Shown: in pieces, positions 1 through 64,000 of the stretch
Position numbering within the stretch: the first letter of the stretch is position 1
How the letters are laid out: every line of letters starts with the position of its first letter
Source of the DNA: Amycolatopsis pithecellobii
Lineage (GTDB): Bacteria > Actinomycetota > Actinomycetes > Mycobacteriales > Pseudonocardiaceae
DNA: 64,000 nucleotides
Assembly (NCBI RefSeq): GCF_009707865.1
Contig: NZ_WMBA01000016.1
Span: 1 to 64,000, forward strand
Reading direction: 5' to 3'
The notes under the pieces: model-generated
The model's database searches: none
Told to the model about the DNA's origin: nothing
The model's input: only the letters and a program-made list of their open reading frames with translations
Translations under genes and position numbers: made by a program

Positions 1-16
1 GGCATGATCGGCGGCT

Positions 17-1027
17 GTGGATGTGCTGACCGGGACGACCGAGCGCCCGCGGGCCAAACGCCGCCGGGTCACCTCGGTCGAGGTGCTGTGCCTTGTGCTG
101 CTGGTCGCGATCCTCGCGCAGTCGTGGCTGCAGGACGTGCTGGACGTGCCCGCCCTGCGCACCGGCTCGACGATCTTTGTCGCGGTGTGCGTGCAGGCCC
201 TGCCGTTCCTCGTCCTCGGTGTCCTGATCAGTGGCGCGATCGCGGCGTTCGTGCCCGCGCGCGTGCTGCGGCGGGCGCTGCCCCGCAATCCGGCCGCGGC
301 GGTGGGCGTCGCCGGCCTCGCGGGTGTCGCGCTCCCCGGCTGTGAATGCGCCTCGGTTCCCGTCGCGCGGCGGCTGATGGGCCAGGGTGTGGCCCCGGCG
401 GCGGCGCTGACCTTCCTGCTCGCCGCGCCCGCCGTGAACCCGGTCGTGCTGGTGGCCACCGCGGTCGCGTTCCCCGGCAAACCCGAGATGGTGCTTGCCC
501 GTTTCCTCGGCTCACTCGCCACCGCCGTCGTGATGGGACTGCTGTGGGCGCGCTGGGGAAAGCTCGGCTGGATCGTCGAACGCGCGTTACAGCGGGCGCC
601 GGACCCCCACGGCAGCCGCTGGACGGCGTTCGCGGAGATCGCGCGCGCGGATCTCGTCGAGGCGGGCGGGTTTCTCGTGCTCGGCGCGCTGATTTCGGCT
701 GTACTCAACGTAATCGTGCCGCCGTCCTGGTTCGCGGTAGTGGGCGGGCAGCTTGTCCTGGGTGTCGTCGTGATGGCCGTGCTCGCGGTCGTGCTGGCCC
801 TGTGCAGTGAGGCGGACGCGTTCGTCGCGGCGTCCCTGACCGCCTTGCCGTTGCTGCCCAAGCTCGTGTTCCTGGTGGTCGGCCCCGCGGTCGACGTCAA
901 GCTTTTCGCTTTGCAGGCAGGCACTTTCGGCCGCTCGTTCGCGATCCGGTTCGCGCCGGTGACATTCCTCGTCGCGGTGTGCTGCGCGCTGGTCGCCGGC
1001 ACACTGCTGATCGGCGGCGCACGATGA
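17..1027 (+). CDS. UPF0718/DUF318-family membrane permease
   Basis: Polytopic membrane protein of 336 residues with about eight hydrophobic segments. It matches the UPF0718 (YraQ-like, DUF318) permease family. The family hallmark is visible near residues 110-145: a Cys-Glu-Cys segment (GCECASVPVARRL) followed by a Gly/Ala/Pro-rich helix ending in AAPAVNPVVL. The substrate is not established; relatives are often found with metal or metalloid genes. An in-frame TGA at 5-7 limits the start to GTG 17 or GTG 23. Its stop overlaps the next start by ATGA, so the two genes are translationally coupled. The zinc-type regulators just downstream make a metal-related role plausible, but that is inference. 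Confidence 0.85.
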   Translation: MDVLTGTTERPRAKRRRVTSVEVLCLVLLVAILAQSWLQDVLDVPALRTGSTIFVAVCVQALPFLVLGVLISGAIAAFVPARVLRRALPRNPAAAVGVAGLAGVALPGCECASVPVARRLMGQGVAPAAALTFLLAAPAVNPVVLVATAVAFPGKPEMVLARFLGSLATAVVMGLLWARWGKLGWIVERALQRAPDPHGSRWTAFAEIARADLVEAGGFLVLGALISAVLNVIVPPSWFAVVGGQLVLGVVVMAVLAVVLALCSEADAFVAASLTALPLLPKLVFLVVGPAVDVKLFALQAGTFGRSFAIRFAPVTFLVAVCCALVAGTLLIGGAR

Positions 1028-1716
1028 GGCGCGAGACGCAGAACGTGCTGCTCGTCCTGCTCGGCGGCGCCCTGTTGAAGATCGGTATCAACGGCGACTA
1101 CCTGCGTTACGTCAAGCCGTCCCAGCAGATCTGGATCATCGCCGGGGGAGCAGTGGTGGTCGTCCTCGGCGCCGTCGCCATCGTGCGGGACCTGCTCGCC
1201 CGCGGCCGTGAAACCGACGGACACCACCATGCGGCCCGCCCGGCGTGGCTGCTGCTTCTGCCGGTGCTCGCGGTGTTCCTCGTAGCGCCGCCCGCGCTCG
1301 GCTCGGATTCGGTGACCCGCACCGAGGCCCGCGCTCCCGCACAGGACCAGTCCGTGTTCCCGCCGCTGCCGCCCGGTGACGTGATCCCGTTGCCGCTCAC
1401 CGATTTCGTCACGCGCGCGGGCTGGGACCCCGGCGGCTCGCTCAACGACCGCACCGTGCGGCTGACCGGGTTCGTCACGCACACCGGCGATTCGGTGCTG
1501 CTCGCCCGCATGGTCATCACATGCTGCGCCGCCGACGCGTACCCCTTGAAGGTGCGCATGCGGGGGCTGCCGGCCGGCTACGAGAACGACACCTGGCTCG
1601 AGGTGACCGGGCGCGTCGTGCCCGGCACCGCCACGAAGGCCACCACGTTCACGCCGGATTTCGTGGTCGCCTCGGCGCGGCGTATCACCGCGCCCGCCGA
1701 CCCCTACGAGGACTGA
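1024..1716 (+). CDS. TIGR03943-family membrane protein, partner of the permease
   Basis: Protein of 230 residues with two hydrophobic segments near the N terminus (about residues 8-25 and 35-55), a His-rich linker (DGHHHAAR), a third membrane segment and an extracytoplasmic C-terminal domain. The C-terminal part reads like the TIGR03943/DUF1980 (YcgQ-like) family, whose members sit beside UPF0718 permeases. A conserved-looking motif ITCCAADAYPL is present. ATG 1024 is chosen because it overlaps the permease stop and directly precedes the hydrophobic start; an in-frame start upstream would lie deep inside the permease gene. The 3' end overlaps the convergent Fur-family gene by 13 bp. Function is not proven; metal handling together with the permease is the likely role. 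Confidence 0.8.
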   Translation: MRRETQNVLLVLLGGALLKIGINGDYLRYVKPSQQIWIIAGGAVVVVLGAVAIVRDLLARGRETDGHHHAARPAWLLLLPVLAVFLVAPPALGSDSVTRTEARAPAQDQSVFPPLPPGDVIPLPLTDFVTRAGWDPGGSLNDRTVRLTGFVTHTGDSVLLARMVITCCAADAYPLKVRMRGLPAGYENDTWLEVTGRVVPGTATKATTFTPDFVVASARRITAPADPYED

Positions 1717-2117
1717 GCGGCGCAGGAGGAGCAGGTGCCGATGATCTCGACGGTGTGTGTGATCTCCGAAAACCCGTGCCCGGTCGCGATTTTCTCCGCC
1801 CAGCGTTCCACTGCGGGCCCTTCGACCTCGACGGTCCGCCCGCAGTGCCGGCACACGAGATGATGGTGGTGGTGCGAGGAGCAGCGCCGGTAGACCGCCT
1901 CGCCGCTGTCCGTGCGCAGCACGTCGACCTCACCGGCGTCCGACAGCGACTGCAGCGTGCGATACACCGTGGTCAGCCCGATCCCGTCCCCGCGGCGGCG
2001 CAGCTCGTCGTGCAGATCCTGGGCCGACCGGAAGTCGTCGATCTCCGCGAGCAGTTCGACCACGGCCGAGCGCTGCTTCGTCGACCGGCGGCCAGGTACC
2101 GCCGCGACCTTGCTCAT
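1704..2117 (-). CDS. zur: Fur-family transcriptional regulator, probably Zur
   Basis: DNA-binding metalloregulator of 137 residues, normal for Fur-family proteins. The N-terminal winged helix (KQRSAVVELL ... TTVYRTLQSL) is followed by the His-rich metal region SSHHHHHLVC and two CxxC pairs (CRHC, CSSC) that form the structural zinc site. Zur is preferred over Fur because the gene follows an ArsR/SmtB-type regulator and lies beside glyS, as in the mycobacterial smtB-zur(furB)-glyS arrangement. Zur represses zinc uptake and alternative ribosomal protein genes when zinc is bound. Its start overlaps the stop of the upstream regulator gene by 4 bp, indicating a two-gene operon. Confidence 0.88.
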   Translation of the reverse strand: MSKVAAVPGRRSTKQRSAVVELLAEIDDFRSAQDLHDELRRRGDGIGLTTVYRTLQSLSDAGEVDVLRTDSGEAVYRRCSSHHHHHLVCRHCGRTVEVEGPAVERWAEKIATGHGFSEITHTVEIIGTCSSCAAQSS

Positions 2118-2470
2118 GCATCCTCCTGAACGTGTGCCACCGCGTCCACCACGATATGCGCCAGATGATCGTCGACCAGCCGGTACTCGACCTCACGGCC
2201 GCGGCGTTCCCCGTACACCACCCCGGCCGCTTTGAGCACCCGCAGGTGCTGGCTGATCAGTGGCTGCGCGACGTCGAGGGCGTCGACCAGTTCGTGCACA
2301 CAGCGCGGCGCGTCGCGCAACTGCAGCACGATCGCGATCCGCACCGGCGCGGCGAGCGCCCGCAGCAGTTCCCCGGCCCCGGCCAGTGCCGTGGCTGACG
2401 GAACCGGCGTGCCGGGCTTGACCGGGCCGTCCGAGTGCACCTCGCCAGGCGCCGGGCGCACCGCCGTCAT
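2114..2470 (-). CDS. ArsR/SmtB-family metal-responsive repressor
   Basis: Winged-helix repressor of 118 residues. The recognition region VHELVDALDVAQPLISQHLRVLKAAGVV and the wing (GERRGREVEYRL) are typical of the ArsR/SmtB family, and the His/Asp-rich C-terminal helix (DDHLAHIVVDAVAHVQED) resembles the alpha-5 zinc site of SmtB-type sensors. ATG 2470 is chosen because GGAG lies 6-8 bases upstream; a longer in-frame start lacks such a site. It is the first gene of an operon with zur. In mycobacteria the equivalent SmtB represses its own operon and is released by zinc, so zur is induced in zinc excess. That logic is carried over from the family and not shown here. Confidence 0.87.
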   Translation of the reverse strand: MTAVRPAPGEVHSDGPVKPGTPVPSATALAGAGELLRALAAPVRIAIVLQLRDAPRCVHELVDALDVAQPLISQHLRVLKAAGVVYGERRGREVEYRLVDDHLAHIVVDAVAHVQEDA

Positions 2471-2613
2471 GTCGATCTCCAGCCTCTCGTTCCCCGTCGA
2501 TCTCCAGTCTAGTGGGCCCCGGTTGCTTGACACCTGGCGTCGAGCAACCGCGTAGCGGCCGATAGTCTTGACGGACAGCCAGTCAGTATTTCCGCAGCTA
2601 TGGAGAGCGTGGA

Positions 2614-4002
2614 GTGCCCGCCAACACGATTGAGACCGTCGTCAGCTTGTGCAAGCGCCGTGGCTTCGTCTTCCCGAGCGGGGAGATCTACGGCGGTACC
2701 CGGTCGGCGTGGGACTACGGACCGCTCGGGGTCGAACTCAAGGAGAACGTCAAGCGCCAATGGTGGAAGACCATGGTGCAAAGCCGCGACGACGTCGTGG
2801 GCCTGGACTCCTCGGTGATCCTGCCTCGCAAGGTGTGGGAGGCCTCGGGGCATGTCGAGGCGTTCGTCGACCCGCTGGTGGAATGCCTGTCGTGTCACCG
2901 CCGCTTCCGGGCGGACCACCTGGCGGAGGAGTACGCCGAGCGCACCGGCAAGGCGATCGCGGAGAACGACCTGTCGGATGTGCCGTGCCCCAACTGCGGC
3001 ACGCGCGGCCAGTACACCGCGCCGCGTAGCTTCAACGGCCTGCTCAAGACCTACCTCGGCCCGGTGGAGAGCGAGGAGGGCCTGCATTATCTGCGCCCGG
3101 AAACCGCGCAGGGCATCTTCGTCAACTTCCTCAACGTGCAGACCACCTCGCGCAAGAAGCCGCCGTTCGGCATCGGCCAGGTCGGCAAGTCCTTCCGCAA
3201 CGAGATCACCCCGGGCAACTTCATCTTCCGCACGCGTGAGTTCGAGCAGATGGAGATGGAGTTCTTCGTCGAGCCGGGCGAGGACGAGACCTGGCACCAG
3301 TACTGGATCGACCTGCGCACCGACTGGTACACCGACCTCGGGATCAAGCGGGAAAACTTGCGCCACTACGAGCATCCCAAGGAGAAGCTGTCCCACTACT
3401 CGAAGCGCACCGTCGACATCGAGTACCGGTTCCAGTTCTCCTCCGGCCAGGAATGGGGTGAACTCGAAGGCATCGCGAACCGCACCGACTTCGACCTCAC
3501 CACGCACTCGAACCACTCCGGCGTGGATCTGTCCTATTTCGACCAGACCACCGGCCAGCGGTACCGGCCGTTCGTGATCGAGCCGGCCGCGGGTGTCGGC
3601 CGTCCGATGATGGCCTTCCTGCTCGACGCCTACACCGAGGACGAGGTCCCGAACGCCAAGGGCGGCACGGACAAGCGGGTCGTGCTGAAACTGGACTACC
3701 GGCTCGCGCCGTACAAGGTCGCGGTGCTTCCCTTGTCCCGCAACGCGGATCTGACCCCGAAGGCGAAGGACCTCGCGGCGGCGCTGCGCCGGAACTGGAG
3801 CGTCGACTTCGACGACGCCGGGTCGATCGGCAAGCGCTACCGCCGCCAGGAGGAGATCGGCACGCCGTTCTGCGTGACCGTCGACTTCGACTCGCTGGAG
3901 GACAACGCGGTCACGGTCCGGGAGCGCGACACGATGGCACAGGAGCGGGTGGCGCTGGACAAGGTGGAGACCTACCTGGCGAGCCGCCTGCTCGGCTGCT
4001 GA
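2614..4002 (+). CDS. glyS: Glycyl-tRNA synthetase, class II, dimeric type
   Basis: Charges tRNA-Gly with glycine in the cytoplasm. The 462-residue length fits the single-chain alpha2 enzyme. Class II motifs are visible: motif 2 with [10 protein letters not shown] near residues 191-200 and motif 3 around [13 protein letters not shown] four-cysteine zinc cluster (CLSC ... CPNC) lies near residues 94-130. GTG 2614 gives the usual N terminus ([17 protein letters not shown]). It is divergent from the SmtB/Zur operon with about 140 bp between, a neighbourhood conserved in actinobacteria. A strong hairpin follows the stop. Confidence 0.97.
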
Positions 4003-4008
4003 CTCGGG

Positions 4009-4035
4009 GGCCCTGGCTCGCGCGGGGCCAGGGCC
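4009..4035. terminator. Bidirectional hairpin terminator between glyS and vapC
   Basis: Perfect 9-bp inverted repeat GGCCCTGGC / GCCAGGGCC with a 9-base loop, just after the glyS stop and just before the 3' end of the convergent PIN-domain gene, followed by a short T run on the plus strand. It can serve both genes. Confidence 0.7.
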
Positions 4036-4038
4036 GTT

Positions 4039-4455
4039 TCAGCGGGACGGCTGGGCCGGAATCGTGGGCAGCAGGTCCACGACGTCGGCGTGCAGTGTCG
4101 CGAGACCTTGATCGAAGGTCACCAGCCGGCCGGCGTTGATTCGTGCGAGGTGCGCGAGGTAAGCGTCCGTGACCTGGCGATGGCCGAGGATGCCGTTCAT
4201 GGGCACCTCGCCGTAGGTGATGGAGTCAGGCCAGAATTCATGCCGGTCGCCGGCCTCGATCAAGCCCAGCAGGGCTTGCGCGTCGTCCGCTGTCTGCCCT
4301 TCGCGGATCAGCAGCCGCACGAGGCTTCCTTGCGTGATCGGGCAGGTGGCGAACGGGTCGGCGGAGCCGGCGAACCACGTCTCGGCAGCGGCATGGTGCA
4401 CGTGGTCGTCGACCACGAGGGCAATGAGGACGTTCGCATCGAGGAGTGTCGTCAC
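4039..4455 (-). CDS. vapC: VapC-like PIN-domain toxin
   Basis: PIN-domain ribonuclease of 138 residues. The first metal-binding Asp sits in LLDANVLIALV (Asp6), with further acidic positions in QVTDAYLAHLA and VTFDQGL, as in VapC proteins. Such toxins cleave specific tRNA or rRNA sites when released from their antitoxin. The start overlaps the upstream antitoxin stop by 4 bp (ATGA), the classic antitoxin-toxin order. It ends against the shared terminator with glyS. Confidence 0.88.
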   Translation of the reverse strand: MTTLLDANVLIALVVDDHVHHAAAETWFAGSADPFATCPITQGSLVRLLIREGQTADDAQALLGLIEAGDRHEFWPDSITYGEVPMNGILGHRQVTDAYLAHLARINAGRLVTFDQGLATLHADVVDLLPTIPAQPSR

Positions 4456-4676
4456 TCGTCGTCCAGTGATCGGACATCGTCGGTCGTGATGACCTTGCCA
4501 AGTCGGATCACGGGCAGTCCGGTGCGTGAGCTTCGCGCGGCCGGAGCCGCCTTACCTTGGCGGAGACCGCGTTGCATAAGTTCGGCGACGACCTCACTGA
4601 GCGTGCGTGAAGTATCGCGAGCTAGCGAGAGAGCCTGTCGGTGCAGGTCATCAGGCAGGTCGACCGTGGTCCGCAT
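4452..4676 (-). CDS. vapB: VapB-like ribbon-helix-helix antitoxin
   Basis: Small protein of 74 residues. The N terminus (RTTVDLPDDLHRQALSLA) is a ribbon-helix-helix DNA-binding fold, and the C-terminal tail (PVIRLGKVITTDDVRSLDDE) is the extended acidic segment that wraps and inhibits a PIN toxin. GATGAGGG lies just upstream of ATG 4676 as ribosome binding site, and TTAAGAT ahead of it could be the -10 box. The protein would also bind and repress this promoter, as other VapB proteins do. Confidence 0.87.
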   Translation of the reverse strand: MRTTVDLPDDLHRQALSLARDTSRTLSEVVAELMQRGLRQGKAAPAARSSRTGLPVIRLGKVITTDDVRSLDDE

Positions 4677-4706
4677 GCCCTCATCTTAACATCGGTGCAT
4701 CAAGAT

Positions 4707-4731
4707 GCGCCCCGGGTCGAGCCCGGGGCGC
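4707..4731 (-). terminator. Hairpin after the AhpD-like gene
   Basis: Perfect 10-bp GC-rich stem GCGCCCCGGG / CCCGGGGCGC with a 5-base loop, directly downstream of the minus-strand gene that stops at 4741 and upstream of the VapBC promoter. It likely insulates the toxin-antitoxin pair. Confidence 0.6.
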
Positions 4732-4740
4732 GCATCCGGC

Positions 4741-5214
4741 TCAGCCCAGCTGGCCGGGCTGATAATCCCCGGCGGGCTGCTGGATGATGACGTTCAGCCG
4801 GTTGTAGGTGTTGATGAGCGCGATGATCGCCACCAGCGCGGAGAGCTGCTCGTCGTCGTAGTGCTTGGCCGCGTTGGCCCAGGCGTCGTCGGTGACACCG
4901 CCGGCCGCGTCCGCGATGCGGGTGCCCTGCTCCGCCAGTTCCAGCGCGGCGCGCTCGGCTTCGGTGAAGACCGTCGCCTCCCGCCAGGTCGCGACCAGGT
5001 TCAACCGCGTCTGGGTTTCCCCCGCGGCCGTGGCGTCCTTGGTGTGCATGTCGGTGCAGAAGGCGCAGCCGTTGATCTGACTGGCCCGGATCTTCACCAG
5101 TTCCTGTGTCGAGGCCGGGAGCGACGTCTGCGACAGCAGCTGCCCCGCCGCGTTGATGTGCTTCACGAACTTGGCCGCGAACGGGCTGGCGAACACGTTC
5201 AGGCGGGCTTCCAT
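4741..5214 (-). CDS. Carboxymuconolactone decarboxylase/AhpD-family protein
   Basis: Protein of 157 residues with the AhpD-like redox signature NGCAFCTDMHTKDA (CxxC followed by His), seen in alkylhydroperoxidase-type disulfide proteins. It probably acts in cytosolic peroxide or thiol chemistry; the substrate is unknown. ATG 5214 is chosen over an earlier GTG because AAAGGAG lies 8 bases upstream. Its promoter region carries TGTCACA-N16-CGTC, the motif expected for ECF41 sigma factors, and such a sigma factor is encoded at 14.8-15.8 kb. ECF41 factors are known for genomic linkage to exactly this kind of gene. Confidence 0.9.
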   Translation of the reverse strand: MEARLNVFASPFAAKFVKHINAAGQLLSQTSLPASTQELVKIRASQINGCAFCTDMHTKDATAAGETQTRLNLVATWREATVFTEAERAALELAEQGTRIADAAGGVTDDAWANAAKHYDDEQLSALVAIIALINTYNRLNVIIQQPAGDYQPGQLG

Positions 5215-5252
5215 GGTCGAACTCCTTTGCTTGCCGATGCTGACACCCACCT

Positions 5253-5279
5253 GACGCGACGGCGCCGGAGAATGTGACA
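5253..5279 (-). promoter_or_regulatory. ECF41-type promoter for the AhpD-like gene
   Basis: On the minus strand TGTCACA (5279-5273) is followed by 16 bases and CGTC (5256-5253), about 40 bases ahead of ATG 5214. This agrees in sequence and spacing with the site at 14240-14266. The published ECF41 promoter consensus has TGTCACA at -35 and CGTC at -10. Confidence 0.72.
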
Positions 5280-5297
5280 GGCCATGACACCTGTCAC
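5274..5297. promoter_or_regulatory. Inverted repeat in the divergent AhpD-like/ABC region
   Basis: Perfect 8-bp arms GTGACAGG / CCTGTCAC separated by 8 bases, in the divergent gap between the AhpD-like gene and the ABC transporter. The left arm is part of the ECF41 -35 box for the minus-strand gene. The right arm gives TGTCACG-N16-CGGC on the plus strand, a weaker match facing the transporter. It may be a two-way promoter or a repressor site. Confidence 0.45.
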
Positions 5298-5356
5298 GGG
5301 CAGGTCATGACGGGCGGCCTGCACGGCGAGGCACTCCCGGCGGGAGAGTCGGTGGC

Positions 5357-6286
5357 ATGAACACAAGCTCTCCCGTCCGCGACGCGGCGGTCACGGCCGG
5401 AGCCGCGGTGCGGCTTACCGGCCTGCGGAAGTCCTACGGCGAGGTGCGCGCGGTCGACGGCATCGACCTGACGATCGCGCCCGGCGAGGTGGTGGCCCTG
5501 CTCGGCCCCAATGGCGCCGGGAAATCCACCACCGTCGACATGATCCTCGGGCTGAGCAAACCCGACACCGGGGATGTCACGGTGTTCGGCTCGTCGCCCG
5601 CCGAAGCGGTCAAGGCCGGCAGCATCGGGGCGATGCTTCAGGGCGGCGCGCTGCTCGACGACGCGACGGTCGGTGAGATGGTCACCATGGTCGCGTCGCT
5701 GCACCGGAACCCGATGCCGGTCAGGGAAGCCCTCTCCCGCGCCGGGATCGAGGATCTCGCCAACCGGCGCGGCAACAAGCTTTCCGGCGGCCAGAAGCAA
5801 CGCGCGCGGTTCGCTGTCGCGCTCGTGTCCGATCCGGACCTGCTGCTGCTTGACGAGCCGACCGCGGCGATGGATGTCGCGAGCCGCCGCGAGTTCTGGC
5901 GGTCGATGCAGGCGTTCACCGATTCCGGACGCACCGTCATGTTCGCGACGCATTATCTCGAAGAGGCCGAGGAATTCGCCGACCGCGTCGTGCTGATGCG
6001 GTCCGGGCGGATCGTCGCGGACGGTTCCGTCGCGCAGGTCCGGGCGCTCGCCGGTGGCCGCACGCTGCGGGCGGTGGTGCCGGGTGCGACCGGCGACGCG
6101 ATCGCGAACCTGCCGTGTGTCACCGAATTCCGGCTCCGTGGCGGGCAGATCGCCGTCTCCAGCAGTGATTCCGACAAGACCCTGCGCGCGTTGCTGACCG
6201 CGTACCCGGACGCGCACGACATCGAGATCACCGCGGTCGGCCTCGAAGGCGCGTTCCTCACCCTGACTTCCGAGGAGCAAGAATGA
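5357..6286 (+). CDS. ABC transporter ATP-binding protein
   Basis: ATPase of 309 residues for an ABC-2 type exporter. Walker A GPNGAGKST is near residues 50-58, the signature LSGGQKQR near 140, and Walker B LLLLDEPT near 158; the H-loop is in FATHYLEEAEEF. The C-terminal 80 residues are the usual accessory domain of drug and daunorubicin-type exporters. It overlaps the permease gene by 4 bp, and the histidine kinase and response regulator follow in the same run. That arrangement is typical of exporters switched on by cell-envelope or lipid stress. Confidence 0.95.
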   Translation: MNTSSPVRDAAVTAGAAVRLTGLRKSYGEVRAVDGIDLTIAPGEVVALLGPNGAGKSTTVDMILGLSKPDTGDVTVFGSSPAEAVKAGSIGAMLQGGALLDDATVGEMVTMVASLHRNPMPVREALSRAGIEDLANRRGNKLSGGQKQRARFAVALVSDPDLLLLDEPTAAMDVASRREFWRSMQAFTDSGRTVMFATHYLEEAEEFADRVVLMRSGRIVADGSVAQVRALAGGRTLRAVVPGATGDAIANLPCVTEFRLRGGQIAVSSSDSDKTLRALLTAYPDAHDIEITAVGLEGAFLTLTSEEQE

Positions 6287-7008
6287 GCGTCAAGTTTCTG
6301 GCACTGGAGATCCGGCGGATGCTGCGCTCGCCGCGGTTCCTGATCTTCACCGTGGGCTTCCCGGTCCTGCTTTTCCTGTTGTACGTAGGCATTTTCGCGA
6401 AGGACCCGGCCACGAAGGCCATCCTGATGGTGAGCATGACCTCGTTCGGTGCGATGGCGTCGGCGCTGTTCACCGGGACCCGCGTCGCGCTGGAGCGCGC
6501 GTCGGGCTGGCAGCGTCAGCTTCGGCTGACCCCGTTGTCCGGCCCGGGGTACCTGACCGCGAAGGCCGCCACCGGCATGACGCTGGCACTCGCGCCCGTG
6601 ATCCTCGTGCCGGTGGTCGCCGCCGTCGGCGAGGGGGTCTCACTCGACGCGTCGGGCTGGCTGCGGGCCACCCTGGGGGTGTGGCTCGCAGCCATCCCGT
6701 TCGCCCTGATCGGCTTGCTCATCGGGCAGATCGGCACGGCGGACTCGACGCAGCCGATCACGCAGCTGGTGATGCTCCCGATGGCGCTGCTGGGCGGGAT
6801 ATTCATCCCGGTCGACTCGATGCCGCACTGGCTGCTCAACATCGCGCAGGTGCTGCCGAGCTACCGGATGGGCCAGATCGGGCGTGGCGCGATCACCCCG
6901 GATCTGGCCACCGGTCTCGGCAAGGATGTGCTGGTACTGGCCGTGTGGACGCTCGTGCTCTCGTTCGTGGTGGTGCGGCGTTACCGTAAGGACTCGGCCC
7001 GGGTGTGA
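6283..7008 (+). CDS. ABC-2 type transporter permease
   Basis: Integral membrane protein of 241 residues with six hydrophobic segments, matching ABC-2 family permeases (YadH/daunorubicin-resistance type). The segment LGGIFIPVDSMPHWLLNIAQVLPSYRM is the conserved ABC-2 region before the last helix. It partners the preceding ATPase; the exported substrate cannot be read from sequence. The start overlaps the ATPase stop (ATGA) and its stop lies at the start of the kinase gene, so the four genes form one operon. Confidence 0.93.
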   Translation: MSVKFLALEIRRMLRSPRFLIFTVGFPVLLFLLYVGIFAKDPATKAILMVSMTSFGAMASALFTGTRVALERASGWQRQLRLTPLSGPGYLTAKAATGMTLALAPVILVPVVAAVGEGVSLDASGWLRATLGVWLAAIPFALIGLLIGQIGTADSTQPITQLVMLPMALLGGIFIPVDSMPHWLLNIAQVLPSYRMGQIGRGAITPDLATGLGKDVLVLAVWTLVLSFVVVRRYRKDSARV

Positions 7009-8159
7009 CGGAGGGGAACGTGGCGGACCGACGGGACAGGCGCGACTGGTGGCGCGACGAGATTACCGGCGGGCCCCGGGACCGGTACTTCAAGTACCGG
7101 TGGCCGCTGGCGGCGGTGGTTTTCCTGCTGCCGATCCTGCTTCCGGCGATTCGGCACGCGAACACCCCCGCCGGGATCCTCGAGCTGGTCCTGGTCATTG
7201 TCTACGGGGCGAGTTACGTGGTCTTCCCGATGCTGTTCTTCCCGAAGCGGCCGCTGGCGGTGAAGCTGGCCTACGCGGTGGGCATCCTGGCGCTGGGCTG
7301 GCTGACCATGCTCGTGGTCGTCGACGGCAACGTGTTCGTGCTGCTGTACGCGCTGGCCATCCTCGCGTTCGGGTTGCCGCCGGGCTGGGCGTTGCTGTTC
7401 GACGGGCTGTCGCTGGGTGTGGCGTGGCTTCTGGTCTGGCTCCACGTCGGTGCGCACGGTTCGCTGGGCGACGTCGGCACGTTGCTCGGGATCACCACGG
7501 CGATGTTCTCCAGCGCCAGGCTGATCAAGACCGTGCGGCGGTTGCGGGCGGCGAACGAGGAGATCGCCACGCTCGCGGTCAGTGCGGAACGGGAGCGGCT
7601 GGCCAGGGACCTGCACGACATTCTCGGCCACAGCCTCACCACCATCACGGTGAAAGCCGGGCTGGCGCGGCGGATGCTGGAAAGCGGTCAGGAACCCGGC
7701 CGCGCGGCCGCCGAGATCCACGAGGTCGAAGGCCTGGCGCGCAGTGCGCTCGCCGATGTGCGGGCGACCGTCTCGGACTACCGCGAGGTGTCGCTGTCGG
7801 CGGAGCTGATGGGGGCGCGCGCGGCGCTGCGGGCGGCGGAGATCGACGCGGACCTGCCGCACGCGGTGGACAACGTGCGGCCCGATCTGCAGCAGGCTTT
7901 CGGTTACGTACTCAGGGAAGCGGTCACGAACGTGCTGCGGCATTCGGGCGCCAGACACGTGAAGGTGCGCTTCGGGAAGACGTGGCTGGACATCGAGGAC
8001 GACGGTGTGGGTGCGTCCGCGGATGCGTGCGGGAACGGGTTGCGCGGGCTTGCCGAACGGCTGGGGAAGCTGGGCGGCACAGTGCACGCGGAACCCCGTC
8101 CCGGTGGTGGTTTCCTGCTGCGGGCGGAAGTCCGCCCGGCGCTGGAGATCGCGTCGTGA
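7005..8159 (+). CDS. Sensor histidine kinase, DesK-like (HisKA_3)
   Basis: Membrane sensor kinase of up to 384 residues. The N-terminal third holds four or five membrane helices with almost no extracellular loop, as in DesK/LiaS kinases that sense membrane state. The phosphoacceptor His is in RLARDLHDILGHSLTTI, with the ATP-binding N box REAVTNVLRHSGA and G box in NGLRGLAERLG. GTG 7005 overlaps the permease stop; GTG 7020, preceded closely by GGAGGGG, is an alternative five residues shorter. It probably controls the ABC exporter through the next gene. Confidence 0.93.
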   Translation: MTEGNVADRRDRRDWWRDEITGGPRDRYFKYRWPLAAVVFLLPILLPAIRHANTPAGILELVLVIVYGASYVVFPMLFFPKRPLAVKLAYAVGILALGWLTMLVVVDGNVFVLLYALAILAFGLPPGWALLFDGLSLGVAWLLVWLHVGAHGSLGDVGTLLGITTAMFSSARLIKTVRRLRAANEEIATLAVSAERERLARDLHDILGHSLTTITVKAGLARRMLESGQEPGRAAAEIHEVEGLARSALADVRATVSDYREVSLSAELMGARAALRAAEIDADLPHAVDNVRPDLQQAFGYVLREAVTNVLRHSGARHVKVRFGKTWLDIEDDGVGASADACGNGLRGLAERLGKLGGTVHAEPRPGGGFLLRAEVRPALEIAS

Positions 8160-8761
8160 TCCGCGTGCTGCTGGCCGACGATCAGGCGATGGTGCGCGGG
8201 GCACTGGCCACCGTGCTCGGCCTGGAGCCGGACATCGAGGTCGTCGCGCAGGTCGGGTCCGGGGACGACGTGCTGCCCGCGGCGAAGGAAGCCGCCCCGG
8301 ACGTGGCGCTGCTGGACGTGCAGATGCCCGGCAAGGACGGGCTCACCGCGGCCGCCGAGCTGCACGCCGCGTTGCCCGCGTGCCGGATCATCGTGTGCAC
8401 CACGTTCGGCAGGCCCGGTTACCTCGCCCGCGCGATGGCGGCGGGTGCGGCCGGTTTCGTGGTCAAGGACTCGCCACCCGAGCAGCTCGTCGACGCGGTG
8501 CGGCGGGTGTCGAACGGGTTGCGGGTGGTCGATCCGGCGCTGGCCGCCGAGTCGCTGGCGACCGGGCCGAGCCCGCTGACCGGCCGCGAACACGACGTGC
8601 TGCGCGCGGCGAGTGACGGTGGCACGGTCGCCGACATCGCGCGCCGGCTGCACCTGTCGGAAGGCACCGTGCGCAACCATCTTTCCGCCGCCATCGGCAA
8701 GACCGGCGCCCGCACCCGGGCGGAGGCGGTCCGCCTCGCGGAGGAGAACGGCTGGCTGTGA
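8156..8761 (+). CDS. NarL/LuxR-family response regulator
   Basis: Response regulator of 201 residues. The receiver domain has the acidic pocket ADDQ near residue 8, phosphoacceptor Asp in ALLDVQMPGKDG near residue 54 and Lys in VVKDS. The C-terminal LuxR helix-turn-helix reads LTGREHDVLRAASDG ... LHLSEGTVRNHLSAAI. GTG 8156 overlaps the kinase stop by 4 bp; no longer start is needed, since the receiver begins at once. Cognate regulator of the DesK-like kinase and likely activator of the exporter operon. Confidence 0.95.
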   Translation: MIRVLLADDQAMVRGALATVLGLEPDIEVVAQVGSGDDVLPAAKEAAPDVALLDVQMPGKDGLTAAAELHAALPACRIIVCTTFGRPGYLARAMAAGAAGFVVKDSPPEQLVDAVRRVSNGLRVVDPALAAESLATGPSPLTGREHDVLRAASDGGTVADIARRLHLSEGTVRNHLSAAIGKTGARTRAEAVRLAEENGWL

Positions 8762-9417
8762 CAATGGCCGGGATGGGCAGAACCGGTGTGACGACGGGAA
8801 GTTGGGTGCGGCGCGCCGTCTTCGGCACCGTGCTCGTGGTGCTGCTGACCGTGGCAGGCACCGCTTTCCGCGTCTGGCAGGTGGCCCGCGGGGACGATCG
8901 CAGCCGGGCCGATGTGATCGTCGTGCTCGGCGCCGCGCAGTACAACGGCAAACCGTCCCCGATCTTCCAGGCCCGGCTGCGGCACGCCAAGCAGCTCTAC
9001 ACCGACGGCGTCGCGAAGGTGATCATCACCGCGGGCGGCAACCGCACCGGTGACGAGTACACCGAGGCCTCCGCCGGGGCGCGCTGGCTCATCGAGCAGG
9101 GGGTGCCGGCGGCGAGCACCCTGCCGGTCGGCGAGGGGCGCGACACCCTGGGCAGCCTGCGTGCCGTCGCGGACGTGGTCGCTCAGCGCGGCTGGCACAC
9201 CGCGGTGCTGGTCAGCGATCCCTGGCATTCGCTGCGGGCGCGCGTGATGGCCGACGACTCCGGGATGGATTCGTGGGCCTCGCCCACGCACAGCGGGCCC
9301 ATCGTGCAGACCCGGCAGACGCAGGCGATGTACATCTTCCGCGAAACCGGCGCGTTGTTGTTCTACCTGCTGACGAAAACCCCGGCCGATGACATCGGTG
9401 GGACTGGGCTCGGCTAG
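8758..9417 (+). CDS. YdcF/DUF218-family membrane-anchored protein
   Basis: Protein of 219 residues with one N-terminal membrane helix (about residues 18-38) and a DUF218 domain with the signature DVIVVLGAAQYNGKPSP near residue 52 and GGNRTGDEYTEA near residue 99. DUF218 proteins (YdcF, SanA, ElyC relatives) are linked to cell-envelope functions; the exact reaction is unknown. The start overlaps the response regulator stop, so it may be the last gene of the exporter operon. A possible earlier end to the operon cannot be excluded. Confidence 0.85.
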   Translation: MTMAGMGRTGVTTGSWVRRAVFGTVLVVLLTVAGTAFRVWQVARGDDRSRADVIVVLGAAQYNGKPSPIFQARLRHAKQLYTDGVAKVIITAGGNRTGDEYTEASAGARWLIEQGVPAASTLPVGEGRDTLGSLRAVADVVAQRGWHTAVLVSDPWHSLRARVMADDSGMDSWASPTHSGPIVQTRQTQAMYIFRETGALLFYLLTKTPADDIGGTGLG

Positions 9418-9489
9418 AACACTGCGGCGCGAAGCGCCTCCGTGAGGGGTGGTGGTCGGGTGAGGGGCCGGCGGTCGGGGGTCGCCTTT

Positions 9490-10752
9490 ATGGTGACCAC
9501 CGTGTACGACGAACACGACCGGGAGCGGCGGGTGCCGGAGCCGCCGAAAACCGCCGCGCTGCCCGGCTCCCGGCTGGACGCACGCAGTGACTTCGCGCGG
9601 GACAGGGCGCGGGTGCTGCATTCGGCCGCGCTGCGCCGTCTCGCCGGCAAGACGCAGGTGGTCGGGCCGGGGGAGGGCGCCGAGGTCACCGGTGTGCCGC
9701 GCACCAGGCTCACGCATTCGCTCGAAGTCGCGCAGATCGGCCGCGGTATCGCCGAAGAGCTCGGCGCGGACCCGGATCTGGTGGACACGGCGGGCCTGGC
9801 GCACGACATCGGGCATCCGCCGTTCGGGCACAACGGAGAGCAGGCACTCAACGGTGTGGCCGAGCGGTGTGGCGGGTTCGAGGGCAACGCGCAGACGCTG
9901 CGCATCCTGACCAGGCTGGAACCGAAACTGGAGCCCGGCGGGCTGAACCTGACCCGCGCCTGCCTCGACGCGGCGACGAAGTACCCGTGGCCGCGTCGCA
10001 CCGGTGAGCTCAAGTTCGGGGTGTACGAGGACGACCGCGAGATCTTCGGGTGGATGCGAGCGGGTGCGCCGGACGGCCGGCGCTGCCTCGAAGCCCAGAT
10101 CATGGACTGGGCCGACGATGTGGCGTATTCCGTGCACGACGTCGAGGACGGCGTGCTGGCGGGCCGCATTTCGCTGCCGGTACTGGCCAGTGCCGAGGAG
10201 CGGACGGCGGTGGCGGAACTGGCGGCGAAGCATTTCTCGGCTCAGTCGGTGAGCGCGCTGGAAGCCGCCGCGCGGGAGCTGCTGACCCTGCCGGTGGTCA
10301 CCGAGCTGGCGAAACAGGGGCAGGACGGCTCGTTCGGTGCGCAGGTCGCGCTGAAACGGCTCACCAGCGAGCTGGTCGGCCGTTTCGCGTCGGCCGCGGT
10401 CACCACCACGCGGGAGCGGTACGGGGACGGGCCGTTGACGCGGTACGACGCGGAGCTGGTGGTGCCGGACCAGGTCGGGGCCGAGGTCGCGCTGCTCAAG
10501 GCGCTCGCACTGCGGTACGTGATGAGCGATCCGCGGCGGCTGGCGATGCAGGAGGGGCAGCGCCAGATGATCACCGAACTCGTCGGGCTGCTCGTGCGGC
10601 GCGCGCCCGGGGCACTCGACACCGTGTTCCACCCGGCTTGGGCGGAGGCGGAGGATGATGCGGCGCGCCTGCGGGTGGTCATCGATCAGGTCGCGTCGCT
10701 GACCGACGCGCAAGCGCATGCGTGGCATGCCTGGCACACGGGGAGGCATTGA
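9490..10752 (+). CDS. dgt: dGTPase-like HD-domain triphosphohydrolase
   Basis: Deoxyguanosinetriphosphate triphosphohydrolase-like protein of 420 residues, hydrolysing dNTPs to deoxynucleosides and triphosphate. HD-domain metal residues are visible: His in [12 protein letters not shown], the HD pair in [19 protein letters not shown], and Asp in [20 protein letters not shown] 9490 is used; a longer GTG start at 9442 would add a 16-residue Arg/Gly-rich extension with no family resemblance. Proximity of dgt and dnaG is conserved in actinobacteria. The stop overlaps the next start (TGATG). Confidence 0.92.
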
Positions 10753-11186
10753 TGACCGCCTGGCGGGACGTGGAGGAGGCGGAGCCGGAGTTCGCGCGGC
10801 GGGTGCGGGCGCTGTTCGATGCCCACAAGCACAAGACCATCGCCACCGTGCGGGCCGACGGTGCGCCGCGGATCTCCGGGATCGAAGCGACGTTCTCCGA
10901 TGGTGAGCTGACATTCGGCTCGATGCCGGGCGCGCGCAAGGGCGCGGACCTGCGGCGGGATCCGCGGTTGGCCCTGCACAGCGCCACGGTCGATCCGGTC
11001 GAGGGCGCCGAGGCGCAATGGCCGGGCGAAGCGAAGATCGCGGGCCGGGCGGTCCCCACGGGGCCGGAGGGCTTCCGTGTCGAAGTCACCGAGGTCGTGC
11101 ACACCCACCTCAACCCGGAAGCCACGCTGCTGGTCGTCGAATGGTGGACCCCCGCGCACGGGCTGCGGCGGATCGAGCGCGAGTGA
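10752..11186 (+). CDS. Pyridoxamine 5'-phosphate oxidase-fold protein
   Basis: Small split-barrel flavin-type protein of 144 residues. The segment HKHKTIATVRADGAPRISGIEATF followed by LTFGSMPGARKGADLRRDPRLALHS is the standard FMN/F420-binding pattern of the PPOX family. Many actinobacterial members use F420 or bind haem; the cofactor here is not certain. It is coupled to dgt by an overlapping stop and start. No substrate is suggested by context. Confidence 0.87.
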   Translation: MTAWRDVEEAEPEFARRVRALFDAHKHKTIATVRADGAPRISGIEATFSDGELTFGSMPGARKGADLRRDPRLALHSATVDPVEGAEAQWPGEAKIAGRAVPTGPEGFRVEVTEVVHTHLNPEATLLVVEWWTPAHGLRRIERE

Positions 11187-11202
11187 ATCCGGTAGCGTCG
11201 AC

Positions 11203-12318
11203 ATGATGGGGAAAGCGGACACCGACCACCTCACGTTCAGCCTGGCCCTGCACCGAGCGGTCGCGGCACGGGGGAACTCGTGCTTCTCGCCGTACTCGGT
11301 CGCGAGCGCGCTGGGGCTGACGAGCCAGGCGTCGCGCGGTGCGGCGTCCGAAGAGCTGGTGCGGTTGCTGGCGGGCGGGGATGCGGACATCGCCAAACAG
11401 GCCGAGTTGCTGCGTGCCGCGGCCACGCTCACCGAGTCCGGCCGCGGTGAGGCGCCGGTGCTCGAAGTCGCCAACACGCTGTGGGCGGCCGAGCAGTTGC
11501 CGTTGCACGAAGACTTCCTCGGCGAGCTGGCGGCGTGGCCGAACGGCGGCGTGCGGACCGCGCCGTTCGCCACCGATCCCGAGGCCGCCCGGCAGGCGAT
11601 CAACGCGGCTGTCGCCGAGACGACCCATGACCTGATCCCGGAGTTGCTGGAGCCTGGTGACGTCAAGGCGGACACGGTGGCGAGCCTGGTCAATGCCTTG
11701 TACCTGAAAGTGGCGTGGCAGCACAGGTTCCGCGACGAGCAGACCGAGGATGGGGATTTCCACAGCCCGTCCGGCATCCGGCGCGTGCCGATGATGCGGC
11801 AGACGGAGTCGTTCGGTTACGCGGCGCGTGACGGCTGGCAGGTCGTGGACCTGCCGGGCGCGGGCGGGGTGCGGGCGACGATCCTGTTGCCCGACGGCGA
11901 ACTGTCGGCGCAGGAGCCGGAGCTCGACGCGCACGGGCTCGCGGCGCTGCTGTCGGCGGTGAGGAATCGTCAGGTCCGGCTCACCATGCCGAAGGTCTCG
12001 CTCGAGGCGAGGGCCGCGCTCAAGCCGGTACTGGCCGAGCTCGGCGTGCGGACGATGTTCTCGGCGCGGGATTCGGATTTCACCCCGCTCACCCCGGATC
12101 CGCGGGTGTTCGTCGACGAGGTGATCCACCAGGCGGTGTTGCGGCTCGACGAGCAGGGCCTGGAGGGCGCGGCGGCGACGGCTGTGGTGATGCGGCTGCT
12201 GGCCGCGGTGGGCCCGGTCGATCCGGTCGAGGTCGTGGTCGACCGGCCTTTCCTGCTCCTCGTGCGGCACGCCGAGACGGGTGTGGTCTACTTTTTCGCC
12301 CGCGTTGTCGAACCGTGA
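11203..12318 (+). CDS. Serpin-family serine protease inhibitor
   Basis: Serpin of 371 residues without a signal peptide, so probably intracellular. The family core is clear: NSCFSPYSVASALGLTSQ near the N terminus, NALYLKVAWQHRF in the centre, and the C-terminal DRPFLLLVRHAETGVVYFFARVVEP. The reactive-loop hinge reads DEQGLEGAAATAVVM, close to the inhibitory pattern with its small-residue stretch. The P14 position looks like Leu and P12 Gly, where inhibitory serpins usually have Thr/Ser and Ala. The scissile bond probably lies near RLLAAV, suggesting chymotrypsin- or elastase-like targets. Two adjacent ATGs (11203, 11206) are possible starts. Confidence 0.9.
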   Translation: MMGKADTDHLTFSLALHRAVAARGNSCFSPYSVASALGLTSQASRGAASEELVRLLAGGDADIAKQAELLRAAATLTESGRGEAPVLEVANTLWAAEQLPLHEDFLGELAAWPNGGVRTAPFATDPEAARQAINAAVAETTHDLIPELLEPGDVKADTVASLVNALYLKVAWQHRFRDEQTEDGDFHSPSGIRRVPMMRQTESFGYAARDGWQVVDLPGAGGVRATILLPDGELSAQEPELDAHGLAALLSAVRNRQVRLTMPKVSLEARAALKPVLAELGVRTMFSARDSDFTPLTPDPRVFVDEVIHQAVLRLDEQGLEGAAATAVVMRLLAAVGPVDPVEVVVDRPFLLLVRHAETGVVYFFARVVEP

Positions 12319-12326
12319 GGTAAGAA

Positions 12327-14111
12327 GTGACCGCGTTGCTGGAGGCGCCCGGGACGGTGCAGGTGGACGAGCCCGGACGGCGCAGGTGGACCCGAGCCGA
12401 CACGATTGTCGGGTTGGTTTATCTGCTGGCCGCCTTCGTGATCTACGCCGGGTTGTGGGTCAACCTCGGTGGTGGCTACCTGTACAACAGCGCGCAGGAC
12501 CAGAACATGTGGGAGTGGTTCTTCTCGGCCACCGCCCACGCCGTGTGGAGCGGGCAGAACCCGCTCGAGTCGGTGCTGCAGAACTATCCCGATGGCGTCA
12601 ACATGATGGCCAACACCGCGATGCTGGGGCTGAGCATCCCGCTGTCGCCCATCACGTTGCTGTTCGGCCCGACGCTGACCTGGGCGATCGCGTTGACCGG
12701 CGGGCTGGCGGGCACGGCGTTCGCCTGGTACTGGGTGTTTTCGCGGCATCTGGTGAGCTCGCGGGTCGCCGCCGCGATCGGCGGTGTGTTCTGCGGTTTC
12801 GCCCCACCGATGATCTCGCACGGCAATGCGCATCCGAACTTCGTGGTGTTGTTCCTGTTGCCGTTCATCGTGTTGCGGCTGATCCGGCTCGCGCAGGGCG
12901 CGCACCCGGTGCGGGACGGGCTGATCCTCGGTGCGCTGCTCGCGTACCAGGTTTTCCTGGGTGAAGAGCCGCTGCTGATCACCATGCTCGGCTTCGTGGT
13001 GTTCGCGATCGCCTACGCGGCATCGCGGTGGCGCGAAGCGGCGAAAATGGTGCGGCCCATGGCGATCGGCCTCGTGGTCGGCGGTGCGCTGGCCCTCGTG
13101 GTGGTGATCTTCCCGCTGTGGTGGCAATTCCTGGGCCCGCAGAGTTACCGGAGCCTGGAACATGGTTCGGTCGGCAACGACACGGCGGCGTTCACCCGCT
13201 TCGCGACGGAGTCCATCGCCGGGCAGCCCGATGCCGCCGCGGATGTGTCGATGAACCGCACCGAGGAGAACGCTTTCTTCGGCTGGCCGCTCATCGTGTT
13301 CATGGTGGTGCTGACCATCTGGTTGTGGCGCAACGTCGTCGCCCGCTCGATTGCGATCGCGATGTTCTTCATGGCCTGGCTTTCGCTGGGTCTGGTCATG
13401 ACGGTCGATCACCACGAGACGGGTATCCCGGGCCCGTGGGCGTTGCTGGCGAAGCTGCCCCTGTTCGACTCCCTGCTCGAATCGCGCCTGGCGATGGCGT
13501 GCATCCCGGCGGTCGGTGCCTTGCTGGCGATCGCGACGCAGAAGGTTTTCGAGGCCGCGCCGACCTTCCGGGACAAGGAGTTCCCGTTACGCTGGCTGTG
13601 GCTGGGGGCGCTGGTCGCGGTCCTGCTGCCGATCGCGCCGACGCCGCTGGAGACCATCACGCGTCCGCCCACGCCCGCGTTCTTCTCCGATGGCACGTGG
13701 CGGCACTATGTTTCGACGGGCTCGGTTGTCACCGTGCCGCTGCCCGACCCCGGTGATGCACGTGCGCTGACCTGGCAGGTGCGGGCGAACTCAGGCTTCC
13801 CGCTCGCGGGGGGTTACTTTGTGGGCCCGAACGCCCCCGGCGACAAGCGCGGCCGCTATGGCGCCGCCGAACGCCCGACGGCGCACCTGCTGCAAGATGT
13901 GCGCGACAATGGCGAGGCCCCGCAAGTGACACAGGCCCAACGCACCGACGCGGTGGCCGACCTACGCTACTGGCACGCGGACGTGGTCGTACTCGCGCCC
14001 GGCACGAACCAGGACCCGCTGCGCACCACCGTCGAGGCACTGTTGAACATGCCGGCGAAATACGTGGACGGCGTCTGGCTGTGGGACGTGCGAGCGTTGC
14101 AAGCAGCCTGA
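12327..14111 (+). CDS. Large polytopic membrane protein, GT-C-like
   Basis: Membrane protein of 594 residues with about eleven to twelve hydrophobic segments and a soluble C-terminal domain of roughly 140 residues. The first extracytoplasmic loop (SAQDQNMWEWFFSATAHAV) has acidic residues where GT-C glycosyltransferases carry catalytic Asp/Glu, and the overall layout resembles lipid-linked sugar transferases of actinobacteria. I do not recognise a named family. GTG 12327 starts nine bases after the serpin stop with GAGG upstream, so it is probably cotranscribed with the serpin. A cell-envelope glycosylation role is inference. Confidence 0.7.
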   Translation: MTALLEAPGTVQVDEPGRRRWTRADTIVGLVYLLAAFVIYAGLWVNLGGGYLYNSAQDQNMWEWFFSATAHAVWSGQNPLESVLQNYPDGVNMMANTAMLGLSIPLSPITLLFGPTLTWAIALTGGLAGTAFAWYWVFSRHLVSSRVAAAIGGVFCGFAPPMISHGNAHPNFVVLFLLPFIVLRLIRLAQGAHPVRDGLILGALLAYQVFLGEEPLLITMLGFVVFAIAYAASRWREAAKMVRPMAIGLVVGGALALVVVIFPLWWQFLGPQSYRSLEHGSVGNDTAAFTRFATESIAGQPDAAADVSMNRTEENAFFGWPLIVFMVVLTIWLWRNVVARSIAIAMFFMAWLSLGLVMTVDHHETGIPGPWALLAKLPLFDSLLESRLAMACIPAVGALLAIATQKVFEAAPTFRDKEFPLRWLWLGALVAVLLPIAPTPLETITRPPTPAFFSDGTWRHYVSTGSVVTVPLPDPGDARALTWQVRANSGFPLAGGYFVGPNAPGDKRGRYGAAERPTAHLLQDVRDNGEAPQVTQAQRTDAVADLRYWHADVVVLAPGTNQDPLRTTVEALLNMPAKYVDGVWLWDVRALQAA

Positions 14112-14141
14112 GGCGGCTCCCGGCACGCGCGGGAAACCGCC
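14112..14141 (+). terminator. Weak hairpin after the membrane protein
   Basis: GGCGG (14112-14116) and CCCG (14119-14122) pair with CGGG (14130-14133) and CCGCC (14137-14141), giving a bulged hairpin just after the stop. No T run follows, so its role as a terminator is tentative. Confidence 0.3.
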
Positions 14142-14239
14142 GCCGGGCAACAAGATGTCCTCGCCGGGCTGGCTCCGGGATGACTGGCCCAACGGGACGT
14201 CACCTTGAGTGGGTGGTCGAGTTGCGGTGGCGTTTGCCC

Positions 14240-14266
14240 TGTCACATTTGCCCGTTGCGTTTCGTC
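14240..14266 (+). promoter_or_regulatory. ECF41-type promoter for the second AhpD-like gene
   Basis: TGTCACA at 14240-14246 and CGTC at 14263-14266 with a 16-base spacer, 30 bases before ATG 14297. Spacing and both boxes agree with the site upstream of the AhpD-like gene at 4741-5214. The cognate sigma factor is encoded convergently just downstream. Confidence 0.75.
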
Positions 14267-14296
14267 CTCACTGTGAACCGAAGGAGGAGTTGACCG

Positions 14297-14878
14297 ATGT
14301 CTCGCATTCCTGTGGTGTCTACAAAGGACGCTGGGTTGTTCACGAAGTTCGTCTACCGCTTCGCCCGCCGCCGGTACGGGGCCGTTCCGGAGCCGTTCGC
14401 CGTCAGCGCGCACCATATCGGGTTGCTCGCGGCTGGCGCGGTGCATGAACTGGCTGTCGAGAAGGCCTCCCGGACGTTGCCGGTCAACGTCAGGGAGATC
14501 GCCGTCTACCGTACCGCCGTGCGGCTCGGGTGCTCGTGGTGCGTCGACTTCGGCATGATGTTGCAGAAGCATGAAGGCCTGGACATCAACCGTCTCAAGC
14601 ATATTGACGAGTACGCCACCTCACCGTATTTCAGCAGCCAGGAGCGGCTCGCGATCGCGTATGCCGACGCCATGACCACCACGCCCGTCACCGTCACCGT
14701 CACCGACGAGCAGGTCGCCGAGCTGGAACGCGAGTTCGGCCGCAAGGGAGTGCTCGAGCTGACTTACCAGATCTCCCTGGAGAATATGCGCGGCCGCCTC
14801 AACAGTGCGCTCGGCATCACCGACCAGGGGTTCACGTCCGGCGAGGCGTGCCGGGTTCCGCTGCCAGGACTCGCGTGA
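14297..14878 (+). CDS. Carboxymuconolactone decarboxylase/AhpD-family protein
   Basis: Protein of 193 residues in the AhpD/CMD superfamily. The redox motif is in VRLGCSWCVDFGMML near residues 74-88 (CxxC, with an acidic residue where AhpD often has Glu or His), preceded by VREIAVYRTA. GAAGGAGGAG directly precedes the ATG. Its 3' end overlaps the convergent ECF41 sigma gene by 47 bp and its promoter has the ECF41 consensus, the textbook arrangement for this sigma group. Role: probably thiol/peroxide or organic-radical detoxification; the substrate is unknown. Confidence 0.9.
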   Translation: MSRIPVVSTKDAGLFTKFVYRFARRRYGAVPEPFAVSAHHIGLLAAGAVHELAVEKASRTLPVNVREIAVYRTAVRLGCSWCVDFGMMLQKHEGLDINRLKHIDEYATSPYFSSQERLAIAYADAMTTTPVTVTVTDEQVAELEREFGRKGVLELTYQISLENMRGRLNSALGITDQGFTSGEACRVPLPGLA

Positions 14879-15767
14879 GCTTGTCCGGGTTGGCCACGTC
14901 GTAGATCGCGACGATCCGGCCGTCCCGCATCGCGATCGTCTGCACGTGCGCATCGAGTTCCTGCCCGCCGGGGAACTGCGAGCGCGGAAGGTACAACCCG
15001 GCATCCCCGTTGACCAGCACGGGGGTGCTGACGGTCGCGAGCGCCGGCGTGTACCGCCGCAGCAGGCCCGACAGGAAGCGGGTGATCTTGTCGGCGCCGA
15101 CGATGATCTGCCGCGCGGTGCGCGCCTTGCCGTTCGAGTCGCCGATCAGCACCACATCGGGGTGCAGCACCTCGGCCATGCCCCGCACGTCCCCGGCCAT
15201 CAGCGCCCGTAGGAACCGGTCGAGCACCTGCTGTTGCTCGTCGAGGCTCGCCCGCGGCGGCGGCTCCGCGTCCTTGAGCGCACGCCGTCCCCGTGACGCG
15301 TACTGCCGCGCCGCGTCGGGACTCGCGCCGAGGATCTCGCCGATCTCGTCGAACGGCACGGAGAACGCGTCGTGTAGCACGAACGCAACCCGCTGCTCCG
15401 GAGTCAGCTTGTCCAGCACGACCATCGCGGCCATGCGCAACCCTTCGTCACGCACCGCGACATCGAGTGGATCTTCCCCGGCGGAGCCACTCAGCGGGGT
15501 GACGATGGGTTCGGGCAGCCATTGCCCGACGTAGTGCTCGCGTCGCGCGGTCGCCGAGCGCAGCCGGTCGAGGCAGATCCGGCCGACGACCGTGGTCAGC
15601 CAGCCCCGCAGGTCCCGGATCGCGGCGCGTTTCTCCTCGCTCAGTCCGGCGAGCCGCAGCCAGGACTCCTGCACGGCGTCCTCGGCGTCGGACACCGATC
15701 CGGTGAGCCGGTAGGCGACCGCGACCAGGTGCGCGCGGTGGCCGGTGAACTCCTCAGCCAGTGCCAT
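14832..15767 (-). CDS. ECF41-group RNA polymerase sigma factor with SnoaL-like domain
   Basis: ECF sigma factor of about 311 residues. Sigma region 2 is at residues 1-75 (VSDAEDAVQESWLRL), region 4 at about 115-170 (ASPDAARQYASRGRRALKDA), and the C-terminal 120 residues form a SnoaL/NTF2-like regulatory domain. Two ECF41 hallmarks are visible: WLPEP in the linker between regions 2 and 4, and NPDKL near the C terminus. No anti-sigma gene is nearby, as expected since the fused domain controls activity. ATG 15767 is used; TTG 15773 has a better-spaced GAGGA. Only about 20 bp separate it from dnaG. Its own promoter lacks the ECF41 motif. Confidence 0.93.
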   Translation of the reverse strand: MALAEEFTGHRAHLVAVAYRLTGSVSDAEDAVQESWLRLAGLSEEKRAAIRDLRGWLTTVVGRICLDRLRSATARREHYVGQWLPEPIVTPLSGSAGEDPLDVAVRDEGLRMAAMVVLDKLTPEQRVAFVLHDAFSVPFDEIGEILGASPDAARQYASRGRRALKDAEPPPRASLDEQQQVLDRFLRALMAGDVRGMAEVLHPDVVLIGDSNGKARTARQIIVGADKITRFLSGLLRRYTPALATVSTPVLVNGDAGLYLPRSQFPGGQELDAHVQTIAMRDGRIVAIYDVANPDKLTRVLAAEPGTPRRT

Positions 15768-15790
15768 GACCAAGACAGTATCCTCGATGC

Positions 15791-17677
15791 GTGGCAGGCC
15801 GGATCCGGGAAGCAGACATTGCGGAGGTCCGCGACCGCAACCGGATCGACGAGATCGTGGGGGAGTACGTCGCCCTGCGCAACGCCGGCGGCGGCGCGCT
15901 CAAAGGGCTGTGCCCGTTCCACGACGAAAAGACCCCGTCGTTCAACGTCCGGCCCACGCACGGCACCTTCCACTGCTTCGGCTGCGGCGAGGGTGGCGAC
16001 GTCATCAAGTTCCTGATGAAGATCGACCACCTCGGGTTCGTGGAATCCGTCGAGCGGCTCGCCGACCGCATCGGTTTCCGGCTCACCTACGAGGGCGGCG
16101 GCGCCAGTGTCCAGCGTGACCGCGGCACCCGCACCCGGATGGTCGAGGCACACAAGGCCGCCGCCGAGTTCTACGCCGAGCAGCTGCGCGGCCCCGAGGC
16201 CCAGCTCGCCCGCGACTACCTGCGCGAGCGCGGGTTCGACGAGGCCGCGGCCCAGCGTTACGGCTGCGGGTTCGCCCCCTCCGGCTGGGACAAGCTCACG
16301 AAGTACCTGCTCAACCGTGGTTTCGAGCTGCCGGAGCTGCTCAAGGCGCAGCTGGTCCGCGAGGGCAGGCAGGGGCCGATCGACCGGTTCCACCGGCGGC
16401 TGGTGTGGCCGATCAAGGACATTTCCGGCGACGTCGTCGGCTTCGGCGCGCGCCGGCTCTTCGACGACGACCAGATCCAGGCCAAGTACCTCAACACGAG
16501 TGAAAGCCCGATCTACAAGAAGTCGCAGGTGTTGTTCGGGCTCGACCTGGCCAAGCGCGAGATCGCGAAGCGGCACCAGGTGGTCGTGGTCGAGGGCTAC
16601 ACCGACGTGATGGCGATGCACGCGGCGGGAGTGGCGACCGCGGTCGCATCCTCGGGCACCGCGTTCGGCGAGGACCACATGAAGGTGTTGCGGCGCCTGC
16701 TGATGGACGACGACGCGTTCCGCGGCGAGGTCATCTTCACATTCGACGGCGACGCGGCGGGGCAGAAGGCCGCGCTCAAGGCATTCGAGGGTGACCAGAC
16801 GTTCGCGGGCCAGACGTACATCGCGATCGCCCCGGACGGGATGGACCCGTGCGAGCTGCGCATCGCGAAGGGTGACGCGGCCGTGCGTGATCTGGTGGCG
16901 CGGCGGATTCCGCTGTTCGAGTTCGCGATCCGCAGCATGCTCGCCGAGTACGACCTCGACTCGGTCGACGGCCAGGTCGCCGCGCTGCAGCGCACCGTGC
17001 CGCTGGTCGCGCAGATCAAGGACAGGGCCAAGCGCGACGGGTACGCGACGAAGCTGGCGTGGTGGGTCGGCTGGCAGGACGCGGACATGGTGGTGCGCCG
17101 GGTGCGCGGCGCGGCCGGTGCCCCGGCGAAAGCCGTGCGGCGCAACGGTTCCGCACCCGCGCCGGCGTCACCGGCCGAGGACATCCCGCGTCCCGCCGCG
17201 AAGGACCCGCGGTTCATGGCGCAGCGCGAGGTGCTCAAGGCCGCGCTGCAGGAACCCGCGCTGGCCGGGCCCGAGTACGACGCGTTGCCCGAGGACGCGT
17301 TCACCCATCCCGCGTATGTCGCGGTGCACCGGGCCGTGGTGAAGGCGGGCGGGGCGAGCAGCGGGCTCACCGGCCCGGCACTGCTCGATGCGGCGAGCGA
17401 GCACGTTCCACAAGGGACAGTGCGCGTCCTGCTGTCGGAGCTGGCCGTGGAACCCTTGCATGCCAAGGGAAGCGCGGACAGTCGGTACATCGGCAGCATG
17501 ATCGCGGCGGTGCACGAGAACCTTGTCGGCAGGCAGATCGCGGAGATCAAGTCCCGCCTGCAACGGTTGTCACCGATCGACGCGGCCGACGAATATCGTG
17601 CACTGTTCGGGGACCTCGTGGCGCTGGAGGAGTACCGGAAGGCGTTGCGGGAACAGGCGATCGGCGGGATGGACTGA
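15791..17677 (+). CDS. dnaG: DNA primase
   Basis: Makes RNA primers for DNA replication. The 628-residue protein has the N-terminal CHC2 zinc ribbon (CPFHDEKTPSFN ... FHCFGC; Cys41, His44, Cys62, Cys65), the RNA polymerase core and a TOPRIM segment (VVVEGYTDVMAMHAAGV, then FTFDGDAAGQKAA), plus a C-terminal helicase-binding domain after a Pro/Ala linker near residue 450. GTG 15791 gives the usual N terminus; a nearby ATG at 15787 is out of frame. Its promoter must lie inside the divergent sigma factor gene. Confidence 0.97.
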   Translation: MAGRIREADIAEVRDRNRIDEIVGEYVALRNAGGGALKGLCPFHDEKTPSFNVRPTHGTFHCFGCGEGGDVIKFLMKIDHLGFVESVERLADRIGFRLTYEGGGASVQRDRGTRTRMVEAHKAAAEFYAEQLRGPEAQLARDYLRERGFDEAAAQRYGCGFAPSGWDKLTKYLLNRGFELPELLKAQLVREGRQGPIDRFHRRLVWPIKDISGDVVGFGARRLFDDDQIQAKYLNTSESPIYKKSQVLFGLDLAKREIAKRHQVVVVEGYTDVMAMHAAGVATAVASSGTAFGEDHMKVLRRLLMDDDAFRGEVIFTFDGDAAGQKAALKAFEGDQTFAGQTYIAIAPDGMDPCELRIAKGDAAVRDLVARRIPLFEFAIRSMLAEYDLDSVDGQVAALQRTVPLVAQIKDRAKRDGYATKLAWWVGWQDADMVVRRVRGAAGAPAKAVRRNGSAPAPASPAEDIPRPAAKDPRFMAQREVLKAALQEPALAGPEYDALPEDAFTHPAYVAVHRAVVKAGGASSGLTGPALLDAASEHVPQGTVRVLLSELAVEPLHAKGSADSRYIGSMIAAVHENLVGRQIAEIKSRLQRLSPIDAADEYRALFGDLVALEEYRKALREQAIGGMD

Positions 17678-17681
17678 GCTG

Positions 17682-18194
17682 ATGTCGTGGCTGCGGCGCT
17701 GGTTCGGCGACAGGTTGCCCGAGGGATTTCCCGGTGAGCTCGCGGCCGGCGAGAACGCGCTGGCGGTCGCGGAAGTGGCCTACGGCGGGCATCTCGTGGT
17801 GACCGAGCTCGGGCTGTGGGTGCCGCAGGGGCGGCGCGTCGGGTGGCACCTGATCAGCAAAGCCGTGTGGGGCGAAGGAATCCTGACGCTGGTCGAGGCC
17901 GACGAGGTCGGCGCGGCGGGCGACGCTGTCGTGCTGGCGGACCGGGAGCCGCTGCGGTTCGCCTTGCCACGGCCGGGGAAACTGCCGGAGATGGTGCACA
18001 GGCGGGTGGACGGGTCCATCCGGGGGCGGCACCGGCACGAGCTGACCGGCGGCGGGGTGTGGTTCGTGCAGCGGAAGGTGCCGGGGCGCGATGGCACGGT
18101 GTTGCAGGCCCGGCCCGATCCGGGTGTCGATCCGGACGTCGTCGCGGCGATCGCGCGGGAGGCGGCGCAGCGTCTGGCGCCCCCGGAGGTCTAG
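17682..18194 (+). CDS. Conserved hypothetical protein downstream of dnaG
   Basis: Soluble protein of 170 residues with no signal peptide or membrane helix. It begins MSWLRRWFGDRLPEGFPGEL and contains alternating beta-rich stretches (HLVVTELGLWVP, GGGVWFVQRKVPGRDG). I do not recognise a named domain, but the architecture resembles small PH-like or bacterial-PH proteins seen beside dnaG in actinobacteria. ATG 17682 sits four bases after the dnaG stop, so it is probably cotranscribed with dnaG. Confidence 0.7.
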   Translation: MSWLRRWFGDRLPEGFPGELAAGENALAVAEVAYGGHLVVTELGLWVPQGRRVGWHLISKAVWGEGILTLVEADEVGAAGDAVVLADREPLRFALPRPGKLPEMVHRRVDGSIRGRHRHELTGGGVWFVQRKVPGRDGTVLQARPDPGVDPDVVAAIAREAAQRLAPPEV

Positions 18195-18210
18195 CAGTAC
18201 GCTCGTACTG
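18195..18210. promoter_or_regulatory. Perfect 16-bp palindrome at the tam start
   Basis: CAGTACG / CGTACTG arms separated by CT end on the first base of the GTG start at 18210. The embedded TACGCT (18198-18203) is also positioned as a -10 box for a leaderless transcript. It could be a repressor site covering the promoter of the methyltransferase gene. Confidence 0.45.
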
Positions 18211-18974
18211 TGTGGGACCCTGCGAAGTACCTTGCCTACGCTGACCAGCGCGGACGCCCGTTTCACGAGCTCGTGGGCCGGATCGACGCGGCGGCGCCGC
18301 GCCGGGTGGTGGACCTGGGTTGCGGGCCGGGGAACCTGACGAAAACCCTGGCATCACGCTGGCCGTCGGCGACCCTGGAGGCGTCGGACAGTTCACCCGA
18401 AATGGTGGCAGCAGCCCTCGCCGCGGGGGTGCCGGCGCAGGTGCAGGATGTGCACGATTGGCAGCCCGCGCCGGATACCGACGTGGTGCTGACGAACGCG
18501 GTGTTGCAGTGGGTGCCGGATCACCGGGAGTTGTTGCGCCGCTGGGCGGGGGAGTTGCCGTCGGGCGCTTGGCTGGGGATGCAGGTGCCCGGCAATTTCG
18601 GCGCGCCGTCGCACACCCTGATCCGGGAACTGGCGTCGAGCCCCGCGTGGGCGGATGTGCTGGGCGCGGCGGTGTTCCGGGGCGACGAGACGGTCGGTGA
18701 GCCGCAGGACTATGCGGACCTGTTCGCCGATGCGGGTTGCCGGGTGGATGCCTGGGAGACCACCTACGTCCAGCGGCTGAGCGGTGCCGACCCGGTGCTG
18801 GAATGGGTGTCCGGCACCGCGCTGCGCCCGGTCAAGGCAGTACTGGGGGAGGCTGCATGGGAGCGTTTCCGGTCGGCGCTGGCCCCGCTGCTGGCCGAGG
18901 CGTACCCACCCCGCGCGGACGGCACGACCTGGTTCCGCTTCCGCCGGATCTTCGCCGTAGCCCGCATCCCGTAG
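18210..18974 (+). CDS. tam: Trans-aconitate 2-methyltransferase
   Basis: Class I SAM-dependent methyltransferase of 254 residues. The N terminus MWDPAKYLAYADQRGRPFHEL and motif I VVDLGCGPGNLTKTL are characteristic of Tam, which methylates trans-aconitate, an inhibitor of the citric acid cycle. Further support is TNAVLQWVPDH (motif with the substrate-side residues) and the C-terminal RFRRIFAVARIP. GTG 18210 appears leaderless: no Shine-Dalgarno is visible and a -10-like box lies six bases upstream. Confidence 0.88.
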   Translation: MWDPAKYLAYADQRGRPFHELVGRIDAAAPRRVVDLGCGPGNLTKTLASRWPSATLEASDSSPEMVAAALAAGVPAQVQDVHDWQPAPDTDVVLTNAVLQWVPDHRELLRRWAGELPSGAWLGMQVPGNFGAPSHTLIRELASSPAWADVLGAAVFRGDETVGEPQDYADLFADAGCRVDAWETTYVQRLSGADPVLEWVSGTALRPVKAVLGEAAWERFRSALAPLLAEAYPPRADGTTWFRFRRIFAVARIP

Positions 18975-19096
18975 GAAGCCTGCTTGCCCGTCCGGCCGCG
19001 AGCGGTGACATCCTCCGTGACTGCCGGGCGGTCGACTGCCGTCCGCCGGCAGACCCCAGGCGTGGCGTTCCGGCGCCATTGCCGGCCCACCGTGAC

Positions 19097-19336
19097 TCAG
19101 GCCTGCGTCATGGTGGTCTCTCCGGCGCGGTGCCCGTCGTGGCCCTGCTGGCGCAGGAAGGGGACCTTATTGCCGACCTTCTCACCGACCTTCGCCCGCG
19201 CGACGCCCGCCGCGCCCTGCACCATCGGATGGTCCGCGACCTTACGGTACGTGCGCACGATCTGGTCGTAGCGCGCACGGCCCGCCTTGGTCCCGAGCAC
19301 GTACCCGACTGCCGCACCAAGCAGGAACGTCTTCAT
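19097..19336 (-). CDS. Small YtxH-like membrane-associated protein
   Basis: Protein of 79 residues. The N terminus MKTFLLGAAVGYVLGTKAGR is one short hydrophobic helix with Gly-Ala spacing followed by a charged amphipathic segment (RYDQIVRTYRKVADHPMVQGAAG), a common actinobacterial small-protein type similar to YtxH. GAGGAGG precedes the ATG at good spacing, which supports it as a real gene. Function is unknown; a stress-related membrane role is only a guess. Confidence 0.72.
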   Translation of the reverse strand: MKTFLLGAAVGYVLGTKAGRARYDQIVRTYRKVADHPMVQGAAGVARAKVGEKVGNKVPFLRQQGHDGHRAGETTMTQA

Positions 19337-19485
19337 GTCTGCGCCTCCTCGCCTGTTGTTCGGCCCGTCCCGCCATTGTCCCCCAGCGTGCCCCCGCCCG
19401 CCGGGGGTGCTTGCAGAGCGCGATCAGGGATGCGCTAAGGTTTCTTCTCGTTGGCCGGAGCGATCCGAGCCGGCACCAAGAGCAT

Positions 19486-19558
<73 letters not shown>

Positions 19559-19564
19559 CATTCG

Positions 19565-19591
19565 CCCCAGGTCAGTGGCCTGGGGTTTTTT
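19565..19591 (+). terminator. Intrinsic terminator of tRNA-Asn
   Basis: Stem CCCCAGG / CCTGGGG with a 7-base loop followed by six T residues (19586-19591), seven bases after the tRNA. This is the clearest factor-independent terminator in the window. Confidence 0.9.
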
Positions 19592-19960
19592 CATGTCCGG
19601 CTCCAGACGGCCAAACTGCACGTTTCATCTGCTCAGCACCTTCCCGTTGATCGTCCTCTGTGGACTCTGCGAACATCCATTCCAGTGGCCCGGTAGTGCC
19701 GCTCGACGACCTGTGGTGTGTTGCCGAGCTGGTCCGTGATCGCCGTCGTTGGCAGGCCCGCCTGGTCAAGCACCGTCGCGACCGTCCTGCGCCACACATG
19801 GTTGGTGACCAATCCGAAGCCGGTCTCGTTGAGCGCTTGGCGGAACCGGTGGATCGCATTCGACGGGTCCAACCACTGCCCATTCCAGGACGCGACCAGC
19901 GGGCCACCCGGCCACTGGACGACGACGGCCCCGGAGTCTGCGTCGTTACTCCGGGGCCGG
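19572..19960 (-). pseudogene. Tyrosine recombinase (integrase) C-terminal remnant
   Basis: The minus strand encodes a recognisable end of a phage/AICE-type integrase: WLDPSNAIHRFRQALNETGF, then LVTNHVWRRTVATVLDQAG, and TDQLGN ... VVERHYRA with the catalytic His-Arg and Tyr positions. The N-terminal two thirds, including the first catalytic Arg, are missing. After HYRATG the more plausible continuation (LEWMFAES) is in another frame, so a frameshift probably lies near 19685. It faces tRNA-Asn, the usual position for the integrase of a tRNA-inserted element. Nonfunctional. Confidence 0.75.
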
Positions 19961-19976
19961 TTTGGTGTCGCCAAGG

Positions 19977-20312
19977 TCAACGTGTTGTCGACATCGTCCC
20001 CAGCGGAGCAGCTACGAACACGGTCACCCAGAGAATGCACACCACCAGCGCGATGACCGAGGTCGTCAGACCAGCGATCGCCACGCCCTTGTTATCGGCT
20101 CGGCCGGTGCGGACATAGTTGATGCCGACACCGGAGAGGACGGTGCCCACGATGGACAGCGGCCACGCGATCACACCAATGACCGGAACGAACGAGAAGA
20201 CCAGAGCGACAATTCCGAGGACCATTCCGGAGACACCGAGGCCGTTCCTTGGGGATTGCTTGTTGTAGAACTGCTGGTCATACCCGCCGGGGTAGGGGTT
20301 GGGTTGGTTCAC
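19977..20312 (-). CDS. DUF4190-like small membrane protein
   Basis: Protein of 111 residues: a short Pro/Tyr/Gln-rich cytosolic start (NQPNPYPGGYDQQFYNKQS) and two membrane helices (GMVLGIVALVFSFVPVIGVI and AIAGLTTSVIALVVCILWVT) separated by a Gly-rich turn, the DUF4190 pattern. GTG 20312 is chosen since AAGGAG lies 7 bases upstream and the DUF4190 pattern begins there. Codon use is less GC-rich than in neighbouring housekeeping genes. It lies inside the decayed tRNA-Asn element and may be cargo. Function unknown. Confidence 0.72.
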   Translation of the reverse strand: MNQPNPYPGGYDQQFYNKQSPRNGLGVSGMVLGIVALVFSFVPVIGVIAWPLSIVGTVLSGVGINYVRTGRADNKGVAIAGLTTSVIALVVCILWVTVFVAAPLGTMSTTR

Positions 20313-20681
20313 TGGGTGATCTCCTTCGTTGAATGCGCGACACCAGGTCGTAGTTCGCAAGGGGATTGTTACGGGCTGTCCGGTTTCTGTCCCCTCTTTC
20401 CCCCCTTTGTCACTCAAACGCGGGTACAGCAGTTGCCGCGCGTCCGCGACATCGCGAACGACGTACGGCGTGTACCAGGAGCCGGCGAGCATCGAGGCAC
20501 AGTCCGCGGTGCAGGTGTTCGTGCCGTGCCACGTCGGCGACATGGGCGCACGGCACCAGCGCGGAGACTGTGGCTCCGCCGTCGCCGGCCGAGCCCCACA
20601 TCTCGACACCGCCGAGTACCGGGTTGGTTGGCGAGATGCTCCACAGTGCCGGGTCTCGTGTAGCTCGGCCAGCTTGCCGGC
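20313..20681. other. Gene-poor stretch inside the decayed element
   Basis: No intact gene is convincing here. The minus strand carries fragments such as ADCASMLAGSWYTPYVVRDV that look like coding remains with atypical codon use, but no start, length or family supports a gene. It is best read as debris of the element inserted at tRNA-Asn. Confidence 0.5.
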
Positions 20682-20786
20682 CTACGCCGCGGCCCAGTCA
20701 CACCCCGGCGCCTGCGCTGCGATGGCCTGGGCGGGGGTGATGGCGGCGAGGACCGCGAGGACGAGCGCGACGAACGGGATCCTCAT
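20682..20786 (-). CDS. Possible tiny secreted peptide or gene remnant
   Basis: ATG 20786, preceded by GGGTGGGG, opens a 34-residue frame beginning MRIPFVALVLAVLAAITPAQA, a good signal peptide, then about 13 residues and a stop. It is either the 5' stub of a truncated secreted protein or a very small exported peptide. Its place inside the decayed element favours a stub. Confidence 0.35.
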   Translation of the reverse strand: MRIPFVALVLAVLAAITPAQAIAAQAPGCDWAAA

Positions 20787-20959
20787 AGTCCCCACCCTCG
20801 ATGGGTGTCGGGAATGGATGGGAGCCCGCTACCGGCGTGGTGGAGAACGACGCTGAACGCGGTGGCGGCGAAGACGAACGCGATGTCGAGCGCTTCGCCA
20901 CACCGGCCGCGCCTCGCCGGGTCGGGGCGAGTACCGGGCCATGGTCGTAGAGCTCACGC

Positions 20960-21230
20960 ATCACTCCTCACCCCGCTCGGCGCGGATGGTGGCCACGGCT
21001 TCGGCGAGCTGCTCGTGGGTCCGGCTTGTTTCGCTCGGCGCGCTGCTGGTCGAGCGTCTTGTCGTACTCGCCGCCGGTGAGCCGGTGCAGGGCATCCAGG
21101 GCGACCGGTCATGCCGAAACGGTCGACGGCACGCCATGGGGTGCGCTCGGCGAGCAGCGCCTGAACCGCGTGGAGGGCTCGGTCGCGGCGGTCGAGGAAT
21201 TGCAGCGTAACGCTATTACGCGCCGTGAAA
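20960..21230 (-). pseudogene. Degenerate mobile-element gene
   Basis: Minus-strand fragments in different frames look like one former gene: ALHAVQALLAERTPWRAVDR, then HRLTGGEYDKTLDQQRAERN, then HEQLAEAVATIRAERGEE. Such small acidic/basic helical proteins are common cargo of actinobacterial integrative elements, but I cannot name the family. At least two frameshifts break it. It lies just inside the right copy of the 15-bp tRNA repeat. Confidence 0.4.
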
Positions 21231-21249
21231 CGGGTGAGTGCGCCAATAC

Positions 21250-21264
21250 CCGAAGGGTTGTTGG
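21250..21264 (+). repeat. Right attachment-site core
   Basis: Exact copy of CCGAAGGGTTGTTGG from tRNA-Asn, same orientation, 1,726 bp away. No tRNA structure surrounds it. It is the expected right junction of the decayed element, and the NACHT operon begins just beyond it. Confidence 0.65.
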
Positions 21265-21329
21265 CGCGCTCGCTGCCTTGCTCGCGACCCGGCGGGGGTT
21301 TTCCCGTGCGGTAACGTCTTTCCGGGTTG

Positions 21330-21341
21330 AAACGATCGTTT
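21330..21341. promoter_or_regulatory. Perfect 12-bp palindrome upstream of the NACHT operon
   Basis: AAACGATCGTTT lies 41 bp before the first start codon of the five-gene operon, in an otherwise short leader. It is a reasonable operator for the operon, and TTGAAA overlapping its left side could be a -35 box. No regulator gene is adjacent. Confidence 0.4.
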
Positions 21342-21382
21342 GCTGTACGGGCCGGCGTTGGCGAGCAGGAGGAACCTCCCTC

Positions 21383-21886
21383 ATGGATTTCTTGGATCAG
21401 GCGCAGACGACACTCGCGACCGAGGGAGTGAAATTTCTTGTCAGCCAGGCGGGGGAGTTGGTCAAGTGGTGGCGCGAACGCAGGTCCGCCAAGGATCGGG
21501 CCCTTGCGGAAGGTGTGCAGGTCGCGCCGCAGGTTGATGAGAAGCTCGTCGAAGAAGTCGACGAGCATCAGCAAATATTGACCAGCGCGGTGGACCGGCC
21601 CGACGGGATTTCCGCCGAGCAGGCCGAGGAACTGCTCAACCGGGTGCGGGAATTGCAGGAACTGCTGCGCACAGCTCTCATCGTGGAAACCCCGCCGGCC
21701 CAAGCCACCGGGAAGCAGACCAAATTGCGTGCGGTCTTGGACGTCGATCTGGTGCAGGGCAAGGTTTCCGGCATCTCGGCTCGGCGCGCCCGCGGCGACG
21801 TGGACGTCAGCGCCGAGGTCAAGACGGGCAACGTCAGCAGCAGCGGCCAAGTGCACGGCATCGAAATCGACGAGATAGGCGGATAG
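21383..21886 (+). CDS. Small helical/beta-repeat protein, first gene of NACHT operon
   Basis: Protein of 167 residues that I do not assign to a family. The N-terminal half is helical and charged (DFLDQAQTTLATEGVKFLV, KWWRERRSAKDRALAEG) and probably coiled-coil; residues 80-100 form another helix. The last 50 residues are short alternating beta strands rich in Gly, Val and Ser (DVDLVQGKVSGI, GDVDVSAEVKTGNVSSSGQV), a pattern seen at ends of proteins that work with STAND NTPases. AGGAGGA nine bases before ATG gives a very strong ribosome binding site. It abuts the NACHT gene with no gap, so the products probably act together, perhaps as adaptor or sensor. Confidence 0.75.
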   Translation: MDFLDQAQTTLATEGVKFLVSQAGELVKWWRERRSAKDRALAEGVQVAPQVDEKLVEEVDEHQQILTSAVDRPDGISAEQAEELLNRVRELQELLRTALIVETPPAQATGKQTKLRAVLDVDLVQGKVSGISARRARGDVDVSAEVKTGNVSSSGQVHGIEIDEIGG

Positions 21887-24868
21887 TTGCCTCGTCCCGC
21901 GAGCCTCGTACCCGCCGAACTGAAAAACCGGTTACCCGCCCTGAGCGCGAGACCATGGGTGTCCGACCGGATCGCAGCCTGGCACCTCGGCACCGACCGG
22001 TTCTTTCTCCTTTCCGGCGGGCCCGGAACCGGCAAGACCATGATCTCGGCACTCACCCTGGCCAACGACACCACGAACCTGTGGACAGCGAGCTATTTCT
22101 GCTCCAACCGGCTCACCGGATTTTCCTATCATCCCCGGCAATTCGTCATGCGGATACAGGAAAACCTGCTCGACCACTACCCGCAGGCCTACCTGTCGCG
22201 GGAACTGCGCACACTGATGAACTTCACGGCGAACGTCTCCGCCGATTCCGTGCCCGGGACCGCGACCGGTATCGCGATCGGACACCTGACAGCCTCGCCG
22301 ATCTCGCTCGACGACTACTTCCAGACGATGATCATCGAGCCACTGCACGAGATTTCGCGACTTTATCCGGACGCCCGGCCAGGCATCCTCATCGATGGGC
22401 TCGACGAAGCCGTCGCACACGAAGGCACGGGAATCCATGACCTGATGGCCAAGTACGCCTCGGCCTTCCCCGGTAACTGCAAGATCCTGATCACCTCGCA
22501 GAACACCCCGCGGATCATCGACTCCCTGCTGGCCGCGGCACAGGACGTCGTCCATCTTGATCTGTCCGAAAAGGACAACCGTGCCACCGCGAGCGACGAC
22601 GTACGCAACTATGTGCGCAACGCGCTCAGCGCGGCGCCCGCGACCAAGGAAATCGCCGACGATATCGCCGAATCGGCACAGGGGAACTTCCTCTGGGCCG
22701 GAAGCCTGGTACGAGAAGTGCTGGGAGACGCCGGTGTGGACCACGCGATAACCGACCACAACGGACTCGACAGGTACTACGCCGGGCTGCTGGACCGGCT
22801 GAAACGAGCCGTGGACGACGATCCCGCGATCGACTGGACCCATGACTGCCTGGCACTGATGCACTGCCTCGCAGTGGCGCAGACAGCGTTGTCGTCGCGG
22901 CAGCTCGCCGCGTTACTGGAGATCGGGGAACCGCGCCTGTCCGTCGCATTGCGCGTCATGCGTACGTTCCTCCAAGTCGATTCCGGCTACGAAAGCATCA
23001 GCCTCGAACACAAATCGGTCGCCCAGTTCCTGCTTACGCCGACACTGTCCGACGGCAGCCCCAACAGCCACGCCGTGCGCGAGGACGAAGCACACCGGGC
23101 GGTGGCCGACCGGATCGTGCGGCAGCTCGCCGAGGAGTGGCACGGCCGGTGGAGCGACGCCGACAGCTACGCGGTGATGTACCTGGCCGCGCACCTCAAC
23201 CGCCTGCGGAGCCTGACCGGTGCGCCACCGGGGTACACCCGGGAACAGGTGCGGCTGCCCGAATTGGCACGCCGCATCGGCACGGACCCGGCGCTGGCCG
23301 GCGATCACTACGAGGCGATGTCCCAGGTGCTGATCGCGTCCCGCCGGCTGTGGCCGGAGCATGAATACGAGGCCGTGGTCGCGGAAAGTGCCCAGTCCTC
23401 GGACCCTTATGTCCGGGCCGCCGTCGTCGACGCGCTGGTCGAATCGGCCGGCGTCGATCCGGCACGCACCGGGAGAATTGTTTACGACCTCCTCAAAAGC
23501 GAACACCTGCACGCCTGGACGACCGCCCTGTACGCCGCGATGCGGCTGCAGCCGAAATCGCGGCACGAAATAGTGCTGTGGATCGCCTGTCACGGTACGG
23601 CCGAGTTGCGCACCTACGCCGGGTACATGCTTTACCTGCTCGCCGGCGGGGACCGGGAACTCATCGCCGCCGGTATGCTCAAAGCCGTCGCGCAGAACAT
23701 CTCGGTCGTCCGGATCGCCCGGACACGGCGCATTCTCGAATTCCTGTCCAATATCAGTATCACGGCCTATGTCAACAACTGTGACGATCCGGCGGTCGCG
23801 ATCGCGACCAGTGAATTGTGGCAGTACATCGCGATCAAGCGGCTACATCTTCGCCTCGTCAACCGGCCGGCCCTGGAGAAGCCGATCATTTCCGTGGCGG
23901 CGAAACGGATCGCGAGCCGGCTCGTGGAAAATGACGTGCTGCGCGGTCAGATCGGCGCGCTGCCCGAGCGATACCAGGATCTCGCCGGGCAACTGCTGCC
24001 CGCGCTGACACCCGGGCATGACCTGTCGGGGCTCATCGGCCCGCTCCGCGACGGATTTTCCTCGGACGCCTGGGCGCCGCGCATCCTCAGCGGCTGCGTC
24101 GTGGCCGTCCAGGCCATCACCGATCTCGACGCCTGCGCGCGCCCCTTGGACGAGTTGTTCTCCGAAAGTACCGCAGACGCACGACTGTGGCAGGTTGTCG
24201 CGTTCGCCGTCCTTTTGAAGCGCACCCCCGAAGCGCTGCCGGACCGCCTGGCAGCCATGACCGGCAAGGTACTCACCGAACATCGCGCGAGCCTCGTCCG
24301 CTATCTGGCCGGCGACGGTGCGTCGGTCAATCTTTTCGCGGTGACCCTCCCGCTGGCCTACGCGAAACACGGGCGCCCGCTGACCGACCTGGTGACCGGG
24401 GCTCTGGAGGACGACGACGAGACCGTGCGTCAGTCCAATTTGGAGGGACTTGCCGCGGTCGGTCTGTACTATCCGGACGCCGTGCTCGCCGCACTGGCAC
24501 AGGTCCGCGACCCGTTCGGGCGCGAGGAGGTCAGAGCCGGGCTCCTGCGGATCTTGTCCCGCATGTACCCGATGCATCCCACGATGGTGGATGTCTTTCT
24601 GCGCGAAATGGGCCCGGTGGCCAGGCTCGGCGGCCTCGAAGCGGGGGAGATGGATTTCGCGCGCCATTACGTCGACGCACTCGGGCTGTACAACAATGCG
24701 GTGCACCAGGCGATCCATTACCCGTTGATGCGCCGGGAGGTGCTCGGCGCCGGTTTCGCGGAGATGTTCCAGGCCCGCACCCCGGGCGACTTCATCAAGA
24801 ACTACGCCCGCCGAATCATGAAACTGCTGCGAGACAGCGAGTACGAGGTCATTCGTTGGACGCGGTGA
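21887..24868 (+). CDS. NACHT-type STAND NTPase with helical-repeat C terminus
   Basis: Large P-loop signalling ATPase of 993 residues. Walker A GGPGTGKT is at residues 44-51, Walker B ILIDGLDEA at 167-175 with the extra acidic residue of NACHT proteins, and a sensor segment KILITSQN near 198. GNFLWAGSLVREVL and SLEHKSVAQFLL are the winged-helix landmarks of STAND proteins. Residues from about 340 to the end are alpha-helical and look like HEAT-type repeats. TTG 21887 directly follows the preceding stop. Such NTPases are molecular switches in immunity and programmed responses; here the partners are membrane prenyltransferases, which is unusual. Confidence 0.88.
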   Translation: MPRPASLVPAELKNRLPALSARPWVSDRIAAWHLGTDRFFLLSGGPGTGKTMISALTLANDTTNLWTASYFCSNRLTGFSYHPRQFVMRIQENLLDHYPQAYLSRELRTLMNFTANVSADSVPGTATGIAIGHLTASPISLDDYFQTMIIEPLHEISRLYPDARPGILIDGLDEAVAHEGTGIHDLMAKYASAFPGNCKILITSQNTPRIIDSLLAAAQDVVHLDLSEKDNRATASDDVRNYVRNALSAAPATKEIADDIAESAQGNFLWAGSLVREVLGDAGVDHAITDHNGLDRYYAGLLDRLKRAVDDDPAIDWTHDCLALMHCLAVAQTALSSRQLAALLEIGEPRLSVALRVMRTFLQVDSGYESISLEHKSVAQFLLTPTLSDGSPNSHAVREDEAHRAVADRIVRQLAEEWHGRWSDADSYAVMYLAAHLNRLRSLTGAPPGYTREQVRLPELARRIGTDPALAGDHYEAMSQVLIASRRLWPEHEYEAVVAESAQSSDPYVRAAVVDALVESAGVDPARTGRIVYDLLKSEHLHAWTTALYAAMRLQPKSRHEIVLWIACHGTAELRTYAGYMLYLLAGGDRELIAAGMLKAVAQNISVVRIARTRRILEFLSNISITAYVNNCDDPAVAIATSELWQYIAIKRLHLRLVNRPALEKPIISVAAKRIASRLVENDVLRGQIGALPERYQDLAGQLLPALTPGHDLSGLIGPLRDGFSSDAWAPRILSGCVVAVQAITDLDACARPLDELFSESTADARLWQVVAFAVLLKRTPEALPDRLAAMTGKVLTEHRASLVRYLAGDGASVNLFAVTLPLAYAKHGRPLTDLVTGALEDDDETVRQSNLEGLAAVGLYYPDAVLAALAQVRDPFGREEVRAGLLRILSRMYPMHPTMVDVFLREMGPVARLGGLEAGEMDFARHYVDALGLYNNAVHQAIHYPLMRREVLGAGFAEMFQARTPGDFIKNYARRIMKLLRDSEYEVIRWTR

Positions 24869-25881
24869 CGGGCGGGCGGTTGCGGCAGCTGGGCCGTTTC
24901 CTCCGCCTTCCCTCGATCGGCGTGACCCTTGCTGTGGTCTTGCTGGGCGTAGTCAGTGGTTCGGACCAAACCTCGGCAGCGCGCATCGGCGTCATGCTGA
25001 CCGTCGGCGTGCTTTTTCATGTCGGTGTCTATGTACTGAACGACATCGTCGACGTGGACCTCGACCGCACCGATCCTCGCCGCGCGGGCGCACCGCTCAT
25101 GGCGGGAACGGTTTCGACACCCGTCGCGTACGGAGTCGTAGTGCTGTGCCTGCTGGTGGCTTTCGTACTGCCGGCCGCGACGGTGAACGCGACAACGTTC
25201 ATCTGCCTCATCGCCGCGACCGCCGGGCTGGCGGTTTATGACGTCTTCGGTAAGCGCTTTCCGTTTCCGCCCTTGACCGACCTCGCGCAAGGCGCCGGAT
25301 GGGGATTCCTGTTGCTGGCCGGGTGTGCGGCGAATGGCCCGATCAATGCGGCGGCGGTGCTGCTGTCCTGTTCCATCGCCGCTTACGTGATGGTGGTGAC
25401 CGGAATCCCCGCCGGGCTGCGTGATCTGCCCAACGACGCACGGCATGGGGCCAGGACGACGGCACTGATGTTCGTCCGTGCCCAGGAAATGCCCGCCGAA
25501 CTGCCCCGTCCCTATGTCGCGTACGGCCTGGCGGTGAACGGAATCTCCGTGACAACCGGCGTGGCGGGAATGGCGATCCTACCCGGGCGCACCGAAGTGG
25601 GTATCGCGATCGCGGTGCTGGGTCAACTGGTGAGCATGGCCGCACTCTGGCGCGGTACCTGGTATTACCGGCCCGATCAGGCCGGCGCCCGGCTTGGACT
25701 GCTCTACGTGCTCCTGCCTTGGTCATCGTTGCTGGTCGCGGCATTTACGCGGTACGGCGTGTGGCCCGCGTTGCTCGCGGCGGTATTTCCCTTGCTGCCG
25801 TGGCTCGGCAGCCGGATCGTCCAGTCGATTCTCGCCGGATCTTCCGAATGGACCGGCGCAGGTGATCCCGATGCGGGTTGA
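24865..25881 (+). CDS. UbiA-family membrane prenyltransferase, first copy
   Basis: Membrane enzyme of 338 residues with eight or nine helices. Both Mg-binding Asp motifs of UbiA enzymes are intact: NDIVDVDLDRTDPRRAGAPL and DLPNDARHGARTT. Family members transfer isoprenoid chains to aromatic rings, glycerol phosphate or other acceptors; the acceptor cannot be predicted. GTG 24865 overlaps the NACHT stop by 4 bp, and a TTG at 24856 is the alternative. The next UbiA gene overlaps by 11 bp. Two different UbiA genes in tandem suggest two successive steps or a heteromeric unit. Confidence 0.88.
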   Translation: MTGGRLRQLGRFLRLPSIGVTLAVVLLGVVSGSDQTSAARIGVMLTVGVLFHVGVYVLNDIVDVDLDRTDPRRAGAPLMAGTVSTPVAYGVVVLCLLVAFVLPAATVNATTFICLIAATAGLAVYDVFGKRFPFPPLTDLAQGAGWGFLLLAGCAANGPINAAAVLLSCSIAAYVMVVTGIPAGLRDLPNDARHGARTTALMFVRAQEMPAELPRPYVAYGLAVNGISVTTGVAGMAILPGRTEVGIAIAVLGQLVSMAALWRGTWYYRPDQAGARLGLLYVLLPWSSLLVAAFTRYGVWPALLAAVFPLLPWLGSRIVQSILAGSSEWTGAGDPDAG

Positions 25882-26764
25882 GCAGTCCTTTCGTCGGCAG
25901 TTCACGCGCAGCGTGGCCGCGTACATGACATTGTTGCGGGTGAGGAGCTGTCTGAGCGCCGGGCTCCTTTTCGTGCTCGGGGCGCTGTCGCGGGCGGGTG
26001 CGGTTTCGCTCGCGCACCTGGCGATCGGCGCGGCGGCGGTCTGTTTCGCCGTGGCACAGGCAAATGTGGTGAACGACATCGTGGACCGCCGGGTGGACGC
26101 GATCGACCAGCCGTGGCGGCCGTTGCCGGGCGGGACGATCTCGCTCCGCTCGGCCTGGGTGTCCTATGTGGTCTGTTGTGCCTCGACCGGCTGCCTCGGC
26201 TGGTTGGCGAGCCCGGACCTCGGGCTGTGGGCGATCGTGATGGTCGCCCTTTCAGGGGTTTATTCGTGGTGGCTGAAATCCACGGTATTGCTGGGCAATA
26301 TCGTGATCGGGCTGATGGCCACGAGTCCCTTGCTGATCGGGGCGCGGCTGGCCACCGGGCTGGGCGGGGAGCTGGCGGTCAAGGCACTGGCGATCTGCGT
26401 GTCCATGTGGTCGTTCGAGGTGGTCAAAACGGCCAGGGACGCGCACGGTGACGCGGCCGGGGGACTGCGGACCGTGGCCACCCGCCTCGGCGTCGATCGT
26501 GCCGTGCGGCTGGGCATCCGGCTGTGTGAGTTCGCCGGTGTGCCGGCCGCCGGCGCTGCTTTCCTGTCGCCACAAGGAGCGGCGTTCGGTGTGGTCTTCG
26601 TGGTTTTCGTCGTGTTTCCGATAGTCAGGTTCTACCATAGGGAGATGCTGGTGTCGTCGACGTTTTCCGCGAGTGACGCGATGAACTTGTTCGCCGTCAT
26701 GAGCAGGACATGGAAGTTCGGCTTCCTCGCGCTCGCTGTGTCCGTTGTGGACATCGACCTGTGA
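25871..26764 (+). CDS. UbiA-family membrane prenyltransferase, second copy
   Basis: Membrane enzyme of 297 residues, only distantly similar to its neighbour. It retains NDIVDRRVDAIDQPWRPLPGG (first Asp motif followed by the Arg-Pro of the geranylgeranylglyceryl-phosphate/chlorophyll synthase branch) and KTARDAHGDAAGGLRTVATR (second motif). Eight or so helices span the chain. ATG 25871 lies inside the end of the preceding gene, and its stop overlaps the oxidoreductase start by 4 bp. Both motifs being intact argues that this enzyme is active. Confidence 0.88.
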   Translation: MRVEQSFRRQFTRSVAAYMTLLRVRSCLSAGLLFVLGALSRAGAVSLAHLAIGAAAVCFAVAQANVVNDIVDRRVDAIDQPWRPLPGGTISLRSAWVSYVVCCASTGCLGWLASPDLGLWAIVMVALSGVYSWWLKSTVLLGNIVIGLMATSPLLIGARLATGLGGELAVKALAICVSMWSFEVVKTARDAHGDAAGGLRTVATRLGVDRAVRLGIRLCEFAGVPAAGAAFLSPQGAAFGVVFVVFVVFPIVRFYHREMLVSSTFSASDAMNLFAVMSRTWKFGFLALAVSVVDIDL

Positions 26765-28050
26765 AGCGCGCGGTTGTTGTCGGAAGTGGCATCTCCGGCC
26801 TGGCGGCGGCCTGGAAACTGACCAGGCAGGGCTGGCAGGTCACGGTTCTCGAGCGGGACCAGTGGATCGGTGGCCGCGTGCGGCGAGTCGCCTACGAGGG
26901 CATGGACATCGACGTCGGCGCCGCCTTCGTCACCGACTTCTATTTCCACGCCAGAAAGATCATGCGGGAAATCGGCCTCGAAAACGAACTGGTGCGATTC
27001 TCGCTGGACTCCGCTGTCGAGCACGACGGGAAGCTGAAATCGTTGTGGCCATTACCGGAGATGGTGGCGGAAGGCCTGCTGCCGGTCACGGCGTTGGTCC
27101 GGCTCGCGGCCGGCACGATGACCTTGGCGCCGAAATGGTTGTCGTTGAATCCGGGGGATCTGGATGCCGGGATCGCGTACGACGACGAGACTGCGCAATC
27201 GTGGTCGGAGCGAGTGTATGGCGCCGAGGTGACCGAGCGGGTGATCAAACCCTTGTTGCGCGGAGTCGTGCACTGGGACGCGGAAACGACGTCCCGTGCG
27301 GTGTTGTTCGCGATGTTGAAGGCTTTTCTGGCCCATCCACGGGCTTACGTGCCGCGCACGGGAATGGCGGCGCTACCGCTGGCGATGGCAGACGGGCTGA
27401 CGGTGCAGACCGGTGCCCGGGTGACCGGGATCGTCCGCAGCGGTACCGGGTGGGCTGTCCACTGTGACCGGGATGGCGGCCCGGAAACGTTCGAGGCCGA
27501 CGCGGTGGTGTGCAGTGCACCTGCGACACAGGTCGCGGACCTGGTGCCGGAACTGTCTCATGTAGACAAAGAGTTCTTCGCCGGCGTCCGGTATTCGAGT
27601 ACCGCGGTGGCAGTGGTCAAGGTCGATGGCAAGCCGGACACGTTGCGGAAATCCGTCTGGTTCACGATGCAAGACCAGTCGTCCATTGTGGGCATGACCC
27701 CGTACTTGTTCCGGGACGACGATCGGGACTACTCGATCGTCCGGATATCGCTGTCCGATCCGGCTTACCGCGGCAACGCCGGAATGTCGGACGGTGAACT
27801 GGGGCAGTTCGTCATCGACTCGGCGCGGCGCATGCCGCAGCTTTCCACGCTCCTGCGTTCCGGCAGCGTGGTCGGCTTGGCCCGCTGGCCCGAAGCCCTG
27901 CCGGTGTTCGACGTCGGCCACCTGAAAAAAGTGCGGTCCTGGCGATCCCGGAATTCCGGCTCACTGGTATTCGCGGGCGACTACCTGCGCGGGCCGTACT
28001 TGGAAGGCGCGGTCCGCAGCGGGTTGGAGGCCGCCGCACGGCTCGGCTGA
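26761..28050 (+). CDS. FAD-dependent amine oxidase/desaturase-like oxidoreductase
   Basis: Flavoprotein of 429 residues. The N-terminal dinucleotide fold VVVGSGISGLAAAWKL and the following VLERDQWIGGRVRRV are standard for the amine oxidase, protoporphyrinogen oxidase and phytoene desaturase superfamily. The C terminus (SGSLVFAGDYLRGPYLEGAV) is the FAD-binding end of the same fold. It probably oxidises or reduces an isoprenoid product of the two UbiA enzymes. GTG 26761 overlaps the preceding stop. It ends one base from the convergent sirtuin gene, closing the operon. Confidence 0.88.
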   Translation: MKRAVVVGSGISGLAAAWKLTRQGWQVTVLERDQWIGGRVRRVAYEGMDIDVGAAFVTDFYFHARKIMREIGLENELVRFSLDSAVEHDGKLKSLWPLPEMVAEGLLPVTALVRLAAGTMTLAPKWLSLNPGDLDAGIAYDDETAQSWSERVYGAEVTERVIKPLLRGVVHWDAETTSRAVLFAMLKAFLAHPRAYVPRTGMAALPLAMADGLTVQTGARVTGIVRSGTGWAVHCDRDGGPETFEADAVVCSAPATQVADLVPELSHVDKEFFAGVRYSSTAVAVVKVDGKPDTLRKSVWFTMQDQSSIVGMTPYLFRDDDRDYSIVRISLSDPAYRGNAGMSDGELGQFVIDSARRMPQLSTLLRSGSVVGLARWPEALPVFDVGHLKKVRSWRSRNSGSLVFAGDYLRGPYLEGAVRSGLEAAARLG

Positions 28051-28051
28051 G

Positions 28052-28927
28052 TCAGGCCAGGCGCTGCGCCAGTTCGGTCAGCGCCTGCCCGAGCGGAAGG
28101 TCCACCCGCACCTGGGCATGCGCGTCGCCGCGGGTCCGGCCCTTGTTGACGATCACCACCGGCTTCCCGGATTTGGCCGCGTGGCGCACGAAACGCAAGC
28201 CGGACATGACCGTCAACGACGAGCCCAGGACCAGCAGGGCGCGAGCCTCGTCGACCATCCGGTAGCACTCGCCGACCCGCACCGGGGGTACGTTCTCGCC
28301 GAAGAACACCACGTCCGGCTTCAGCACACCCGAACCGCACGCGTCACACGAGACCAGCCGGAACTCGCGAACCACATCGTCGGGCAGATCGACGTCACCG
28401 TCCGGGTTGACCTGCGTGGCGTCGGCGGTGAACCCCGGATTCGCCGCCCGCAACCGGCGGTCGAGAAGCTCGCGGTCACTGAACTGGCGGCAGTCGAGGC
28501 ACACCACGCGATCCAGGCTGCCGTGCAGTTCGATCACCTCGCCGGTGCCTGCCGACTGGTGCAGCCCGTCGACGTTCTGCGTGATGACCCCCGACACGAA
28601 CCCGCTCGCCCGCAACGCCGACACCGCCCGGTGCCCGGCGTTGGGCCGCGCCCGCGCGATCAGCCGCCAGCCGAGATGGCTGCGCGCCCAGTACCGGCGG
28701 CGGCCTTCCTCGCTGGTCACGAACTCCTGGTAGGTCATCGGGCTGTGCCGCCGCAGGCTGCCTTCGGTGCCGCGATAGTCCGGGATCCCGGATTCGGTGG
28801 ACAGCCCCGCGCCGCTCAGAACCACCACGTCACCTTCGGCGACGACACGCACGACCTCGTGCAGCTCGGTCGTGCGTGGCAGGGGCTCACCCTTGGGGGT
28901 CCAGCTCAGGGTCGGTTTCGTGCGCAC
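28052..28927 (-). CDS. Sir2-family NAD-dependent protein deacylase (class II)
   Basis: Sirtuin of 291 residues. NAD-binding GAGLSTESGIPDYRG, the catalytic region ITQNVDGLHQSAG ... ELHG with active-site His, and two zinc-binding CxxC pairs (CLDC, CDAC) are all present. The GAGLSTESGIPDYR form and the long spacer place it in the SIRT4-like class II group. It removes acyl groups from Lys with NAD. It is a stand-alone housekeeping-type sirtuin and lacks the fusion or neighbours of Sir2 defence proteins, although it converges on the NACHT operon with one base between. Confidence 0.93.
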   Translation of the reverse strand: MRTKPTLSWTPKGEPLPRTTELHEVVRVVAEGDVVVLSGAGLSTESGIPDYRGTEGSLRRHSPMTYQEFVTSEEGRRRYWARSHLGWRLIARARPNAGHRAVSALRASGFVSGVITQNVDGLHQSAGTGEVIELHGSLDRVVCLDCRQFSDRELLDRRLRAANPGFTADATQVNPDGDVDLPDDVVREFRLVSCDACGSGVLKPDVVFFGENVPPVRVGECYRMVDEARALLVLGSSLTVMSGLRFVRHAAKSGKPVVIVNKGRTRGDAHAQVRVDLPLGQALTELAQRLA

Positions 28928-29022
28928 GACACCAGCTTACGGGCCACCCGGGCGGGCGAGGTGCAGTCCATTGTGGATCGGTTCGCCGTGCGCGCCCGCG
29001 TGGTTGGGGCCACAATTTCGCC

Positions 29023-29145
29023 ATGCCAGGTGGGGAGCAGGAGCCGACACCCGTCTTCGACGCGGTGGTGGCGAGCGTGCAGGCAACCGCGGGTACCGAA
29101 GCGGAGGTCGAGGAGCAGGACACAAGCCAGGCGGGTATCCGCTGA
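29023..29145 (+). CDS. Possible 40-residue acidic peptide
   Basis: ATG 29023 opens a 40-residue frame (MPGGEQEPTPVFDAVVASVQ, then Ala/Glu/Gln-rich). CACAAT ends six bases before the ATG, which could make it leaderless; no Shine-Dalgarno is seen. It has no Cys and only a modest Ser/Thr content, so a RiPP precursor is not indicated. It may be chance. Confidence 0.25.
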   Translation: MPGGEQEPTPVFDAVVASVQATAGTEAEVEEQDTSQAGIR

Positions 29146-29169
29146 TCAGTGACTGTCTACAGTGGACGA

Positions 29170-29592
29170 TCAGTGGCCGCTGCGGATGCAGGCCAGTACG
29201 CCGTTGAGGCTCGGCAGCCAGCGGTGATGGGTGTCCGGGGGGACGATCCAGTGGGTCAGCTGGTTCGGGTTCCGGTCACCGGGCAACGGGATCATGGTGC
29301 CCGCCGTCAGCACTCGTACGCCGGAGGGCAGCGAGTCGGGGGCGAGGACATCGGCTTCGACCAGCAGCATCACGACGGCGCCGTGCTTGGTCGGTACGGC
29401 CAGCGCCGGTCCGTCGCACCCCTGCCGGGCCAGGTTGGGCAGCACCCGGTCCGCCATCGGACGGGGAATCGCGATCGCGCCGATGCCCGAGCCGGTGACC
29501 AGGGCGAGGCCGCCGTTGTGCCATCCCACGGGCCAGCCGAAGACCCGCCGGTAGTCGGGTGTGGCCGGGCCGGCGTCTTGCTGAATGGTCAT
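29170..29592 (-). CDS. Conserved hypothetical protein, primase/polymerase-like small domain
   Basis: Soluble protein of 140 residues. It contains PDYRRVFGWPVGWHNGGLAL, VLPNLARQGCDGPALAV and HWIVPPDTHHRWLPSLNGVL, a set of segments found in short actinobacterial proteins related to the N-terminal part of bifunctional primase/polymerase domains. No catalytic acidic pair is obvious, so activity is doubtful. ATG 29592 is chosen because GGAGGG lies 6 bases upstream; two earlier Met codons are too close to or upstream of that site. Its promoter region holds the TetR operator at 29635, so it may be coregulated. Confidence 0.65.
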   Translation of the reverse strand: MTIQQDAGPATPDYRRVFGWPVGWHNGGLALVTGSGIGAIAIPRPMADRVLPNLARQGCDGPALAVPTKHGAVVMLLVEADVLAPDSLPSGVRVLTAGTMIPLPGDRNPNQLTHWIVPPDTHHRWLPSLNGVLACIRSGH

Positions 29593-29634
29593 GATCATCC
29601 CTCCGGCACGCATCGTCGATCGCCGACTTCCACT

Positions 29635-29652
29635 CTAACGGCACTGAGTGCC
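29635..29652. promoter_or_regulatory. TetR operator, upstream copy
   Basis: CTAACGGCACTGAGTGCC contains the palindrome GGCACT-G-AGTGCC in the divergent gap between the hypothetical gene (start 29592) and the TetR gene (start 29684). Its exact 18-base reverse complement occurs at 30417-30434 after the TetR gene. Confidence 0.7.
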
Positions 29653-29683
29653 TCTAGCAACCGTGCCTGCTAACTTCGATGGC

Positions 29684-30409
29684 ATGTCCGTCAAGTCCCG
29701 GCAAGCGCCGCGTCCCCGTGCCGGCCGCACCTCGGCAGGCCGTCGCAGGCTGCGGCACGCGCTGACCGTCGCGGCGATCGATCTGTTCCTCGAGCAGGGA
29801 TACGACGCGACCACGGTCGACGAGATCGCGGCGGCGGCCGATGTCGGCAGGCGCACCTTCTTCCGGTACTTCCGGTCGAAGGAGGACGCGATCTTCCCCG
29901 ACCACGAGGATGTGCTCGGTGACATCGAGCACGCGCTGGCCACGGCGGCGCCGGAGGACAACCCCGTCGCGGTCGCGTGCGCGGCGGTGCGCCTCGTGCT
30001 CGACTACTACGTCGCGGACCCGGACGTGTCGGTGAAACGCTTTGCGCTCACCAGAACCGTGCCCTCGCTCCGCGACCGCGAAGTGGCGACCGTCGACCGG
30101 TACCAGCGCGTGTTCGCCCGCTATCTGCGGGAGCGGTTCGAGGCCGCCGGTGATCCCATGGCCGGGCTGAGGGCGTCCGTCGCCGCGGCCGCGGTCGCGG
30201 CGGCGAACAACCACGTGCTGCGGCGGTGGTTGCGCAGCGAGGGGAAGACCGATATCCAAGCCGACGCCACCGAGGCGTTCCGGCTGGTGACCGACGCGTT
30301 CCCGATGCCGGCGCAGCCGGGCGGGCAGACGGTCGTCGCGGTGATGGAGTCGTCGGCTTCGATGGCGGAGGTCATGCGACAGATCTCGGCGGCGCTTCGC
30401 CCCGGCTGA
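29684..30409 (+). CDS. TetR-family transcriptional regulator
   Basis: Regulator of 241 residues. The N-terminal helix-turn-helix (AAIDLFLEQGYDATTVDEIAAA ... VGRRTFFRYFRSKEDAI) is a typical TetR DNA-binding domain with an Arg-rich tail before it. The C-terminal ligand domain is not assignable to a ligand. ATG 29684 is preferred over an upstream start that would cover the operator. Identical palindromes lie immediately before and after the gene, so autoregulation is likely. The divergent hypothetical gene is the most direct target. Confidence 0.92.
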   Translation: MSVKSRQAPRPRAGRTSAGRRRLRHALTVAAIDLFLEQGYDATTVDEIAAAADVGRRTFFRYFRSKEDAIFPDHEDVLGDIEHALATAAPEDNPVAVACAAVRLVLDYYVADPDVSVKRFALTRTVPSLRDREVATVDRYQRVFARYLRERFEAAGDPMAGLRASVAAAAVAAANNHVLRRWLRSEGKTDIQADATEAFRLVTDAFPMPAQPGGQTVVAVMESSASMAEVMRQISAALRPG

Positions 30410-30416
30410 GCCGGCT

Positions 30417-30434
30417 GGCACTCAGTGCCGTTAG
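30417..30434. promoter_or_regulatory. TetR operator, downstream copy
   Basis: GGCACTCAGTGCCGTTAG, the exact reverse complement of 29635-29652, starts seven bases after the TetR stop. It lies between two convergent genes, so it has no obvious promoter to control; a lost target gene or DNA looping are possible explanations. Confidence 0.6.
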
Positions 30435-30492
30435 CTGGCCTGCGATTCGACGTCGATGCTGCGCGAGGAAGACGCCCAGGGTGCCCCGCCGA

Positions 30493-31113
30493 TCAGCGCG
30501 GCACGGTCTGGGTGATCCGCCACAGCCGGCGTGGCAGGTCACCCTCGGTGAACTCGCGGACCTCCACCAGCCGCCATCCTTCGGCCAGCGCGTCGACCAG
30601 TTCGCGGGAGAAGAAGTGCACCGCGAAACCGCCGTTTTCGTAGATGTCGTCGCCGTGGGCGAGGCCGGTGCCGTAGTGGGGATCGCCGGTGTGCCGCACC
30701 GTGTGGACGAAGATGCCGCCAGGACGCAGCACGCGGCGGACCTCTCCGGTCAGCGCCGAGATTTCCGCTGTGCTCAGCGCCAGGCACAAGAGCGTGTGGG
30801 CGAACACTGCGTCGACATCGGCGTCGGGCAACGGCAGTGGATCGCGGACGTCGTGTTCGATGGTGTGCACGGCCAGGCCCGCGGCCGCCGCGCGCAGCTG
30901 CGTCAGGACGGCGGCACTGAAATCGAGGGCGTGAACGGTGAAACCGCGACGGGCGAAGAGAAGGGCGTCGCGGCCATGCCCGGCACCGAGTTCCAGCACG
31001 GTCGTCGCATTCGCGGACGACGGCGCCGTCCCGTACCTGCCGGGATGATCACGATAGGTGTGCTGCCAGTGCCGGTGTTGTGCGGCCGCCAGTGTGTCAT
31101 CGGGTCCGGTCAT
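30493..31113 (-). CDS. Class I SAM-dependent methyltransferase
   Basis: Methyltransferase of 206 residues. Motif I is VLELGAGHGRDALLFARRGF, motif II/III lies in VHALDFSAAVL and VFAHTLLCLAL, and the segment VRRVLRPGGIFVHTVRHTGD is typical of small-molecule methyltransferases; GLAHGDDIYENGGFAVHFFS resembles tellurite-resistance/thiopurine-type relatives. The substrate is unknown. ATG 31113 has GAGG upstream; longer in-frame starts lack support. Divergent from the MFS exporter gene with 124 bp between. Confidence 0.85.
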   Translation of the reverse strand: MTGPDDTLAAAQHRHWQHTYRDHPGRYGTAPSSANATTVLELGAGHGRDALLFARRGFTVHALDFSAAVLTQLRAAAAGLAVHTIEHDVRDPLPLPDADVDAVFAHTLLCLALSTAEISALTGEVRRVLRPGGIFVHTVRHTGDPHYGTGLAHGDDIYENGGFAVHFFSRELVDALAEGWRLVEVREFTEGDLPRRLWRITQTVPR

Positions 31114-31237
31114 GTCGTGCCTCGTCCGGTGGTGCTCACACCAGCCTGGGCACCGCTGGCTCTTGCCTTGTGCCGACCGATCGGCTGAAATCGTTAGCAA
31201 CCGAAACTGTTGCGCGCGCTAAGTGAGTGGAGGGCAT

Positions 31238-32938
31238 GTGGCCGGGGCGGAGGTACGGGGTGACCGGTACAAGTGGGTGGCGCTGACCAACACGACGATC
31301 GGCGTGCTGCTCGCGACGATCGACTCGTCGATCATGCTGATCGCGATGCCTGACATCTTCCGCGGCATCCAGCTCGATCCGTTGTTGCCGGAGAACAGCT
31401 TCTACCTGCTGTGGATGATCCTCGGCTACCTCGTGACCAGCAGTGTGCTGGTGGTCAGCGTCGGGCGCCTTGGTGACCTGTTCGGCCGCGTGCGGATGTA
31501 CAACCTCGGCTTCGTCATCTACACTTTCGCCTCGCTGCTGCTGACCATCGACTGGATGACCGGGCACGCGGGCGCGATCTGGCTGCTCGTCTGGCGGATC
31601 GTGCAGGGGATCGGCGGCGCGTTCCTGGTCGGCAACTCCGGCGCCATCCTCACCGACGCGTTCCCTGCGCGGCAGCGGGGCCTGGCGCTGGGCATCAACA
31701 ACGTCGCCGGGATCAGCGGCACGTTCATCGGGCTCATTCTCGGCGGGCTGCTCGCGCCGATCAGCTGGCGGCTGGTGTTCCTGATCTCCGTGCCGTGCGG
31801 GGTGTTCGGCGCGGTGTGGGCCTACCGGCGGCTGCACGATCTGTCCCGCCGCTCGGGCGAACCGATCGACTGGCTGGGCAACGTCACGTTCGCGGTCGGG
31901 CTGATCCTCGTGATGGTCGGGATCACGCACGGCATCCAGCCCTACGGCGCGCACACCATGGGCTGGACGAGCCCGCTTGTCGTCGGCACCCTCGCCGGCG
32001 GAGTGGCGCTGCTGATCGCGTTCGGGATCATCGAGACCCGCGTGCCGTTCCCGATGTTCCGCCTGCCGCTGTTCAAGATCCGGGCGTTCACCTTCGGCAC
32101 GCTGTCGACGTTCCTGTCCGCGCTCGGCCGTGGCGGGCTGATGTTCATGCTGATCATCTGGCTGCAGGGGATCTGGCTGCCGCTGCACGGCTACAGCTTC
32201 GAGTCGACACCCCTGTGGGCGGGGATCTACATGGTGCCGCTGACCGTCGGTTTCCTTGCTGCGGGGCCGGTTTCGGGGTACCTGTCCGACCGGTTCGGCG
32301 CCCGGCCGTTCGCCACCACCGGGATGCTCGTGGCCGCGCTGACGTTCGGGCTGCTGGAACTGCTGCCGATCGACTTCCCGTACCCGGCGTTCGCGGGGAT
32401 CCTGTTGCTCAACGGGCTCGCGATGGGCTGTTTCGCGTCGCCGAACCGGGCGGCGGTGATGAACAGCCTGCCGGCGACCGATCGTGGCGCGGGCGGCGGA
32501 ATGAATTCCACTTTCCAGAACTCGGCGCAGGTGTTCTCGATCGGGATCTTCTTCTCGCTGATGATCACCGGACTCGCCGCGACGCTGCCCTCGGCGCTGA
32601 CGTCCGGTCTGTCCGCGCATCACGTGCCGCCCGGCGTGACCGCGCAGCTCGCCGCAAGCCCGCCGGTCTCGGTGCTGTTCGCGGCGTTCCTCGGCTACAA
32701 CCCGATGGAGCATCTGCTCGGCCCCGACGTGATCGCGAAGCTGCCGCCTGCGGACGCGGCCGCGCTGACCGGGCACGCGTTCTTCCCCGGGCTCATCTCG
32801 GGCCCGTTCCAGGCGGGCCTGCACATCGCGTTCGGCTTCGCCATCGCCACCTGCCTGATCGCCGCGGGGGCAAGCGCTTTCCGCGGCGACCGGTATGTGG
32901 CGGGTGAACTGCCGGTACTCGCCAAAAGAGCGTACTGA
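31238..32938 (+). CDS. MFS drug-exporter-like transporter (14-helix type)
   Basis: Major facilitator protein of 566 residues with about 14 membrane helices, matching the DHA2 family. Landmarks are the motif ATIDSSIMLIAMPDIFR in the first helix, GRLGDLFGRVRMYNLGFVIY (motif A) and WRIVQGIGGAFLVGNSGAIL (motif B/C region). GTG 31238 with GGAGG four bases upstream is preferred to GTG 31223. The upstream gap contains TTAGC ... GCTAA half-sites that may bind a TetR repressor. A 100-bp repeat element begins directly after its stop codon. Confidence 0.92.
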   Translation: MAGAEVRGDRYKWVALTNTTIGVLLATIDSSIMLIAMPDIFRGIQLDPLLPENSFYLLWMILGYLVTSSVLVVSVGRLGDLFGRVRMYNLGFVIYTFASLLLTIDWMTGHAGAIWLLVWRIVQGIGGAFLVGNSGAILTDAFPARQRGLALGINNVAGISGTFIGLILGGLLAPISWRLVFLISVPCGVFGAVWAYRRLHDLSRRSGEPIDWLGNVTFAVGLILVMVGITHGIQPYGAHTMGWTSPLVVGTLAGGVALLIAFGIIETRVPFPMFRLPLFKIRAFTFGTLSTFLSALGRGGLMFMLIIWLQGIWLPLHGYSFESTPLWAGIYMVPLTVGFLAAGPVSGYLSDRFGARPFATTGMLVAALTFGLLELLPIDFPYPAFAGILLLNGLAMGCFASPNRAAVMNSLPATDRGAGGGMNSTFQNSAQVFSIGIFFSLMITGLAATLPSALTSGLSAHHVPPGVTAQLAASPPVSVLFAAFLGYNPMEHLLGPDVIAKLPPADAAALTGHAFFPGLISGPFQAGLHIAFGFAIATCLIAAGASAFRGDRYVAGELPVLAKRAY

Positions 32939-33038
32939 GCCGTTCGTGACCAATCCGACCACAGTCACGGCTATCCGGCTTGCGTGGCAACGGTTACGTG
33001 CTGCTCGGGGTCTGCCTACTTTTGGCCGGATTGGTAAC
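32939..33038 (+). mobile_element. 100-bp miniature inverted-repeat element, copy 1
   Basis: Starts with GCCGTTCGTGACCAATCCG and ends with CGGATTGGTAAC, giving near-perfect 12-bp terminal inverted repeats. Same length and ends as copies at 44195 and 54768; the middle is the most diverged of the three. It begins at the base after the MFS stop codon. It has no coding capacity. Confidence 0.75.
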
Positions 33039-33111
33039 GCCCAGAAGTCCCTCGCCGACTGATCATCGTCAGCGCGTGTCCAAACGCGACAGTCCTAACC
33101 GGTGAGGGGTT

Positions 33112-33954
33112 ATGAGAAATCGCCGAAGAGCCACGATGTTCACCCTGCTGGCGGCTGGTGCCACGGCTTTGTCTGTGGCACCGGCGGCCGCCGCGCCGCC
33201 GTCCAGCTCGGCCGACGTCAACCCGGCCACGGTGGCACAGGGCCAGACCTTTACGGTCACCGAGCAGATCTACAACCCGCAGGACTTCACCGTCACCTTC
33301 GCCAAGGCTGCCCTTTACAGCACCCCGCAGGCGATCACCGACGTCGCGGACCTGGTGTCCTGCACCGGAACCACGAGCGACTGCTTTGTGTATGGCAGCA
33401 GTTTCCGTGCCCCGGTTGGTGATTTGCCACCGGGGGAGAGTCGTTCGGTGACCTTTACCTTGCGTGCCAAGGAAGATGTGAACCCCGGCACGGTCACGTT
33501 GCAGACCCAGTTCGTCGGTGACAACTACGCGTTCGACACGCTGGCGGGCCCGGAGCTGACCGTCACCGGCACCCCGAAGACCGCGGACGTCGGTGTGGCG
33601 CTGGCCGCGTCGTCGCGCGGGTCCCAGATCACCTACACGATCACAGCGACGAACTCCGGCCCCGCGGATGCCACCGGCATCCAGGTTTCCTCGACGTACG
33701 CGTCCGGTCTGAACTACGGGGGCTCGACGGCCTGTACGCGCAGCGGCACCCGCGGAGTCACCTGCACGATTGCGGCGCTGCCGTCGGGTACCAGCAAGAC
33801 GGTGAGCTACACCGCGAACACCGGCCTGCTCACGCTCGGCCCGCTCACCACGACCGCGACGCGGCAGGCGAGCACCCCGGCCGACCCGAACGCGGGCAAC
33901 GACTCGGCGAGCGTCACCTGCAACGCGCTGACCGCACTGCTGGTCCACTGCTGA
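33112..33954 (+). CDS. Secreted protein with DUF11-type repeat domain
   Basis: Exported protein of 280 residues. A Sec signal peptide (RNRRRATMFTLLAAGATALS, cleavage after APAAA) precedes two Ig-like beta domains. The second (ADVGVALAASSRGSQITYTI, TNSGPADATGIQVSSTYASG) is the DUF11 conserved repeat found in surface proteins. Four Cys residues probably form disulfides. No anchor motif is visible, so it is likely free in the medium or loosely cell-bound. A strong terminator follows. Function unknown. Confidence 0.85.
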   Translation: MRNRRRATMFTLLAAGATALSVAPAAAAPPSSSADVNPATVAQGQTFTVTEQIYNPQDFTVTFAKAALYSTPQAITDVADLVSCTGTTSDCFVYGSSFRAPVGDLPPGESRSVTFTLRAKEDVNPGTVTLQTQFVGDNYAFDTLAGPELTVTGTPKTADVGVALAASSRGSQITYTITATNSGPADATGIQVSSTYASGLNYGGSTACTRSGTRGVTCTIAALPSGTSKTVSYTANTGLLTLGPLTTTATRQASTPADPNAGNDSASVTCNALTALLVHC

Positions 33955-33970
33955 CCCGGCCGGAGCACTG

Positions 33971-34008
33971 AACCGCCCACGCGAGCCCCCCGGCTCGCGT
34001 GGGCGGTT
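33971..34008. terminator. Strong bidirectional hairpin
   Basis: Perfect 17-bp stem AACCGCCCACGCGAGCC / GGCTCGCGTGGGCGGTT with a 4-base loop between the convergent secreted-protein gene and the small membrane protein gene. Confidence 0.85.
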
Positions 34009-34214
34009 CACTGTGGTCTGGGCTCGCTGAACGCGGCGAGTACGCAGGCGAGCGAGATCACGGCGAGCACCGCCGCGACCGCCCACGCCCACCAGGCGGT
34101 CATGCTGATCGCGAGATAGACCTGCATGCCCGCGGTCGCCGCGAAGATCAGCGCGCCGAGCAGCCACAGCCAGCGGCGATACCGCGTGGCCGCGGCGCTG
34201 GAGTCGATGTGCAT
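34008..34214 (-). CDS. Small two-helix membrane protein
   Basis: Protein of 68 residues with two hydrophobic helices (WLWLLGALIFAATAGMQVYL and AWWAWAVAAVLAVISLACVL) and short charged ends. It begins MHIDSSAAATRYRR. The 3' end lies on the shared terminator. No family is recognised; such short proteins are common actinobacterial membrane components. Confidence 0.6.
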   Translation of the reverse strand: MHIDSSAAATRYRRWLWLLGALIFAATAGMQVYLAISMTAWWAWAVAAVLAVISLACVLAAFSEPRPQ

Positions 34215-34499
34215 CAGGCGTCACCTCGGCTGTCGGGATATGTCCAGGTTATCGGTGTAAATCGACGAGCGTTACGCGCTCCGTGATCGATGGCCGCCGC
34301 CGTGAAGGCTTTGCCATACCGTGGGCCTACCTGGCAACGGTCCACGCGGCCACCGGGGCGAATTGCGGCGCCGTCACCGAGCGCGCAAAAAACTGGACAG
34401 TTTGCGGACAAATCATCGTCAGCGTGTTCGGACCGGGTTTGCGCGGCCCTAATATCGCGGGACTTCCCCGCTGATCCGGCATCCTCATCAGGAGCTCCC

Positions 34500-35987
34500 G
34501 TGAACGATTCTCCCCATTTTCAGCAGAACTTCGGTGACGGTCATCAGGGCAACATCTTCGCGAGCCAGGGCGGTGTGCAGAACGTCTATCTGGAGTCGAT
34601 GAAGAATCACTTCCAGAACGGGCTGCGGGCGCTGAAAGGCGAGATGTACGCCAAGGCGGTCACCGAGTTCGAGGAGTCGCTCGCCGACGCGACGAAGGCC
34701 GGCGCCGATGAGACCGCGGAGGGCCGCCACGATCTGGCCTCGGCGCATTTCCACGCGGCACTGGCGATGCTCAACGGGCGCCCGCCCGGTGACCGCGTGC
34801 CCGAACAGATCAAGCGGGTGGAAAGTCACCTCGTGCAGGCGGCGAAGTTCGACGACCCGATCGTGCCGCACCAGGCGAACGTGCTGTGGGCCGTGGTGCA
34901 GGACGACTACTACCGGGCCAACGGAATGCGGGTGAAGGAACCGATCGCGGGCGATTTCCCCGAGAGCCTGTATGCGCTTTCCCAGTCCGAACTGCAACCT
35001 CTGGTCGAGCATCTCAAGTCGGCGCAGGGGGCCGCCTGGGAGGCGCTGACCCGGCGGGCCGTCGAGTTCGGGATGAAACCCGCGGTGTCGCAAGAGGACA
35101 CACCGGTGACGAGGGTGCACGATCCGGGCCGGGCGGAGGCGGTGAAGAAGTACTTCATCCCCACGCCGCGCCTCCGCACCGCCGCGCCCGCGGTGACCGC
35201 GCTGGTGGGATGCCTTGCCATGCTGGGTTTCGCCGCGGCACTGCACAACATCGCGAGCGTGGTGTTCGTGGCCGGGATCTACTTCGCGGGCCGGTGGGGG
35301 TGGCGGCAATTCACCGTCTACCAGCGTTATCGCAAGCGCCTCGCCGAGGCCGAGCCCAAGCCCGCCGACGAGCAGATGGACGCGTGGCTTGCCGAGGACG
35401 TCGAAATCCTGCGCTCGCAAGCCGGTGACCGGGTCCGGCTCAACCCGCTGAACGAGGACGAGGGTGGCGACCTGGTCTATCCGGTGCAGGCCGTCGTCGG
35501 TATTCCCGCGGAAGGCGCCACGGGGGCGAAAGGGCTGCGCATCCGGCGCGGGCACGATCGTCGCTGGCGGGCGAACCACTACGACGTGCTGATCCTGTTC
35601 CTGACCAACGATCTGATCAGCCTCTACCGGTGCACGCTCGACTTCCACACCGGCGAGCCGGTGTACGAGGAGCTCACCGAGCGGCATTACCGTGACATCG
35701 TGGGCGTTTCGTCGAACCGGGTGCCGGTGCCGCAGGTGATCACCGACCTGTTCAAGGCACTCGACTCGCTCACCGCGGAGGCGGGCGCCCAACCGGACGA
35801 GCAGAAGTACGCCGATCTGTCCTTCGCACAGACCTTCACGATGTCGATCGTGAGCGGCGAGCGGATCGAGCTGAACACCGGTTTCGGTGACACGATCGGC
35901 TCGGACAACCAGATCGCGTGGGCGAGCAACTCCCGCGCGCTCAACATCATCAAGAAGATGGTCCGCGCCCGCCACACCTCGAACTGA
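34500..35987 (+). CDS. Membrane protein with N-terminal QGG/QN motif and TPR-like region
   Basis: Protein of 495 residues with no family I can name. Residues 6-30 form a Gly/Asn/Gln motif (QNFGDGHQGNIFASQGGVQN) followed by a TPR-like helical domain (GLRALKGEMYAKAVTEFEES) to about residue 200. Two membrane helices lie near 225-270, and a conserved-looking cytosolic domain follows (DVLILFLTNDLISLYRCTLD). AGGAG precedes GTG 34500. The N-terminal motif is echoed at the C terminus of the convergent SEFIR protein (QGGTQNFYG), which suggests the two proteins interact by like-with-like assembly. Role: probable membrane partner of a signalling pair; this is inference. Confidence 0.75.
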   Translation: MNDSPHFQQNFGDGHQGNIFASQGGVQNVYLESMKNHFQNGLRALKGEMYAKAVTEFEESLADATKAGADETAEGRHDLASAHFHAALAMLNGRPPGDRVPEQIKRVESHLVQAAKFDDPIVPHQANVLWAVVQDDYYRANGMRVKEPIAGDFPESLYALSQSELQPLVEHLKSAQGAAWEALTRRAVEFGMKPAVSQEDTPVTRVHDPGRAEAVKKYFIPTPRLRTAAPAVTALVGCLAMLGFAAALHNIASVVFVAGIYFAGRWGWRQFTVYQRYRKRLAEAEPKPADEQMDAWLAEDVEILRSQAGDRVRLNPLNEDEGGDLVYPVQAVVGIPAEGATGAKGLRIRRGHDRRWRANHYDVLILFLTNDLISLYRCTLDFHTGEPVYEELTERHYRDIVGVSSNRVPVPQVITDLFKALDSLTAEAGAQPDEQKYADLSFAQTFTMSIVSGERIELNTGFGDTIGSDNQIAWASNSRALNIIKKMVRARHTSN

Positions 35988-35989
35988 CC

Positions 35990-36028
35990 TGTCCGCCGTT
36001 CCGGTCTCCGCGACCGGAACGGCGGACA
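35990..36028. terminator. Strong bidirectional hairpin between membrane and SEFIR genes
   Basis: Perfect 17-bp stem TGTCCGCCGTTCCGGTC / GACCGGAACGGCGGACA with a 5-base loop, three bases after the plus-strand stop and five bases from the convergent stop. Confidence 0.85.
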
Positions 36029-36033
36029 CGTGC

Positions 36034-36657
36034 TCAGCGGCCGTAGAAGTTCTGCGTGCCGCCCTGGACGGCGTTGATCGTCCCGCCCGACGAGTTGATG
36101 TTCTGTACATTGTGGCCGGACGGCGCCGGAACCGGTTGGTGTGGCGGGAGATCCGGCGTCCGGCCGAGCTCGGGACGGACGTGCGGCGGCTGCCCGGTCA
36201 GCACCCGCAGCAGTGATTCGGCGCCGGCGACGGTGAACTCGGTCACCACGTAGTGATCGGCCGTGCGAGGTTGCAGGAAGATCGGGATCTCCTCCACCCG
36301 GTGCCCCGGCAGCACCACCGGCAGGATCTTCGTCATCCACAGTGGACGGTTTTCTTCCAGGTTTTCCCGCAGCAGCGCGGCCTCCGCCTGCAGGCCGCGA
36401 TTATCCTCACGGGTGACGGCGCCTTCCGCCGCGCGTTTGTAGCGGTCCGAGGCGATGGTCAGGACGAAATCGGCGCTCGCAATGTTCCCGATCGCCCAGG
36501 TGTACCAGTCCTGCCGGTTTTCCAGAAACCACTGATCGAGGATGATGTCAATTTTCTGAGCGACCAGGAATTGGCTGAACAGCAACACCTGATCTTTGTG
36601 CTCCGCTGAGTCGTGGGTATACGAGACGAAAACGCGGGGAGGGTTTTTCATAACCAT
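36034..36657 (-). CDS. SEFIR-domain protein with C-terminal QGG/QN motif
   Basis: Protein of 207 residues. Residues 5-150 are a SEFIR domain, a TIR relative: RVFVSYTHDSAEHKDQVLLF opens the fold, then VAQKIDIILDQWFLENRQDW and SADFVLTIASDRYKRAAEG. SEFIR/TIR domains act as signalling adaptors or NAD-cleaving effectors; a catalytic Glu is not obvious. A Pro-rich linker leads to a C-terminal tail NVQNINSSGGTINAVQGG ending QNFYGR, alike to the N terminus of the convergent membrane protein. Starts at ATG 36657 or ATG 36651. It may be an effector recruited by motif stacking. Confidence 0.82.
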   Translation of the reverse strand: MVMKNPPRVFVSYTHDSAEHKDQVLLFSQFLVAQKIDIILDQWFLENRQDWYTWAIGNIASADFVLTIASDRYKRAAEGAVTREDNRGLQAEAALLRENLEENRPLWMTKILPVVLPGHRVEEIPIFLQPRTADHYVVTEFTVAGAESLLRVLTGQPPHVRPELGRTPDLPPHQPVPAPSGHNVQNINSSGGTINAVQGGTQNFYGR

Positions 36658-36777
36658 GAAAATACCATTTTCCGCGGGATTTCCGGTGGGTGCACGCTCG
36701 CCGCCGCCCCGGCGGGGGTGGGCGGCGCGCGAAAGTTTTCCGAACCGGGATGGACACGCAGCCGTGATGGGTTCGTG

Positions 36778-37938
36778 ATGGAAGAACGAAGACAGCGCCT
36801 GGCCGCGCTGCTGCGCCCCGAACTGCCCGTCCTCGCCGGTGAGATCGCGCGCGAGATCTGCCGAGCCGTGCCCGAGTACGGCAAGCCGCTCGGCGAAGCG
36901 CACCCCGGACTGCTGCAGGAGCGGGTGCACTACACCGTCAAGTTGTTCGCTGACCTGGTCGAACAGCGATCCCCGGCGCGTGCCGACGCCCAGCGCGAGT
37001 TCCGTGGCATCGGCCGGGCCGAAGGGCACGCCGGGCACACGCTCGACCCGTTCAACGCCGCGTTGCGGATCGGCGGCCGGGCCGGGTGGCGCCGGCTGAG
37101 CGCGTCGGAACGGGTGCGTGCACTGCCCGCCGCGGACGTGTCGTGGCTCGCGGACCGGCTGTTCGCGTTCCTCGACGAGCTGGCCGCGCTGGCGATGCGC
37201 GGGCACCGCGAGGTGAGCGGCCACGCCAGTGACGCCGCCAGGGAGGCCAGGCAGAAGCTGCTGTGGCTCGTGCTCAAACGACCCGCCGTCCCCGTCGCCG
37301 CGATCACTGAACTCGCCCGCACGATCGGCTGGGCGGTGCCCGCGCAGTGCGCGCTGGTCGCCGTCGAAACCGCACCGGGCGAAGCGCTGCGCCTCGGTGA
37401 CGACCTACTCGCCGACCTGCGCGAACCCGAGCCGTGCCTGTTGCTGCCCGGTCCGGTCACCGGCGAGCGGTTGCGACGGCTGGCCGTGGCCACCCACGGG
37501 GTGCGGATCGCGGTCGGACCGACCGTGGCGCTCGCCGACGCGCCGTCATCGCTGCGCTGGGCACGGCAGGCGCTGCGCCTGGTCGCGGACGGGCCGCTGC
37601 CCGACGTGCCGGTCACGATGTGCGCGGAACATTGGTCCACGCTGTGGCTGCTGAGCGAGCCGGCCCTGCTCGACCAGGTCACCAAGCGCCGCCTCACCCC
37701 GCTCGGCACGTTCCCGGCGAAGCAACGCGTGCGGCTGGCCGGAACACTGTTCGCCTGGCTGCGGGCGCAGGGCAATGTCCAGGAGACGGCGGCGGAACTG
37801 CGCGTGCACCCGCGCACCGTGCGCTACCGGATGCGCCAGCTCGAGGACGTTTTCGGCGGGCAGTTGCGTGACCCGGACGCGCGGTTCGAGATCGAGATCG
37901 CGTTGCGTGCACTCGATCTGCAGGGGATCGCGCAGTAG
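36778..37938 (+). CDS. PucR-family transcriptional regulator
   Basis: Regulator of 386 residues. The C terminus carries the PucR/CdaR helix-turn-helix: LAGTLFAWLRAQGNVQETAAELRVHPRTVRYRMRQLEDVFG. The N-terminal 250 residues form a helical domain common to actinobacterial PucR proteins of unknown ligand. ATG 36778 is chosen; in-frame sequence upstream covers the divergent SEFIR gene and has no family resemblance. The two DUF202 genes follow within 4 bp and may be cotranscribed. Confidence 0.88.
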   Translation: MEERRQRLAALLRPELPVLAGEIAREICRAVPEYGKPLGEAHPGLLQERVHYTVKLFADLVEQRSPARADAQREFRGIGRAEGHAGHTLDPFNAALRIGGRAGWRRLSASERVRALPAADVSWLADRLFAFLDELAALAMRGHREVSGHASDAAREARQKLLWLVLKRPAVPVAAITELARTIGWAVPAQCALVAVETAPGEALRLGDDLLADLREPEPCLLLPGPVTGERLRRLAVATHGVRIAVGPTVALADAPSSLRWARQALRLVADGPLPDVPVTMCAEHWSTLWLLSEPALLDQVTKRRLTPLGTFPAKQRVRLAGTLFAWLRAQGNVQETAAELRVHPRTVRYRMRQLEDVFGGQLRDPDARFEIEIALRALDLQGIAQ

Positions 37939-37941
37939 CTT

Positions 37942-38319
37942 GTGATCGTGCCCGACAGCCCGCGCCGCCCGCATTGGTACGAGGAAGGCAAGGAACCCGA
38001 CTACCGCTTCACCCTGGCCAACGAGCGCACTTTCCTCGCCTGGCTCCGCACCGCACTCGCGTTGCTGGCGGGCGCGATCGCGTTCGCCCAGTTCTTTCCG
38101 CAGTTCAGCATCGCCGGGCTGCGGACCGCGCTGGCCGCGCTGCTGGCCGTCAGCGGCACGCTCCTCGCGGCGTTTTCGTACCGGCGGTGGGCGCGGGTGC
38201 AGCGGGCGATGCGCAACGACCGGCCGCTGCCGATGACCTGGTTGCCGCTCGCCGCGGGCTGGGCCGCGGCGCTGGCCGGGGTCGTGGTGCTGGTCCTCGT
38301 CCTGACCCACGCGCGATGA
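37942..38319 (+). CDS. DUF202/YidH-family membrane protein
   Basis: Protein of 125 residues with three membrane helices. The DUF202 signature is present: RFTLANERTFLAWLRTALALLAGAIAF. Members form small inner-membrane bundles of unknown transport or structural role. GTG 37942 lies directly after the PucR stop. Its stop overlaps the next gene, another DUF202 protein, by 4 bp (ATGA). Tandem pairs of DUF202 genes are common. Confidence 0.85.
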   Translation: MIVPDSPRRPHWYEEGKEPDYRFTLANERTFLAWLRTALALLAGAIAFAQFFPQFSIAGLRTALAALLAVSGTLLAAFSYRRWARVQRAMRNDRPLPMTWLPLAAGWAAALAGVVVLVLVLTHAR

Positions 38320-38594
38320 CGACGCGCGATCCCGGGTTACAGCCCGAACGCACCGCGCTCGCCTGGCAGCGCACCGGCCTGTCCGCGGCGGTGGTGGCCG
38401 TGCTGCTCATCCGCGGCGGTATCGCCGCCGGTTCCGCGCTGGAGATCACCGCCGGGGCGTGCGCCGCGCTCGTGGTCGCGCTGTGCCCGCTCGCGCGTGC
38501 CGTGCCCAGCGCGCGGATCCGGCTGATCCTGGTGACCTCCGCGGTGGTGGTGTGCGGGCTGTGTGCGACGGTCTCGTTGGTCCTGTCACATTGA
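38316..38594 (+). CDS. Second DUF202-family membrane protein
   Basis: Protein of 92 residues with three hydrophobic helices and the compact family signature GLQPERTALAWQRTGLSAAV. It is the shorter partner of the preceding DUF202 protein and overlaps it by 4 bp, so a heteromeric membrane unit is likely. Function is unknown. Confidence 0.85.
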   Translation: MTTRDPGLQPERTALAWQRTGLSAAVVAVLLIRGGIAAGSALEITAGACAALVVALCPLARAVPSARIRLILVTSAVVVCGLCATVSLVLSH

Positions 38595-38647
38595 CGAGGA
38601 CCTCGCCGGGCAACCAGACTCGGTACGGGCTGACACAAAGGAGCGGC

Positions 38648-39451
38648 ATGGACTCGGGGTCGTACTTCGAACGGATCGTCGCGGCCCGGGCGCTGCTGTT
38701 CGTCCCGGGGGACCGCCCCGACCGGTTCGACAAGGCCGTCGCTTCGGGTGCGGACGCGGTGATCGTCGACCTCGAAGACGCCGTCGCGGAGGCCGACAAG
38801 GACGCGGCACGCTCGCATGTGGACGACTGGCTTTCCCGCGGTGGCAACGCTTTGGTGCGGATCAACGCCGCCGGTACCCCGCAGTTCGACGCGGACCTCG
38901 AGCTGGCGCGCAAGCACGGGTGCCCGCTCATGCTGCCCAAAGCCGAGGACCCGCGTGTACTGGCGGAAATCGATGTGCCCTTGGTGCCGATCGTGGAGAC
39001 CGCGCTGGGCATCGAGGCCGCGACGGCGCTGTGCGCGGTGAAGAACGTGGCGCGGGTGGCGTTCGGCAGCGTCGATCTCGCGACGCAGCTCGGTGTCCGG
39101 CACGACGACGAACTCGCGCTCGGTTACGCCCGCTCGCGGCTGGTGCTCGCCAGCACGGCGAACGACGTCGCGCCGCCGCTCGACGGCGTCACCACCGATT
39201 TGCACGATGAAAGCGTGCTCATCGCGGATGTCGCGCACGCCCGCCGGCTCGGTTTCGGCGGCAAACTGTGCATCCATCCGAAGCAGATTCCGTTGGTGCG
39301 CCAGGGTTTCATGCCCACCGAGGAAGAGCTGCGGTGGGCGCGGCGGGTGCTCACGGCCGGTGACTCGGCGTCCGCCGTGGACGGTCAGATGGTGGATCGC
39401 CCGGTGCTGGAACGGGCCCGGCGCCTGCTCGCCCAGGATCAGCGGTCGTAG
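38648..39451 (+). CDS. CitE-like HpcH/HpaI-family lyase
   Basis: Protein of 267 residues related to the citrate lyase beta subunit and malyl-CoA/citramalyl-CoA lyases. Visible are RALLFVPGDRPDRFDKAVAS, the acidic metal-binding DAVIVDLEDAVAEADKDAAR, VPIVETALGIEAA, and FGSVDLATQLG with the conserved Asp. The C-terminal GFGGKLCIHPKQIPLV fits CitE-like stand-alone proteins. It cleaves a CoA thioester or a 2-hydroxyacyl substrate; which one is unknown. AAAGGAG precedes ATG 38648. It overlaps the convergent membrane gene by 13 bp. Confidence 0.9.
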   Translation: MDSGSYFERIVAARALLFVPGDRPDRFDKAVASGADAVIVDLEDAVAEADKDAARSHVDDWLSRGGNALVRINAAGTPQFDADLELARKHGCPLMLPKAEDPRVLAEIDVPLVPIVETALGIEAATALCAVKNVARVAFGSVDLATQLGVRHDDELALGYARSRLVLASTANDVAPPLDGVTTDLHDESVLIADVAHARRLGFGGKLCIHPKQIPLVRQGFMPTEEELRWARRVLTAGDSASAVDGQMVDRPVLERARRLLAQDQRS

Positions 39452-39936
39452 TACTGGCTGCCCGGACCGTAGGGCCGCGTCTGGTCCGGCGGTACCCGCG
39501 TGCCCGCCCGGCGCAGCGCGCTGCCCGCGGTGGTGACGAGCAGTGAGGTGATCGTCAGCCCGATCACCAGGTTCAGCAGCCCGGTCGCGATCTTGGTGTC
39601 CAGTGCCACCGGCAGGCTCAACGGCAGCACCACCGCGATGAGCGTCACCAGCACCATGATCCAGCCGAAGAACGTCGCCGGTCTCGGCGTGGCCACCGAC
39701 AGCAGGTGCAGCAGGCCGGTGGCCGCCAGCGCGACGAGCGCGGAAACGATCGCATAGGTCGCGGTGTTGGCGTTGCCCCACAGACCCGATCCCTTGGGCG
39801 CCAGTATCGCGACTCCGGCGAGCCCACGGGCGATCAGGATGCCCACGATCGCCACCAGCGCCGCGACGATCGCGGTCGCGACCCCACCTGCCCACAATCG
39901 GGCCGGGTCCGGCCGGAGCTGTCCGTAATCGGTCAT
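39439..39936 (-). CDS. DUF6069-like four-helix membrane protein
   Basis: Membrane protein of 165 residues with four hydrophobic helices (ATAIVAALVAIVGILIARGL, TYAIVSALVALAATGLLHLL, FGWIMVLVTLIAVVLPLSL and LNLVIGLTITSLLVTTAGSA), consistent with the DUF6069 family. GGGAGGAG precedes ATG 39936. The Arg/Tyr-rich tail (RPYGPGSQYYDR) is cytosolic. It lies downstream of the proline PucR regulator on the same strand, 50 bp away, so cotranscription is possible. Function unknown. Confidence 0.75.
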   Translation of the reverse strand: MTDYGQLRPDPARLWAGGVATAIVAALVAIVGILIARGLAGVAILAPKGSGLWGNANTATYAIVSALVALAATGLLHLLSVATPRPATFFGWIMVLVTLIAVVLPLSLPVALDTKIATGLLNLVIGLTITSLLVTTAGSALRRAGTRVPPDQTRPYGPGSQYYDR

Positions 39937-39986
39937 CGCGCTACTCCTCCCGCAGCGGCGTACCCGGCTCGCGGCCGGGTAAACCC

Positions 39987-41540
39987 CTAGCGGGTCGTGA
40001 GCAGCAACTGCAGGTGGCACACCAGCCGTTCGCGCGGTTCGTCCAGGTGCAGGCCGCTGACGGCGCTCGCGCGGCGAAGCCGGTGCCGCAGGGTGTTGGG
40101 GTGGATGTGCAGCTCCGCCGCCGCGGTGCGGACGTCGCCGAGGGCATCGAGGTAGGTCAGCAGGGACTTCACGAATTCCGTCCCGTGCTCGGCGTCGTGC
40201 CCGGCCAGTGTCGCGACCGCGGGATCGCGCAGGTCCGGGTTCGCGTCCAGCAACGCGAGGGTTTCGTCGAGCAGGATTTCTGCGCGCAGATCGGAAATCG
40301 TGGCCACCGCACGATCCGTTCGTGCCATCGCGTCGAGTACGCGGTCCGCCTCGCGGCGTGACGTCGCCACCTCGCCGAGCGCGGGTGCCGCCGAACCGAT
40401 CCCCGCCTGTGCCCGCATTCCCGCCCGCCCCAGCGCATCCACCATGTGTCCGGCCAAAGTGGACAGTGAGACACCGGCCTCCGGCAGTATCGCGTACACC
40501 CGGGCACCGACCGCCCCGACGATTGCGCCCCGGCGGTACGACGTCGCGTGCACCGACACCACGTTGCCGATCTCGAGCTGGTGCAGCTCGTGCTCGGAGC
40601 GGTCCCGCTCGATCTCCCGTGGGCCTACCGCCAGCACGGTCACCGGGGCCGAGGGGTCGAGCCCGAGATGGCCGGCCACCAGATCCGCGCTGATCCGCCC
40701 CTCCAGCAGATCTTCGACCAGATCCTCACGGGACCGGACAGTCGGCGACCGCCGTCGCAGCAACTGCACGGCGGCCAGCCGCGCGGCGCCGAGGAGCGCG
40801 CTTTCCGCGCGCTCGGCGAACGGCTGCGCGCCCTCCTGCACCCAGATCGTGCCGAGATGCTGGGTGCCCGCCCGGATGCCGACCGCGAGCCTGCGCCGGA
40901 TACCCAGCTCGGGCCGCTCGTCGACGCGCACGACCTCTTCGCTCGTGCGCAACCGTTGGTACACGCCCCATTCCCGGAGCAGGGCCAGGTACTGCTCCGG
41001 CCCTTCCCAGCCGAGGATGGACAACCGCCGCAGCTCGTCGATCTCGTCGTCGGACCGCGAATAGGCGAGTACCCGGTTTCCCGCGTCCTCGATCGTCACG
41101 CTGCCGGAGGTCAGGATGGCCACCGTTTGGGCCAGTGCGAACAAATCCCCACTGTCCGAAGTGGAGTCGGCGGCCAGGCTCGCCGCGTCGAGCACCTCAC
41201 GCAGCAGGGTTTGCAACTGATCCCACCGCATCCGCGGCCCCACGGTCAGCAGTGCGATTTCGGTGCCCTCAGCGGCGGCGCGGAGTTCGTCGAGCCTTCC
41301 GCCGTCCTTCACCACCACGGCCGCCGCGCCCGCCGCGGCCGCGGCACGCACCAACCGGACGGCGGCGCGCCCACGGGCGCCCACGAGGAGGACCAGTTCG
41401 CCGGTGAAGCCACCCGCTTCGTCGTCGAAGATCCCGACGCCCCGGATGCGCGTGTCCAGGCTGCCCGTGACCGGCTCCAGCAGCGGCTCGGCCAGCAGTA
41501 ACTGCCGCAGCGACACGGTTGTGAGATCAGCCAACGTCAC
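39987..41540 (-). CDS. PucR-family regulator divergent from proline catabolism genes
   Basis: Regulator of 517 residues with an N-terminal PucR domain (LRQLLLAEPLLEPVTGS, then RGVGIFDDE), a central GGDEF-like CdaR domain (VTVLAVGPREIER) and the C-terminal helix-turn-helix (LLTYLDALGDVRTAAAELHIHPNTLRHRLRRA). It is divergent from pruA with 60 bp between, so it probably activates the proline-to-glutamate pathway when proline is present, as known PucR-type regulators of actinobacterial proline genes do. GTG 41540 is the start. Ligand binding is not shown by sequence. Confidence 0.9.
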   Translation of the reverse strand: MTLADLTTVSLRQLLLAEPLLEPVTGSLDTRIRGVGIFDDEAGGFTGELVLLVGARGRAAVRLVRAAAAAGAAAVVVKDGGRLDELRAAAEGTEIALLTVGPRMRWDQLQTLLREVLDAASLAADSTSDSGDLFALAQTVAILTSGSVTIEDAGNRVLAYSRSDDEIDELRRLSILGWEGPEQYLALLREWGVYQRLRTSEEVVRVDERPELGIRRRLAVGIRAGTQHLGTIWVQEGAQPFAERAESALLGAARLAAVQLLRRRSPTVRSREDLVEDLLEGRISADLVAGHLGLDPSAPVTVLAVGPREIERDRSEHELHQLEIGNVVSVHATSYRRGAIVGAVGARVYAILPEAGVSLSTLAGHMVDALGRAGMRAQAGIGSAAPALGEVATSRREADRVLDAMARTDRAVATISDLRAEILLDETLALLDANPDLRDPAVATLAGHDAEHGTEFVKSLLTYLDALGDVRTAAAELHIHPNTLRHRLRRASAVSGLHLDEPRERLVCHLQLLLTTR

Positions 41541-41600
41541 CCTCTCAACAGTAGCCGATCAGCCAATCCGAAGCCTCGAGCTGCTGCCTAGCCTTGGCGT

Positions 41601-43226
41601 ATGGACGCGCTCACCCACCCGCCGACGCCCCGGAACGAACCGCCCCGCGACTACGCCCCCGGCTCGCCGGAACGCGCAAGCCTCACCGCGAAACTCGCCG
41701 CATTGTCCGGCGAGAAGTACGAGCTCACCGCCACCATCGACGGCGAGCAACGGATGGCGGGTGGTGCGCCGATCGACGTCGTGCAGCCGCACAACCACGC
41801 GCACGTGCTCGGCACGATGCGCAACTCCACGCACGAGGACGCGAAAGCCGCCATGGCCGCCGCGCTGCGAGCCGCCCACGACTGGCGCACCCTGCCGTTC
41901 GACGAGCGGGCGGCGGTATTCCTGCGTGCCGCCGACCTGCTGTCCGGCCCGTGGCGCGACACGCTGAACGCCGCGACCATGCTCGGCCAGTCGAAAACCG
42001 TGGTGCAGGCCGAGATCGACGCCGCATGCGAGCTTGCCGACTTCTGGCGGTTCAACGTGCACTTCGCCCGTCAGATCCACGCCGGTCAACCGGACAGCGG
42101 CCCCGGGGCGTGGAACCGCACCGACTACCGCCCGCTCGAAGGCTTCGTCTACGCGATCACCCCGTTCAACTTCACCGCGATCGCCGGGAATCTGCCGACC
42201 GCGCCCGCGTTGATGGGCAACACGGTGATCTGGAAACCCTCGCCCACGCAGGGACTTGCGGCGCACCTGACCATGCGGCTGCTGGAAAAGGCCGGCCTGC
42301 CACCGGGCGTGATCAACCTGCTGTCCGGCGACGGGCTGGCCGTGTCCGACGTGCTGCTCGCCGACCCCGCGCTCGCCGGTATCCACTTCACGGGCTCCAC
42401 CAGGACTTTCCAGCACTTGTGGTCGACCGTCGGCGCGAACATCGCGAACTATCGCGGGTACCCGCGGTTGGTCGGGGAGACCGGTGGCAAGGATTTCGTG
42501 GTGGCACATGCTTCCGCGGACATCGACGTGCTGCGGACCGCGCTGGTGCGTGGTGCCTTCGAGTACCAGGGCCAGAAATGCTCGGCGGCGTCCCGCGCGT
42601 TCGTGCCGCGTTCGGTGTGGCGGCGACTCTCCGATGATCTGGTGTCCGAAGTGGACTCGCTGGCCATGGGTGATGTCAGTGATTTCGGCAACTTCCTGGG
42701 CGCGGTGATCGACCGGCGCGCGTACGACCGGCTTGACGAGGTGTTGCAGCGGGTTCGCGCGGCGTCCGATGTGGACATCATCGCCGGCGGGCAAGCCGAC
42801 GACTCGCGGGGCTTTTTCGTGCGCCCCACGGTGATCGTCGGCGAAAACCCGGCGAACGAGGTGTTCACCACCGAGTTCTTCGGGCCACTGCTCGCGGTGC
42901 ACGTGTACGAAGACGGCGACTACGACCGGGTACTGCGGCAGATCGACGAGGGCGCGCCGTACGGGCTGACCGGTTCGGTGATCGCCACCGACCGGGCCGC
43001 TGTCCGGCGGGCGAGTGAGGCATTGCGGTTCGCCGCGGGGAACTTCTACGTCAACGACAAGCCCACCGGTGCGGTCGTCGGACAGCAGCCGTTCGGCGGC
43101 GCGCGGGCTTCGGGCACGAACGACAAGGCAGGCTCGAGCTACAATCTCCAGCGCTGGGCGAGCCCGCGGTCGATCAAGGAGAACCTCCTGCCGCCGACCA
43201 GCAGCGGCTACCCGCACCAGGCCTGA
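41601..43226 (+). CDS. pruA: 1-pyrroline-5-carboxylate dehydrogenase
   Basis: Oxidises glutamate-gamma-semialdehyde to glutamate with NAD, the second step of proline use. The 541-residue length fits the PruA family. Landmarks are FVYAITPFNFTAIAGNLPTA, GNTVIWKPSPTQ, the Glu in LVGETGGKDFVVAH and the catalytic Cys in FEYQGQKCSAASRAFVP. The C-terminal GARASGTNDKAGS is typical. It begins an operon with the proline dehydrogenase gene 13 bp downstream. Confidence 0.96.
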   Translation: MDALTHPPTPRNEPPRDYAPGSPERASLTAKLAALSGEKYELTATIDGEQRMAGGAPIDVVQPHNHAHVLGTMRNSTHEDAKAAMAAALRAAHDWRTLPFDERAAVFLRAADLLSGPWRDTLNAATMLGQSKTVVQAEIDAACELADFWRFNVHFARQIHAGQPDSGPGAWNRTDYRPLEGFVYAITPFNFTAIAGNLPTAPALMGNTVIWKPSPTQGLAAHLTMRLLEKAGLPPGVINLLSGDGLAVSDVLLADPALAGIHFTGSTRTFQHLWSTVGANIANYRGYPRLVGETGGKDFVVAHASADIDVLRTALVRGAFEYQGQKCSAASRAFVPRSVWRRLSDDLVSEVDSLAMGDVSDFGNFLGAVIDRRAYDRLDEVLQRVRAASDVDIIAGGQADDSRGFFVRPTVIVGENPANEVFTTEFFGPLLAVHVYEDGDYDRVLRQIDEGAPYGLTGSVIATDRAAVRRASEALRFAAGNFYVNDKPTGAVVGQQPFGGARASGTNDKAGSSYNLQRWASPRSIKENLLPPTSSGYPHQA

Positions 43227-43239
43227 GAAGGGGACCAGC

Positions 43240-44166
43240 ATGCTCCGTTCCGCGTTGATCGCCGCGTCCCGGTCGGCCGCCTGCCGCTCCGTCGTCGAAC
43301 GCACGCCGGTGATGCGCCCGATCGTCAGCCGGTTCGTCGCGGGTTCCACTGTGGACGATGCCGTGCGCGTCGCGCGCGAATTGGCGGTGGACAGGCTGAT
43401 CTCGCTCGATCACCTCGGTGAGGACACTGTGGACCGTTCGCAGGCCGAGCAGACCACCGAGGCCTACCGCGTGCTGCTCGCGCGCTTGGCGGCAGAGGGG
43501 TTGGGGGAGCGGGCGGAGGTTTCGGTCAAGCTGTCCGCGCTCGGGCAGGCTTTGCCGGTGGACGGGGAGAAGATCGCGCTGGAGCACACCCGGCGCATCT
43601 GCGAGGCAGCGGCCGCGGCGGGCACGACCGTCACCGTGGACATGGAGGACCACACCACCACCGATTCGACGCTGGCGACCGTGCGGGCCCTGCGTGCCGA
43701 CTTCCCGTCCACGGGAACGGTTCTGCAGGCGTATCTCAAACGAACCGAGGCCGACTGCGCCGATTTCGCGGGGCCGGGTTCGCGGATCAGGTTGTGCAAG
43801 GGTGCTTATGACGAGCCGTCCTCGGTCGCCTACCGCGACAAGTCCGAAGTGGACAAATCATATGTCCGCTGCCTCAAGGTGTTGATGGCCGGTCAGGGCT
43901 ATCCCATGGTCGCGACGCACGACACGCGGTTGATCGCGGTCGCGGAGGAGCTGGCCGGGAACGCGCGCCGGTCACGCGGCGAGTACGAGCTCCAGATGCT
44001 CTACGGGGTACGCCCGCGGGTCCAGCAGGAGCTCGCCGGACGCGGGTTGCGGATGCGGGTGTACGTGCCCTACGGCACCGAGTGGTACCCGTACTTCATG
44101 CGCCGGCTCGGCGAGCGCCCGGCGAACCTGGTGTTCTTCCTGCGCGCACTCGCCCGCCGCGGGTGA
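43240..44166 (+). CDS. Proline dehydrogenase
   Basis: FAD enzyme of 308 residues that oxidises proline to pyrroline-5-carboxylate. The (beta/alpha)8 barrel shows DRLISLDHLGEDTVD, VSVKLSALGQ, TVTVDMEDHTTTDSTLA, IRLCKGAYDEPSSVAY and the active-site YVPYGTEWYPYFMRRLGERPAN with its Arg pair. It is the stand-alone monofunctional form rather than a PutA fusion. GAAGGGGA precedes ATG 43240. The product feeds the preceding dehydrogenase. A 100-bp repeat element lies 28 bp after the stop. Confidence 0.95.
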   Translation: MLRSALIAASRSAACRSVVERTPVMRPIVSRFVAGSTVDDAVRVARELAVDRLISLDHLGEDTVDRSQAEQTTEAYRVLLARLAAEGLGERAEVSVKLSALGQALPVDGEKIALEHTRRICEAAAAAGTTVTVDMEDHTTTDSTLATVRALRADFPSTGTVLQAYLKRTEADCADFAGPGSRIRLCKGAYDEPSSVAYRDKSEVDKSYVRCLKVLMAGQGYPMVATHDTRLIAVAEELAGNARRSRGEYELQMLYGVRPRVQQELAGRGLRMRVYVPYGTEWYPYFMRRLGERPANLVFFLRALARRG

Positions 44167-44194
44167 GTTCCGCCGCGGCTGCCTGCCGTACTGT

Positions 44195-44294
44195 GCCGTT
44201 CGTTACCAATCCGACGGCAGCTACGGCGGAAACGGATGTCTACAAGCAGATCGGCTGCGGACCGTGTCCGCCTACTTTCGGCCGGATTGGTAAC
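44195..44294 (+). mobile_element. 100-bp miniature inverted-repeat element, copy 2
   Basis: GCCGTTCGTTACCAATCCG at the left and CGGATTGGTAAC at the right; inner arms GGCGGAAACGG and CCGTGTCCGCC pair 10 of 11, so the whole can fold into a long hairpin. By hand alignment it is about 92% identical to copy 3. It lies between the proline dehydrogenase and GH16 genes. Confidence 0.8.
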
Positions 44295-44328
44295 CGCGAG
44301 GCAGCGTCCGGCGTGGTGTACTCGACGG

Positions 44329-45003
44329 GTGAAGTCCTGGCTGGTGGTCGTGCTGATGCTGCTCACGGCCTGTTCTGGTGACGCGGGCGGCTCGCCGCCG
44401 CAGGCGCCCGAGGACTTCGACGGGTCCGCACTCGACGCCACGCGCTGGGTCGCCTACAACGGTTTCAACCAGGCGTCGGGGGAGACCTGGCAGGCCGCGC
44501 AGTGCACGGTCTCGGACGGGTTGCTGCGGCTGCGCGCGGACAGCTCGGGCATCTGCGGGGTCGCGTCGCGAACCCAGCGGACCTACGGGAAAACCGAGGT
44601 ACGCGCCCGCTTCCCGGCACCGGCAGGGCAGGGACTGGCCCCGGTTTTCCTTTACTGGCCGGAGCACGACGCGGACTGGCCGCAGGCGGGCGAGATCGAC
44701 TGGCTCGAATGCTATGACACCAGCCGTCAGTCCTTCGGGTCGTGGATTCACTACGCCGGGCCGGGCGGCGGTGACGATTCCGATTACGCCGGCGATTTCC
44801 GCGTCGACATGACCCAGTGGCACACCTACGGCGTGGAATGGAGTCCTTCGCAGGTGCGGGTTTCGGTCGACGGGCAGGTGTGGCATGTCTACTCCCGGCA
44901 CCTGCCCACTGGCCCCATGCACCTGGTGTTCCAGATCAACCGCATCGGGCCGGTGACCGGTACGGCCGAAGTGGACATCGACTGGGTGCACGAATCCGGC
45001 TGA
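44329..45003 (+). CDS. Lipoprotein of glycoside hydrolase family 16
   Basis: Exported beta-glucanase-like enzyme of 224 residues. The N terminus (VKSWLVVVLMLLTACSG) is a lipoprotein signal with the Cys near residue 16, so it would be anchored outside the membrane. The GH16 active-site motif is intact in QAGEIDWLECYD (Glu-x-Asp-x-x-Glu). The fold continues with QWHTYGVEWSPSQVRVSVDG and ends VDIDWVHESG. GTG 44329 is chosen because a longer frame would run into the 100-bp repeat. Likely substrates are beta-1,3 or beta-1,4 glucans; the exact one is unknown. Confidence 0.88.
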   Translation: MKSWLVVVLMLLTACSGDAGGSPPQAPEDFDGSALDATRWVAYNGFNQASGETWQAAQCTVSDGLLRLRADSSGICGVASRTQRTYGKTEVRARFPAPAGQGLAPVFLYWPEHDADWPQAGEIDWLECYDTSRQSFGSWIHYAGPGGGDDSDYAGDFRVDMTQWHTYGVEWSPSQVRVSVDGQVWHVYSRHLPTGPMHLVFQINRIGPVTGTAEVDIDWVHESG

Positions 45004-45112
45004 GCGACGCGGGAGCGCAACCGGCACGGTGGCCGCGAAACGCAGCGTGGAAGGCGGTGTCGCCCTGATGGGTGTCGCATGATCCGGCGCGGGGCGCGAT
45101 GGTGGCGCAGAA

Positions 45113-46405
45113 TTGTCCTTTGTGGCCGGTTGGAGACCCCAGGCGGGCGGCCCGCTGAGCGGGCTGCGGGTCGCGGTGTGTGGATCGGGGGCGGCGGTCT
45201 GGCACGCCGGCCGGCTGCTCGCGGCGCTCGGCGCTGTCGTCGATTCCGGGGATGACGGCGCATGGCGCGAGGCCGACGGGGTTATCGACGCCGTCGGGAT
45301 GCTGCCCTCGGCCGCCACGGTGCCGACGGTGCGCACAGTGGATACCACGGCGGCCGAAGATTGGGCCGCCTCGGGCGCGATGATGCTCACCGGTCGTCGC
45401 GATGGGCCGCCGCTGCTGTGTCCAGGACAGCCGGCGAGCGTTGCCTGGGGTGCGTTGCTGGCGACGGAGCTGCTGGCCCGCGTTGGCGGCCGGGAGGTGG
45501 TCCTGCCCGGACCGCGGGTCCTCGGCGAACGGGCCGCCATCGCGGGGTTCCACCGGAACGCACCGTGGTCCGCGGACGGCACTTTTCGAGTCACGCAGTA
45601 CACAGTGGATAGTTGTGCTGCTCCCGTTGTCCTCAATGGACTGAGCCGGGAAGCGGTGTCAAGTGATCGTCCGATGTGGACGGACCGAAAGCGGTGGCGG
45701 TTGCCCGAACTGCTGGTCGCCGACCTGTCCTCGGGCTGGGCTGGGCCGTTGTGCGGGCATATCCTGACTCTGCTGGGTGCGCGGGTGCTCAAGATCGAGG
45801 ATCCGGGCCGGCCGGATACCGCGCGTTCGGGCCCGCGCGAGTTCTTCGATCTGCTGCACAGCGGCCAGGAATCGGTGGCGCTCGCGCCGGAAAAGGCAGT
45901 CCGGCTCATCGAAGCGGCGGACGTGGTGATCGATGACGTGCTGGTCGATCCGCCGGTCATAGCCAAGGACAAATGCTGGCTGCGCATCACGGGCGGTTCC
46001 GGCGACGAGGACGCGGTGGCCGCCGGACTGGTCGCGTATGACCACGGAGTGCCGGCGTGCGGCGATGCTGGGGGCCCGGCCGCCCCCGATGACGGAGCGC
46101 TCGCGGCGCAGGGGGACGCTGCGGGGCGCATCGCTGACGACCGCGGAGGGCTCGCGCCGTGCGGTGATGCGATCGCGGCCCCGTTGACCGGCGTGAACGC
46201 CGCGCTGACCGCGGTGGCCTGCCGGCTGGGCGGCGGCTGGTGGTTCGCGGAACTGTCCCAGCGCGCCCAAGCAGCCGCCACGCTCACCGGCTCGCTCGAC
46301 GGTGGTTTCCGGGTCGACGCCGCACCACCGGTGGCCCGCCGCCCCGCCGGGCGCGCGGCCCCGCTTGGCGCGCACACGGCGCAGGTGCTGCATGAGTTCG
46401 GCTGA
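45113..46405 (+). CDS. CaiB/BaiF-like family III CoA-transferase homologue
   Basis: Protein of about 430 residues with two half-domains. The second half begins ELLVADLSSGWAGPLCGHIL and LLGARVLKIEDPGRPDTARS, the clear CoA-transferase family III pattern, with DLLHSGQESVAL after it. The first half (LSGLRVAVCGSGAAVWHAGR) looks like a reduced duplicate. The usual catalytic Asp region is not obvious, so activity is uncertain. An Ala/Gly/Asp-rich insert near residues 310-350 is unusual. TTG 45113 or GTG 45122 may be the start. It could act in acyl-CoA metabolism with the neighbouring ferredoxin and diiron genes, but this is weak inference. Confidence 0.72.
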   Translation: MSFVAGWRPQAGGPLSGLRVAVCGSGAAVWHAGRLLAALGAVVDSGDDGAWREADGVIDAVGMLPSAATVPTVRTVDTTAAEDWAASGAMMLTGRRDGPPLLCPGQPASVAWGALLATELLARVGGREVVLPGPRVLGERAAIAGFHRNAPWSADGTFRVTQYTVDSCAAPVVLNGLSREAVSSDRPMWTDRKRWRLPELLVADLSSGWAGPLCGHILTLLGARVLKIEDPGRPDTARSGPREFFDLLHSGQESVALAPEKAVRLIEAADVVIDDVLVDPPVIAKDKCWLRITGGSGDEDAVAAGLVAYDHGVPACGDAGGPAAPDDGALAAQGDAAGRIADDRGGLAPCGDAIAAPLTGVNAALTAVACRLGGGWWFAELSQRAQAAATLTGSLDGGFRVDAAPPVARRPAGRAAPLGAHTAQVLHEFG

Positions 46406-46435
46406 GGTGTCCGCCGAGGGGCGTTGACGGGAGTC

Positions 46436-47842
46436 TCAGCCGAGCCGGCCGTTGATCGCGTCCGCCAGCAGGGTGCTCACGGTTTCCCGCGCGCAGGTAC
46501 GGTTCGCGCCGATTCCGCCGGACGGGCCGCGTTTGATCCAGCCCACGACGTACGTCCCCGGCCTCACCCGGCCTGCCGTGTGCGGGATCGTGCCCGTTTC
46601 GGCGTCGAAAGGCAGCCCGGGCACGGGAGTGCCGCGCTGCCCCACCGCGGACACCACCTGCCCGGCCGCGATCTCCGTGTCATCGGCAAGCCGCACGCCG
46701 CGAACTTGGCTGTCTCCCAGGATTTCCACCGGCGCCGAGTGAAACCGCAGTACGATGCGCCGCCGCTCCGGTGGTGGTGTGGACCAATCGATGTTCTCCA
46801 CCGGAACCCCTTGCAGTAACCCGGCTTTCCCGTCCCCGGCCGCGATCGTGCGATCGTCACCGTCCACCACGAGCTCCCGTTCACGCAGCGCGAGCAGCTC
46901 CGGGCCGGTGTACGCGGCCGTCTCCGGGCCATGCCTGCCCAGCAGCACGACCTCTCGCACCTTGCTCGATTCCAGCCGTGCCAACGCTTCCGGCGCGATC
47001 GACGTGCCGCGCAACGTGCCCGGATCCGCGGTCAAGATCCGGGCCACATCCAGCGCCACATTGCCGGTGCCGACCACGACGACCCGCTCTGCCGACAGGT
47101 CGATCGCGTCGGCCGCGAGGTCCGGATGTCCGTTGTACCAGCCGACCACCGCCGTGGCGGCGACACTGCCGGGCAGTTCCTCACCGGGAATTCCCAGCCT
47201 GCGCGCGGAAGACGCGCCGACGGCGTAGATCACGGCGTCATGCCGCCGCGCCAGTTCCTCGACCGTGACATCGGTCCCGACCTCGAGGCCCAGCCGCAAC
47301 CGGAGCCGCGGATGGTGGTGGAACCGCGCGAAAGTCTCGCCGATCCGCTTGGTGGACGGGTGATCCGGCGCGACCCCGAACCGCACGAGGCCGCCGGCCA
47401 CCGGCAGCCGGTCGATCAGCGTCACCCGGGAACCGGTGTGCAGCAACAGATCCTCGACCGCGTACATCCCGGCCGGCCCGGTGCCCACCACCGCGACGTC
47501 CAGCGGGGCGAAGTCACTCGGGATGCTCCTGGCGAACACCGGCGGGGCCCACGCGTGGAAGTTCGGCGACGGATCGGGCGCCGGCTCGCGATCCGTGTAG
47601 TAGGCGGCGTTGAGGTCCGAATAGGACTGGAGGGAAGCGGTCAGCGCGTCCACGGGGAAGATCGCGTCGACGGGACAGGCGTCCGCGCAGGCACCGCAGT
47701 CGATGCAGGCACGCGGGTCGATGTGGAGCAGGTCCGTGCTGCCGAAGTCCGGCTCGTCCGGCGTGGGGTGAATGCAGTTGACCGGGCAGACGGACACGCA
47801 GGACGCGTCGGCGCAGCAGGTCTGGGTGATCGCGTAGGCCAT
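46436..47842 (-). CDS. Ferredoxin--NADP reductase with N-terminal 4Fe-4S domain
   Basis: Flavoprotein of 468 residues that passes electrons between NADPH and iron-sulfur proteins. The N terminus has a two-cluster ferredoxin (CADASCVSVCPVNC and CIDCGACADACPVD), followed by an FprA-type reductase with FAD-binding VVGTGPAGMYAVEDLL and NADP-binding VVVGTGNVALDVARIL. The C terminus ends in WIKRGPSGGIGANR. It is five bases downstream of the diiron oxygenase gene, so it is the probable electron donor for that enzyme. Confidence 0.93.
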   Translation of the reverse strand: MAYAITQTCCADASCVSVCPVNCIHPTPDEPDFGSTDLLHIDPRACIDCGACADACPVDAIFPVDALTASLQSYSDLNAAYYTDREPAPDPSPNFHAWAPPVFARSIPSDFAPLDVAVVGTGPAGMYAVEDLLLHTGSRVTLIDRLPVAGGLVRFGVAPDHPSTKRIGETFARFHHHPRLRLRLGLEVGTDVTVEELARRHDAVIYAVGASSARRLGIPGEELPGSVAATAVVGWYNGHPDLAADAIDLSAERVVVVGTGNVALDVARILTADPGTLRGTSIAPEALARLESSKVREVVLLGRHGPETAAYTGPELLALRERELVVDGDDRTIAAGDGKAGLLQGVPVENIDWSTPPPERRRIVLRFHSAPVEILGDSQVRGVRLADDTEIAAGQVVSAVGQRGTPVPGLPFDAETGTIPHTAGRVRPGTYVVGWIKRGPSGGIGANRTCARETVSTLLADAINGRLG

Positions 47843-47846
47843 GGCG

Positions 47847-48749
47847 TCACAGAAGATTCGCGCGCTGGTAGAACCATGCCGACGCCTTCGTGAGCAAGCC
47901 GGCCGAGGCGAGGAATTCCATCAGGCCGGCGCAACTGGAGCGCAGCATCGACTTGTGGTGCTCGTTCGCGCGCGCCTCGCGGATCGCGCGCCGCAGATCG
48001 AGGCCGGCGTTCGCGTACACCTTGTCGCTCACCATGCTGGTGACGATGAAGTACGCGGCGATGGCCACGACGAGCGCGTTGACCTGGCGGCGCAGCCAGC
48101 CCGCACCACGCAACCGGTCCCGGGTCTCCTCGCGGGCGAACTTCATGTGCCGCGATTCCTCGACGACGTGAATGTTGTTGATGGTGCGGACGAACGGCGC
48201 CACCCGCTCGTCGCGCATCCAGTCCCGCTGCATGACGTCGAGGACCTCCTCGGCGACCAGGATCGCTGCATAGGCGGCCTCACCGGAAGCGAGGGTCTTG
48301 AACGTGCGCCCGAGTTCGATCACGAAGCGGCGCGGGCGGTAGGCGGGTGCGCGGAGTTTCGCGGCGCCCCGGGCGAACATGATCGAATGCCGGCATTCGT
48401 CGGCGATCTCGGTCAGCGCCCACTGGAACGCCGGGTCTGTCGGATCCTTCGCGTAGAAGTCCCGCAGCATCATCTGCTGCAGGATCATCTCGAACCAGAT
48501 CCCGGTGCTCGCCACTGAAGCCGCCTCCTGGCGGGTCAGCTCGCGCTGCTGCCGGGGCGTCAGCTCCGCCCAGTACGAAGTCCCGTACAGGGTGCTCCAC
48601 TCCGGGCTCGCCCCGTGGTGGTCCTCGTCGAGGGCGGTCTCCCAGTCGACCTCGCGGACCGGGTCGTAGGACAAGGTCTCGGACGAGTCCAGCAGCCGGC
48701 GTGCGGTTTCCCGGCGGCCGGCCTGCTCGTCCGTAGCGGCGCTGGTCAT
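47847..48749 (-). CDS. Non-haem diiron oxygenase, AurF/DUF455-like
   Basis: Protein of 300 residues. Two Glu-x-x-His pairs of a carboxylate-bridged diiron site are visible: IADECRHSIMFA and VEESRHMKFAREE, with additional Glu in TGIWFEMILQQ and AILVAEEVLD. This matches the AurF (p-aminobenzoate N-oxygenase) family; members oxidise amines or hydroxylate organic substrates using O2. The substrate here is unknown. ATG 48749 is preceded by GGGAGA. The promoter region holds a strong palindrome. Its reductase is encoded next in the same operon. Confidence 0.88.
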   Translation of the reverse strand: MTSAATDEQAGRRETARRLLDSSETLSYDPVREVDWETALDEDHHGASPEWSTLYGTSYWAELTPRQQRELTRQEAASVASTGIWFEMILQQMMLRDFYAKDPTDPAFQWALTEIADECRHSIMFARGAAKLRAPAYRPRRFVIELGRTFKTLASGEAAYAAILVAEEVLDVMQRDWMRDERVAPFVRTINNIHVVEESRHMKFAREETRDRLRGAGWLRRQVNALVVAIAAYFIVTSMVSDKVYANAGLDLRRAIREARANEHHKSMLRSSCAGLMEFLASAGLLTKASAWFYQRANLL

Positions 48750-48772
48750 ACGGCGGCTCTCCCTGACGACGG

Positions 48773-48805
48773 TGTTACCGAGATTTACTGTTACCCAAGG
48801 TAACA
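48773..48805. promoter_or_regulatory. Operator cluster upstream of the diiron oxygenase gene
   Basis: Palindrome TGTTACCCAAGGTAACA at 48789-48805 (7-bp arms, CAA centre) with a further half site TGTTACC at 48773-48779. The spacing puts it over the promoter of the oxygenase gene. It resembles TetR-family operators. No TetR gene is adjacent; the XRE gene is next upstream. Confidence 0.65.
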
Positions 48806-48864
48806 TGAATCTGTCAGGTGGCCAACCGGCATCGATGACGGTTGCCTGGGGCCGGGGCCGTACG

Positions 48865-49155
48865 TCACAGCTCCGGAGCGTGGAAAGCGCCTTCTCGCGC
48901 ACGCCGTTCGGCCGCGGTGAAGACCGCATCGACCCGGACGTCCAGTGCTGTGCACAGGGTGGCGAGGATTTCGAGCTTGAGTGCGCGGTACCCGCTCTCA
49001 TAGCTGGAAATGGAGGAACCCGCGATCTCGCCCGCGGTGCGCGTGCTCAGCTCCGCCCGCGTCCAGCCTCGCCCGAGCCGTAATTCACGCAGAATGTTCC
49101 CCACTGCCGCGGCGAAGGCGTCCGATCTCGGCACGCGAGTGTCGCTGTTGTCCAT
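48865..49155 (-). CDS. XRE-family helix-turn-helix regulator
   Basis: Small DNA-binding protein of 96 residues with a central Cro/CI helix-turn-helix: LRELRLGRGWTRAELSTRTA, then SSISSYESGYRALKLEILAT. It lies 115 bp upstream of the diiron oxygenase gene on the same strand and could regulate it or itself. ATG 49155 is used; ATG 49185 adds an Arg-rich stretch (APPRRRRVR) and neither has a clear ribosome binding site. Confidence 0.8.
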   Translation of the reverse strand: MDNSDTRVPRSDAFAAAVGNILRELRLGRGWTRAELSTRTAGEIAGSSISSYESGYRALKLEILATLCTALDVRVDAVFTAAERRAREGAFHAPEL

Positions 49156-49238
49156 GCGGACTCGACGTCGGCGCGGCGGTGCCATGACGCGATTTCGGGC
49201 CGCCCCGGTCCAGCGCGGACCATGGCGGCCCACCGCGG

Positions 49239-49802
49239 TCAGCCGCGCAGGGGCTTGAGCGCACCCGACCAGGCTTCGAGCTGGTCGAACAGCGTGGTGA
49301 CCGCGTCCTCGTGCAGGGCGGCCGGCTTGAACACCGAAAAGTTCTCGAAGTCGTTGAACAGCGAGAAGGACAGCTGCTGGCGAACATGCGCGAGCTGCAG
49401 CTCGCTGGCGATGCCCCGCAGGTGCTCGATCGCCCTGGCGCCGCCGAGCCCGCCGTAGGAGACGAACGCCGCGGCCTTGTTGTTCCACTCCGAGTACAGA
49501 TAGTCGATCGCGTTCTTGAGCACACCAGAGGTGGAGTGGTTGTACTCGGGGGTGACGAAGACGAACCCGTCGAATTCGGCGATCTTCGCCGCCCAGGCCT
49601 TGGTGTGCTCGCCGACGTACTGGCCTGCCGACGGCGGGATCGGCTCGTCCAGGTGCGGCAACGGGAAGTCCGCCAGGTCCACCAGCTCGTAGTCGGCGCC
49701 GGCCCGGCCCTTCCCGCGCTCGAGTACCCAGTCGGCGACGGCCTTGCCGTTGCGGCCCGGCCGGGTGCTGCCGAGGATGATCGCGATTTTCAGGTCGCTC
49801 AT
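49239..49802 (-). CDS. NADPH-dependent FMN reductase
   Basis: Flavodoxin-fold reductase of 187 residues. The FMN-phosphate loop IILGSTRPGRNGKAV and the isoalloxazine-side motif TPEYNHSTSGVLKNAIDYLY are the family hallmarks (azoreductase/chromate reductase group). It transfers electrons from NADPH to quinones, azo dyes or free flavin; the natural substrate is unknown. AAAGGA precedes the ATG. YceI lies 30 bp upstream on the same strand and is probably cotranscribed with it. Confidence 0.93.
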   Translation of the reverse strand: MSDLKIAIILGSTRPGRNGKAVADWVLERGKGRAGADYELVDLADFPLPHLDEPIPPSAGQYVGEHTKAWAAKIAEFDGFVFVTPEYNHSTSGVLKNAIDYLYSEWNNKAAAFVSYGGLGGARAIEHLRGIASELQLAHVRQQLSFSLFNDFENFSVFKPAALHEDAVTTLFDQLEAWSGALKPLRG

Positions 49803-49832
49803 TTCAGTCCTTTGTGGTCAGTGAGTGCTTGC

Positions 49833-50351
49833 CTACGCGCCCTGGCGGTGGGCGCGAACCTGTGCGGTCAGATGAAGGTGGCGGCCCGCCATCCCCTTCA
49901 TCGCGGTGATGCCATGCGCGTAACGGTCGACGACGGTCGTGGCGGTGAGCGTGAGCTCGGTGCCGGCCGTCTTGGCGTCCACGACGGCGAGTTCGACCGG
50001 GGCCTTCTCGCCACGGGCGGTGAGGATGCCCCGCACCGTCCAGTTGCCCGCGCTGTCGACCGTGACGCCGGTGGATTCGAAGGCGATCTCGGGGTGTCGC
50101 TCGACATCCAGGAACGTCTTCGACTTCACCTTACCGTCGCGCCCCTTGTGGCCACTGTCGAAGCTTGTGGCGTCGACGGAGACCCGCACCGCCGAGCTCG
50201 CCGGCGGGTCGGTCACGGTGATTTCCGCTGTGCGCAAGGAAAAACCGCCGCGGACCGTACCCAGGCCGAACTGGTGCTTCGCGGTGAAGGTGATCTCGGA
50301 ACGGCCCGGATCGACGACATACCGCCCTGCTGGTGGAACGACGACCGTCAT
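49833..50351 (-). CDS. YceI-family lipocalin-like protein
   Basis: Protein of 172 residues without a signal peptide. The eight-stranded barrel family is recognised from RYVVDPGRSEITFTAKHQFG, FDSGHKGRDGKVKSKTFLDV and the C-terminal MAGRHLHLTAQVRAHRQG. YceI proteins bind polyisoprenoid or other lipids. ATG 50351 is chosen since GAGAGGGG lies upstream; a longer frame would cross the MarR operators. It is divergent from a MarR gene across a double operator, so MarR very probably controls it. Confidence 0.9.
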   Translation of the reverse strand: MTVVVPPAGRYVVDPGRSEITFTAKHQFGLGTVRGGFSLRTAEITVTDPPASSAVRVSVDATSFDSGHKGRDGKVKSKTFLDVERHPEIAFESTGVTVDSAGNWTVRGILTARGEKAPVELAVVDAKTAGTELTLTATTVVDRYAHGITAMKGMAGRHLHLTAQVRAHRQGA

Positions 50352-50370
50352 CCGGCCACCCCTCTCGTTT

Positions 50371-50420
50371 ACTTGAATGTTCACGTCATACCGTACCGGA
50401 CAGCACATGAACATTCAAGT
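50371..50420. promoter_or_regulatory. Paired MarR operators
   Basis: ACTTGAATGTTCA (50371-50383) and its exact reverse complement TGAACATTCAAGT (50408-50420) flank 24 bases in the divergent YceI/MarR gap. Each half is itself nearly palindromic (TGAAT/GTTCA). This is the typical layout for autoregulating MarR proteins that repress both directions. Confidence 0.75.
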
Positions 50421-50439
50421 GATCGGGTAAGCTGGGCCG

Positions 50440-50934
50440 ATGGGTACCGGCAAATCGCGCAAGCAGGCCGAAACGAACGGGCCACGCTGGCTGAACGCGG
50501 CCCAGCTCGATGCATGGCGGTCGTTCACGTTCATGTTCGCCAGGCTGCAGACCGAGCTGGAAGCCCAGCTGCAGCGCGATGCCCAGCTCAGCTACGTCGA
50601 GTACTACGTGCTGGCCGGCCTGTCCGAAGAGCCGGGGAGGCGGATGCGGATGAGCAGGCTCGCGCTGCTGACCAACGCCGAGCTCTCGCGGCTGTCCCAC
50701 CTGATCAGCAGGCTGGAAAAACGTGGCTTCGTGCGGCGCGAGCCGGACCGGGATGACCGCCGCTACACCAACGCGATCCTGACCGACGAGGGGTACGAGC
50801 ATCTCGTGCGTGCCGCGCCGGGGCATGTCGCGAAGGTGCGCGACCTCGTCATCGATGTCCTCGACGACGAGGCCCTGACCGCGCTGCGGGAAAGCTCCGA
50901 ACAGATCCTGCACCGCATCGACGGCTGCCCGTAG
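50440..50934 (+). CDS. MarR-family transcriptional regulator
   Basis: Winged-helix repressor of 164 residues. The recognition helix and wing are in LALLTNAELSRLSHLISRLE and GFVRREPDRDDRRYTNAILT, the usual MarR pattern. Its divergent partner is the YceI gene followed by the FMN reductase gene. The two operators between them point to control of that operon and of itself; the inducer is probably a quinone, lipid or oxidant by analogy with similar arrangements, but none is shown. Confidence 0.92.
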   Translation: MGTGKSRKQAETNGPRWLNAAQLDAWRSFTFMFARLQTELEAQLQRDAQLSYVEYYVLAGLSEEPGRRMRMSRLALLTNAELSRLSHLISRLEKRGFVRREPDRDDRRYTNAILTDEGYEHLVRAAPGHVAKVRDLVIDVLDDEALTALRESSEQILHRIDGCP

Positions 50935-51017
50935 TCCTTTGTGGATCCGGAATTCGTCCACTGTGGACTGCGGGCGGCTGCTGGGCGCGGCAGGGCGGCG
51001 CGGATTAGGCTGCCGCC

Positions 51018-51737
51018 ATGGCGAAGCTGCTGGTGGTGGAGGACGACGAGACGATCGGGCGGGTGCTGGAGACGAGCCTGCGCCGGCACGGGTTCGACGT
51101 CCGCTGGGAACGCGGCGGCGCGGCCGGCCTTTCGGCCGCGGCGGCGAGCGTGTTCGACCTCGTGCTGCTCGATCTCGGCCTGCCCGACCTCGACGGGATC
51201 GAGGTGTGCCGCCGGCTGCGGGCCGGGCAGCCCTCGGCGGTGCTGGTGATCCTCACCGCGCGGCACGAGGAAATGGACGTCGTCGTGGGCCTGGAGGCCG
51301 GGGCCGACGACTACCTCACCAAACCGGTCCGGCTCGCCGAGCTGCTGGCCAGGGTCCGTGCCCACCTCAGGCGCGGCCCGGCCGGACCGGCGCCGGCCGG
51401 GGTGCTCGAAGTCGGGCCGCTGCGCGTCGACGTCGCAGCCCGGCGGGTGCACCTCGGCGGGCGGGAAATCCTGTTGCGGGCCAAGGAGTTCGACCTGCTG
51501 GCCCGGCTCGCCCGTAACCCCGGCGTCGCGATCAGCCGGGACACGCTGATGACCGACGTGTGGGACGCGCACTGGTACGGCTCGACCAAGACCCTCGACG
51601 TGCACATCGCCGCGGTGCGCCGCAAGCTCGCCGACGCCGCGCCGGGCGAGGCACCGGGGATCTCCACGCTGCGCGGCCACGGCTACCGGCTGGACCTGCC
51701 CGGGGAGGCTCCATGCGCAAACGAATCATCGCGCTGA
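51018..51737 (+). CDS. OmpR/PhoB-family response regulator
   Basis: Response regulator of 239 residues. The receiver domain starts AKLLVVEDDETIGRVLETSL, with phosphoacceptor Asp in DLVLLDLGLPDLDG and Lys in DYLTKPVRLAEL. The C-terminal winged helix (LRAKEFDLLARLARNPGVAI, then GSTKTLDVHIAAVRRKLAD, GHGYRLD) is OmpR type. The histidine kinase gene overlaps its 3' end by 25 bp. Target genes are unknown; DedA and UppP follow 30 bp after the kinase, suggesting envelope control. Confidence 0.95.
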   Translation: MAKLLVVEDDETIGRVLETSLRRHGFDVRWERGGAAGLSAAAASVFDLVLLDLGLPDLDGIEVCRRLRAGQPSAVLVILTARHEEMDVVVGLEAGADDYLTKPVRLAELLARVRAHLRRGPAGPAPAGVLEVGPLRVDVAARRVHLGGREILLRAKEFDLLARLARNPGVAISRDTLMTDVWDAHWYGSTKTLDVHIAAVRRKLADAAPGEAPGISTLRGHGYRLDLPGEAPCANESSR

Positions 51738-52996
51738 CCCTGGCCGCCGCGCTGCTCGCGATCAGCCTGTTCGGGCTGCCGCTGGCGGCGGGAGTCGCCA
51801 AGTACTACCTCGATGACGAGCGCGCCGAACTGGAACGGGTCGCCGACTCCACCGCGCTCGCGCTCGCGGACGACCTGGCCGCGCATCCCGCGACGGTGCG
51901 CCTGCCCAGTAGCGGCACCGACATCGCCGTCTATGCGCCCGACGGCCGGTTGCTCGCGGGCACCGGTCCCGCCACCGCCGATGAGATCGTCGCCCGTGCC
52001 ATGGCGAGCGGGCCGGCGCGCGGTGGCCCGGACCTGGTGTTCGCCGTGCCGGTCACGGACGAGGGCCAGCTGGTCGGGGTGGTTCGCACGGCGAGCGGGG
52101 GCGCCGGACTCTACGTGCGGACCGGGCTGACCTGGCTGGTGATGGCCGGTCTCGCGGCCGCGGCGCTCGGGCTGACCTGGCTCGTCGCGCGCCGGATGGC
52201 CGCACGGCTCGCCCGCCCGCTCGAAGACCTGTCGCTGACCGCGCGGCGGCTGGGGGAGGGCGATTTCACGGTCCGGGCGCGGCCGGCCGGGGTGACCGAG
52301 ATCGACTCGGTGGGCTCGTCGGTGAACACCACGGCCGAGCGGATCGGGGACATGCTCGAGCGGGAACGTGCGTTCTCCGCCAACGCTTCGCACCAGCTGC
52401 GCACCCCGCTCGCGGGACTGCGGCTGCAGCTCGAGGCCGCGCAGGAGACGACGGACCCGGACGAGATCCGGGCCGCGCTGCGCGACTGCGTGGACACCGC
52501 GGACCGTCTCGAACGCACCATTCAGGACCTGCTCACGCTCGCCCGCAATCAGCGCGCCACGACGGAGGTGGCCGATCTCGGCACCCTGCTCGCCGAAATC
52601 GAACAAAGCTGGCGTGGTCTGCTCGCCGCGGAAAACCGGCGGCTGCACGTCGTCGCGAACGACCCACCCGCGCCGCGCGCGTCGGAGGCGGCGATCCGGC
52701 AGATCCTGGCCGTGCTGCTGGACAACGCGGTCACGCACGGCCGCGGCACGGTGACCGTCACCGCGCGCGATGCCGGTGACGCGCTCGCGGTGGACGTGTC
52801 CGACGAAGGTCCCGGCATTTCGGGCGGCCTCGATCCCTTTGCCCGCCGGGAATCCGGGGCCGGGCGCGGTATCGGGCTCGGGCTGGCTCGCGGCCTCGCC
52901 GAAGCCGAGGGCGGCCGGCTGTGGCTGTCCCAGCCCGCGCCGCCGACTTTTTCGCTTTTGCTGCCGATCGATGACCCGCCCCTTGCGGTCGGTTAG
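51713..52996 (+). CDS. Sensor histidine kinase, HAMP type
   Basis: Kinase of 427 residues. The N terminus has a membrane helix (IIALTLAAALLAISLFGLPL), an extracytoplasmic domain of about 110 residues and a second helix near residues 138-160 followed by a HAMP domain (RLARPLEDLSLTARRLGEGD). Phosphoacceptor His is in SANASHQLRTPLAGL. The ATP domain has LLDNAVTHGRGTV and DEGPGIS, with GIGLGLARGLAEAEGG. GGGGAGG precedes ATG 51713. Paired with the overlapping OmpR-type regulator. Confidence 0.94.
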   Translation: MRKRIIALTLAAALLAISLFGLPLAAGVAKYYLDDERAELERVADSTALALADDLAAHPATVRLPSSGTDIAVYAPDGRLLAGTGPATADEIVARAMASGPARGGPDLVFAVPVTDEGQLVGVVRTASGGAGLYVRTGLTWLVMAGLAAAALGLTWLVARRMAARLARPLEDLSLTARRLGEGDFTVRARPAGVTEIDSVGSSVNTTAERIGDMLERERAFSANASHQLRTPLAGLRLQLEAAQETTDPDEIRAALRDCVDTADRLERTIQDLLTLARNQRATTEVADLGTLLAEIEQSWRGLLAAENRRLHVVANDPPAPRASEAAIRQILAVLLDNAVTHGRGTVTVTARDAGDALAVDVSDEGPGISGGLDPFARRESGAGRGIGLGLARGLAEAEGGRLWLSQPAPPTFSLLLPIDDPPLAVG

Positions 52997-53026
52997 CCAT
53001 CCGTTAACCCGCGTTCGGCGAGACTG

Positions 53027-53677
53027 GTGAACGTGCATGTGCTCGCGTTGAACCCGTTGGATCCGCACAGCCTGCTGGCCGCGTTCGGCCCGCTGGGTGT
53101 GGCGGTGGTGCTGTTCGCCGAAACCGGACTGTTGATCGGGTTCTTCCTCCCCGGCGATTCGCTGTTGTTCACCGCGGGCCTGCTGTGCGCGACGACGTCG
53201 GGGGCCACACTGCACCTGTCGCTGCCGTGGGTGCTCGTCGCCGCCGCGGCGGGTGCGTTACTCGGTGCTCAGACCGGGTTCCTGATCGGCCGCCGCGCCG
53301 GGCCCGCGTTGCTCGACCGTCCTGACCGGCCCCGGCTGCACGCCGCCGTCGTGCGTTCCCGGGAGGCACTGGACAACTACGGCATCGGCAAGGCCGTCGT
53401 GCTCGCCCGGTTCATCCCGCTGGTGCGCACGGTGCTCAACCCGCTCGCGGGCGCACTCGGCGTTTCCACGCGGGCCTTCACGCTGTGGCAGATCGTGGGC
53501 GGACTCCTGTGGTCGCTCGGGGTCACGCTCGCCGGATACCTGCTGGGCAGCCAGATCCCGAGCATCGACACCTACCTGCTGCCCCTCATCGCTGTCATCG
53601 TGCTGCTGTCGCTCATCCCCGTGGCGCGTGAGCTGATCCGCGCCCGCCGTGAGTCCAAAGGAAACCGGGTGCCATGA
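53027..53677 (+). CDS. DedA-family membrane protein
   Basis: Membrane protein of 216 residues. DedA signatures are LFAETGLLIGFFLPGDSLLF and the Arg-rich re-entrant segment VVLARFIPLVRTVLNPLAGA. DedA proteins move undecaprenyl phosphate or phospholipids across the membrane, which fits the next gene, undecaprenyl-diphosphatase, whose start overlaps its stop by 4 bp. GTG 53027 begins 30 bp after the kinase stop. The pairing suggests a lipid-carrier recycling unit. Confidence 0.93.
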   Translation: MNVHVLALNPLDPHSLLAAFGPLGVAVVLFAETGLLIGFFLPGDSLLFTAGLLCATTSGATLHLSLPWVLVAAAAGALLGAQTGFLIGRRAGPALLDRPDRPRLHAAVVRSREALDNYGIGKAVVLARFIPLVRTVLNPLAGALGVSTRAFTLWQIVGGLLWSLGVTLAGYLLGSQIPSIDTYLLPLIAVIVLLSLIPVARELIRARRESKGNRVP

Positions 53678-54618
53678 GCCTGACCTACGTCGAAGCCGTT
53701 GTCGTCGGCGCCTTCCAGGGCGTCACCGAACTGTTCCCGGTCTCCAGCCTGGGACACAGCGTGCTCATCCCCGCACTCGCCGGCGGGCAGTGGGCGCAGG
53801 ATCTCGATGTCTCCGCGCCGCAGTCGCCGTACCTGGCGTTCATCGTCGGCCTGCATGTGGCGACCGCGCTGGCGCTGCTGGTGTTCTTCTGGCGTGACTG
53901 GGTCCGCATCATCGGCGGGTTCGTCAGCTCGATCCGCTACCGCCGGGTGAAAACTCCCGCCGAACGGCTCGCCTGGCTGATCGTCCTGGCCACCATCCCG
54001 GTCGGGATTTCCGGGCTGCTGCTGGAACATCTCTTCCGCACCACCCTCGGCAAACCCATTCCGGCGGCGAGTTTCCTCATCGTCAACGGGCTCGTGCTCT
54101 TTCTGGGGGAGCGCCTCCGCCGCCGCGCCCCGACCCCGGCGGCGCAGGCGTCGCATGTGGACAGAAAGGCGATGCCGGCCGCGGGCGTGGCGACCGAGGC
54201 ACTGCCCACCTTGGACGAGGGGCCGGATGCGCGCATTGCGCGACTGCCGATGGGGCGGGGTGTGCTCATCGGCTCCGCACAGATCCTCGCGCTGCTGCCG
54301 GGAATCAGCCGATCCGGGGTGACGATGGTCGCCGGGCTGCTGCGCGGACTGTCGCATGAGGACGCCGCCCGGTTCTCGTTCCTCCTTGCCACGCCGGTCA
54401 TCCTGGCGGCGGGTGCGCTCAAGATCCCCGATCTGACCGGCCCGCTCGGGGCGGGTATTCACGGCCCGATCCTCGCCGGCAGCATCGCGTCGTTCGTCAG
54501 CGCCTATCTTGCCGTGCGGTTCCTGACCCGGTACTTCCACACCCGTACGCTGACCCCGTTCGCGATCTACTGTGGACTGGCCGGGCTCGCGAGCCTGTTG
54601 TGGCTCACGCTCGCGTGA
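53674..54618 (+). CDS. uppP: Undecaprenyl-diphosphatase
   Basis: Membrane enzyme of 314 residues that dephosphorylates undecaprenyl diphosphate for peptidoglycan synthesis and gives bacitracin resistance. Catalytic motifs are AFQGVTELFPVSSLGHSVL (Glu and Ser) and LPGISRSGVTMVAGLLRGLS (PGxSRSG with the Arg). A loop of about 45 residues after residue 145 (RRRAPTPAAQASHVDRKAMP) is longer than in many UppP proteins. ATG 53674 overlaps the DedA stop. The 3' end overlaps the convergent DUF6292 pseudogene by 14 bp. Confidence 0.95.
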   Translation: MSLTYVEAVVVGAFQGVTELFPVSSLGHSVLIPALAGGQWAQDLDVSAPQSPYLAFIVGLHVATALALLVFFWRDWVRIIGGFVSSIRYRRVKTPAERLAWLIVLATIPVGISGLLLEHLFRTTLGKPIPAASFLIVNGLVLFLGERLRRRAPTPAAQASHVDRKAMPAAGVATEALPTLDEGPDARIARLPMGRGVLIGSAQILALLPGISRSGVTMVAGLLRGLSHEDAARFSFLLATPVILAAGALKIPDLTGPLGAGIHGPILAGSIASFVSAYLAVRFLTRYFHTRTLTPFAIYCGLAGLASLLWLTLA

Positions 54619-55133
54619 GTTCGGCGGCGAGCTCGGAGAGCCCGCTTGCGGTGCGGATCGACGGCAGGTCGGGCCGGCCGATGCGGTGGTCGTCGCGGTA
54701 CAAGGCGTTGACGAACCGGGCGGCGTGCGCCGGTGCCGGAGTGACGGTGGAGCCGCCGAGATACTGGGCCGTCCGTTACCAATCCGACGGCAGCCACGGC
54801 GGAAACGGCTTTCTACAAGCAGATCGGCTGCGGATCGTGTCCGCCTACTTTCAGTCGGATTGATAACGCAGGACGATGAGATCCTCGCCCGAGTGGGTTT
54901 CGATCGCGGCGGCCCAGCCGTGCCGTTCGTCCCAGAGCAGCGCGACATCACGGTCGGGGTAGTGCGGAAGCCGGCCGTCGAGTGCGACGTAGGCCGAGAC
55001 CGGGCTGTCGTGGTCGACCGTGCACGACTCGAGGCCGATCCCGAGCGCATCGGTGACCTTACGCAGGATATCCGCGCAAAGCGGTGAACACCGGATGCTG
55101 ATGGGTTGTCTGCGCGTCCAGTGATGCCGTCAC
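54605..55133 (-). pseudogene. DUF6292-family gene broken by a 100-bp element and a frameshift
   Basis: The minus strand encodes a DUF6292-like protein in three pieces. GTG 55133, with AAAGG upstream, starts TASLDAQTTHQHPVFTALRG; one extra C near 55068 shifts the frame before LRKVTDALGIGLESCTVDHD. Coding continues to GHGWAAA-type sequence and HSGEDLIVL, where the 100-bp element (54768-54867) interrupts. Past the element it resumes QYLGGSTVTPAPAHAARFVN and ends at TGA 54607-54605. Removing the element restores the sense LIVLQYLGG. DUF6292 function is unknown. The frameshift could be a sequencing error, but the insertion is clear. Confidence 0.78.
54768..54867 (+). mobile_element. 100-bp miniature inverted-repeat element, copy 3, inside a gene
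   Basis: Same ends and length as copies 1 and 2 (GTTACCAATCCG left, CGGATTGATAAC right), about 92% identical to copy 2. It sits in the middle of a DUF6292 reading frame; excising it rejoins the frame. No long target-site duplication is visible, at most one base. Confidence 0.82.
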
Positions 55134-55157
55134 GGGGAAGTGACCTTTCTGTGCGGC

Positions 55158-55194
55158 GTCCGGGTGGGACCCCGGCGCGGGCTCCCACCCGGAC
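55158..55194 (-). terminator. Terminator of the Hsp20 gene
   Basis: Perfect 12-bp stem GTCCGGGTGGGA / TCCCACCCGGAC with a 13-base loop, just after the minus-strand Hsp20 stop at 55201 and before the broken DUF6292 gene. Confidence 0.75.
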
Positions 55195-55200
55195 AGGTTG

Positions 55201-55641
55201 TCAGCCTTGGAGTTCCCGGCGATCTTCGCGGGCACCGCTGATCTCGATGCGACGCGGCTTGGCGCGCTCGGCGACCGGGATGCGGATGGTCAGCACGCCG
55301 GCCTCGTAGCCGGCCGCGATGTGTTCGGTGTCCAGGGAATCGCCGAGGAAGAGCTGGCGGGAGAACACGCCGAGCCGGCGTTCGGAGATCTGCATCTGCG
55401 CATCGTCGGGATGCAGCGGGCGCCGCTCGGCGCGGACGGTGAGCACGTTGCGCTCGATGTCCAGTTCGATCGCGTCGGGGTTGACGCCGGGCAGGTCGAA
55501 GGAGACGACGAACTCGTCCCCGCTGCGGTAGGCGTCCATCGGCATCGTGGCCGGTGCCGACCAGGTCCCGGGATTGGCTGAGCCCATTGCCTGCCAAGCG
55601 AACCGGTCGAGTTCACGGAATGGGTCGGTGCGCATCAACAT
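55201..55641 (-). CDS. Hsp20/alpha-crystallin small heat-shock protein
   Basis: Chaperone of 146 residues that holds unfolded proteins. The alpha-crystallin domain spans about residues 45-135: [32 protein letters not shown] and the C-terminal [20 protein letters not shown] with the conserved Gly-x-Leu. The N terminus ([19 protein letters not shown]) matches actinobacterial Hsp18/HspR-independent members. A -35 TTGTCA and -10 TTAAAA pair precedes it (minus strand), overlapped by an operator. The divergent gene is its probable repressor. Confidence 0.93.
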
Positions 55642-55704
55642 CGGAAATCCACCTCCTGGTTCTTGGACAACGGTGTGGTGTCAATACGCACTACTGTTTT
55701 AACA

Positions 55705-55749
55705 TGTCGTCCAGAGGATGACAAGTCAGGTGTCGTCGAAAGGATGACA
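55705..55749. promoter_or_regulatory. Two tandem operators between Hsp20 and its regulator
   Basis: TGTCGTCCAGAGGATGACA (55705-55723) and TGTCGTCGAAAGGATGACA (55731-55749) are tandem imperfect palindromes, starts 26 bp apart. The first overlaps the probable Hsp20 -35 box, the second overlaps the ribosome binding site of the divergent regulator gene, allowing repression in both directions. Confidence 0.75.
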
Positions 55750-55751
55750 AT

Positions 55752-56354
55752 GTGAGCGGGGATCCGGTCGATGCACTCGAAGGGATCTGTGCGGCGGTCG
55801 CCGCGGGAAGGGCGGGCACCGCGGACCGCGAGCAGCTGCTGGCGGCGCTGAGCGCGTTGCGGTTGCTGCGTGAGGAGATCGCGACCTGGGAGCCGGCGCT
55901 GGTCACCGCGGCGCGTGCCGCCGGGGTCAGCTGGAGTGCGCTCGCCCCGGCGCTCGGGGTCGCCAGCAGGCAGGCTGCCGAGCGCCGCTACCTGCGGCTC
56001 CAGCCATCGGGCACCGGGGAGACGACAGGGGAGGGGCGGGTGCAGGCCGAGCGTGACCGCAGGGCCGGTGACCGCGCGGTGGCCGCTTGGGCGCGCCGCA
56101 ACTCGGCGGCGCTGCGCGGGCTGGCCGGGCAGGTCAGCGGGCTCGACGGTCTGGACCCGGTCGCGCAGGAAACCGCCGATCAGATCGGCGCCGCCCTCGG
56201 GGACGACGACGTGACGACCCTGCTGCCACGTCTCGCCGCCGCGCGGCTGCACCTGGCCGACGAGCACCCCCGGCTGGCCGGCCAGGTGGAGGCGCTCACC
56301 GAACAGGCCGACCGGCTTCGCCGCGACGCCGCGGATCGCCGGGGTCGCGGCTGA
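55752..56354 (+). CDS. Hsp18-type heat-shock gene regulator
   Basis: Protein of 200 residues with an N-terminal helix-turn-helix (LVTAARAAGVSWSALAPALG, then VASRQAAERRYLRLQPSG) and a mostly helical Arg/Ala-rich remainder. It matches the small actinobacterial regulators encoded beside Hsp18/Hsp20 genes. GTG 55752 has AAAGGATG just upstream, inside the second operator, which indicates autoregulation. It is divergent from Hsp20 with 110 bp between. Confidence 0.82.
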   Translation: MSGDPVDALEGICAAVAAGRAGTADREQLLAALSALRLLREEIATWEPALVTAARAAGVSWSALAPALGVASRQAAERRYLRLQPSGTGETTGEGRVQAERDRRAGDRAVAAWARRNSAALRGLAGQVSGLDGLDPVAQETADQIGAALGDDDVTTLLPRLAAARLHLADEHPRLAGQVEALTEQADRLRRDAADRRGRG

Positions 56355-56728
56355 TCGCGAGTGTCGCATGTGGACGCGCAGCTGACCGATCCGGTGACCG
56401 GCGTCCGCCGTCCGCAACCGAGGGCCTACGAACTGTTCCAGCGAGGAACCGGTGGAGATCGCGCCGGTACTGCGCCGGGATATTCCGGGCCCGGCTTGGC
56501 CGGAATGATTCGTCCTTAGTGGACAGGTCTTTTTCCGGCGGGTGACTATCGGGCATATTCTTTATCCGATAGTCACTGGTTTTTCGGCCAGTGTCCCTGT
56601 CCGCAAAGGGCAACGAGGTGCTGCCCCAACGGGACAATGGGTCACGGCTCAGTATGCTGACCGGCGTGCGGCACGCCTTTCTCGTTCGTACCGCTCCCAT
56701 GTTCGATTGAGTAGAAGAGGAAGCTGCC
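56355..56728. other. Intergenic region with a long inverted repeat
   Basis: No supported gene. The main structure is the 11-bp perfect inverted repeat at 56542-56576. AT content rises between 56520 and 56600 compared with the surroundings, which fits promoter DNA for the following lipoprotein gene. Confidence 0.5.
56542..56576. promoter_or_regulatory. 11-bp inverted repeat, operator or terminator
   Basis: GTGACTATCGG and CCGATAGTCAC are exact inverted arms around a 13-base AT-rich centre, followed by TGGTTTTT. It could be a terminator for the plus strand or a repressor site 150 bp upstream of the lipoprotein gene at 56729. Confidence 0.45.
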
Positions 56729-57886
56729 ATGAAATTCGGTTTGTCCGCGAAGTGTGCCGCGATCGCGTGCGCCGTCGCGGTGCTCGTTTCCGCTTGTGGC
56801 GGCAAGGCCGACACCCAGACGCAGGCCGCGGGCGCCGGGGCGGCTCCCGCCGGCGGTGTCGCCCAGGCGCAGCTGGACAAACTGACCTCGGCCGACAACG
56901 TGCCCGGCGTCGAGGCGCTGTTCCGCGACAAGGGCCAGGATCGCACCTCGGCCAGCGGTGTGGCGAACCTCCAGACCAAGGCGCCGATGCAGGCCGGCGG
57001 CAGGATCCGCGCCGGCAGCATCACCAAGTCCTTTGTGGCCACCGTGACTTTGCAGCTGGAGGCGGAAGGCAAGGTCGAACTCGACGCGCCGATCGACAAG
57101 TACCTGCCGGGTCTGATCAACGGAAACGGCAACGACGGTACGAAGATCACCGTCCGCCAGTTGTTGCAGCACACCAGCGGTTTGCCGAACTACCTCGGCA
57201 AGCTGATGACTCTCGACCCGGAGGCCTTGCGCAACCAGGGCGCGGACCCGGCCGATCTGGTCAAGACCGCGGTGCAGCAACCCCCGCTGTTCGCGCCCGG
57301 CACCGGCTGGACGTACTCGAACACCAACTACATCGTGATCGGCATGCTCGTCGAAAAGGTCACCGGTGACACGCTCTCGCACCAGATCGACGCGCGGATC
57401 GTGCGCCCGTTGAAGCTGGCGAACACCTACCTGCCGTTGCGCGGCGACACGAAGCTGCCCGAACCGCACGCCGTCGGCTACGTTCCCGCGAAGAACGGCG
57501 TGATCGATTTCAGTGACTACGACTCGACCATGGCGTGGGCCGCGGGCGGGCTCGTTTCCACCACGAAGGACGTCGCCTCGTTCTACGAGGCCCTGCTGGG
57601 CGGCCGGATCCTGCCGCCGGCGCAGTTGAAGGAAATGAAGACCGCCGTGCCCGCGCCGAGTCTCGGGGTGGCGAACGGTTCCTACGGGCTCGGCCTGTTC
57701 AACGTGCCGCTGCCGTGCGGTGGCGAGTACTGGGGGCACGAAGGTTCCACGTTCGGCTTCATGTCGATGGCGGGCCAGGGCACGGACGGCCGGATCGCGG
57801 TCATCTCGGCGAACGCCTACCCGGTGGCCCCGAAAGCCACGGCCGACATCATGTCCACCTTCGCGGATGCCTTGTGCAGTAAGTAA
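56729..57886 (+). CDS. Beta-lactamase-fold serine hydrolase lipoprotein
   Basis: Exported protein of 385 residues with a lipoprotein signal (AIACAVAVLVSACGG, lipidated Cys23). The penicillin-binding/class C beta-lactamase motifs are present: SITKS (Ser-x-x-Lys) near residue 95, YSNTNY (Tyr-x-Asn) near 195, and HEGSTFG in place of KTG near 340. It is a D-alanyl-D-alanine carboxypeptidase or esterase-type member; real lactam hydrolysis is not implied. AGAGGAAG precedes the ATG. A strong terminator follows. Confidence 0.92.
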   Translation: MKFGLSAKCAAIACAVAVLVSACGGKADTQTQAAGAGAAPAGGVAQAQLDKLTSADNVPGVEALFRDKGQDRTSASGVANLQTKAPMQAGGRIRAGSITKSFVATVTLQLEAEGKVELDAPIDKYLPGLINGNGNDGTKITVRQLLQHTSGLPNYLGKLMTLDPEALRNQGADPADLVKTAVQQPPLFAPGTGWTYSNTNYIVIGMLVEKVTGDTLSHQIDARIVRPLKLANTYLPLRGDTKLPEPHAVGYVPAKNGVIDFSDYDSTMAWAAGGLVSTTKDVASFYEALLGGRILPPAQLKEMKTAVPAPSLGVANGSYGLGLFNVPLPCGGEYWGHEGSTFGFMSMAGQGTDGRIAVISANAYPVAPKATADIMSTFADALCSK

Positions 57887-57899
57887 AAACGCTCGCTCC

Positions 57900-57942
57900 G
57901 GCAGCCGCCTCGTCCACGACGAACGAGGCGGCTGCCTGTTTT
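57900..57942 (+). terminator. Intrinsic terminator of the serine hydrolase gene
   Basis: Perfect 14-bp stem GGCAGCCGCCTCGT / ACGAGGCGGCTGCC with a 9-base loop, followed by TGTTTT. Confidence 0.88.
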
Positions 57943-57979
57943 CCCGGGCCGGTGACTCCGGACGCTGCGTCGCCCCGAA

Positions 57980-58014
57980 GATTGCTTTACAATCGGCTAC
58001 ATTGTCAAGCAATC
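57980..58014. promoter_or_regulatory. GntR operator over a promoter
   Basis: A 35-bp palindrome: outer arms GATTGCTT / AAGCAATC, inner arms CAAT / ATTG. TACAAT at 57988-57993 is a good -10 box inside it. It lies 21 bp before the GntR start, so autorepression of the GntR-oxidase operon is likely. Confidence 0.72.
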
Positions 58015-58034
58015 GCCCGGAGGATGGTGACGCG

Positions 58035-58661
58035 ATGGTCGCAGAGCAACACGCGAGCGTGCTGCCCGAGACGATCTACGAGCACCTGCGGTCGAGCATC
58101 ATCGGGCAGGAGGTCGCGCCCGGCTCGGCGGTGACCGAGTCCACTGTCGCCGCGCGGTTCGGGGTCGCGCGCCAGACCGCGAAGGTCGCGATCGAGCGGC
58201 TCGTCGCCGAGGGGTTGCTGCGCCGCGAGAAGCACAAGGCCGCGCGCGTGCCCGAGCTCACCGCGGCCGAGATCGCCGATCTCTACGAGAGCCGCGTGGT
58301 CGTCGAGTCCGCCGCGGTCGCACGGCTCAAGGGCATCCCCGCCGCCGCGCTCGCCGCCCATCGCGCCCTGATCGAGGCCGGCGCCGACTACGCCCACCAG
58401 GACATCGCATTCCACCGCGCGCTCGTCGCCGGTCAATCCAGCTCGCGGCTCGCCCGCATGCACGCGCTCATCATGGGCGAGGTCGAGCTCTGCATCGGCC
58501 AGGTGCAGGCCGCTCACCTGCTCAGCGCCAACGACGTCGCGGAACAGCACCAGGGCATCCTCGACGCTATTCTCGCCGGCGATTCCGATCGCGCGGCCCG
58601 TCTCACGTCCGAGCACATCGCGGTCAGCCGCGACCGCCTGCTCGCGCACATCGACTCCTGA
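58035..58661 (+). CDS. GntR-family regulator with FCD domain
   Basis: Regulator of 208 residues. The winged helix is [23 protein letters not shown] with [19 protein letters not shown], and the C-terminal FCD domain shows [34 protein letters not shown] and [15 protein letters not shown], with His/Asp residues for a metal-bound carboxylate ligand. It precedes the 2-hydroxyacid oxidase gene by 20 bp, so its effector is probably a hydroxyacid such as lactate. GAGGATG lies upstream of ATG 58035. Confidence 0.92.
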
Positions 58662-58681
58662 ATCCCACCGAAAGGCACATC

Positions 58682-59923
58682 ATGGTGACCCGTCAGGTTC
58701 CGAAGCCGAGCGAACTGCTCGAGCTGATGAAGTTCAAGAAGCCGGAGTTCAACGCCAAGAAGCGCCGGCTGGCTGCCGCGCTCACGATCAACGACCTCCG
58801 CACGATCGCGAAGCGCCGCACCCCCAAGGCCGCCTTCGACTACACGGACGGCTCCGCCGAGGACGAGATTTCGCTGGACCGCGCCCGCCAGGCGTTCCTC
58901 GATGTCGAGTTCAGCCCCTCGATCCTGCGCGGACTGCCCGACACGGTCGACACGTCGACGGAGATCTTCGGTGGCCCGTCGGCCCTGCCGTTCGCGATCG
59001 CGCCGACCGGCTTCACCCGGCTGATGCACACCGAAGGCGAGATCGCCGGCGCGTCGGCCGCGGCTGCGGCGGGCATCCCGTTCACGCTCTCCACACTGGG
59101 CACGACGTCGATCGAGAGCGTCAAGGAGGCCAACCCGAACGGCCGCAACTGGTTCCAGCTCTACGTCATGCGCGAGCGGGAGATCTCCTACGACCTCACG
59201 AAGCGCGCCGCCAAGGCCGGCTTCGACACGTTGTTTTTCACGGTCGACACGCCCGTCGCGGGTGCGCGCCTGCGCGACAAGCGCAACGGCTTCTCGATCC
59301 CGCCGCAGCTGACCGCCGGCACGATCGTCAACGCCATCCCGCGGCCATGGTGGTGGTGGGACTTCCTGACCACGCCGAAGCTCGAGTTCGCATCGCTGAG
59401 CTCGACCGGCGGCACGGTCGGCGAGCTGCTCAACGCCGCCATGGACCCGACGATCTCGTTCGACGACCTCGCGGTCGTGCGGGACCTGTTCCCGGGAAAG
59501 ATCGTCATCAAGGGGGTGCAGAACATCGCCGACGCGAAGAAGCTCGTTGACCTCGGCGTCGACGGCATCGTGCTCTCGAACCACGGCGGCCGCCAGCTCG
59601 ACCGCGCGCCGGTGCCGTTCCACCTTTTGCCGGAGGTGGTGCGTGAGGTCGGCAAGGACACGGAGATCGCGATCGACACCGGCATCATGTCGGGTGCGGA
59701 CATCGTCGCCTCGATCGCCCTCGGTGCGAAGTTCACGCTCGTGGGCCGGGCCTACCTCTACGGGCTCATGGCGGGCGGGCGCGAGGGCGTCGATCGCATG
59801 ATCTTCATCCTGCGTGACCAGATCGAACGCACGATGAAGCTGCTCGGCGTCGCGACCATCGAGGAGCTCGCGCCGCAGCACGTGACGCAGTTGCAGAGGC
59901 TGGTCCCGCGGGCGAAGCCCTAG
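58682..59923 (+). CDS. FMN-dependent L-lactate/2-hydroxyacid dehydrogenase
   Basis: TIM-barrel flavoprotein of 413 residues in the LldD/glycolate oxidase family. Seen are [45 protein letters not shown], and the catalytic His/Arg region [20 protein letters not shown], plus the phosphate-binding [20 protein letters not shown]. It oxidises L-lactate or another 2-hydroxyacid to the 2-oxoacid. It shares an operon with the GntR regulator. A mandelate or longer hydroxyacid substrate is possible. Confidence 0.92.
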
Positions 59924-59977
59924 CATCGGGCTTCGACTGTTGTCGTATTGCACTCACCTTCGCACTTGTGGCAAGAT

Positions 59978-59991
59978 GCAAACGATTGCAG
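59978..59991 (+). promoter_or_regulatory. LacI-type operator, copy 1
   Basis: TGCAAACGATTGCA, one mismatch from a perfect palindrome with the CG centre of LacI-family operators, 26 bp before the NTF2-like gene. It matches the sites at 62669 and 63032 at 13 of 14 positions each, allowing for strand. Confidence 0.7.
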
Positions 59992-60017
59992 AACCCCGTC
60001 AGGATGTGGAGTAAGAA

Positions 60018-60509
60018 ATGTCCCAGGACGAATTCGAGGCGCTCAAGGCGCGCGTGCAGGAATTGGAGGATCGAAACGCGATCATCGACACGCTGACGCA
60101 GTATGGCCAGGCCCTCGACTACGGCGACTTCGATCGGCTGGTGGACTGCTTCACCGATGACGCGGTGCGGGAAAACAGGCGACCGGATGGCTCGGTCCAT
60201 CGCTGGGAAGGCCGCGACGGCACGCTCGATTTCGCGAGCCGGCACTCGCATGCTCCTGACCTCTATCACAAGCACCTCGCGCTCAACCCGCATATCGAAC
60301 TGCACGGCGACACCGCGAACGTCGTGAGTTACATGTTCCGGTTCGACGCGGGAGACGGCGAGCGGTCGTACATCTGGGGCCTGGGCCGGTATCTGGACAC
60401 GATGAAGCGAGAACCCGACGGTCGCTGGCGAATCCAGCGGCGCATTTCGGAGATCGAAGACCAATGGCCAGGCCGATTCGTGTTGACGGGATATCAGAAA
60501 GAAGCCTGA
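60018..60509 (+). CDS. SnoaL/NTF2-like protein
   Basis: Protein of 163 residues of the nuclear transport factor 2-like superfamily (SnoaL_4 type). The cone-shaped fold is recognised from DRNAIIDTLTQYGQALDYGD, FDRLVDCFTDDAV and the late WRIQRRISEIEDQWPG. Members are small isomerases, dehydratases or hydrolases in degradation pathways. The LacI-type operator precedes it, and the lactonase-like gene follows 24 bp downstream, so it is the first gene of a two-gene operon. The reaction is unknown. Confidence 0.87.
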   Translation: MSQDEFEALKARVQELEDRNAIIDTLTQYGQALDYGDFDRLVDCFTDDAVRENRRPDGSVHRWEGRDGTLDFASRHSHAPDLYHKHLALNPHIELHGDTANVVSYMFRFDAGDGERSYIWGLGRYLDTMKREPDGRWRIQRRISEIEDQWPGRFVLTGYQKEA

Positions 60510-60533
60510 GCGCTCGTCCAGAAGGGCTTTCAA

Positions 60534-61472
60534 GTGCGTCACGAAGCAATCGAGCCCAGTTTCGAGTCGCTGCTCGACCTTGATGGTCCGATGCGGAGGC
60601 TGGGTACCGGCTATGACTTCGTCGAGGGGCCGATCTGGCACCCGACCGGGCATTATCTGCTGTTCTCCGATATTCCCGGAGATGTTCGCCGTCGATGGGA
60701 CCCGTCCGGTGTGGTCGAGGTCGCGCGCCCGGCCCGCAAGGGAAACGGCCTGACCTACGACCGGGAGCTCAACCTCCTGGTATGCGAGCACGTGACGTCC
60801 TGTGTTGCCCGATACGGCCAGGATGGCACGCGATCCGAGCTGGCAACGCATTTCGAGGGTCGCGAGCTGAACAGCCCGAACGATATTGTCGTGCGTTCCG
60901 ATGGCTCGATCTATTTCACTGACCCGCGCTACGGCCGGATGCCCGGATATGGGGTGGAGCGTGCACCCGAACTGGGCTTTCAGGGTGTCTATCGCATTCC
61001 TCCGGGTGGGGGCGATCTTCAACTGCTCGTGGACCGGACGATGTTCACCGCCCCGAATGGGCTTTGCTTTTCCCCGGACGAAAACCGGCTGTACGTCAAC
61101 GACACCGATCAGGCGAACATCCGCGTTTTCGACGTTCGAGCAGATGGCACGCTGGAAAACCCGCGCATCTTCGCCACGGGCATCTATCAAAACAACGACC
61201 TCGGGGTGCGGGACGACGATCTCGGGGTGCCCGACGGGATGAAGTGTGATGAGGGCGGGAACGTCTGGGTGACCGGCCCAGGTGGTGTGTGGGTGTTCGC
61301 CCCGGACGGACGGCATATCGGAAAAATCCGGATACCGGAAAAAGTCGCCAACCTGCATTGGGGTGGACCGGGCTGGAGGACCCTTTTCCTGACCGCGACC
61401 ACCTCGCTTTACGCCATCGACACCACAACGGGTCCCCGGAAAGAACCGTTCATGCAGACGGGCGCCGGGTGA
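60534..61472 (+). CDS. SMP-30/gluconolactonase-family protein
   Basis: Six-bladed propeller enzyme of 312 residues that probably hydrolyses a sugar or related lactone. The acidic metal site is indicated by DFVEGPIWHPTGHYLLFSDI (Glu), LNSPNDIVVRSDGSIYFTDP (Asn/Asp) and DDDLGVPDGMKCDEGGNVWV (Asp). GTG 60534 is the start. It is cotranscribed with the SnoaL-like gene and ends in a strong bidirectional terminator against the zinc dehydrogenase gene. Confidence 0.9.
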   Translation: MRHEAIEPSFESLLDLDGPMRRLGTGYDFVEGPIWHPTGHYLLFSDIPGDVRRRWDPSGVVEVARPARKGNGLTYDRELNLLVCEHVTSCVARYGQDGTRSELATHFEGRELNSPNDIVVRSDGSIYFTDPRYGRMPGYGVERAPELGFQGVYRIPPGGGDLQLLVDRTMFTAPNGLCFSPDENRLYVNDTDQANIRVFDVRADGTLENPRIFATGIYQNNDLGVRDDDLGVPDGMKCDEGGNVWVTGPGGVWVFAPDGRHIGKIRIPEKVANLHWGGPGWRTLFLTATTSLYAIDTTTGPRKEPFMQTGAG

Positions 61473-61486
61473 GGACCGGTACCGAT

Positions 61487-61532
61487 ACCGAACCGCCCCG
61501 TGACTCCTGGTGAGAGTCCGGGGCGGTTCGGT
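61487..61532. terminator. Strong bidirectional hairpin
   Basis: Fourteen-bp perfect stem ACCGAACCGCCCCG / CGGGGCGGTTCGGT with an inner GACTC/GAGTC pairing, between the convergent lactonase and dehydrogenase genes. Confidence 0.88.
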
Positions 61533-61548
61533 GTACTTCTTGGGTTAC

Positions 61549-62637
61549 TTACGCCGCCGACGTTTTGCGGGTCTCGCTCGCCCATGGGTCGATCAGGGTT
61601 TTGATCCGGGTGCTGCGCCGCTCGGCCAGCGGCCGCAGGCCTTCTTCGACCAGTTCGTCGAGCGAAAGCGCCACCGGTGCGACGTCGGTCCAGCCGCCCT
61701 CGCGGGAGGCCAGCAGCCGCAACGCTTCGGGCAGGTCGAGTCCGCAGACGTGGGCGTTGGTGCCGATCAACTCCACTTCCCGCAGCGAGACGCCGCGAGC
61801 ATCGATTTCCCGGGAGCCCGGCTGTAAGCCGACCATGACCAGCCGCGCGCCGCGGGGAGCGAGGCTCAACGCCTGCTGGAATCCCGCGGCGCTGCCGGAA
61901 ACTTCGTAGATGACCGACGGAACGATGTCGTGGGCGGCCAGCACATCCTCGACGCTGCGGTCACCCCCGGCCTGCACCACGTGCGTAGCGCCCAGAGCAC
62001 TGGCGATTCGCAGTCGCTCACCGTCGAGGTCGGAGACCACGACACTGCCGCAACGATCGGCAACCGCGTAGGTCAGGAACGCGCCGATACCACCGGCACC
62101 GAGGATGACCGCTGATTCGCCGGGTGCCAGGCGACCTCGCCGCATCGCATGCACCGCGATCGACATCGGTTGTGCCAACGCGGCGGTATCGGCCGTGATG
62201 CCCAGCCGGGAAGCGTCGACGCACGTCGATGCGGGCACCGCGACATACTGCGCCAGCGCCCCGTTCCGGTTCAGCCCCACCGTCGAGTAGTGCCGGCACA
62301 GATTGGTCATCGCGCGCCGGCACCAAAAGCACTTGCCGCAGGAGATCCCCGCGCCGGACACCACAAGGGCACCCAGTTCGAATCCTTCGACGTCGGCGCC
62401 GACATCCTCGACGACACCGGTCAGTTCGTGGCCGGGAATCATCGGGCCGATATGCCCGGAGACGGGATGAGGATGATCGATCGGGAACATATGCGGGCCC
62501 GAATCGAACTCGTGGGCGTCCGTACCGCAGATACCGACCGCGGACACCCTCAACAGCAGATCCCCGGATCCTGCTTTGGCATCCGGAACCTCCTCCACCC
62601 GCACGTCACCGCGACCGTAGAACACTGCTGCCCGCAC
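61549..62637 (-). CDS. Zinc-dependent alcohol/polyol dehydrogenase
   Basis: Medium-chain dehydrogenase of 362 residues. Catalytic zinc residues are in VGICGTDAHEF and PMIPGHELTGVVEDVGA; the structural zinc site has four Cys in GISCGKCFWCRRAMTNLC; the NAD fold shows VILGAGGIGAFLTY. It belongs to the sorbitol/threonine dehydrogenase group. GTG 62637 has AAAGGTAGG upstream. A perfect LacI-type palindrome lies 32 bp before the start, linking it to the neighbouring operons. The substrate is probably a sugar-derived alcohol, by context. Confidence 0.93.
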   Translation of the reverse strand: MRAAVFYGRGDVRVEEVPDAKAGSGDLLLRVSAVGICGTDAHEFDSGPHMFPIDHPHPVSGHIGPMIPGHELTGVVEDVGADVEGFELGALVVSGAGISCGKCFWCRRAMTNLCRHYSTVGLNRNGALAQYVAVPASTCVDASRLGITADTAALAQPMSIAVHAMRRGRLAPGESAVILGAGGIGAFLTYAVADRCGSVVVSDLDGERLRIASALGATHVVQAGGDRSVEDVLAAHDIVPSVIYEVSGSAAGFQQALSLAPRGARLVMVGLQPGSREIDARGVSLREVELIGTNAHVCGLDLPEALRLLASREGGWTDVAPVALSLDELVEEGLRPLAERRSTRIKTLIDPWASETRKTSAA

Positions 62638-62668
62638 GATTGCCTACCTTTCACTACTCGACTGGTTG

Positions 62669-62682
62669 TGCAATCGATTGCA
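62669..62682. promoter_or_regulatory. LacI-type operator, copy 2
   Basis: Perfect palindrome TGCAATCGATTGCA with CG-type LacI-family spacing, upstream of the zinc dehydrogenase gene. Confidence 0.78.
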
Positions 62683-62749
62683 TCAGCAGCTTATGGCGGT
62701 GTTCTTAGTTGTGTCAAGCATTCGTGGCTGAGCAAGAGCGGGGAGTCGC

Positions 62750-62763
62750 TGCAAACATTCGCA
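62750..62763. promoter_or_regulatory. Weak LacI-type operator
   Basis: TGCAAACATTCGCA resembles the neighbouring sites (two or three mismatches from TGCAAACGTTTGCA). It may be an auxiliary site or chance. Confidence 0.35.
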
Positions 62764-63031
62764 GCCGTGTACGCCACGCGGTAGTCACGGGCTCCGCTCG
62801 CTGACGAGTCGCGGCATTCACCAGGCGACGACGATCCGGGCGCGGCGCCGTCGCCACGTGCACGCCCGCCCGGACAGCCGCATCGTTCCGCGCCGCGTTG
62901 GTGGCGGATTGAGGAAACCCGTTTCTGGCGCCGGGTCTGCGGGGCCTGGGTGAGGCCGGATTGCGCTTTCTCCGTCGCCGGCCACCGCGATGCCTCCTCG
63001 CCGGCCATCTCACATCCCGATTGGCCACTGT

Positions 63032-63045
63032 TGCAAACGTTTGCA
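63032..63045. promoter_or_regulatory. LacI-type operator, copy 3
   Basis: Perfect palindrome TGCAAACGTTTGCA, 57 bp before the M24-family gene start, in the position of a promoter-blocking operator. Confidence 0.78.
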
Positions 63046-63102
63046 CTACCTTGGTAGCGTCCGGAAAGGTCCGGTCTGACGTCAAGGGAGAGACGGCTCA
63101 TC

Positions 63103-64000
63103 ATGATTGAAGTTGCGAAGACGGCCCGGCAGCTTTCCGCACCGGGACAGCTGGGCGTCGATTATGAGATGCGTGTCGACTTCGCGCGGTTGCGGGATTA
63201 CCGGCTTCAGCGGGCGTATGCCGCGCTGGAATCGAGTGAGTGCGGCGCGTTCCTCCTGTTCGATTTCTACAACATCCGCTACACGACGCAGTCCTGGGTC
63301 GGTGGTGCGCTCGGTGACAAGATGATTCGCTATGCGCTGCTCACCCGCGGGGGAGAACCACATTTGTGGGACTTCGGGTCGGCGGTGAAGCACCATCAGC
63401 TGTATTCGCCCTGGCTACGGCAGGACCACAATCACCCCGGTTTTCTGGGGTTCCGTGGCGCCGTGTCGCCCCGTGCGGGCCTTATGGTCGACGCGGTGAC
63501 GCAGATCAAGGGCATGCTCACCGACCTCGGCCTGCAGAGTTCGCCGGTCGGCGTTGACATCGCCGAGCCGCCGTTCCTGTTCGAGATGCAGCGGCAGGGA
63601 CTCGAGGTCGTCGATGCGCAGCAACACATGCTCGACGCTCGCGAGATCAAGAGTATCGACGAGATCATGTTGCTCAACCAGGCCGCGGCGATGGTCGACG
63701 GCGTTTATCAGGACATTGTGGACGCATTGAAACCCGGAGTCCGGGAAAACGAGATCGTCGCACTGGCGGCCAAGAAACTCTACGAATACGGCTCGGATCA
63801 GGTCGAGGCGGTCAACGCGATCTCCGGAGAGCGGTGCAATCCCCACCCGCACAACTTCACCGACCGCATCATCCGGCCCGGTGATCAGGCATTCTTCGAC
63901 ATCATCCATTCCTTCAACGGATATCGCACCTGCTACTACCGCACCTTCAGCGTCGGCAAAGCCACCGATTCGCAGCGCGCCGCCTACGGTCGGGCCCGGG
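63103..64000 (+). CDS. M24-family (creatinase/DddP-like) protein, cut by window end
   Basis: First 299 residues of a pita-bread-fold protein. The N-terminal domain (RDYRLQRAYAALESSECGAF, LLFDFYNIRYTT) resembles creatinase and DMSP-lyase DddP relatives, and the catalytic domain begins EIKSIDEIMLLNQAAAMVDG. The His region is NPHPHNFTDRIIRPGD. In FFDIIHSFNGYRTCYYRTF the position normally held by the second metal-binding Asp is Cys, so a dinuclear metal centre is doubtful and a creatinase-like metal-free mechanism is possible. AAGGGAGAG precedes ATG 63103. Under the LacI-type operator it is probably part of the same catabolic regulon. Confidence 0.82.
   Translation, partial: MIEVAKTARQLSAPGQLGVDYEMRVDFARLRDYRLQRAYAALESSECGAFLLFDFYNIRYTTQSWVGGALGDKMIRYALLTRGGEPHLWDFGSAVKHHQLYSPWLRQDHNHPGFLGFRGAVSPRAGLMVDAVTQIKGMLTDLGLQSSPVGVDIAEPPFLFEMQRQGLEVVDAQQHMLDAREIKSIDEIMLLNQAAAMVDGVYQDIVDALKPGVRENEIVALAAKKLYEYGSDQVEAVNAISGERCNPHPHNFTDRIIRPGDQAFFDIIHSFNGYRTCYYRTFSVGKATDSQRAAYGRAR

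Follow-up and report, generated by a model that had tools for sequence, protein, structure and literature searches.

The 64,000-nucleotide stretch of Amycolatopsis pithecellobii DNA analysed here (the window, from a genome of 7.9 Mb in 144 contigs) carries five adjoining genes at 21383-28050 that encode a small adaptor-like protein, a NACHT NTPase, two UbiA-family prenyltransferases and an FAD-dependent oxidoreductase. The first two form a pair that recurs in other actinobacteria, and in the loci that we sampled the pair occurs without the other three (the trio). The combination of NACHT pair and prenyl trio is real here and, so far, a one-off. We consider it somewhat more probable than all the alternatives together that the predicted operon is a composite of two functionally separable modules, one an NLR-like signalling pair and the other a cassette for prenyl tailoring. 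The comparative evidence favors this composite reading over a recurring NTPase-prenyltransferase system.

A predicted five-gene operon next to a tRNA-Asn gene

All five open reading frames lie on the plus strand and their coordinates confirm the tight spacing claimed in the original prediction. The gene of the 167-aa small protein (21383-21886) is followed at a distance of 0 bp by that of the 993-aa NACHT protein (21887-24868), which in turn overlaps the first prenyltransferase gene, UbiA1 (24865-25881), by 4 bp (GTGA). UbiA1 overlaps the second prenyltransferase gene, UbiA2 (25871-26764), by 11 bp and the latter overlaps the flavoprotein gene (26761-28050) by 4 bp. The NACHT gene starts with TTG and the flavoprotein gene with GTG; for UbiA1 we used the GTG at 24865, although an in-frame TTG at 24856 is a possible alternative. 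Both the adaptor-like character of the first gene and a single tight predicted operon were supported, and Pfam domains and motifs bore out the identities proposed for the other four. The predicted operon is real in sequence and it is unusual; its five genes would be co-transcribed.

Upstream of the operon is an intact tRNA-Asn gene (gtt, 19486-19559, plus strand, identified with ARAGORN) that serves as the candidate integration site. It is followed by a decayed integrase C-terminal fragment on the minus strand (19633-20040; PF00589, E 0.00098, below the cut-off), the remnant of a tRNA-Asn element, and by an att-like 15-bp stretch identical to a segment of the tRNA gene (21250-21264, plus strand; blastn-short E 0.003) that ends 118 bp before the operon start. 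These three features support the earlier suggestion of a decayed tRNA-Asn element about 120 bp outside the operon. On the other side the island is bordered by a Sir2-family gene on the minus strand (28052-28927; PF02146).

All 19 genus genomes searched, that of the window among them, have the Sir2-family gene, which allowed us to look at the corresponding position in relatives. Up to ~14 kb on the operon side was scanned in 17 of the 18 other genus genomes (the 18th, on a 9-kb contig, was left out), and none of the five operon proteins was found beside the Sir2 gene in these 17 loci at E 1e-4. UbiA2 was absent from all 18 other genus genomes (E 1e-12), and the NACHT and small proteins were absent from the 10 other genus genomes sampled for them (E 1e-3, and E 1e-4 for the small-protein profile). 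This absence of the proteins tested bears out a strain-specific island, which adjoins a tRNA-Asn integration site. A tRNA-Asn gene fell within the fetched stretch in two of the 17 genus loci. In one of these, L125, its orientation is that seen in the window, and the ~11 kb that separate it from the Sir2 gene carry different genes. The different contents of the tRNA-to-Sir2 interval (19486-28052 in the window) in these two genomes suggest an integration hotspot.

The original prediction also held that the operon uses less extreme codons than its flanks. The direction was correct but the effect is mild: pooled operon GC3 is 0.812 compared to a flank mean of 0.861 (sd 0.051), and 9 of the 56 flank ORFs are lower than the operon. 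Composition is a weak witness for acquisition. It is likewise silent on whether the pair and the trio have separate origins. A seemingly strong difference did not withstand a size-matched null, in which 57 of 1000 pairs drawn from the flanks differed as much in codon usage as the NACHT gene and the trio do. We therefore rejected codon evidence for separate origins, as this difference is indistinguishable from chance.

The small protein and its NACHT partner

By both of its Walker motifs (Walker A, GGPGTGKT, at residue 44; Walker B, ILIDGLDE, at residue 167) the 993-aa protein is a predicted NACHT/STAND NTPase. Among Pfam families it matches NPHP3_N above the cut-off (E 9.5e-08) from residue 28 onwards and NACHT below the cut-off (E 5e-04). 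No effector domain was found N-terminal to the NTPase core. The C-terminus matches HEAT_2 just below the cut-off (E 2.5e-05) and is all-helical in a low-confidence model (mean pLDDT 44). The protein reached no NCBIfam cut-off and its PADLOC matches were weak and partial; eight proteins from related loci gave no PADLOC match at E 0.01.

The small protein is modeled by AlphaFold2 (mean pLDDT 73) as three helices followed by four beta strands, the latter forming a C-terminal element at residues 113-165 (21719-21877, plus strand). Neither Pfam nor NCBIfam has a family that it matches, PADLOC gave a weak match to a single model, and a Foldseek search of the PDB returned nothing at E 0.001 or better. 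Within the first 45 residues its maximum KD19 hydrophobicity is 0.65 (0.49-1.93 in 11 relatives), and no segment above 1.4 occurs anywhere in the protein.

To find relatives we used both single sequences and a profile of seven small proteins (that of the window and six relatives). Single-sequence searches of 200 same-family genomes, own genome included, found small-protein relatives in five others and NACHT relatives in five others, and the two were often adjacent. With the profile, 12 of the 200 family genomes and 2 of 197 class genomes proved to have small-protein loci; both counts include the window's own genome, in which contig 131 carries a second copy. Plasmid searches added two Streptomyces loci, in one of which (L162) BLAST makes clear only the C-terminal part of the profile. 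Scans of viral contigs with query proteins A1 and P0004 gave no relatives, and a DNA search of plasmids gave no matches.

Two different outcomes were obtained for the gene next to the small-protein gene in the 15 loci besides the window. In nine of them (L084, L085, L089, L090, L091, L092, L155, L162 and L164, from seven same-family genomes and two Streptomyces plasmids) the next gene encodes a NACHT-type protein, which is truncated in L092; for L162 and L164 Pfam confirmed the NACHT assignment. Identity to the window proteins is low, at 23-25% for the NACHT relatives and 26-31% for the small-protein relatives. At the C-terminus the NACHT proteins are diverse, with WD40 domains in L084, TPR domains in L085 and L091 and the sub-threshold HEAT match in the window, as is expected of sensors. 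Small protein and NACHT protein are a recurrent adjacent pair.

In the other six loci (L153, L154, L156, L157, L158 and L159) the next gene encodes a different family of large proteins. These are 575-1036 aa long and have, by eye, a P-loop-like stretch; five of the six matched no Pfam family and that of L158 gave a weak NPHP3_N match below the cut-off (E 0.007). A third gene of 256-350 aa follows closely in five of the six. By eye, integrase, transposase or OLD/AAA-like ORFs lie near some of these loci, and the large protein of L158 is apparently interrupted by a transposase-like ORF. The second copy in the window's own genome (L153, contig 131; small-protein gene at 4202-4726 of the locus) belongs here: it is followed by the different large protein and a 256-aa third gene, and integrase- and transposase-like ORFs are close to it, by eye. 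This second branch has the look of a conflict system of its own and is a candidate for one.

We compared the NACHT proteins with the beta element of their small partners, using a leave-one-out profile of the last 62 residues of the small-protein family against 200 shuffles. In six of nine pairs tested, that of the window among the nine, (L085, L089, L090, L091, L092 and L162) a match inside the NACHT protein beat every shuffle (0/200), at residues between 107 and 167, within the interval from Walker A to Walker B; these six are related to one another and so are not six independent tests. In the window the match is weak; it lies in the same interval at residues 118-130 (22238-22276, plus strand) and 5 of 200 shuffles were as good (7 of 200 with a second profile). 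L164 also gave 5 of 200. On the other hand, the match was not shown in L084 (38/200) or L155 (94/200), nor in the six large partners of the second branch (15 to 200 of 200). The element common to small protein and NACHT protein suggests homotypic beta contact as the mode of signaling, and by analogy the pair probably signals in this way, like BASS-type bacterial NLR signalosomes. A beta element duplicated in most of the partner NACHT domains tested would be a directly testable design for homotypic signaling.

The prenyl enzymes and their association with the pair

Both UbiA proteins match PF01040 above the cut-off (UbiA1, E 4e-19; UbiA2, E 5e-31), have several hydrophobic segments and, as originally claimed, retain intact Asp motifs, NDxxDxxxD and a second DxxxD in each. 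For UbiA1 the nearest solved relative is a 4-hydroxybenzoate octaprenyltransferase, weakly (4od4, E 0.002), and its scores are below the cut-offs of all 21 NCBIfam families matched. UbiA2 likewise falls below the cut-offs of all 25 families matched, the best score being 123.5 bits against the 269 required (NF009523, "prenyltransferase"). We rejected a recent tandem duplication as the origin of the two, as their best BLASTP match covers 40 residues around the motif (E 5e-04).

The flavoprotein belongs to the FAD amine-oxidase superfamily (PF01593, E 1e-42) and has the GxGxxG FAD motif. It is nearest to protoporphyrinogen oxidases (3i6d, E 5e-18) and to HpnE (E 2.8e-28), although it missed the equivalog cut-off for an HpnE hydroxysqualene dehydroxylase (99.4 vs 283 bits). 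It also weakly matches the PADLOC model C3a186 (desaturase, E 7.7e-09).

Relatives of the trio are distant. Among the matches listed, in samples of 46 to 394 genomes, no trio protein had a long match above ~40% identity; the best were 39% over ~107 residues for UbiA1 (200 genomes) and 38% over part of the protein for UbiA2 (297 genomes). At E 1e-15, a further 45 class genomes yielded no UbiA2 match. For the flavoprotein, no match reached E 1e-30 in the 199 other family genomes, while the 394-genome class sample gave two, with 27% and 31% identity; short matches to its FAD fingerprint reach 58% over 31 residues. In a tblastn search of plasmids, query P0003 gave no match and query P0004 one weak match, in Natrononativus.

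Prenyl or terpenoid gene sets surround some of these distant relatives. A UbiA2 relative in L095 lies beside polyprenyl synthase and aminotransferase genes, in a gene set that looks like an uncharacterised prenyl-product cluster. UbiA2 relatives in L095, L097, L098 and L099 lie in gene sets of similar gene-size layout. A UbiA1 relative (L094) is beside methyltransferases, and flavoprotein relatives are beside a terpene synthase (L102) or two genes from an annotated uppS on a Streptomyces plasmid (L161). Those on Phyllobacterium and Caballeronia plasmids (L160, L163) are among transport and other metabolic genes, without terpene genes. The likely chemistry of the trio is prenyl or terpenoid tailoring.

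To assess whether the pair is tied to such enzymes elsewhere, we used a UbiA profile of 11 rows to scan 18 stretches of 6.9 to 20 kb each: the 15 small-protein loci, plus three loci in which a NACHT relative lacks the small protein (L086-L088). Some rows had been chosen on weak scores, and the profile recovers the window UbiA proteins at E 7e-94 and 3e-72. A UbiA gene was joined to none of the nine small-protein/NACHT loci, none of the six other small-protein loci and none of the three NACHT relatives. The sole UbiA gene in the 18 stretches, which encodes a decaprenyl-phosphate phosphoribosyltransferase, is in L090, ~2.5 kb upstream of the small protein; two genes lie between them, one of these on the opposite strand. 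We rejected it as a partner of the pair. As none of the 15 small-protein loci has an adjoining UbiA gene, we also rejected a conserved NACHT-UbiA system. The recurring NTPase-prenyltransferase system that the original prediction envisaged was thus not borne out, as the homologous NACHT genes sampled were never joined to UbiA.

No relative was confirmed when contigs were scanned with P0002 and P0004; these scans required exact 8-residue peptides, which would miss most relatives of ~50% identity, and since both genome-wide scans are insensitive in this way the absence elsewhere rests on the samples. The relatives of NACHT and small protein are also distant enough for a younger, lineage-specific recruitment to be compatible with these data. 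In the nine other pair loci the gene after NACHT is on the opposite strand in four and on the same strand in five, the latter with gaps of 97-249 bp in four and 28 bp in L089. Only in the window, among the loci sampled, does the NACHT gene have a 4-bp overlap with the next gene (UbiA1), and being tighter than the other same-strand junctions this overlap is a hint of selected coupling.

Interpretation and relation to known systems

The gene structure, the pair without the trio elsewhere, the beta element in most NACHT relatives tested and the strain specificity frame the following scheme, in which we infer the co-transcription, the sensing, the assembly, the output, the substrates and the absence of functional gating. 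The C-terminal helical repeats of the NACHT protein would sense a stimulus and the protein would oligomerise with NTP. Its internal beta element may then offer a surface where the matching C-terminal element of the small protein assembles, and this could activate the N-terminal helical domain of the small protein, which is probably membrane-directed or scaffolding. Separately, the two UbiA enzymes would move prenyl groups to lipid or aromatic acceptors and the flavoprotein would oxidise the prenylated product. Both modules would have arrived at the tRNA-Asn site, and in this one strain we predict that they share a transcript and that their translation is coupled.

The overlapping starts and the lack of a NACHT effector domain leave room for functional gating in one strain. 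One possibility, which we consider unlikely, is that the activated pair recruits or switches on the UbiA enzymes and the flavoprotein as an NTPase-gated effector, altering membrane lipids or quinones for defence or stress. A single predicted polycistron, an NTPase match that begins at residue 28 with no effector domain ahead of it and the absence of the tested proteins from sampled genus relatives are all consistent with this; however, none of the 15 other small-protein loci is joined to UbiA, and the beta and helical elements of the pair leave no trace in the trio proteins. We rejected that the latter carry either element because 54 to 200 of 200 shuffles were as good for the beta element and 52 to 200 over all three profiles used. 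Among the open-access papers listed, none combined NACHT, UbiA, prenyltransferase and operon, and the one that mentions both NACHT and UbiA deals with DNA methylation clocks. A Streptomyces genome paper mentions prenyltransferase, phage defense and UbiA. If it is true that the pair gates the trio, membrane-lipid chemistry would join the outputs of bacterial NLR-like proteins. It is slightly less probable still that an NLR-like sensor, through its beta-motif partner, gates the two membrane prenyltransferases and the flavoprotein so that they remodel prenyl lipids or quinones upon infection or stress, as a lineage-specific replacement of a pore, nuclease or TIR output.

Another possibility is that the locus is a small specialised-metabolite cluster with the NACHT pair as pathway regulator or self-protection. 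Some distant trio relatives do occur in prenyl or terpenoid gene sets, but this is doubtful to the same degree as the replacement just described: Pfam found no HTH domain in the window NACHT or small protein, and no prenyl synthase is among the seven window neighbours scanned, though these include a methyltransferase (18210-18974) and an MFS transporter (31223-32938). Pair and trio are likewise without co-occurrence in the other loci sampled. By title and start of abstract, none of the literature matches listed paired a bacterial NLR or NACHT protein with a biosynthetic gene cluster. Finally, a decaying or non-expressed chance juxtaposition from recombination at the tRNA-Asn site, which the decayed element next door and the differing tRNA-Asn-to-Sir2 stretch of L125 might suggest, is very improbable given five open frames with intact catalytic motifs and touching or overlapping starts.

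The composite of pair and cassette can be compared with known systems module by module. The closest solved structure to UbiA2 is a digeranylgeranylglyceryl phosphate synthase, presumably archaeal (6m31, E 4e-18), which aligns over residues 11-250 of UbiA2, a protein with both Asp motifs. UbiA2 differs from such an enzyme in missing the NCBIfam equivalog cut-off (110 vs 296 bits, NF009521) and in its setting, a bacterial operon that encodes a flavoprotein and another UbiA protein as well.

The better-supported result concerns the actinobacterial small-protein/NACHT module, whose small protein matches nothing in Pfam or NCBIfam. According to PMC12169576, bNACHT anti-phage proteins have a NACHT core, like the window protein, and a C-terminal sensing region such as is predicted here. 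Canonical bNACHTs carry an N-terminal effector domain, whereas here the partner is a separate gene; some bNACHT clades have no discernible N-terminal effector domain (PMC12169576). In effector-associated-domain systems, adaptor domains in core and partner proteins provide homotypic bridging (PMC7159879, PMC8195603). The adaptors described there are alpha-helical, in contrast to the common beta element here, and Pfam and NCBIfam recognise no domain in the window small protein. Prenyl, UbiA and isoprenoid are not mentioned in the main texts of these two papers. As for known anti-phage defence systems with partners, PADLOC gave only weak or partial matches for the window.

The beta region of the pair is a four-strand element of ~50 residues, unlike the motifs of BASS-type signalosomes, which are shorter. 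According to PMC7889193, these signalosomes of filamentous bacteria are encoded by two-gene clusters, in which an NLR and a small effector have an amyloid-like motif in common. Like the window pair they are actinobacterial and encoded by adjacent or overlapping genes (0 bp apart here), and their small effector, like the small protein here, is helical with a C-terminal beta motif that is matched in the NLR, here in most of the relatives tested. In contrast, the BASS motif is at the N-terminus of the NLR while the window match is inside the NACHT protein at residues 118-130, and BELL domains have a predicted hydrophobic transmembrane helix that the window small protein lacks. Motif position and hydrophobic helix therefore place the pair outside the BASS/BELL group, to which it appears similar in logic.
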